IMG/VR virus record: IMGVR_UViG_3300023229_000108
Location: 1 to 21,562 of that record
Length of the DNA: 21,562 bases
Direction: 5' to 3' (one strand)
Origin: a virus
This document shows positions 1-21,562 of the stretch, one piece after another; the stretch's first letter is position 1, and each line of letters begins with the position of its first letter. The notes below the pieces were generated by a model that was given only the letters and a program-made list of their open reading frames with translations, was not told the origin of the DNA and searched no databases. The position numbers were made by a program, and so were the translations under genes.

Positions 1-628
1 TAGTTCCCTTCCGTCGATACAACTCACGAATATGTTTTTCTAGATTTCTCTTATCGATACCAGTTGCGGTGTTACTAGGAATTCCTTCCATAAATGATTT
101 ACGAAACTGTTCGATAAAGTCATAGATGGTATTGTCAATGTCAGCGTAAGCCAATAACTGCTGAATATTCTGAACTGGGTTTGCACGATACCTTGTGATT
201 GTACCAGACGCACCAGAGGTTGAACCTGTAACAGTCTCACCAGTTTCAAACAACTGTTGGGATGAGATAAACAATCTAGGGGTATCATCCGAAAGGTCTT
301 CAACAAGAACAGTTGCAGTAGCATAAGATATACTGCCGGTGATTGTTTCACCTTCAATAAACTTACCTGTCGATCCCGAACCTGATTCTGTAACAACCAG
401 TGTTCCATCTTCACTTAGAAGATTTGTTGATGTTTCCAATTCCAAAAGAATATTATCGATATTGACTTCTAGTCGCAGCTCACCCGCTTCTAGAAATTCG
501 TAATATGATCTTAGGAAACGAGAAAATTGTGGATGGTCTTCAGCAATGAAGTCAGGAAGTTGTCCATCAATCTGGGTACTGAGTTTATTCTCTAGTTCTG
601 GGGTCCAGTTTAAATCAAATGGTGGCAT
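1..628 (-). CDS. Virion structural protein of marine T4-like phages, N-terminal part (runs off left edge)
   Basis: The frame opens with ATG two bases after the gp6 stop and stays open for 209 codons to the window edge, so only the N-terminus is seen. The start (PPFDLNW) leads into a segment with DFIAEDHPQFSRFLRSYYEF (about residues 26-45). A later segment runs LLAYADIDNTIYDFIEQF (158-175) and DKRNLEKHIRELYRRKGT (192-209). As I recall, both are characteristic of the large structural proteins encoded right after gp6 in marine T4-like phages. Between them lie two copies of an F-x-x-G-E-T-x-T-G-S repeat (about 90-108 and 127-146). Position after gp6 suggests a baseplate or wedge-peripheral role, perhaps in place of T4 gp7/gp8; this is inferred. 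The C-terminal function is out of view. Confidence 0.75.
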   Translation of the reverse strand, partial: MPPFDLNWTPELENKLSTQIDGQLPDFIAEDHPQFSRFLRSYYEFLEAGELRLEVNIDNILLELETSTNLLSEDGTLVVTESGSGSTGKFIEGETITGSISYATATVLVEDLSDDTPRLFISSQQLFETGETVTGSTSGASGTITRYRANPVQNIQQLLAYADIDNTIYDFIEQFRKSFMEGIPSNTATGIDKRNLEKHIRELYRRKGT

Positions 629-630
629 GA

Positions 631-2535
631 TTAATAACTCGACGGCGTTACATAATTAGTTGTTGCCACAAATGCCGAAGTACCCCCACCACCACTATTT
701 ACTGCAATGGTATCTTGTCCTCCTGTAATGATGGTATTGATTATATCAATTTCGATGATTTGATTTCTCTTACCTACAATATCATTGGACGCTGGTATTG
801 CAGTTAACCTTATTGCTCTTGATGCATTGTCATCAACATTAGATACTGAAGTTATATAAATTGGATTAACTGAAACTAGGCCAGTTGCATAGTCTACAGT
901 TCCGGCAGCCGAACTATGATAGGTTCGCACCCCAGAAACCAAATAGTATATACGAAGGTTGCCCGCACCATCATCGTCAAAGAACATCTCGTTTGTATTG
1001 TCTTGTATGTAGAAACCTGTTGATGCAATGATACCACCCCCAGATGCGTTGTGTCCAGAGTGTGGATTGAAAAGTGAGTTTCCAAATTGAATTGTGAAAG
1101 AAAATGAACCAGATGTGTTTGGTGTATAAAAACTACCCAGAGTCACCGTTGTGACATTACTCAATATTGAATTATCAGTATTATCAACCAAAGAAGTAAA
1201 CTGTGAATGCCTAAAAATTGAATTAAATACTTTGAGGTAATCAGTATTGTATGTTGAAATTGTATTAGATACAAGTGTCTCTATAGACTCTTTAGAACTT
1301 GTTGTTGCATTACTGTCGTATTGAAAATTACAATTGAGAATAAGAAATAGATTTTCTGGGTCAACAACCACAGGAGTAATTGATGCAACAGTGTATGGAG
1401 CCAAGTCTTTTACCAACTGTGCCTTCTGAATCTCATTTAGATTTAGACCTGTCGTTGACTTAACACTAATGAAAACCTTACCATAATCTGCAACATCAGA
1501 TATACCAGTAACCGCATTAAATGAACCATCCTCACCACCCCAAACAGAAACCGCCTGAGTGTTTGCAAACAACTGTTTAACATATGTCTTGTAATCTTCT
1601 GTGGTAACACATCGACCCTGTGATGCATAATCAAGTGGTGCGTTATACTTGACAGACTCAATTGATTCTGGTTCTGACCCACCAGCAGAATTAGAAACGG
1701 TTCTAACATTTACACTATTAACCGTATCAATTGCAGCCGAACTACTAAAGACTGATGCACCATTTGCAGCACCTTTGTTGGTAACAACATAATTCATTAT
1801 GATGATGTTACCATCCTCTACTGCATTGCCTAGAATACCATCACCAAAGTATATTTCAAACTTACCGTCTTCTACCTCTTGCAGAAAATATACATTGGAT
1901 GTTGAAGTCAATCCTGCAATATCTGTTGCTCTCGTATATGTAGCACTTCCAGTATCCGTTGCAGAATTTTGAACTTTGATTGTAAGAGTTGTTGTATCTG
2001 CTCTATCATCATTAATAACAAATCTCTGTTCAACATTCTGGGTGTCAGCAGTATATCTAGTTGCAACAAAACTACCCTCAGCTATTGTTACATTATTGAA
2101 TTGAATAGAAGACCCACTATTGGATGCAGTAACACTTTGTGTGGTTACAAACTGATAAGATGTATCCCCCACACTAGATGTGAAAACTGTACCCGCAGGC
2201 ATTGTTGCACTTGCAAGAGATGTATTCAAAAATACATCAACGACTGCCTTTGCTGCTGTGGATGAACGAGTAGTATATCCCAAAGTCTTCGCATGTGAAA
2301 CCACACTTGACCTCAACTGAGATGAGTCAAGGAACATCTCGTTTGCAAGCATGTTCGCATTGAAACCAAGATAGTGAGTATTGTATGCAAGAACATCAAG
2401 GAGCGCACTAAGACCCGAACCTTCGAAGTCATAGTCCTTGAACTCTGATTGATTTCGCATGAAGACTTTTAGGTTATCTTTAACCTCATCAAAGCCAAAT
2501 TCTGTTACACTGAGTCTTTTTCTAGTCGCTGCCAT
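631..2535 (-). CDS. gp6: Baseplate wedge protein gp6
   Basis: At 634 aa this is close to the length of T4 gp6 (660 aa). The N-terminus (SVTEFGFDEVKDNLKVFM) is followed by LLDVLAYNTHYLGFNANMLA near residues 45-64, a hallmark of gp6 in T4-like phages. A segment FEIYFGDGILGN near residue 228 resembles the baseplate J-like core shared by contractile injection systems. In T4, gp6 dimers form the continuous ring that ties the wedges together and pass the sheath-contraction signal. The ATG overlaps the gp25 stop by one base (TAATG), so the two are probably translationally coupled and made together late in infection. The C-terminal part is rich in Ser, Thr, Asn and Gly, as in marine homologs. I see no frameshift. 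Confidence 0.93.
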   Translation of the reverse strand: MAATRKRLSVTEFGFDEVKDNLKVFMRNQSEFKDYDFEGSGLSALLDVLAYNTHYLGFNANMLANEMFLDSSQLRSSVVSHAKTLGYTTRSSTAAKAVVDVFLNTSLASATMPAGTVFTSSVGDTSYQFVTTQSVTASNSGSSIQFNNVTIAEGSFVATRYTADTQNVEQRFVINDDRADTTTLTIKVQNSATDTGSATYTRATDIAGLTSTSNVYFLQEVEDGKFEIYFGDGILGNAVEDGNIIIMNYVVTNKGAANGASVFSSSAAIDTVNSVNVRTVSNSAGGSEPESIESVKYNAPLDYASQGRCVTTEDYKTYVKQLFANTQAVSVWGGEDGSFNAVTGISDVADYGKVFISVKSTTGLNLNEIQKAQLVKDLAPYTVASITPVVVDPENLFLILNCNFQYDSNATTSSKESIETLVSNTISTYNTDYLKVFNSIFRHSQFTSLVDNTDNSILSNVTTVTLGSFYTPNTSGSFSFTIQFGNSLFNPHSGHNASGGGIIASTGFYIQDNTNEMFFDDDGAGNLRIYYLVSGVRTYHSSAAGTVDYATGLVSVNPIYITSVSNVDDNASRAIRLTAIPASNDIVGKRNQIIEIDIINTIITGGQDTIAVNSGGGGTSAFVATTNYVTPSSY

Positions 2536-2972
2536 TATCGTAATCTCTCTAATAGAACTTCCATATTCACAAGTTCTGTTGGGGCGTTAACAACATAAAA
2601 CTCAATAGTAACATTATATGCATTGTTGTCAAGATTAGGTTGAGCTCGAACTCCAACGAGTCTAGCCCTTGGTTCAAAGTTCTCAATCACCTCTTCGATC
2701 TTCATAGTTAGAACATATGCAGTGATTGGCGTCATAGGTTCAAATAGAATATCTCTTACACCAGAACCAATCTCTGGGTGAAAGGGTTTCTCATAGAAGT
2801 TGGTTAGGATAAGATTTCTTACAGATCGCTTGACTGCCGTAAAATTAATTACCTTATTAACATCACCCGTTCCCGTCTTTGGTCCAAAGAATAAATCAAT
2901 ATCAGAATACAATTGAGCTGCACGGCTTTCACCTTGATATGTAGCGTCAGTATATGCATCTTTAGCACCCAT
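2535..2972 (-). CDS. gp25: Baseplate wedge protein gp25
   Basis: The 145-aa protein matches the gp25 family (132 aa in T4), the sheath-initiator wedge component related to TssE of type VI secretion. The diagnostic EPR motif is present at residues 100-102 in the context IENFEPRARLVGV, after an amphipathic helix. It is followed by a beta-hairpin, NAYNVTIEFYVVN. The family is named lysozyme-like, but gp25 is structural and has no known hydrolase activity. A TATAAATA late-type box lies 19 bases upstream of the ATG and an AAGAGGAA Shine-Dalgarno (SD) sequence stands in the leader. gp6 follows with a one-base overlap. N-terminal residues 1-40 are somewhat longer than in T4. Confidence 0.93.
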   Translation of the reverse strand: MGAKDAYTDATYQGESRAAQLYSDIDLFFGPKTGTGDVNKVINFTAVKRSVRNLILTNFYEKPFHPEIGSGVRDILFEPMTPITAYVLTMKIEEVIENFEPRARLVGVRAQPNLDNNAYNVTIEFYVVNAPTELVNMEVLLERLR

Positions 2973-2991
2973 GTGTATTCCTCTTTAGTAT

Positions 2992-2999
2992 TATTTATA
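2992..2999 (-). promoter_or_regulatory. T4-late-like promoter box upstream of gp25
   Basis: The minus strand reads TATAAATA followed by AT-rich sequence, 19 bases before the gp25 ATG. This is the exact T4 late -10 octamer, read in T4 by the gp55 sigma factor with gp33/gp45. It overlaps the stop codon of the upstream gene. The spacing leaves room for a short leader containing AGAGGAA. Confidence 0.65.
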
Positions 3000-3276
3000 C
3001 ACTCTCTGATGTGTTTTGTTTCATCATAAACTTATTATTAGACTTCCAAACGTTCTTTGCACTTACACGAATGAATCGTTTGTTGGTTTCATTTGTATTT
3101 GGGTTAGGAATAGTCACTATAACATTCTTACCGTTGTTAAATGCATCAAGCTGATTTCTCATTCTCGCAAAATCGTTATTCATATAATTTCTACGAACTG
3201 CCTTAGTAGTGGACTTACAAACATTATTACGTTCACCCTTTGATGTTTGTGTCGCCCTTGATGTTTTCTTTCCCAT
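2995..3276 (-). CDS. Small basic protein of unknown function in the baseplate block
   Basis: This 93-aa protein is very basic and rich in Asn, Lys, Arg, Thr and Ser (MGKKTSRATQTSKGERNN at the start). It has no membrane segment or Cys pair. The middle reads DFARMRNQLDAFNNGKNVIV. A clear SD (AGAGGAG, about 7 bases from ATG) and an upstream TATAAATA box support real, late expression. It lies between the peptidase-like hub-associated protein and gp25, a slot that often holds small conserved unknowns in marine T4-like phages. A nucleic-acid-binding or virion-internal role would fit the charge, but nothing in the sequence shows it. Confidence 0.7.
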   Translation of the reverse strand: MGKKTSRATQTSKGERNNVCKSTTKAVRRNYMNNDFARMRNQLDAFNNGKNVIVTIPNPNTNETNKRFIRVSAKNVWKSNNKFMMKQNTSESV

Positions 3277-3301
3277 AATATAACTCCTCTATATGTGTTT
3301 G

Positions 3302-3309
3302 TATTTATA
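3302..3309 (-). promoter_or_regulatory. T4-late-like promoter box
   Basis: TATAAATA followed by C lies on the minus strand 25 bases before the ATG of the 93-aa basic protein, in the gap after the 407-aa gene. An AGAGGAG ribosome binding site lies between box and ATG, so the order promoter, leader, SD and start is complete. Confidence 0.6.
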
Positions 3310-3334
3310 ATGACTATCCGGCGGTGTTATTACC

Positions 3335-4558
3335 CTAACCTACCATTATACTGCTCAACCAAGGTGCGGCATTTGCAGATTTACCACCCGCTCCCCAATA
3401 TGTTGCCCCACTACCCCCCAGAGGACCAGATTGTGAAATATCAACATGCATACCCACATCATTCATATAACCAGACCCGGCACCAATTGATAATGCTCCT
3501 GCATTCTTAGCTGCCTTTGCAAAACTAGATGCAAGGGCAACATCCTTTACCATCGACAAACGGCGACCATCTTTATATAACCATATGTCAGCAGCAAATC
3601 CATCATCATGTCTTTTGGAACCAACTGTACCTGTACTTGCATTTTGTCCACCTGAAAATACAACAACATTAATACCAGTTGCTGCAGCGGCGGATATTAA
3701 AATAGATTCGAGTGCAGGTACAAGTCTTAGTTTGCGTGTTGCGGCAGAGTTTCTATATGTTAATAAACCTGTCGCTGGGACAAAATCTGGCACAGGTTTA
3801 ATATCGGGATTATAATTGTCTAGAACACCAGCATGACTTCTGTGGGAAAATCCTGCATCCCCAGAAAAGTTTTTACTTGAACCCGGCAATATAGCTTTTA
3901 TTAATTCGCCATTAACATTAGATAATGTTTGTGCATCATTTTCAGATGCAACTTTAATTGCTCCAGTATCTAATGTTGGCGGAATAGCAGAAACATCATA
4001 AGATTTTAACTTCTCTCCAATCGCAAGAACACTTGCTTCAATTTCTGGATTTTGATTTGACACGGATGGGGTTTCAGATTCCGCATTTACTGCGGCCTGT
4101 GTTACTGCAACAGGTTCCATAGTCGCAGGAACTTTACTGCCCGATTCCTTTTCAAGATTTGGGATAACTGCACAAAGATTACCACCACCCGACAGAGCTT
4201 CAGTTGCTTTTGTAATAAGACTTTCTAATTCTAAACCTGCTGATTTTATATCGTCTCCAAATTCTGTTTTGATTTTTGCAAGAGCAGAAAAGAATGATGG
4301 GCTGCCGGGAGTCTGAGAAAGGAGGCTTGTAATTTCTGCTTGCAAGTTTAGTTTGGGTAGAGTTGGTATCTCAATAGTTTGTAGTTTATCCACCAACCCA
4401 TCAAGTTCATTCTTCGTTGCTCCAAACGCCGCAGCTGCCGTTGATGCCGCTTCGTCAATTGATGCCAGTATCTCAGCCTTTGCATCATCCAACTTTGACA
4501 GAACACTATTCAGTTCTGGACTTGCACCGCATAAATTAGCGTTTGCGAAATCAACCAT
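3335..4558 (-). CDS. Hub-associated protein with C-terminal M15-type (DD-carboxypeptidase-like) peptidase domain
   Basis: This 407-aa protein has two parts. Residues 1-130 are Ala/Ser/Glu/Leu-rich and probably helical or coiled-coil (LNSVLSKLDDAKAEILASID), followed by a low-complexity linker to about 255. The C-terminus (about 265-407) carries the zinc-peptidase pattern of the M15/hedgehog fold: Ser314-x-x-His317, then Asp324 (the H-x6-D spacing of VanX-type enzymes), and His371-x-Asp373 in GMHVDI. The end (YWGAGGKSANAAPWL) matches, as I recall, phage tail M15-like proteins. It is expected to cut peptide cross-links of peptidoglycan during entry. It sits between PAAR and gp25, two bases after the PAAR stop. 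The gp5 hub nearby has no lysozyme domain, so this protein may supply that activity (inference). The catalytic acid is not certain; Asp367 is a candidate. Confidence 0.78.
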   Translation of the reverse strand: MVDFANANLCGASPELNSVLSKLDDAKAEILASIDEAASTAAAAFGATKNELDGLVDKLQTIEIPTLPKLNLQAEITSLLSQTPGSPSFFSALAKIKTEFGDDIKSAGLELESLITKATEALSGGGNLCAVIPNLEKESGSKVPATMEPVAVTQAAVNAESETPSVSNQNPEIEASVLAIGEKLKSYDVSAIPPTLDTGAIKVASENDAQTLSNVNGELIKAILPGSSKNFSGDAGFSHRSHAGVLDNYNPDIKPVPDFVPATGLLTYRNSAATRKLRLVPALESILISAAAATGINVVVFSGGQNASTGTVGSKRHDDGFAADIWLYKDGRRLSMVKDVALASSFAKAAKNAGALSIGAGSGYMNDVGMHVDISQSGPLGGSGATYWGAGGKSANAAPWLSSIMVG

Positions 4559-4560
4559 TA

Positions 4561-4851
4561 TTAACCCCCCGCAAATACATCAGAACTGCCAGCAGCTACA
4601 GAAGTGCATCCACTAATCGCATCACCAATTCTACCAGCACCCATATTATTTACAAAGACAGTTGTTGATCCTGTAGCAATTGGTGCGGCATGTGATGGAC
4701 AAGGAACACCGGGTAATAGATGTGATGTATTGTTATCACCCTGTCTGCTCCATGCAATATTATTTACGAACACGGTTGGTGATCCCACTGCTCTTGATGG
4801 TGTTGAGCAATGGGGAATATCTGCATCACCTATTCTAGTTGCTGCTGGCAT
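4561..4851 (-). CDS. PAAR-domain spike-tip protein
   Basis: The 96-aa protein is essentially a PAAR domain. It has the repeated pattern GSPTVFVNNIAWSRQGD, GSTTVFVNNMGAGRIGD, GSSDVFAGG, plus His/Cys residues near C15, H44, C51 and H54 that could bind the tip metal ion. PAAR proteins form the sharp metal-bound cone at the end of the gp5/VgrG spike (gp5.4 in T4). It lies next to gp5, as expected. The ATG is preceded by AGGAGAGATCAA, a strong SD inside the end of the upstream 131-aa gene, with which it overlaps by 17 bases. Length and repeats agree with stand-alone PAAR proteins. Confidence 0.9.
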   Translation of the reverse strand: MPAATRIGDADIPHCSTPSRAVGSPTVFVNNIAWSRQGDNNTSHLLPGVPCPSHAAPIATGSTTVFVNNMGAGRIGDAISGCTSVAAGSSDVFAGG

Positions 4852-5230
4852 TTGATCTCTCCTTTGTCATAAGCAATTGCAATCTATAATTCCAAAGTGC
4901 AATTTCCCTATGTTCATCCTCCGTGTGACCATCATTAACAGTATGGTGAACATTCGACGGTTCGTGATAGTGATTGTTGTCACCCATGGCCGATGCTGTT
5001 TCTAACATTAAATGATTTTCTGACTCTGTTGACCAATTTTCGGGGATTATACGATCCCCTGCTGATGCAGTTGAACTTTCTAAAAGTATCTCGTTTGTTG
5101 TAATTAGCGTTCCCAAATCTGGTAAAAATTTTATGACATTTTTTAATGTTGAATCGACTGGAATTGCATCATAACTTGTATACGTTGTAATCGTTCCAAC
5201 CTGATTCATTATTTGAAATTCGTGTGCCAT
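4835..5230 (-). CDS. Unknown protein between gp5 hub and PAAR tip
   Basis: I do not recognise this 131-aa protein. It starts with a beta-strand-like segment (FQIMNQVGTITTYTSY), has a Ser/Glu-rich centre and a His-rich stretch (NNHYHEPSNVHHTVNDGH, about residues 85-102), and ends in a helix with basic residues. Its ATG overlaps the gp5 stop by one base (TAATG) and its end overlaps the PAAR gene, so it is co-translated with both spike components. A role in spike or hub assembly is likely from context only. The His cluster might bind metal. Confidence 0.72.
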   Translation of the reverse strand: MAHEFQIMNQVGTITTYTSYDAIPVDSTLKNVIKFLPDLGTLITTNEILLESSTASAGDRIIPENWSTESENHLMLETASAMGDNNHYHEPSNVHHTVNDGHTEDEHREIALWNYRLQLLMTKERSNASSN

Positions 5231-6741
5231 TAGTTCAAGTCAATCCTTGCGCCGTTAATCTCTAGATTGCCTGTTGATGTGTGAGCCCATGTTGTTCCTG
5301 TGGTACTTGACCATGAAGTACCAACTATTTGTGAGAGACTTGTCTCTGGATTAATAGTCATTGCAGAATCAGACTTTATATTGAGTGTGCTACCCGACTT
5401 CATAGACACGATGCCTGATATAGTTGATATAGACAAATCCTTTGTTACACCCAACATATAATTAGAACCAGTTGTTATAAAAATACCAGCAGCGGTTAGA
5501 TTAGAATCCATCTCCTTACCAGAAACCGAAAGTTGATACATTCCACCAACGATTTGTGATTTAGATTTTTCGTGAATAATGACTGCATCGCCACCAACTC
5601 TGCCATGAACATCCTTGTTGATATTATAACCATAGTTGCCAACAATCTCTTCCTCACGATTACCACCAAGGGGCTTCCCAGCCGCATCTTGACCGACACC
5701 AACCTTAACACGATGGTTCTTGTGAATCTTCTGATAGAAGTTTCCTTCAATCTCTTGTATATAATCCCCCTTGATAAGTTCTCTTACTGAACCCTCAACA
5801 GTGATGTTCTGCGATCCCTTGATGACAATGTTCTCACTACCAATAACAATCTCATACTTATCTCCAATGATCTTGGTGACAACAGAACCATCAGGATGTA
5901 TCTCTTCAAATGTTCCTGCCATATGTTGACGAAACATCCGTTCAGCACCGGGACTGTCATCCACTTCCGTGATATGACCAGACTCAGATTCAAATACATG
6001 GTTGTATGGATAAGTAGCAGAAATGTATGGATTAGCATCCTCAACAATTCCTTTTGAATTAGGTTCTTCCCAAAACCCCCGTGTCTCTTGTTCTGCTTCA
6101 ACAGAGAGACTTTTTATATAGGGTTTGGTTGCGGTAGGAATACCTGTACCGCTAGAATCTTCGTCATTAGCCTCGACAGGATCACCATGCAATCTCTGAG
6201 CTCTGCGATTAATAAGAGAGTTGTGTGTTTCTGAGATTTTACCAAGGGCAAGTCTGTTTGTATCAGACTCGCCAACAGCGTCATGACTTGCAAACGATGA
6301 GCCGTGGCCACTTTTCCTTGGGCCAGGATATGGCCCATAAGTTGGACCATGTTCAGATGCATATGCTTTTTGAATACCGATATCGGTATCAAGTCCTCTT
6401 GGATCATTAAATCCCTTAGAGTTATCTGCTTGTGATGCGGCCACACCCGGTAGTGTACCCATGATAACAGGTTGCTGTGCCTCAGTGTCCCTAAAGAACC
6501 CGACAACCCACGAACCTTGCGTCAAAAACGAGGGGGTATGTCCAAGTCCTTGCATAGATGGATCAGTCACGGGGTGCATAACATGCGCCCACGGCAAATC
6601 CGCAGTCTTAACCTGAGTTAAATCCTCATTGTGTCGCCCAAGTACACGAACACGAACCCTACCAATCTTAGCAGGATCATTCCTGTCTTCAACTACACCA
6701 ACAAACCAACTGAAACCATCTTTACCCATGAAATCTTGCAT
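5230..6741 (-). CDS. gp5: Baseplate central spike/hub protein gp5 without lysozyme domain
   Basis: The N-terminal 110 residues form the gp5 OB-fold: FVGVVEDRNDPAKIGRVRVR, then LPWAHVMHPVTDPSMQGLG and a strand GSWVVGFFRD. Residues 110-260 are a Gly/Ser/Pro-rich linker. From about 275 to 503 there are many short repeats of V/I-x-G-x-x-x (EIVIGSENIVIKGSQNITVEG), the pattern of the trimeric beta-helix spike of gp5/VgrG. In T4 a 160-residue lysozyme domain sits between OB-fold and beta-helix; here no lysozyme segment is seen. A TATAAATA box ends only 5 bases before this ATG, so the internal Met5 (position 6729) may be the real start of the late message. The order gp5, unknown, PAAR makes a spike module. 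Confidence 0.9.
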   Translation of the reverse strand: MQDFMGKDGFSWFVGVVEDRNDPAKIGRVRVRVLGRHNEDLTQVKTADLPWAHVMHPVTDPSMQGLGHTPSFLTQGSWVVGFFRDTEAQQPVIMGTLPGVAASQADNSKGFNDPRGLDTDIGIQKAYASEHGPTYGPYPGPRKSGHGSSFASHDAVGESDTNRLALGKISETHNSLINRRAQRLHGDPVEANDEDSSGTGIPTATKPYIKSLSVEAEQETRGFWEEPNSKGIVEDANPYISATYPYNHVFESESGHITEVDDSPGAERMFRQHMAGTFEEIHPDGSVVTKIIGDKYEIVIGSENIVIKGSQNITVEGSVRELIKGDYIQEIEGNFYQKIHKNHRVKVGVGQDAAGKPLGGNREEEIVGNYGYNINKDVHGRVGGDAVIIHEKSKSQIVGGMYQLSVSGKEMDSNLTAAGIFITTGSNYMLGVTKDLSISTISGIVSMKSGSTLNIKSDSAMTINPETSLSQIVGTSWSSTTGTTWAHTSTGNLEINGARIDLN

Positions 6742-6746
6742 GGGAC

Positions 6747-6754
6747 TATTTATA
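6747..6754 (-). promoter_or_regulatory. T4-late-like promoter box at the gp5 start
   Basis: TATAAATA on the minus strand, with five bases (GTCCC) to the annotated gp5 ATG. If a T4-like start site applies (about six bases downstream), the transcript starts at or inside the first codon. Translation would then be leaderless or begin at the Met codon at 6729. Confidence 0.55.
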
Positions 6755-6759
6755 AGAGT

Positions 6760-6936
6760 TTAATGAAGGTCTGGATCACGCCCTAGACGTTTACCATCAA
6801 TTGACCAATTATACTGTTCTACATCAAACAACTTTTTTGGATCACTGTCTCGCAAAGCCATAAGCATTTCAGCAGCTTCGAGCTCAGACATACCCTCTGT
6901 TACCATTTGTTTTTCTATAATTCTATATCTTATCAT
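6760..6936 (-). CDS. Small acidic protein upstream of gp5
   Basis: This 58-aa frame (MIRYRIIEKQ, then SELEAAEMLMALRD, then WSIDGKRLGRDPDLH) is short but well placed. Its ATG overlaps the TGA of the hydroxylase-like gene upstream in ATGA fashion, and it ends just before the gp5 late promoter. The region SELEAAEMLMALRDSDPKKLFD would form an amphipathic helix. An internal Met at 6906 gives a 48-aa form that starts in the more protein-like part. Function unknown; I recall no family. Confidence 0.55.
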   Translation of the reverse strand: MIRYRIIEKQMVTEGMSELEAAEMLMALRDSDPKKLFDVEQYNWSIDGKRLGRDPDLH

Positions 6937-7478
6937 GAAGTTAACTTTTTTGACATCACTAGATGATCCCTTTCTTTACCACAATTAACAAAACTGTGTG
7001 GTAGTGTAGTATCAACCTCATAGACACAACCATCAGCAGGTATATGAACTATCTCATTCAGTGTAGGAAAAATAAAATAAGCATTTGGATTAGTTATAAG
7101 AACTAAATGATAACGAGGGGATTTATCTTTATGTACGGAATAGGTGCTGTGAGATGACATATGCATAACTCTAGAACGCTCACCATTCATATCCCGTATC
7201 ACATCAGCAAAAACTGTACCCTCGTATATATCATTTAATATAATGTAGTCAGACTGTGATATTAAAATATGGTCCTTGACTGGATTGTTTCCATATATCG
7301 AACCAGTTCCATCGGTAAATGGATTACCGCCAGACTCGTTACTACGTTGTATACAAGTCTGGCGGTTCTCACCCAGTGGTTTTGACCACAGATTATCACC
7401 GAATCGTGACTGTATATTCTCCCATTCAACTAGACATCTATTCAGATCATAGGAATGATTTGTTCTTTTTACTAACAT
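6933..7478 (-). CDS. Aspartyl/asparaginyl beta-hydroxylase-like dioxygenase
   Basis: The 181-aa protein carries the core of the AspH-like 2-oxoglutarate/Fe(II) fold. It shows His116-x-Asp118, then Arg122 and His124 in PRYHLVL, a strand with FIFPTLNEIVHIPADG, and the distal His161, Asn165 and Arg170 (LPHSFVNCGKERDHLVM). This order (metal HxD, R-x-H-L, second His, Arg for 2OG) is the family signature. These enzymes hydroxylate Asp, Asn or similar side chains in proteins; the phage substrate is unknown. It precedes the 58-aa gene with an ATGA overlap and the gp5 spike genes. A TATAAATA box sits 7 bases before the ATG, so late expression is likely and a structural-protein substrate is possible (inference). 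Residues 1-75 match nothing I know. Confidence 0.75.
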   Translation of the reverse strand: MLVKRTNHSYDLNRCLVEWENIQSRFGDNLWSKPLGENRQTCIQRSNESGGNPFTDGTGSIYGNNPVKDHILISQSDYIILNDIYEGTVFADVIRDMNGERSRVMHMSSHSTYSVHKDKSPRYHLVLITNPNAYFIFPTLNEIVHIPADGCVYEVDTTLPHSFVNCGKERDHLVMSKKLTS

Positions 7479-7485
7479 GGTTGGT

Positions 7486-7493
7486 TATTTATA
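7486..7493 (-). promoter_or_regulatory. T4-late-like promoter box at the hydroxylase-like gene
   Basis: TATAAATA on the minus strand, 7 bases before the ATG at 7478 and overlapping the end of the upstream gene. No SD lies between box and ATG. It marks the probable switch from the early/middle uvsX region to the late structural block. Confidence 0.55.
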
Positions 7494-7758
7494 CATTACC
7501 AATGAGTTCATTGGGAAGAATGTAGTCTAAATTTTTATCACCTCTCGTGCTCTGGCGGGTAATTTCGATATAAACAGATTGCAGAGACTTCTCCTTGAAC
7601 TCAACATACTTCTTTAGCTTCTTGGATTTGTACATAAACACCCCGTCTTCCAACTTAATGTCATCATACGAGTCCTTGTCAGAACCAATAGCAGTGATCT
7701 TCCCACAGAGAATGTCACCATAGTCGCCGTTATATACAACTTCATCACCAATATTCAT
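7489..7758 (-). CDS. Small protein with SH3-like start, unknown function
   Basis: Starting at MNIGDEVVYNGDYGDILCG gives 89 aa. I prefer this ATG over the one 33 bases upstream because GGAAG stands about 8 bases before it and it leaves a 19-base gap to the previous gene instead of an overlap. The N-terminal pattern (IGDEVVYNG, then GKITAIGSD, then LEDGVFMYKSKKLKKYV) looks like a small beta-barrel of the kind seen in many phage accessory proteins. The C-terminus is mixed. It belongs to the downstream part of the uvsX transcription unit. Function unknown. Confidence 0.68.
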   Translation of the reverse strand: MNIGDEVVYNGDYGDILCGKITAIGSDKDSYDDIKLEDGVFMYKSKKLKKYVEFKEKSLQSVYIEITRQSTRGDKNLDYILPNELIGNV

Positions 7759-7777
7759 TTTTTCGCTTCCGTTTATA

Positions 7778-7918
7778 TTAAAGATATTCATAGGTTGTTG
7801 TTACAATAGGGACAACCCCTTCCCCAATTTCTCGACCATGCCGGTCAATAAACCTAGTCTCCGTTGTCACGACTCGGATGCGCCGAGATTTTCGACTGTC
7901 AGCTGCAACAGCTGTCAT
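7778..7918 (-). CDS. 46-aa basic protein downstream of uvsX
   Basis: The chosen ATG (MTAVAADSRKSRRIRVVTTE) has an excellent SD, GAGGAG, six bases away and leaves 19 bases after the uvsX stop. A longer frame from 7969 would overlap uvsX by 32 bases and lacks an SD. The protein has a basic patch (SRKSRRIR) and a beta-rich end (EGVVPIVTTTYEYL). I recognise no family. Confidence 0.65.
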   Translation of the reverse strand: MTAVAADSRKSRRIRVVTTETRFIDRHGREIGEGVVPIVTTTYEYL

Positions 7919-7937
7919 GTCGATCTCCTCAAAGTAC

Positions 7938-8987
7938 TCAGTCGTTACTGTCTTGAATGGTTTCTTCATTCTTGCTCACTCCATATTTGAATTCGGTTTC
8001 AGCTGCAAGGTCTAACTTGTGCATGATGTCTTCCGTAAAGTAGGTTTCTGGGTCACTTAGTATTGCCTTACCAAACTGCTTAGACCCGTCAGGCAGTTCA
8101 TACCGTGTAGACACCTTCTTAAACACCTCATACTTCTCTGCCAGTTCCAGCAGGCCGTAGTATCGATCCAATCCCCTGTCATAAGTCAGTCGAACGTCCA
8201 CCATCTTGTTCTCTTTGGTGAGGCGGGACTTGTGGTTCTTACAATGAATGATGTTACCGATAACCTCAGTACCATCCTTCTCTTTCTTCTTGCTGAGGTA
8301 GATGATAGAACTCGCAGCATACTTCAGCCCAGAACCACCACCCATCTCCTTGGTAGAGAACAAGCCCATACTCTCGTAAGTATGATTAGTCACCACCATC
8401 GGAACCTTTGCTCGCCCAAGTTTAAGGGTCAGAACTCTGAACGCCGCTTTGAGAACCTGAGCCCTTGTCATGTCCCGTGTCTCTTTACCATCAGCAGTAT
8501 CTTCGACTTCCTTCGTGGTACTCAGCATCCCCAGAGAGTCCAGACAAAGGAACATTGGATTGCGATCACTCTCAGGTTGCGCCATGTAACTGTCAAGGAC
8601 TTTGAGCGCTTGGGTGCGAAACTCCTGCACAGTTGTAACAGGGAAGATCACCATACGCTTGGGATCAATCCCCCGGTCAACAACCATGTTCTTGGTAATC
8701 GCACTTTCACTCTCAAAATATATGACCCCCGCATTTGGATCACTGTCAAGGAAGTTCTTCACAATACCCATAAGGAAGTATGTCTTACCTGTTGCACTCT
8801 CTCCTGCGATTGCAGTAATCTTATTGGCAGGCAACCCCCCATACAATGAGCCACTCAATAATGCATTGAAGATATATGAGCCAGTATCAATGAAACTGTC
8901 CACATCTCCTGCTTCAACTCCGTCATCCACGATAGATGCGTATTCATTACCAACTTCCTTGATAATGTCCTTTAGAAAATTATTCAT
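7938..8987 (-). CDS. uvsX: UvsX, RecA-like recombinase
   Basis: At 349 aa this is near T4 UvsX (391 aa). Walker A is GESATGKT at 62-69 and Walker B ends at Asp150 in [11 protein letters not shown]. The L2 region follows [21 protein letters not shown] (about 200-220), with the Gly-rich loop typical of phage RecA proteins. The C-terminus is acidic (EETIQDSND). UvsX forms filaments on single-stranded DNA, performs strand exchange and starts recombination-dependent replication with UvsY and the gp41 helicase. The SD AGAGGA stands about 8 bases before the ATG. Upstream is a conserved marine-phage protein; downstream are two small unknowns. I saw no disrupted motif. Confidence 0.95.
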
Positions 8988-9010
8988 TTCAATATTCCTC
9001 TTTCATTTTA

Positions 9011-9730
9011 TTAATCCCAAAGATTTTGATAATATACACCAAACAATCTAAACCCATTTTGAATTCTTTCTTCATATACCTTACGGCCATCCCAATCATA
9101 TACCTTAGTATCATTAGGGCCATGGATCATTTCACTGTTTCCGTTTTCCAGTTTCATCCATTGTATATCACTTACCCCAGTTTCAAATTGATCTTCCCAA
9201 TCGGTATTAACCTTACTGTCAAAGGCAAAGATCATTTCGTCCATTACCCAATTCCAACGATCAAAGAAACGATCATCAACTTCCCCATTCTTCTTATAAT
9301 TCGCCAACTCTTTCTTATTAGGCTTCAAATGGTCTGGGCAATCCTTTATATCAACTTGAGGCCCGCCGTGATTAGTTTCTTTAAGTTGCTTGAGCATAGG
9401 AAGAATGATATAAGCAAGGGTGCTATCCATGCTCCATGTATCCCACGAATCTATCTGGACGTTAACAGTCCTCTTCTTTTTACTGTCAGCCCAAGTTAGA
9501 AACTTAGACAGCACAGTGTCGTGACGATCACGATCCCAACTGACCTTCTCGCCAACTTGTGTTTCAGGCTCTATGCTACCGTAAGCAAGCCATTCACCAA
9601 ACTGATAAACCCACTCTGGTTTATCAGTTATTCCGTCTTCGCCTGGAACTTTCTTTGCCCAGAAGCAAAGTTTATCTGCCAGTTGATACGGGCCGAACCA
9701 TTTTTTATACTTTCCGATAGTAACTTTCAT
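9011..9730 (-). CDS. Conserved marine-phage protein of unknown function (239 aa)
   Basis: I recall this family as widespread in marine T4-like phages but without assigned function. The landmarks are the start KVTIGKYKKWFGPYQLADK, the segment IDSWDTWSMDSTLAYIILPM, the acidic FFDRWNWVMDEMIFAFDSK, and the ending NGFRLFGVYYQNLWD. It is rich in Trp, Asp and Lys and has no membrane segment; it is probably a soluble alpha/beta protein. It starts one base into the stop of the preceding gene (TGATG), so the two are coupled. It ends 23 bases before uvsX, which suggests expression with recombination functions. Confidence 0.82.
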   Translation of the reverse strand: MKVTIGKYKKWFGPYQLADKLCFWAKKVPGEDGITDKPEWVYQFGEWLAYGSIEPETQVGEKVSWDRDRHDTVLSKFLTWADSKKKRTVNVQIDSWDTWSMDSTLAYIILPMLKQLKETNHGGPQVDIKDCPDHLKPNKKELANYKKNGEVDDRFFDRWNWVMDEMIFAFDSKVNTDWEDQFETGVSDIQWMKLENGNSEMIHGPNDTKVYDWDGRKVYEERIQNGFRLFGVYYQNLWD

Positions 9731-10158
9731 CAGATTGCTTTCGATACCATTTCGCCATCACGAACAACATGCCTGTGAATAGTACAACCACTTGACCGAA
9801 TATAAGCACGGCCCCCATCAATCATATTACCGTTATCAAACTGCTTGTAGTCCCAACGGTCAGCACTATATTGTAGAGTACCTTCATCGTCCTCTACAAG
9901 CCCAAACTCAAAACCCTCAACTGCATCTGCATTGGTAATCATAAGATTTCCTGTACCCTGTGATTTATACAACCCAAAATACCGATTGCCAAACTCTGGG
10001 TGAGGGGTTGCACGATAGAACACATCAGCTGAGTTTGTTCCTTGCTCAGTAGGGGTGGTGGTACAGACATACTTTACTGGCACGCCATCCTTCTCTGAAT
10101 AAAGTTCACAAATCTTATCTGTATCAAACATGGGAATATGCTTAATTGTACCACCCAT
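9730..10158 (-). CDS. Hypothetical protein (142 aa)
   Basis: Soluble protein with an N-terminal MGGTIKHIPMFDTDKICEL, a beta-rich middle (NRYFGLYKSQGTGNLMITNAD) and an end containing YIRSSGCTIHRHVVRDGEMV. I cannot assign a family. The gene starts one base after the stop of a tiny membrane protein and overlaps the following gene by one base. A sigma70-like promoter with -35 at 10231-10226 and -10 at 10208-10203 lies about 45 bases upstream and probably starts its transcript. Confidence 0.7.
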   Translation of the reverse strand: MGGTIKHIPMFDTDKICELYSEKDGVPVKYVCTTTPTEQGTNSADVFYRATPHPEFGNRYFGLYKSQGTGNLMITNADAVEGFEFGLVEDDEGTLQYSADRWDYKQFDNGNMIDGGRAYIRSSGCTIHRHVVRDGEMVSKAI

Positions 10159-10159
10159 C

Positions 10160-10324
10160 TCACTTCGCTCCTGTCATCATATAAAAGAATATTGTAACTA
10201 TTACTATATACCCTATTGTAACAAATGTCAAGGTATAAAATACATATTTCAAAGATTTAATTGGGTGGCTTACAAAGAAGCAGAGGACAAACCCAATCAC
10301 AAATAATATTAGTAGTGCTTCCAT
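10160..10324 (-). CDS. 54-aa two-helix membrane protein
   Basis: The frame from ATG at 10324 encodes MEALLILFVIGFVLCFF, then SHPIKSLKY, then VFYTLTFVTIGYIVIVTIFF and a short tail MMTGAK. The two hydrophobic stretches (about 3-18 and 28-48) are separated by a basic turn, as in a helical hairpin in the inner membrane. The stop is separated by one base from the next ATG (TGAGATG), which supports a real gene. The SD is weak. A promoter for the next gene lies inside its coding sequence. Function unknown; tiny membrane proteins of this kind are common among phage early genes. Confidence 0.6.
   Translation of the reverse strand: MEALLILFVIGFVLCFFVSHPIKSLKYVFYTLTFVTIGYIVIVTIFFYMMTGAK
10203..10231 (-). 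promoter_or_regulatory. Sigma70-like early promoter inside the membrane-protein gene
   Basis: The minus strand reads TTGACA (10231-10226), 17 bases, TATAGT (10208-10203). It lies within codons of the 54-aa gene and would drive the 142-aa gene, the 239-aa gene and possibly uvsX. Confidence 0.65.
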
Positions 10325-10342
10325 AGCAGTTATTACAGATTA

Positions 10343-10693
10343 TTAGTCAGCAGCCCGACGAAACCCTTCTGGAGTATATTCCCGCTGACGGCGGATTTGA
10401 TAGTTACCGGGCGGGACACGAAGCGTTTCATGTGTGTCAAATGAACGAATATGCTGAATATCAGTTGGTTCTTTAACAATAAGAAACAGTTCATACAGAT
10501 CATTATCTGGAACATGATCGGGCTTGAATGCTTCAACACGATCTGCAACCATAACATGGTTATGCCCAGTTTCGCTATGTGCGATTGTAAAGTATCCGTT
10601 TTCAGATTCCATTTTCTCTACGTTCTCAGGAATATCATCGATACGAATAATAATAAAATCACCCTGTGCAGCCATTTTAGTGAATGTTTTCAT
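10343..10693 (-). CDS. Conserved phage protein of unknown function (116 aa)
   Basis: The start MKTFTKMAAQGDFIIIRIDD is followed by GYFTIAHSETGHNHVMVADR (about 33-52) and PPGNYQIRRQREYTPEGF near the end. I recall proteins with the HSETGH-x-H-V pattern in many phages, without a known role. The His-rich beta segment could bind metal. A strong SD (GGAGAGA, about 5 bases) precedes the ATG, and an early promoter lies about 55 bases upstream. It follows the two-gene QV array and is the first gene behind that array's duplicated end. Confidence 0.75.
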   Translation of the reverse strand: MKTFTKMAAQGDFIIIRIDDIPENVEKMESENGYFTIAHSETGHNHVMVADRVEAFKPDHVPDNDLYELFLIVKEPTDIQHIRSFDTHETLRVPPGNYQIRRQREYTPEGFRRAAD

Positions 10694-10738
10694 AGTAATC
10701 TCTCCATTTCATAGTAGTATTGAAAGTATATTTATCTT

Positions 10739-10840
10739 ATTATAACTAATAGTAACATATCTAAAGGATTTTGTCAAGGGATATTTTGAGTTGTTGTCAA
10801 ATAAAGTTTCTACATCTCTATATCATCCCAGACTTGAGCC
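10739..10840. repeat. Duplicated block, copy 1: promoter plus 3' end of a QV array
   Basis: This stretch matches 12035-12135 almost base for base, apart from a handful of differences and one single-base indel. It contains the TATAAT-TACTAT-TTGACA promoter, the spacer, and the last codons and stop of the array's final QV gene. It places the same early promoter directly behind each array. Confidence 0.85.
10749..10777 (-). promoter_or_regulatory. Early promoter for the 116-aa gene
   Basis: TTGACA (10777-10772), 17 bases, TACTAT (10754-10749). A second hexamer TATAAT (10744-10739) starts four bases after the -10. Confidence 0.8.
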
Positions 10841-10986
10841 TTGACTTGACGCCAGACTTGTTCCCAGACCTGATCCCTGACTTGATCAATGACTTGATCC
10901 ATGACTTGATCCATGACTTGAGCGTTGACTTGAACCCTGACTTGAGCCCAGACTTGATCCATGACTTGATTGCTGACAGATTTCAT
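10810..10986 (-). CDS. QV-repeat protein (58 aa), last gene of the two-gene array
   Basis: The protein starts MKSVSNQV and consists of about 12 tandem Q-V-x-x units (MDQV, WAQV, RVQV, NAQV, IDQV, WEQV, WRQV, KAQV), ending WDDIEM. The variable pair is mostly one bulky residue (W, M, Y, R) plus one small or acidic residue. The ATG overlaps the stop of the preceding QV gene as ATGA, and no SD is seen, so reinitiation is likely. The last 40 bases and the promoter behind them are duplicated at 12105. It is too small for a catalytic domain; a helical or solenoid scaffold is possible. Confidence 0.7.
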   Translation of the reverse strand: MKSVSNQVMDQVWAQVRVQVNAQVMDQVMDQVIDQVRDQVWEQVWRQVKAQVWDDIEM

Positions 10987-11147
10987 TGTATATCATCCCA
11001 GACTTGATCCCAGACTTGATCCATGACTTGAGCGTTGACTTGAACCCTGACTTGAGCCCAGACTTGATCCATGACTTGATTGCTGACTTGATTCCAGACT
11101 TGAAGATAGACTTGATCCATGACTTGAGCCCTGATGGATTTCAGCAA
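10983..11147 (-). CDS. QV-repeat protein without ATG start (54 aa), behind the DUF6745-like gene
   Basis: Eleven Q-V-x-x units follow LLKSIRAQVMDQVYLQVWNQ and end in WDDIQ. It closely matches the beginning of the first gene of the five-gene array (12956-13180), but the expected ATG is CTG and one 12-bp unit (KNKV) is missing. A TTG codon sits just upstream, about 8 bases after GAGGA, and gives the coordinates used here. The gene begins four bases after the DUF6745-like stop and runs into the next QV gene through an ATGA overlap. Either it starts at TTG/CTG, or an inner ATG is used, or it is decaying. Confidence 0.55.
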   Translation of the reverse strand: MLKSIRAQVMDQVYLQVWNQVSNQVMDQVWAQVRVQVNAQVMDQVWDQVWDDIQ

Positions 11148-11150
11148 TAA

Positions 11151-12011
11151 TCAAGTCCTCACTTCAAGCTGTCGGAGAAGGTCGCCGTCCAAACCATAGG
11201 TCCAAGCATTAGCATCAAGGGCAGTCTTCATTTCCGGGGGAACTGGCAAGGCAAACTCCCGCCCAGTTCCACAGCGTACTTTGAGAAACTTCTCACGGCC
11301 AATATCAGGAATAGTCACCTCAACCAATGTGCCAATCATTGGATCATCATCACAATCAATCACAGATGCATCCAGCTTCCGAAGAATTGTAGCCCAACCG
11401 ATAATTTCACATGCACATCGGCGCTGCTCAACATTTTCCCAATTAAGGGCAGTTTCAGGAGCAAGCCCTGCCTTGTTAGTAATCCATTCAGCAGGGATAC
11501 GAACACCATGCCAAGCGAACACTGAATAACCATCACGATAGCAAATAGCAGGGCCATCCTCACAGTGCAGCAGATTTCGGTCATCAAACTTGATTACTTC
11601 TGGCCGATCCTGAAAGACAACCGTATCTTCATATACGTTCAACCATCCACAATATTTGGCAAGCTCTGTGATACCATCCAGTTTTTCACAATCTTTGATT
11701 TTTAGAACATTGCGAAAATATTCATAAAACGCCAGCCAACTTGCATCATGGCTACGATAGATCATATCAGACACGATAGTCGATGCCGACATGGAAGGGT
11801 CAAGCTCTTGAATGATTCGAACTGCATCCATAGGACTTTTAGCCTGATAAAAATTGACAGGATTCTTGATACCAGCCAAGTTATATGCTTTGCAAACTGC
11901 ATCTTTTGATTTCTCAAAATCAATCGGATCAGTTGACAGCCCAATTTTTAGCCACTTATCACGATAGACATCAAATTGCGCTTCTTGTTCGGCAGTAAGT
12001 TTTTCAATCAT
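11151..12011 (-). CDS. DUF6745-like protein (286 aa)
   Basis: The C-terminal two thirds have landmarks I associate with DUF6745: DASWLAFYEYFRNVL (about 89-103), LAKYCGWLNVYEDTVVFQDRP, LLHCEDGPAICYRDGYSVFAWHGVRIPAEWI (about 148-178), NVEQRRCACEIIGW, and an end with FLKVRCGTGREFALPVP. Function of the family is not established. As I recall, many bacterial members carry long Q-V-x-x repeat tracts in the same chain; here the gene has none, while separate QV genes lie before and behind it. The first 80 residues (LTAEQEAQFDVYRDKWLKIG) look helical. It has its own early promoter (12073-12045) and a weak SD. A QV gene starts four bases after its stop, possibly coupled. Confidence 0.75.
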   Translation of the reverse strand: MIEKLTAEQEAQFDVYRDKWLKIGLSTDPIDFEKSKDAVCKAYNLAGIKNPVNFYQAKSPMDAVRIIQELDPSMSASTIVSDMIYRSHDASWLAFYEYFRNVLKIKDCEKLDGITELAKYCGWLNVYEDTVVFQDRPEVIKFDDRNLLHCEDGPAICYRDGYSVFAWHGVRIPAEWITNKAGLAPETALNWENVEQRRCACEIIGWATILRKLDASVIDCDDDPMIGTLVEVTIPDIGREKFLKVRCGTGREFALPVPPEMKTALDANAWTYGLDGDLLRQLEVRT

Positions 12012-12034
12012 TATATTTCACTTTCTAATTTCTG

Positions 12035-12135
12035 ATTATAACTAATAGTATCATATCTAAAGGATTTTGTCAAGAAGAATCTGAGTTGTTGTCAAATAAA
12101 GTTTCTACATCTCTATATCATCCCAGACTTGAGCC
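12035..12135. repeat. Duplicated block, copy 2: promoter plus 3' end of a QV array
   Basis: Second copy of the block at 10739-10840. It joins the end of the five-gene array to the promoter of the DUF6745-like gene. The near identity includes non-coding spacer, so the duplication is recent or kept alike by recombination. Confidence 0.85.
12045..12073 (-). promoter_or_regulatory. Early promoter for the DUF6745-like gene
   Basis: TTGACA (12073-12068), 17 bases, TACTAT (12050-12045), then TATAAT (12040-12035) four bases further on. The same sequence as the promoter at 10777-10749 except for one base in the spacer. Confidence 0.8.
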
Positions 12136-12281
12136 CTGACTTGATCCATGACTTGATCCCAGACTTGATCCATGACTTGAGCCCTGACTTGATCCCAGAC
12201 TTGATCCATGACTTGATCCCAGACTTGATCCATGACTTGAGCCCTGACTTGATTCTTGACTTGATTGCTGACAGATTTCAT
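12105..12281 (-). CDS. QV-repeat protein (58 aa), fifth gene of the five-gene array
   Basis: MKSVSNQVKNQV is followed by repeating RAQV, MDQV and WDQV units, about 12 in all, with the ending WDDIEM shared with the last gene of the other array. The middle is itself a higher-order repeat of RA-MD-WD-MD-WD. The ATG overlaps the upstream TGA (ATGA). It is shorter than 60 codons, but its boundaries match its neighbours exactly. Confidence 0.7.
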   Translation of the reverse strand: MKSVSNQVKNQVRAQVMDQVWDQVMDQVWDQVRAQVMDQVWDQVMDQVRAQVWDDIEM

Positions 12282-12547
12282 TGTATATCATCCCAGACTT
12301 GATCCCTGACTTGATTGGTGACTTGTTCCCTGACTTGATTGCTGACTTGATTCCAGACTTGATTCCAGACTTGACCATAGGCTTGAGTGTTGACTTGATC
12401 CCAGACTTGATCATTGACTTGATCCCAGACTTGATCCATGACTTGATCCCAGACTTGATTGCTGACTTGAACCCTGACTTGAGCGTTGACTTGAACCCTG
12501 ACTTGAGCCCAGACTTGATCCATGACTTGATTGCTGACAGATTTCAT
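12278..12547 (-). CDS. QV-repeat protein (89 aa), fourth gene of the array
   Basis: This is the longest QV protein here: MKSVSNQV, 19 QV units and one variant (NTQAYGQV), ending WDDIQ. It shares the stretch WNQVWNQVSNQVREQVTNQV with the third gene, which points to unit-level duplication. Start and stop overlap both neighbours as ATGA. Confidence 0.7.
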   Translation of the reverse strand: MKSVSNQVMDQVWAQVRVQVNAQVRVQVSNQVWDQVMDQVWDQVNDQVWDQVNTQAYGQVWNQVWNQVSNQVREQVTNQVRDQVWDDIQ

Positions 12548-12729
12548 TGTATATCATCCCAGACTTGATCCCTGACTTGATTGGTGACTTGTTCCCTGAC
12601 TTGATTGCTGACTTGATTCCAGACTTGATTCCAGACTTGAAGATAGACTTGAGTGTTGACTTGATCCCAGACTTGATCATTGACTTGATCCATGACTTGA
12701 TCCATGACTTGATTCTTGACTGATTTCAT
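12544..12729 (-). CDS. QV-repeat protein (61 aa), third gene of the array
   Basis: MKSVKNQV plus MDQV, NDQV, WDQV, NTQV, YLQV and WNQV units, 13 QV in all, ending WDDIQ. Same four-base ATGA coupling on both sides. No Cys, no charge cluster, no signal peptide. Confidence 0.7.
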   Translation of the reverse strand: MKSVKNQVMDQVMDQVNDQVWDQVNTQVYLQVWNQVWNQVSNQVREQVTNQVRDQVWDDIQ

Positions 12730-12959
12730 TTTATATCATGCATGACTTGTCTATAGACTTGACCATAGGCTTGAGTGCTGACTTGATCATAGACTTGATC
12801 CATGACTTGACGCCAGACTTGTTCCCAGACCTGATCCATGACTTGATTGCTGACTTGATTCCAGACTTGAAGATAGACTTGATCCATGACTTGATCCCTG
12901 ACTTGAGCGTTGACTTGAACCCTGACTTGAGCCCTGACTTGATTCTTGACTGATTTCAT
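12726..12959 (-). CDS. QV-repeat protein (77 aa), second gene of the array
   Basis: MKSVKNQVRAQV, 16 QV units and one QA variant (STQAYGQV), ending YRQVMHDIK. It contains the block YLQVWNQVSNQVMDQVW that is also in the first gene and in the TTG-start copy at 10983. ATGA overlaps at both ends. Confidence 0.7.
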   Translation of the reverse strand: MKSVKNQVRAQVRVQVNAQVRDQVMDQVYLQVWNQVSNQVMDQVWEQVWRQVMDQVYDQVSTQAYGQVYRQVMHDIK

Positions 12960-13180
12960 TTTATATCATCCATGACTTGAGCCCAGACTTGATCATAGAC
13001 TTGATTGCTGACTTGATCCATGACTTGAGCCCAGACTTGATCCATGACTTGAGCGTTGACTTGAACCCTGACTTGAGCCCAGACTTGATCCATGACTTGA
13101 TTGCTGACTTGATTCCAGACTTGAAGATAGACTTGATCCATGACTTGAGCCCTGACTTTATTCTTAACTGATTTCATCAT
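12956..13180 (-). CDS. QV-repeat protein (74 aa), first gene of the array
   Basis: The frame begins MMKSVKNKVRAQV; either of two adjacent ATGs could be used. It has 15 QV units and one KV, and ends WAQVMDDIK. It starts one base after the stop of the 49-aa gene and so would be translated from the same message, driven by the early promoter at 13392-13364. All QV dipeptides are written CAAGTC. It looks like the parent of the copy at 10983-11147. Confidence 0.72.
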   Translation of the reverse strand: MMKSVKNKVRAQVMDQVYLQVWNQVSNQVMDQVWAQVRVQVNAQVMDQVWAQVMDQVSNQVYDQVWAQVMDDIK

Positions 13181-13181
13181 A

Positions 13182-13331
13182 CTATACCCCAGATTCTATC
13201 TTGGCAATACGAGCCTTCATATACTCTGTAATGATGGGGTCAATTTTTATATTCATATCAGATATTCTTTGCAACTCCATCTTAAACACCATAAGGGTGG
13301 GCATATCTGCGCCGTTGATATTGATGCTCAT
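13182..13331 (-). CDS. 49-aa protein, first gene of the QV operon
   Basis: The frame reads MSINING, then LMVFKMELQRISDMNIKIDP and ITEYMKARIAKIESGV. It is likely helical. Its stop is one base before the first QV gene, and an early promoter lies about 35 bases upstream of its ATG. An AAGGAG lies about 15 bases from the ATG, further than usual, so an inner start is possible. Function unknown; it may be co-regulated with the QV proteins. Confidence 0.6.
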   Translation of the reverse strand: MSININGADMPTLMVFKMELQRISDMNIKIDPIITEYMKARIAKIESGV

Positions 13332-13363
13332 AACTCATTTCTCATACTCCTTCATTATATCTT

Positions 13364-13392
13364 ATAGTATCATACCCAAAGGGATTTGTCAA
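13364..13392 (-). promoter_or_regulatory. Early promoter of the five-gene QV operon
   Basis: TTGACA (13392-13387), 17 bases, TACTAT (13369-13364), then TATAAT four bases further on. The leader contains AAGGAG. Confidence 0.8.
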
Positions 13393-13415
13393 CAGTTAAT
13401 CTCAGATATTCTTTA

Positions 13416-13444
13416 TATTTTTCTACAGGGAAGGTAAATCAAAG
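13416..13444. repeat. 29-bp direct repeat, copy R1
   Basis: The core GGGAAGGTAAATCAAAG is identical to R2 at 13859-13875. The flanks (TATTTTTCTACA here, TATTTTTTCATA there) differ at three places. Both copies are followed on the plus strand by G-rich blocks and an AGCTCTCA element. They bracket the 105-aa gene. Confidence 0.75.
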
Positions 13445-13496
13445 TGCGCTCAGTTTTGAGGGGGGGCCATTCAGGTAGCTCTCAAAAAAGGTTTCA

Positions 13497-13814
13497 CTAC
13501 ACCACTTCATAGGTCGCATCAAATATGTCTGGCTTGCACGGATAGCGTTCGCCCTTAATACCTGTAATAACCCAATCGCCGGGGCAGACGTTATGACCAG
13601 CCTCAAGCGTATCAATCCATCCATGATCGTGCATTCTGATACCACAATGCTTACAAAGAGTTTCTCCCCCAACGTCAGGGTGCCGAAAATATCGAACAAC
13701 ATTGCCCTCCGGTCCCTGCTTCATAATGCGGGTCTTGCCTCCATCGTCCGGGTGGTCGCCATTCTTGTGCCATTGGTGGGCCTCAATAACTACGGGTTTT
13801 TTTCTAAATTTCAT
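13497..13814 (-). CDS. Conserved phage protein (105 aa) with possible zinc site
   Basis: Starts MKFRKKPVVIEAHQWHKNGD and ends GDWVITGIKGERYPCKPDIFDATYEVV, a pair of landmarks I recall from many phage proteins of unknown function. In the centre CKHCGIRMHDHGW carries two Cys and two His close together and may bind zinc. The SD AAAGGA stands about 9 bases before the ATG. It lies between two copies of a short direct repeat, so it may be an exchangeable cassette. No enzyme motif is visible. Confidence 0.78.
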   Translation of the reverse strand: MKFRKKPVVIEAHQWHKNGDHPDDGGKTRIMKQGPEGNVVRYFRHPDVGGETLCKHCGIRMHDHGWIDTLEAGHNVCPGDWVITGIKGERYPCKPDIFDATYEVV

Positions 13815-13846
13815 CGTCGTTGTCCTTTTCAGAGTTTCGGGGGCTG

Positions 13847-13875
13847 TATTTTTTCATAGGGAAGGTAAATCAAAG
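13847..13875. repeat. 29-bp direct repeat, copy R2
   Basis: See R1 at 13416-13444. It lies between the 105-aa gene and the HNH endonuclease. A weaker similar stretch with the same GGGTAGGGG block occurs around 14446-14490, upstream of the HNH gene. Confidence 0.72.
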
Positions 13876-13928
13876 GGTGCTGAGGTTTGGGGGTAGGGGT
13901 AAAGCTCTCAGCGGTTCTCAGTGGTTCC

Positions 13929-14408
13929 TCAGAACTTATTAGACTTTCGCAGATTTTCGGTTATTGTAAGGTATTGCAGATTACTCACCGTATGTAACCC
14001 AGATACATTCTTACCATTCAATGGAACAATATGATCTACATGAAAACCTGTGGGACAGTTACGGTAGAACTCCTGTATTTCATCCATATCATCGAAGACA
14101 AATCTTTCTTTGATACGCTTACTATTCTTTGCATTACGAGCTGCATATTTACCCTTATAGTATTCCCTCTGATATGCTCTGAGGTGTTCTCTGTTTTCCC
14201 TCTGCCATTTTATAGTGTTTGTATTTTTGTTAATTATATTATTCCTTTTCTTATGGCAAGGAACACATCGACTGGTTTTGTATATAACAGGTTCACCCTT
14301 AACATTATACCGCTTTTGTTTTACTAGTAACCTTAAAGTAGAACCACACTTACGACAGGGGTTTCCCTCTTTGTATGCTGGTTCTTTCTTGCTGCCTTTA
14401 TTACCCAT
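13929..14408 (-). CDS. HNH endonuclease, probable free-standing homing enzyme
   Basis: The 159-aa protein has a zinc-finger-like N-terminus, Cys18-x-x-Cys21 and Cys48-x-x-Cys51. A basic linker follows (NREHLRAYQREYYKGKYAARN). The C-terminal HNH core reads GFHVDHIVPLNGKNVSGLH (Asp125-His126), then Asn143 in SNLQYL and Asn152 in ENLRKSNKF. Such enzymes nick or cut a target in related phages and spread their own gene. It sits among small accessory genes next to repeats and an RNA-like region with no gene. A TATAAATA box ends five bases before the ATG; AGAGAT is the only SD candidate. It appears intact. Confidence 0.9.
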   Translation of the reverse strand: MGNKGSKKEPAYKEGNPCRKCGSTLRLLVKQKRYNVKGEPVIYKTSRCVPCHKKRNNIINKNTNTIKWQRENREHLRAYQREYYKGKYAARNAKNSKRIKERFVFDDMDEIQEFYRNCPTGFHVDHIVPLNGKNVSGLHTVSNLQYLTITENLRKSNKF

Positions 14409-14413
14409 ATCTC

Positions 14414-14421
14414 TATTTATA
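14414..14421 (-). promoter_or_regulatory. T4-late-like box abutting the HNH start
   Basis: TATAAATA with five bases (GAGAT) to the ATG. A late transcript started here would have almost no leader. T4 homing endonuclease genes are known to be held to late expression, so late control would fit. Confidence 0.45.
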
Positions 14422-14560
14422 TCTTACTGCATTTATAGAAAAGTAAAGGGTAGTTCAATTGAAAGGCTGTCAGTTCTGGGTAGGGGCGTTCGAGATTTCT
14501 CTCTGGATACTATGGGGGTTTGTAGTCTGTCATTGCTTGCCCAGTCTTAGACCCCCCTTT

Positions 14561-14577
14561 ATGGCCTCTGAGGCCAT
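14561..14577. repeat. Perfect hairpin, 8-bp arms with 1-base centre
   Basis: ATGGCCTC and GAGGCCAT are separated by one base, seven bases beyond the tRNA-Ser-like 3' end in transcription order. No T-run follows on the minus strand, so it is more likely an RNA processing or stability hairpin than an intrinsic terminator. Confidence 0.7.
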
Positions 14578-14583
14578 GAGAGG

Positions 14584-14674
14584 TGGAGAGAGGGGGAATC
14601 GAACCCCCTGTTAGGTAGTGTGAGCTACCTTGATATGTTCTCACAATCTATATCATTCACTCGCCAGACTCCCC
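14584..14674 (-). tRNA. tRNA-Ser-like element with degenerate 5' half (possible pseudo-tRNA)
   Basis: The minus strand has a canonical T arm (GGGGG, TTCGATT, CCCCC), a 3' acceptor strand TCTCTCC with A after it, and a long variable arm (GGTAG, CTCACA, CTACC), as in class II tRNAs. The 5' end GGGGAGT pairs with the acceptor strand except at position 7 and has one G-U. GGCGAGTG resembles a Ser D arm, but I cannot close a D stem. The best anticodon stem (GATAT/ATATC) leaves a 13-base loop, so no anticodon is assigned. The 91-base length fits Ser or Leu. It is either a decayed tRNA, a 3' tRNA half joined to foreign sequence, or a fold I cannot resolve by eye. Confidence 0.45.
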
Positions 14675-14679
14675 GTAAA

Positions 14680-14695
14680 GGTGGAATATTCCACC
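14680..14695. repeat. Perfect 16-bp palindrome
   Basis: GGTGGAATATTCCACC lies six bases before the first base of the tRNA-like element in transcription order. Confidence 0.75.
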
Positions 14696-14705
14696 AATAG
14701 AAAAG

Positions 14706-14812
14706 AGAGATGCATCAGTCCACTTAGCTATTCAGCTGTATACGAGAGGGAAGAATGTTCTTCCCAATGGACACAATATTGTGTCCTCTAAGACCATTCG
14801 GGATGCATCTCT
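14706..14812. other. Candidate structured RNA closed by an 11-bp inverted repeat
   Basis: AGAGATGCATC (14706-14716) is repeated inverted as GATGCATCTCT (14802-14812). Inside are two perfect palindromes, GGGAAGAATGTTCTTCCC (14748-14765, two-base centre) and GGACACAATATTGTGTCC (14769-14786). The whole 107 bases could fold as a closed multi-branch RNA. No open frame of use is present. Together with 14409-14705 this makes a stretch of over 400 bases with no protein gene. Confidence 0.6.
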
Positions 14813-14820
14813 GAGTATCT

Positions 14821-15024
14821 CTAGAACAGTATCCTTGTTCCCATCTCTGTTACATCATTGAACCTGTTCAGCGCTTCCTCATATGAAGTGTCATCGAGGA
14901 TAGTAAACTCCTTAGGTCCCTTATAAGCGAAACCAATTTCAAGCTCATACCGATAGTTCCCATAAGACCAGAGCCACACAGGCACCTCACCATCGTAACC
15001 CTTAGCGGCCAATGTAATGTCCAT
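14821..15024 (-). CDS. Hypothetical protein (67 aa)
   Basis: Starts MDITLAAKGYDGEVPVWLW and continues YRYELEIGFAYKGPKEFTI, ending in an amphipathic helix (SYEEALNRFNDVTEM). It is probably a small alpha/beta protein. The ATG is three bases after the preceding stop, with GGGAG about 9 bases before it. It is the last gene before the palindrome-rich region. No family recognised. Confidence 0.65.
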   Translation of the reverse strand: MDITLAAKGYDGEVPVWLWSYGNYRYELEIGFAYKGPKEFTILDDTSYEEALNRFNDVTEMGTRILF

Positions 15025-15027
15025 CGT

Positions 15028-15162
15028 CTATTTCTCCCAATACATTTTAGTGATAGGGCACCATACAACTTCGATGTTAGTACCCCTCACAGTCGTCTTA
15101 TCAGACGTTAGGGACATGGTAAGAACCGTATCCCATGCAAAGGTCTTCTTCTCTTTAGTCAT
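15028..15162 (-). CDS. Hypothetical protein (44 aa)
   Basis: The frame from MTKEKKTFAWDTVLTMSLTS to VVWCPITKMYWEK has an SD (AGAGG, about 9 bases). An earlier ATG in the same frame lies inside the promoter's -35 region and cannot be the start on that transcript. The leader between promoter and ATG is about 80 bases and can fold. Short beta-rich protein of unknown role. Confidence 0.6.
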   Translation of the reverse strand: MTKEKKTFAWDTVLTMSLTSDKTTVRGTNIEVVWCPITKMYWEK

Positions 15163-15178
15163 ATTTAAAATCCTCTGG

Positions 15179-15238
15179 GGAGAGACTAACAGTGTCATGT
15201 GACCTAACAGGCAAACCCTGCTCCAGAAGTCTCTCTCC
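15179..15238 (-). promoter_or_regulatory. Possible folded leader upstream of the 44-aa gene
   Basis: In the transcript, GGAGAGAGACT (15238-15228) can pair with AGTCTCTCC (15187-15179), with a two-base bulge. In between, CAGG-GTTTG-CCTG and GTCA-CA-TGAC can form smaller hairpins. The first arm is itself purine-rich like an SD. The fold ends just before the real SD. Confidence 0.4.
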
Positions 15239-15247
15239 ATTATCTTA

Positions 15248-15276
15248 ACTATACCATACTCAGAGGGTAATGTCAA
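15248..15276 (-). promoter_or_regulatory. Early promoter for the 44/67-aa gene pair
   Basis: TTGACA (15276-15271), 17 bases, TATAGT (15253-15248). It overlaps the last codons of the upstream 39-aa gene. Confidence 0.75.
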
Positions 15277-15392
15277 GAAGAATCTGCATTTTCTTCGAAC
15301 ATTTCTTTGGCAGCTGCCTCAATCTCATCAGGGAAAAACCCCATAACACACATCCGTTTAGTGCAAAATTCAAGGCATTCTTCGAAGGTCAT
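15273..15392 (-). CDS. 39-aa acidic protein, paralog of the 47-aa protein at 15648
   Basis: MTFEECLEFCTKRMCVMGFFPDEIEAAAKEMFEENADSS. It aligns with the 47-aa protein (MTYEEALKMATERW, then TPEEIKDAALKVL). Both have M-T-F/Y-E-E-x-L, then P-x-E-I-x-x-A-A at the same spacing. This alignment favours the second ATG (15392) over the one nine bases upstream; GAGAG lies nine bases before it. Three Cys in the first half are peculiar to this copy. Probably two helices; function unknown. Confidence 0.6.
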   Translation of the reverse strand: MTFEECLEFCTKRMCVMGFFPDEIEAAAKEMFEENADSS

Positions 15393-15427
15393 GGCAAGCA
15401 TCTCTCTGTTGTTCCTCATTATACCCT

Positions 15428-15456
15428 ATAGTAACATACTCTGAGGGCTTTGTCAA
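15428..15456 (-). promoter_or_regulatory. Early promoter for the 39-aa gene
   Basis: TTGACA (15456-15451), 17 bases, TACTAT (15433-15428), then TATAAT four bases further on. Confidence 0.8.
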
Positions 15457-15484
15457 GTAAAATCATCGATAATGCTGGGGGAAA

Positions 15485-15661
15485 CTAAGCATTATCTGCA
15501 CGTTTATCGAATAAATCTTCAACCCTCTTACGCCAGGCTTTAAACTCCATGAAACCCCTCTCATTAGAGCGAGAGCCGGACTCCATGCAGTACTCGTTGT
15601 ACATCTCTCTGTATTCTTGCTCAGTCATAGGACGGGCAGGGGTAGGTTCATTCATTTCCAT
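15485..15661 (-). CDS. Hypothetical protein (about 58 aa)
   Basis: The likely start is MEMNEPTPARPMTEQEYREM, or the ATG six bases later. AGAGGG lies 3 or 9 bases before them, so the choice is open. The start overlaps the end of the 47-aa gene. The protein is charged, with helices around EQEYREMYNEYC and FKAWRKRVEDLFDKRAD. A longer frame upstream would overlap its neighbour by 47 bases and is unlikely. Function unknown. Confidence 0.6.
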   Translation of the reverse strand: MEMNEPTPARPMTEQEYREMYNEYCMESGSRSNERGFMEFKAWRKRVEDLFDKRADNA

Positions 15662-15791
15662 AGACCCTCTCATATTCCTCAGCACACTCCTCACCCAGCA
15701 CCTTCAGTGCTGCATCCTTAATCTCTTCAGGCGTTGCCCCAGCGGGTGCCCAGCGTTCTGTAGCCATCTTCAGTGCTTCTTCGTATGTCAT
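15648..15791 (-). CDS. 47-aa acidic protein, paralog of the 39-aa protein
   Basis: MTYEEALKMATERWAPAGA, then TPEEIKDAALKVLGEECAEEY. A very good SD (AAAGGA, 7 bases) and an early promoter about 40 bases upstream of the ATG support expression. It shares its pattern with the 39-aa protein 250 bases downstream, a tandem duplication with the 58-aa gene and a promoter in between. Unknown function. Confidence 0.65.
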   Translation of the reverse strand: MTYEEALKMATERWAPAGATPEEIKDAALKVLGEECAEEYERVYGNE

Positions 15792-15830
15792 TCGTTAGTC
15801 CTTTATGTCTTATCAACCATCTACAAGCAG

Positions 15831-15859
15831 ATAGTAACACACTGTCAATGCATTGTCAA
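15831..15859 (-). promoter_or_regulatory. Early promoter for the 47/58-aa gene pair
   Basis: TTGACA (15859-15854), 17 bases, TACTAT (15836-15831). The TATAAT seen in other copies is absent here. Confidence 0.75.
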
Positions 15860-16017
15860 GTGCTTTCTGCAATATAATTGAGAATAATGCAAAATAAATG
15901 CTGATACATGGGAGACTTTAATCCCCTCTGCACATCGGTATAATACGTTTATTTTAGGCTTTAATTGATTTGGGTATTTATGGGATATTCTGGGAAATCA
16001 TGGATTATTCTTCCGCA

Positions 16018-16413
16018 CTACCTCAGTCTCTTACATTCTATGGCAAAGAGGCGACCAGCTTCTTTGATCAATGGTTCAAGAGCAGCCCTCTTCTTTGCCT
16101 GATAATATTCTTTATGATAATCTGGATTCTTCTTTCGCCACTCTTGCATGTATTTACTTCCCGCTTGAGACATTTGCTTAATCTCTTTGTTTGTGAAATT
16201 TTCATAATCAGGCTTGTCAAGTGTGAAATAACCCTGAACACGCTCGACCATTCCGAAGCCGTTATCAGCTGCAAAATCCTCAAAATGGGCAGCACAAAGT
16301 CCGCAATTGCCATTTATATTGCCATTCTTAATTTCTTCTGGAAAGCGTTCTTTGTAATGCTTAACGAGTTCATGTATATTATTAAATTTGGCCGTGAATT
16401 CAAATAGTCGCAT
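16018..16413 (-). CDS. Protein of unknown function with Cys-rich N-terminal part and HNH-linker-like C-terminal part
   Basis: The first 70 residues (MRLFEFTAKFNN, then NGNCGLCAAHFEDFAADNGF, then VERVQGYFTLDKPDY) have a C-G-x-C-A-x-x-F pattern that could be a papain-like nucleophile or a metal site; neither is proven. From about residue 84 the style changes to KYMQEWRKKNPDYHKEYYQAKKRA, like the basic linker of HNH homing enzymes, but no HNH core follows. It may therefore be a fusion with an endonuclease fragment or a truncated gene. A CATAAATA box lies four bases before the ATG. No SD is seen. Confidence 0.6.
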   Translation of the reverse strand: MRLFEFTAKFNNIHELVKHYKERFPEEIKNGNINGNCGLCAAHFEDFAADNGFGMVERVQGYFTLDKPDYENFTNKEIKQMSQAGSKYMQEWRKKNPDYHKEYYQAKKRAALEPLIKEAGRLFAIECKRLR

Positions 16414-16417
16414 ACTG

Positions 16418-16425
16418 TATTTATG
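16418..16425 (-). promoter_or_regulatory. Late-like box (CATAAATA) abutting the 131-aa gene
   Basis: CATAAATA with four bases to ATG, a one-base variant of the T4 octamer. A transcript from here would be nearly leaderless. Confidence 0.4.
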
Positions 16426-16428
16426 TCA

Positions 16429-16884
16429 TTAGTCTTTCTTACGCTTGCGACGACCTTTCACAGGCGGCAGATCATCAGGGTACAGCACTCGTGTCAGATC
16501 GGTGTGTGTCAGGCGCAGTATCTCAAGCACATCCTCAATATCATCAGGGAAGACACAGTCCTTAATATACTCCACCATCGGAGCATTTAGCGCTCGGCGC
16601 CTGTCTCGGAGTGTTCGCAAATAGCGTATTCTGGATCCTTTAGATGCGTACCGGCCTGACTGTCCCAGCAAAAGTCCGCCGCCGAAGATAATACCAATAA
16701 AAACTGTGAGGACTACCATCATGGCGTATATTTGCGGTATAACCATCGTTAATAGTCCCATAATGGCGCCGGCATACGCCAGGAGCAATCCCAAGGAACC
16801 AATCATTGCAGCGCTAATACCAACTCCCAGAAAAAATCCTGCAAGTCCGTTTGCTCTGAGGTCTCTATCTGTTGCAACTTTCAT
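16429..16884 (-). CDS. Membrane protein with charged C-terminal tail (151 aa)
   Basis: Starting at MKVATDRDLRANGLAGFFLG, the protein has a long Gly/Ala/Leu-rich hydrophobic region (about 14-49, one or two helices) and a second one (about 52-74, including VVLTVFIGIIFGGGLLL). A basic stretch follows (SKGSRIRYLRTLRDRRRAL), then a soluble part and a very basic end, GRRKRKKD. By charge the C-terminus should lie in the cytoplasm. A start 54 bases upstream is possible but overlaps the HNH/tRNA scar. SD is weak in both cases. Local GC content looks higher than in its neighbours. Function unknown. Confidence 0.65.
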   Translation of the reverse strand: MKVATDRDLRANGLAGFFLGVGISAAMIGSLGLLLAYAGAIMGLLTMVIPQIYAMMVVLTVFIGIIFGGGLLLGQSGRYASKGSRIRYLRTLRDRRRALNAPMVEYIKDCVFPDDIEDVLEILRLTHTDLTRVLYPDDLPPVKGRRKRKKD

Positions 16885-16897
16885 ATCGATATATCCA

Positions 16898-17107
16898 TCA
16901 TTGTAAGTGCCACCGCAGTGGCGAAAAACGCAATCCATAAGTTTCGTTTGAAACGCAAAATACTATCTTTGTTGTGCACCATTGTGCTCTCCAAAAGTTG
17001 GCAGCCTGAGGAGGAATCGAACCTCCGTTACCTGATTCAAAGTCAGGGTCTATACCAAGTTCTTTACATCTATATCTTGGTATGATATGGTGTTTATGCT
17101 TACTCAT
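16898..17107 (-). pseudogene. Truncated HNH endonuclease N-terminus reading into a tRNA-Gln 3' half
   Basis: The first 23 codons (MSKHKHHIIPRYRCKELGID then PDF) carry the His-His-Ile-Ile-Pro start of a small HNH family I recall from marine phages, where the next residues would be PENL. Here the frame passes straight into tRNA sequence (from about 17047), giving meaningless residues to the stop. The HNH catalytic remainder is absent. The ATG overlaps the stop of the 99-aa gene by one base (TGATG), so it is probably still translated. Best read as an endonuclease gene cut by recombination, with CCTGACTTT shared by both parents at the join. Confidence 0.6.
16999..17047 (-). tRNA. tRNA-Gln(UUG) 3' half, 5' half missing
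   Basis: The minus strand has a perfect anticodon arm (CCTGA, CTTTGAA, TCAGG) with anticodon TTG at 17040-17038. A variable loop follows, then a T arm (GGAGG, TTCGATT, CCTCC) and the acceptor strand TCAGGCT with G discriminator and encoded CCA. The matching 5' strand AGCCTGA and a D arm are not present upstream; that place is filled by HNH codons. So this is a tRNA remnant or a recombined half, probably not charged. The G discriminator agrees with Gln. Confidence 0.7.
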
Positions 17108-17406
17108 CACTGATACTTCAGCTTACCTGTCTCTAGCTGTTCATCTATCTGGTCTGCGAGTATATCACCCATAAGGTCTACGAAGGTCTGATTCTTGAAC
17201 TCTTCCCATTCCCTTCCTGCATTGTCCAGTATCTCAAACTCCCATTTCAGTGCCGCACTGTCTCTCAGGTCATCTACTGTTGGAATGCTCACAGAAGTGT
17301 ATCCCCATGCAACATCCTTATATTCACCCTCTAGCATCACCACAGCGGGGTGGTCATACCCATCCTTTGTAATAAATGCATATTGGTCCTCTTTAATTCT
17401 TTTCAT
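17107..17406 (-). CDS. Hypothetical acidic protein (99 aa)
   Basis: MKRIKEDQYAFITKDGYDHP at the start, VAWGYTSVSIPTVDDLRD in the middle, and an acidic helix at the end (VDLMGDILADQIDEQLETG). I chose the ATG at 17406 because GAGAGGG stands seven bases before it and it overlaps the oxygenase stop as ATGA. An ATG six bases upstream is too close to the SD. It belongs to the helicase-oxygenase operon. No known family. Confidence 0.68.
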   Translation of the reverse strand: MKRIKEDQYAFITKDGYDHPAVVMLEGEYKDVAWGYTSVSIPTVDDLRDSAALKWEFEILDNAGREWEEFKNQTFVDLMGDILADQIDEQLETGKLKYQ

Positions 17407-17939
17407 CGCCATACCCTCTCTAATACCTTGTATTGGTCTATTTTCTGCTCTTCATATCTATCTGGTGTGATCTTCCACCATACTATACCGATTGATACCC
17501 TATTACCCTCATATGGAGCAACCCTGTGCGTCATGAATGCATCGAAGTATACGAGTCTATTGGGTATTGGTTCAACTGTTACGTCCATTCTCCAATCTTC
17601 TTTTATACCCGGCCCCCCGAATTCTAGATGTCCACCACTGTCCGGTGACCTCATATAGTAGATGAATGTGTGCTCAGGTAGGTTATTGATGGGGTATTTG
17701 TCACAGTAGGATAGAATGTCGTTATGCCACACAGGGTCCACTGGGCGCACGTTATACCACGCTGTAGCACCCAATACAGGGTCTTTTACATAGCTCTTTG
17801 TGGAATGTACCAGTTTTGTCAATGCATTCTTCTCTGGGTTCGATTTAGCACCTATCCAATGCACCTTTGCATACTCTATATGCAGGCTGTTCAGTGCATT
17901 CACATCATCCTGTTTCAGATAGTCATCAATCAGTTTCAT
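17403..17939 (-). CDS. 2-oxoglutarate/Fe(II)-dependent oxygenase, prolyl-hydroxylase-like
   Basis: 178 aa from the ATG that overlaps the helicase stop as ATGA and has AGGA eight bases upstream. The jelly-roll core reads FIYYMRSPDSGGHLEFGG, with metal ligands His104-x-Glu106 (HxE in place of the usual HxD). It continues NRLVYFDAFMTHRVAPYEGNRVSIGIVWW, with the distal His138 and the 2OG-binding Arg147. Such enzymes hydroxylate protein side chains or nucleobases; marine phages often carry several. The substrate is unknown. Placement right behind the helicase suggests early or middle expression, unlike the other hydroxylase at 6933. HxE is tolerated in some family members. Confidence 0.85.
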   Translation of the reverse strand: MKLIDDYLKQDDVNALNSLHIEYAKVHWIGAKSNPEKNALTKLVHSTKSYVKDPVLGATAWYNVRPVDPVWHNDILSYCDKYPINNLPEHTFIYYMRSPDSGGHLEFGGPGIKEDWRMDVTVEPIPNRLVYFDAFMTHRVAPYEGNRVSIGIVWWKITPDRYEEQKIDQYKVLERVWR

Positions 17940-19324
17940 ACTTGCCATCCTGTTCCAAACTCTGTCTTGTCAAATGTAGGGGATTCGAAGTCATCCTTCT
18001 CTTCTGTCTGGTTACTATCCGCTAGTCCATCCTGTTGGCTCTCATCTAGGTCCATCAGGCGCATCTTTCCACGGTCAATACCAATGACAAAGCGTTTATT
18101 GACATTAACATCATTATACCGATTCTTCAACTGTTTGACTGCGATTTGGTTAAGTTCATCAAGTTCTTCGTTAGAGATGAGCGCAAACATGAGGTCAGCC
18201 GTAGCTGGTAGGCCAAAACTCTCACTGGTATCTTCAAGGCCCACATCGGAATTACTGAACCCGCTTCGAGTCGTCTGTGTTGCCGACATGATTGGGACGT
18301 TAGTTTCAACTGCAAGTCCCCTAAGTTCCTCAGCAATCGATTTGATATACATGTAAGAATTGACATTTGCTGCTCCTTTGAAGCGTGATGATGCACAGAT
18401 ATTCAGGTAATCAATGAAGATGATATCTGGCTTGAAACTCTTCTTGATTGCAAGCTCCTTGATCAACCCCCTGAAATGGGCAGAGTGTGCGGATGCAGTA
18501 GGATATTCCTTAATAACCAGCTGGCCATTAGTCTCCTTGATAATCTTATTGATCTTGCTATCATACATCGCCTTGGGAAGACTATGCAAATCTTCCATAG
18601 TCACGTTCATGAGGTTTGCATCAATACGTTCAGCAATGCGTTCTTCCGCCATCTCTAGTGTGATATAAAGGACATTCTTGCCTTGGTTCATACAGTTTGC
18701 TGCGACATGACACATGAACAGGGATTTTCCAACACCTGTCCCAGCAAGTGCGATGTTCAGTGTCTTGGGTGGTAACCCCCCCTTGGTGATACGGTTAAAG
18801 AACTCCAAATCAAATGGAATTTTCTCCTCTACCGTATGGTAGTACTCAAATCGGGCATCTGCGTCCAAGAGATAATCATGGCCCACACTATTATCAAAAC
18901 CCACAGCCAGGGCGTCTGTGAGAATAGATGGAATTGCATCAGGGCCTCGTTCTTTATCCTTACCATCAATGATTTGTATTCCTTCAACAATCGCATTGTA
19001 TATCGCCTTATCCTTGCAGAACTTCTCCGTGGTTTCAACCAACCAATCAAAGTTCACTTCTTTGTCATTCTCTAGCCCTTTAACCACATCCAGCACACGC
19101 CGAATGTCGCTCTCGTTCAAGTCCCGCCGAGTATCAATTTCAATCTCAAGGGTTGACTTGGTGGGCAGGGCATTGTACTTCTCTACGAACTTCTGTATCT
19201 CTTCAAATACAATACGCTCAGTGCGGTCACCAAAATACTCCCCCTTAATGAAGGGAAGTACCTTTCGTGCATACTGTTCATTACCTACCAGCTCTGATAG
19301 GGTCGTTCTCTCAATTGTCTGCAT
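17936..19324 (-). CDS. gp41: Replicative helicase, gp41/DnaB type
   Basis: 462 aa, close to T4 gp41 (475 aa). The RecA-like C-terminal domain has Walker A GTGVGKS at 195-201, the catalytic Glu in ITLEMAEERIAERI (about 223), and Walker B with Asp305 in IIFIDYLN. The H3/H4 region is IMSATQTTRSGF (Gln350). The N-terminal 150 residues are the small helical domain of the gp41 group. The hexamer unwinds DNA 5' to 3' on the lagging strand and works with primase gp61 and loader gp59, which are not in this window. The gene overlaps the dCMP deaminase end by 14 bases, has AAGG nine bases before ATG, and is coupled to the oxygenase behind it. Confidence 0.93.
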   Translation of the reverse strand: MQTIERTTLSELVGNEQYARKVLPFIKGEYFGDRTERIVFEEIQKFVEKYNALPTKSTLEIEIDTRRDLNESDIRRVLDVVKGLENDKEVNFDWLVETTEKFCKDKAIYNAIVEGIQIIDGKDKERGPDAIPSILTDALAVGFDNSVGHDYLLDADARFEYYHTVEEKIPFDLEFFNRITKGGLPPKTLNIALAGTGVGKSLFMCHVAANCMNQGKNVLYITLEMAEERIAERIDANLMNVTMEDLHSLPKAMYDSKINKIIKETNGQLVIKEYPTASAHSAHFRGLIKELAIKKSFKPDIIFIDYLNICASSRFKGAANVNSYMYIKSIAEELRGLAVETNVPIMSATQTTRSGFSNSDVGLEDTSESFGLPATADLMFALISNEELDELNQIAVKQLKNRYNDVNVNKRFVIGIDRGKMRLMDLDESQQDGLADSNQTEEKDDFESPTFDKTEFGTGWQV

Positions 19325-19796
19325 ATTTTATAACCTTTATGTACTCAGCTGTTGGACCATATGTCCCGTTAATCTTACATTTATTGAGGAAATCCAATCC
19401 CTCAGTATTCTTATATAAGTGCGTATAATACACCTCGACTATACCTGATGAGTATAACAGTTTAGCACAAGAAAGGCAAGGTGCATGTGTAATAAATGCA
19501 GTGGAACCCCCACCTGACTCGTTACTCCTTGCGAGCTTGGTGATTGCGTTCTCTTCTGCATGTAGGACTTCTGGTTTGGTAATCAAAATTTGATTGAGGA
19601 GCTGTTGCCCGTCTTCTGTAAAGAATGAACGTGTTTCACACTCATTACTCCATCCACTGGGCATACCGTTGTATCCAATGGATATGATACGGTCATCCTT
19701 GACAATCACACAACCAACCTTGAGTTTTTCTGCTGTGCTGCACTCTGCATAGTTAAATGCAGACTTCATATGTGCTACAATGTGTTTATTCTTCAT
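19311..19796 (-). CDS. Deoxycytidylate (dCMP) deaminase
   Basis: 161 aa with the zinc-deaminase signature: His79-Ala-Glu81 in LHAEENAI and Cys107-x-x-Cys110 in PCLSCAKLLYSSG. The N-terminal VGCVIVKDDRIISIGYNGMPSG is the usual substrate-side segment of ComE/dCMP deaminases. The enzyme turns dCMP into dUMP to feed thymidylate synthesis during phage DNA replication. T4 Cd has 193 residues and an extra zinc site; this one is shorter. The ATG overlaps the preceding stop (ATGA), and the gene is followed by the helicase. The catalytic residues are complete. Confidence 0.92.
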   Translation of the reverse strand: MKNKHIVAHMKSAFNYAECSTAEKLKVGCVIVKDDRIISIGYNGMPSGWSNECETRSFFTEDGQQLLNQILITKPEVLHAEENAITKLARSNESGGGSTAFITHAPCLSCAKLLYSSGIVEVYYTHLYKNTEGLDFLNKCKINGTYGPTAEYIKVIKYADN

Positions 19797-20197
19797 AGTG
19801 CGTATTCGTAATTCCTGCTTGTTTTATTGTGTTTGATTAAAAGCGCACCATTTTTGATATGAAACCTATGTGCCATATCGGTCTTTGGTGACATAGTTAC
19901 GAGACGTTCCCAACCATTGTGTATAGCCCAATCTCTCAGGTCCATAATTATCTGTCCGCCTGCACCCTTCTTATAACTCCATACTGAGTAAGGTATAGCA
20001 TACAATCCCCGATCAGATAGGGCAATATCTCTTGCATCTTTAGGAATATATGTTGTCATTGCAACACACACTATAGCACTTGGGTCATCCTCTTCGCCAA
20101 TATAATATATTTCACCCACACTCTTACGCCATGCGTAGGATAATGTAGGTCTTACAGGATCATCCTTGATATATTCATCACTTGTAAGTATCTTCAT
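19793..20197 (-). CDS. GNAT-like acetyltransferase family protein
   Basis: 134 aa from MKILTSDEYIKDDPVRPTLS; a TTG six bases upstream in frame is a possible but less likely start. The order of elements fits a GNAT fold: a strand with EIYYIGEEDDPSAIVCVAMT, a helix after GAGGQIIMDLRDWAI (place of the acetyl-CoA loop), then RLVTMSPKTDMAHRFHIKNGALL and the ending NYEYAL. I recall phage proteins with the same SPKT-x-MA-x-RFH pattern. The pyrophosphate loop is not the classic Q-x-x-G-x-G/A, so acyl-CoA binding is probable, not certain. It is coupled to the deaminase by ATGA. Confidence 0.68.
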   Translation of the reverse strand: MKILTSDEYIKDDPVRPTLSYAWRKSVGEIYYIGEEDDPSAIVCVAMTTYIPKDARDIALSDRGLYAIPYSVWSYKKGAGGQIIMDLRDWAIHNGWERLVTMSPKTDMAHRFHIKNGALLIKHNKTSRNYEYAL

Positions 20198-20203
20198 GAT
20201 CAA

Positions 20204-20347
20204 TTAATTGAGTCTGTTCGCTTGTCTCAATAGATATGCGAGTACATTACTCCAATATTGATTACCCCAGCAAGACTTAACATTTTGCAGAGCCGTCCTT
20301 GCATTTCCTATTCGCCTCTCCATTGTTGACACTTCCGAGTCTGTCAT
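20204..20347 (-). CDS. Hypothetical protein (47 aa)
   Basis: MTDSEVSTMERRIGNARTAL, then WGNQYWSNVLAYLLRQANRLN. It is probably all helical and basic. Its ATG overlaps the stop of the preceding gene as ATGA, and the next gene begins six bases after its stop, so it belongs to the operon. No family recognised. Confidence 0.62.
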   Translation of the reverse strand: MTDSEVSTMERRIGNARTALQNVKSCWGNQYWSNVLAYLLRQANRLN

Positions 20348-20676
20348 TTCACAATCTCACCATCAAGGGTTTCCCAACCATTCATAACACACACATACTT
20401 ATCCTTACCAACCAGCACCATATCACCAACGCTGGTGCTGCGGCATGTTGGGGTGTCATTGATATAAGTCACATCATCGTTCCGCCACCATGCCTCAGTA
20501 ATCGTGTTGGTCTTGACAAATGCAATCATCAACTTTTTCCGAAGGGGTAGTGCAGCATCAACCTCAACAAACGCAACCGTCTTGGGAGCATCTTCAAAGG
20601 CAACGTGTATTACCGCAAGCTTCTCAGTCGTATCACCAACCAGCGTCTTCGTCAATGCATCACCAATTTTACTCAT
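20344..20676 (-). CDS. Hypothetical phage protein (110 aa)
   Basis: The start MSKIGDALTKTLVGDTTEKL has AGAGG seven bases upstream and overlaps the preceding stop by one base (TAATG), so I prefer it to a GTG 27 bases upstream. The end, SVGDMVLVGKDKYVCVMNGWETLDGE, looks like a small beta-barrel. The centre has ITEAWWRNDDVTYINDTPTC. Patterns of this kind are common among phage early genes, with no known function. Confidence 0.7.
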   Translation of the reverse strand: MSKIGDALTKTLVGDTTEKLAVIHVAFEDAPKTVAFVEVDAALPLRKKLMIAFVKTNTITEAWWRNDDVTYINDTPTCRSTSVGDMVLVGKDKYVCVMNGWETLDGEIVK

Positions 20677-21035
20677 TATACAACCTCTGCCGGTTTGTTC
20701 CACGTCCCAATCTTGATATCGTTATACCAAGCAGTGTCGAAGTAGTCAATCGAACTGTCGGTGTTGTTATACCACTTGTCACCCTTCATGGCTGCAAGCA
20801 GTTTAGTCAGGAACTTCTTGGCATTACCCTCAAAGAACGTATCAATGCGATAGACATTGACATCACCATTTTCAATCTCTTTTGCGGTAAACAACCCAGC
20901 AGGAACCTTCCGTAAGGTCACAACCAGCATGGAAGAATTGTCAACCGCAATGGTTCCCTTTACGCCGTACTCGGCAAGAACCTTCTTGATTGCAGGGGCG
21001 AGGGTCTTCTTGGTTTCTTTGCTTACATATGCCAT
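20676..21035 (-). CDS. Conserved phage protein of unknown function (119 aa)
   Basis: Starts MAYVSKETKKTLAPAIKKVL and continues AEYGVKGTIAVDNSSMLVVTL; the end has FLTKLLAAMKGDKWYNNTD and YFDTAWYNDIKIGTWNKP. I recall this arrangement in a widespread phage family without assigned function. Likely a soluble alpha/beta protein. The ATG follows AGAGAAAGA and lies about 35 bases from an early promoter; upstream in-frame non-ATG starts fall inside that promoter. It is the first gene of its transcript. Confidence 0.8.
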   Translation of the reverse strand: MAYVSKETKKTLAPAIKKVLAEYGVKGTIAVDNSSMLVVTLRKVPAGLFTAKEIENGDVNVYRIDTFFEGNAKKFLTKLLAAMKGDKWYNNTDSSIDYFDTAWYNDIKIGTWNKPAEVV

Positions 21036-21069
21036 TTCGTATCTTTCTCTTTGTTTCTCATTATACCTA

Positions 21070-21098
21070 ATATTAACATATCCAGCAGGATTTGTCAA
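21070..21098 (-). promoter_or_regulatory. Early promoter for the 119-aa gene and genes behind it
   Basis: TTGACA (21098-21093), 17 bases, TAATAT (21075-21070), then TATAAT four bases further on. It lies directly behind the stop of the 96-aa gene and may read on into the deaminase-helicase operon. Confidence 0.8.
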
Positions 21099-21101
21099 CA
21101 G

Positions 21102-21392
21102 TTATTTTGCATATTTCCGATATTTTTTGATGAACCATTTTTCAACGATGTCGTTGCCGTCCTCATCGTTGGTCAGGATGTAGGCCACGGTCTTCAAGAC
21201 CTTGGCGAACCGCCACCCACCATCCATACGCCAAGGAGTCGTCACCCAGACCTTGTGGGGATATTCGGTGTAGTATTCTTCCCGATTCTCCGAAAACTCG
21301 AAATATTTACCATATTCCTTCTCATCGAAGCAACCAACGATAGAACCATCGCCGTAGGGGGGAAAACTAACTTCATTGGGGGCAAATGCCAT
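21102..21392 (-). CDS. Hypothetical protein (96 aa)
   Basis: MAFAPNEVSFPPYGDGSIVG, then a Tyr/Glu-rich helix (KEYGKYFEFSENREEYY), VWVTTPWRMDGGWRFAKVLK and a basic end (EKWFIKKYRKYAK). Soluble; no motif I can name. A GAGAGAGA purine run four to five bases before the ATG acts as SD, and an early promoter lies about 30 bases upstream. Confidence 0.7.
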   Translation of the reverse strand: MAFAPNEVSFPPYGDGSIVGCFDEKEYGKYFEFSENREEYYTEYPHKVWVTTPWRMDGGWRFAKVLKTVAYILTNDEDGNDIVEKWFIKKYRKYAK

Positions 21393-21419
21393 AACAATCT
21401 CTCTCTCTGATTATACCTT

Positions 21420-21448
21420 AGTATACACCATAAAATAGGAAGAGTCAA
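21420..21448 (-). promoter_or_regulatory. Early promoter for the 96-aa gene
   Basis: TTGACT (21448-21443), 17 bases, TATACT (21425-21420), then TATAAT four bases further on. The -35 has one mismatch to TTGACA. Confidence 0.7.
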
Positions 21449-21456
21449 GAAGAGTC

Positions 21457-21562
21457 TTAGCTAAAATCACCTTTTTTTCGGCCCATTTTAGTCTTAAATC
21501 CACTCATGCCGGGTAGGGGTGTCGGTTTCCGACGATTCTGACCACCACCAGAACCAATATTT
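21457..21562 (-). CDS. C-terminal end of a protein running off the right edge
   Basis: One minus-strand frame is open from the edge to TAA at 21457 and encodes NIGSGGGQNRRKPTPLPG, then MSGFKTKMGRKKGDFS. The Gly/Arg/Lys/Pro composition looks like a flexible basic tail. It ends just before an early promoter, as expected for the end of an upstream unit. The body of the gene is outside the window, so no function can be given. Confidence 0.5.
   Translation of the reverse strand, partial: NIGSGGGQNRRKPTPLPGMSGFKTKMGRKKGDFS

Follow-up and report, generated by a model that had tools for sequence, protein, structure and literature searches.

Structured RNAs at the start of an early transcript and with a terminator-like end are known among the put RNA antiterminators and the 5'-leader attenuators, and HK022 has two put sites. 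For the species 1 RNA of phage T4 (also rnaC or band C RNA) the annotation goes no further than small stable RNA, and it is not known to have an assigned function. In bacteria, Y RNAs adjoin RtcB and the RtcB operons can carry a Y RNA (PMC7790460), and the marine phage Melnitz carries a two-piece tmRNA (PMC9004378). The ligase of T4 repairs cleaved tRNA-Lys, and phage tRNAs have been proposed to resist host anticodon nucleases (PMC10264068).

The window, i.e. the whole stretch of DNA analysed here, is a 21.5-kb virus sequence of a T4-like phage (proteins of the gp6, gp5, UvsX and gp41 types), with the OM43 methylophages of the Melnitz group as its closest isolates according to the helicase (70.6% identity). 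All its likely genes are found on the minus strand, and the stretch studied was therefore read on that strand; it lies past the end of one gene (14821-15024) and ahead of the start of another, which is endonuclease VII-like (13929-14408), and is gene-free as claimed before. The earlier note described four perfect palindromes here. Three of these are present, at 14561-14577 (8-bp arms, 1-nt centre), 14680-14695 (8 bp) and 14769-14786 (9 bp), while the fourth, GGGAAGAATGTTCTTCCC at 14748-14765, is imperfect with 8-bp arms and a 2-nt spacer. The 11-bp pair AGAGATGCATC/GATGCATCTCT could be located at 14706-14716 and 14802-14812, where it encloses 14748-14765 and 14769-14786 as described. Three palindromes with arms of at least 7 within 252 bp were seen in 0 of 200 order-1 and 2 of 200 order-2 Markov simulations, which modelled the whole 21.5-kb window, and the cluster therefore exceeds chance. 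RNA folding of 14540-14830 beats shuffled sequences on both strands (z -4.4 and -4.9). What is conserved among relatives is the interior of the 11-bp inverted repeat and not the palindromes, which the earlier note had missed, and the region 14584-14812 on the minus strand of this T4-like phage holds two adjacent noncoding RNA elements, both predicted RNAs and from now on referred to as Element 1 and Element 2.

Some further features were observed in the window. Long degenerate 12-bp repeat arrays with the consensus ATCCCTGACTTG are located at 10825-11134 and 12120-13158 (about 26 and 86 copies) and run across overlapping short ORFs. On the minus strand, 17002-17061 contains a tRNA-Gln-like 3' half with the anticodon loop CTTTGAA, a T-arm and an encoded GCCA; it scores 32 bits with the Rfam tRNA model and is negative in ARAGORN, and no matching 5' acceptor strand was seen upstream. 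Two T4-late-promoter-like boxes are positioned on the minus strand at 14414-14437, just before the endonuclease VII-like gene: TATAAATG at 14437-14430, which is conserved in relatives, and TATAAATA at 14421-14414.

Element 1 (14812-14701, minus strand) consists of a terminal helix P1, which is the 11-bp inverted repeat and closes a highly conserved core of ~40 nt, followed by the unpaired CCGAAU, a helix P2 and a small hairpin P3:

14802-14812, minus strand: P1 5' strand (AGAGATGCATC), pairs with 14706-14716
14796-14801, minus strand: unpaired CCGAAU between P1 and P2, mostly invariant or near-invariant alignment columns
14792-14795, minus strand: P2 5' strand GGUC, partner of 14717-14720; cells 100% paired, two positions with double changes
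14735-14737, minus strand: P3 5' strand AGC, in the conserved core; covariance model match 14720-14748
14726-14728, minus strand: P3 3' strand GCU, from the alignment and covariation of relatives
14717-14720, minus strand: P2 3' strand GACU, from covariation
14706-14716, minus strand: P1 3' strand (GATGCATCTCT), from covariation and fold
14701-14704, minus strand: T-run past P1, terminator-like, from T-run statistics over 46 clusters

The core reads CCGAAUGGNCUUUCGUAUAUUGCUGAAUUGCUARGUGGNCUG, and the CCGAAUGG core may resemble a segment of 23S rRNA. When aligning 39 copies from relatives, 88% of the cells were found to be paired and 18 of the 21 pairs to carry double changes, with none of 500 shuffles as good, and in a control with a slid partner strand the pairing fell to near 40% and the signal was destroyed. 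The sequence of P1 changes completely among these copies with the pairing kept, all 13 modelled P1 pairs having changed on both sides, and P2 and P3 covary too.

Relatives were gathered via the helicase and by DNA patterns, which resulted in 67 copies of Element 1 in 46 clusters, from uncultured phage contigs. In a model search 19 of 22 records, the longest of them 179 kb, had a single copy each. When viral contigs were scanned with further patterns, one more clear copy was revealed, and the sample is therefore near saturation for the patterns used. No Element 1 was found at E <= 1 in 11 isolated phages, among them T4, HTVC008M, Melnitz, Cr30 and pf16, most of them picked because they carry a related gene for a helicase, an RNA ligase or RtcB. 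Candidates in bacterial genomes were rejected, since among the pattern matches listed, 80 of them scored with the model, they behave like chance (best 22.8 bits). Neither Element 1 nor Element 2 comes above the gathering cut-off of any family in Rfam release 15, and neither is described in the literature searched (full text, incomplete coverage) or in a survey of 104 candidate RNAs; the novelty of the two is judged from this absence in the literature, which is weak evidence.

A sigma-70-like promoter score of at least 10 was found ahead of the core in 24 of 43 loci, compared to 3.7% of control positions. The -10 box is usually located ~22-25 nt upstream of the core, and because of this distance P1 begins near the expected transcription start; the window's own upstream promoter is weak (score 7). 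At the other end a T-run of at least four follows P1 in 85% of the 46 clusters, the window included, compared to 4% of control positions, giving the stem and T-run of a putative intrinsic terminator, and some copies, e.g. L123, L112 and L134, are without the T-run. Promoter, P1 and T-run together are the anatomy of a putative small RNA gene or terminated leader. As a separate observation, the promoter spacer upstream of Element 1 in L123, L112 and L113 is an inverted repeat of the P1 3' strand, exact over 14 nt in L123 and L112 on visual inspection, which looks as though one arm were a copy taken from the other place.

When analysing the gene neighbourhood, all genes found for RtcB (6/6), T4-type RNA ligase 1 (4/4) and PTH2 (6/6) turned out to lie downstream of Element 1, on the same strand and within about 2.5 kb, counts which are not independent as the contigs are partly related and mostly belong to other groups than the window's own. 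In L128 a kinase-like gene comes directly after the RNA ligase gene, a tRNA-Lys is found downstream of Element 1 in L112, L113, L119, L123 and L136, and in L101 a permuted tmRNA is situated 2.9 kb downstream. At least four different arrangements can be told apart, namely RtcB plus tRNA-Lys, ligase plus kinase, tRNA-Lys plus PTH2, and tmRNA. No RNA-repair gene was identified downstream in the window, where the endonuclease VII-like gene and the repeats are found instead, and several Element 1 copies in the window's group are followed only by a late-promoter motif and by no gene of the repair/tRNA operon type.

We consider it moderately probable that Element 1 serves the repair and supply of phage tRNA, either as a small RNA or as a terminated leader, and that Element 2 is a T4-species-1-like RNA. 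Element 1 would then be an RNA of 70 to 110 nt that starts near the foot of P1, often at an early sigma-70 promoter, and ends either at the P1/T-run terminator or by trimming beside the following tRNA or tRNA-like RNA. It would act as a stand-alone small RNA or as a terminated leader, its core probably binding a partner that works with RtcB, RNA ligase 1 and kinase, tRNA-Lys, PTH2 and tmRNA. Enzymes of tRNA processing would most likely free Element 2 and in doing so define the 3' end of Element 1 as well.

The nearest competitor is a cis-acting leader, with Element 1 as a riboswitch-like attenuator or a put-like antiterminator gating the RNA-repair and tRNA genes. This is possible but rather doubtful: the position at a predicted transcript start and the terminator-like P1 and T-run just before the first gene are what such a leader would have, while the single copy per genome, compared to the two put sites of HK022, the copies in the window's group that precede only a late-promoter motif, and the fact that no conserved alternative pairing of P1 was noticed argue against it. 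Element 1 is unlikely to belong to the Y RNAs that bind Ro60 (Rsr), as known from the rsr-yrlBA-rtcBA repair operon. No TROVE/Ro60 gene was found in 25 phage records (phage records only) and the compact copies gave no Y RNA or YrlA match in Rfam up to E 10, and on these two grounds membership was rejected; the loop also looks too short to hold a tRNA-like module such as that of YrlA. These points are set against the T-run end, the RtcB in the neighbourhood and the conserved CCGA(A/G)UGG on the 5' strand of the terminal stem, at a place that would correspond to the Ro60 site in vertebrate Y RNAs.

Compared with insert-free copies of Element 1 the P2-P3 loop in the window is longer by 44 nt, made up of two of the palindromes, hairpins A and B, and the covariance model recognises in the window only the half of the core left whole by the inserts (14720-14748). 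The four palindromic hairpins are placed as follows:

14769-14786, minus strand: hairpin A, inserted palindrome in the Element 1 loop between P2 and P3
14748-14765, minus strand: hairpin B, 8-bp arms and 2-nt spacer, in the same Element 1 loop as hairpin A; folded
14680-14695, minus strand: hairpin C, palindromic, between Element 1 and Element 2
14561-14577, minus strand: hairpin D, palindromic, just past Element 2; seen only in the window's own lineage

L006 and L092, nearly identical to the window, carry near-identical hairpins A and B together with hairpin C, and L049 has a single different hairpin at the site of A/B, AGGGGUUA-AUAU-UAACCUCU, and a hairpin C with one change that leaves a G-U pair. 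Hairpins A-D were found in no other relative among those compared. Because the insert-free relatives lack A-D, which sit in loops and linkers, the palindromes are lineage-specific hairpin inserts, two in one loop, one in the linker and one just downstream. The structured RNA and the tRNA-like element named in the earlier note are borne out by covariation across relatives, in Element 1 as well as in Element 2, yet not for the palindromes themselves, which are absent from nearly all relatives; on that ground they were ruled out as conserved functional sites. They would need no separate function beyond that of stable peripheral hairpins.

It had also been proposed that the palindromes are DNA sites for a binding or resolving protein. 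They could be sites for a dimeric protein or substrates of the endonuclease VII-like protein (13929-14408), whose gene the perfect palindromes adjoin. We regard this as improbable. Common to the three perfect palindromes and hairpin B is at most AATATT or AACATT at the centre, which lends no support to a common site, and they replace nothing conserved in relatives. The segment holding them is without a second copy in the 21.5-kb record, and hairpin C of L049 is kept only via its G-U pair, as would be expected of an RNA but not of a DNA site.

In most relatives of the window, Element 2 (14674-14584, minus strand, about 91 nt) follows directly on Element 1. Its acceptor stem has six pairs and a mismatch; a strand resembling a D-loop, the arm P2, the hairpin of the variable arm and a T-arm with perfect pairing complete it, and there is no anticodon arm:

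14668-14674, minus strand: acceptor 5' strand GGGGAGU, pairs with 14585-14591 except at the 7th position; variants keep six pairs
14650-14655, minus strand: arm P2 5' strand UGAUAU, partner of 14631-14636; variants show seven further strand pairs
14640-14645, minus strand: kissing segment UGUGAG in the P2 loop, complementary to 14619-14624
14631-14636, minus strand: P2 3' strand AUAUCA, covariation in variants
14613-14630, minus strand: variable-arm hairpin AGGUAG[CUCACA]CUACCU, 9 distinct strand pairs among 11 sequences
14592-14608, minus strand: T-arm GGGGG-UUCGAUU-CCCCC, 5 strand pairs among variants
14584-14591, minus strand: acceptor 3' strand UCUCUCC and discriminator A, pairs kept in variants

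Among 11 sequences the arms vary yet stay paired, in 58 of 59 cells for P2, 59 of 59 for the variable arm and 55 of 55 for the T-arm. In the window's class the UGUGAG of the P2 loop is complementary to the entire variable-arm loop CUCACA, and other variants have the loop pairs CUGAC/GUCAG, GAUGA/UCAUC and CUGAU/AUCAG. When six loop types were compared, those of T4 and TG1 included, the true pairing outscored all 719 other pairings (best of 720), statistics which are supportive and not strict as the arm segments and kissing loops were partly chosen by eye; the variable-arm contact was not seen in one variant group (L078, the first copy of L094, and L130). These data support a predicted kissing of the apical loop of the middle arm with the variable-arm loop. 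The predicted secondary structures of both Element 1 and Element 2 are well supported. Apart from this it was observed that in L094 one Element 1 is followed by a tandem of two tRNA-like elements, which belong to different classes.

Element 2 was rejected as a tRNA, having no anticodon arm, and ARAGORN finds none in the window; among the loci with the window's class of Element 2 only L010 was called, as tRNA-His. It was likewise rejected as a tmRNA, with 19.5 bits against a cut-off of 47 for a model that includes the tag reading frame and pseudoknots, and with ARAGORN negative; the tmRNA and tRNA-like models of Rfam match around the T-arm only below threshold. The alanine identity pair G3-U70 occurs in the window and in L049 and L084 but is missing from L016, L015 and L032, being replaced by A3-U70 in L016 and by G3-C70 in L032.

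An origin of Element 2 by decay of a tRNA or tmRNA gene, or as an attP copy of the end of a host tRNA, is likewise improbable. An intact T-arm and acceptor and the weak tmRNA match could be remnants of such a gene, but the variants, with their changed sequences, retain every arm and the loop-loop contact, 67 bases are identical while the neighbouring phage DNA is only about 72% identical, and no tag reading frame was noticed by eye. The attP origin was rejected as no integrase was found among the proteins scanned and Element 2 is kept in diverged phages. A chance cluster with no RNA function, for which only the lack of conservation of the palindromes speaks, is hardly credible: Element 1 and Element 2 both covary, which already contradicts it, and the simulation statistics are also against it.

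The T4 species 1 RNA (NC_000866 70908-71046, analysed as L299:909-1047) has a T-arm, an acceptor and a variable-arm loop CGUCAA complementary to an apical UUGACG. The loop pairing is kept across six relatives of T4 rnaC (L300-L305), the Yersinia phage TG1 has UUGAUG/CAUCAA, a compensatory loop-loop change, and in fGh-Ecl01 and NM4.3 the middle domain is replaced and UUGACG stays. Pair counts with the species 1 structure beat 500 of 500 shuffles on four measures, and for T4 alone the chance of the loop complement is about 2%. In most of the relatives two mismatches, U-U or U-C, persist in the acceptor stem.

A joint and more far-reaching reading, which we put forward tentatively and hold to be less probable than the one preferred above, is that Element 1 represents a class of small phage RNAs not described before and dedicated to the repair or protection of tRNA and, at the same time, that Element 2 and the T4 species 1 RNA form one class. 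Element 1 may then be e.g. a bait for, or a regulator of, a host anticodon nuclease or phage ligases, and tRNA-like phage RNAs with kissing loops may be widespread and have a common job. The reading preferred above, if right, would add a structured RNA family to the RNA-repair operons of phages, the systems undoing host attacks on tRNA, and would give the T4 species 1 RNA a testable architecture, for which a compensatory change has already been found in nature.

Compared to the known systems, Element 1 is like the put RNA of HK022 and the leader attenuators in being a structured RNA at a predicted early-transcript start with a terminator-like end, and unlike put in having one copy per genome, a likeness by description and not by sequence. 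With the bacterial Y RNA YrlA it has in common to be a small stem-loop RNA by RtcB, with a putatively comparable CCGA-like motif beside the terminal helix, whereas it differs in the Ro60 gene missing from the phage records, the missing Rfam match and a loop without a tRNA-like module. Element 2 resembles tmRNA (ssrA) with an acceptor stem, a T-arm and no D-stem or anticodon arm, but is only about 91 nt, scores far below threshold and does not conserve G3-U70. The T4 species 1 RNA is encoded among phage tRNAs, in a large tRNA cluster unlike Element 2, and has an exchangeable middle domain; no sequence similarity to Element 2 was found beyond the tRNA consensus, a DNA search with the window's elements gave no T4-type match, and in contrast to the marine loci no Element 1 was found in T4. 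Common to the two RNAs are the tRNA-like acceptor and T-arm and the complementarity of the loops of the variable arm and the middle domain, and with this architecture present Element 2 is most likely a T4-species-1-like RNA, by common architecture and not by demonstrated descent.
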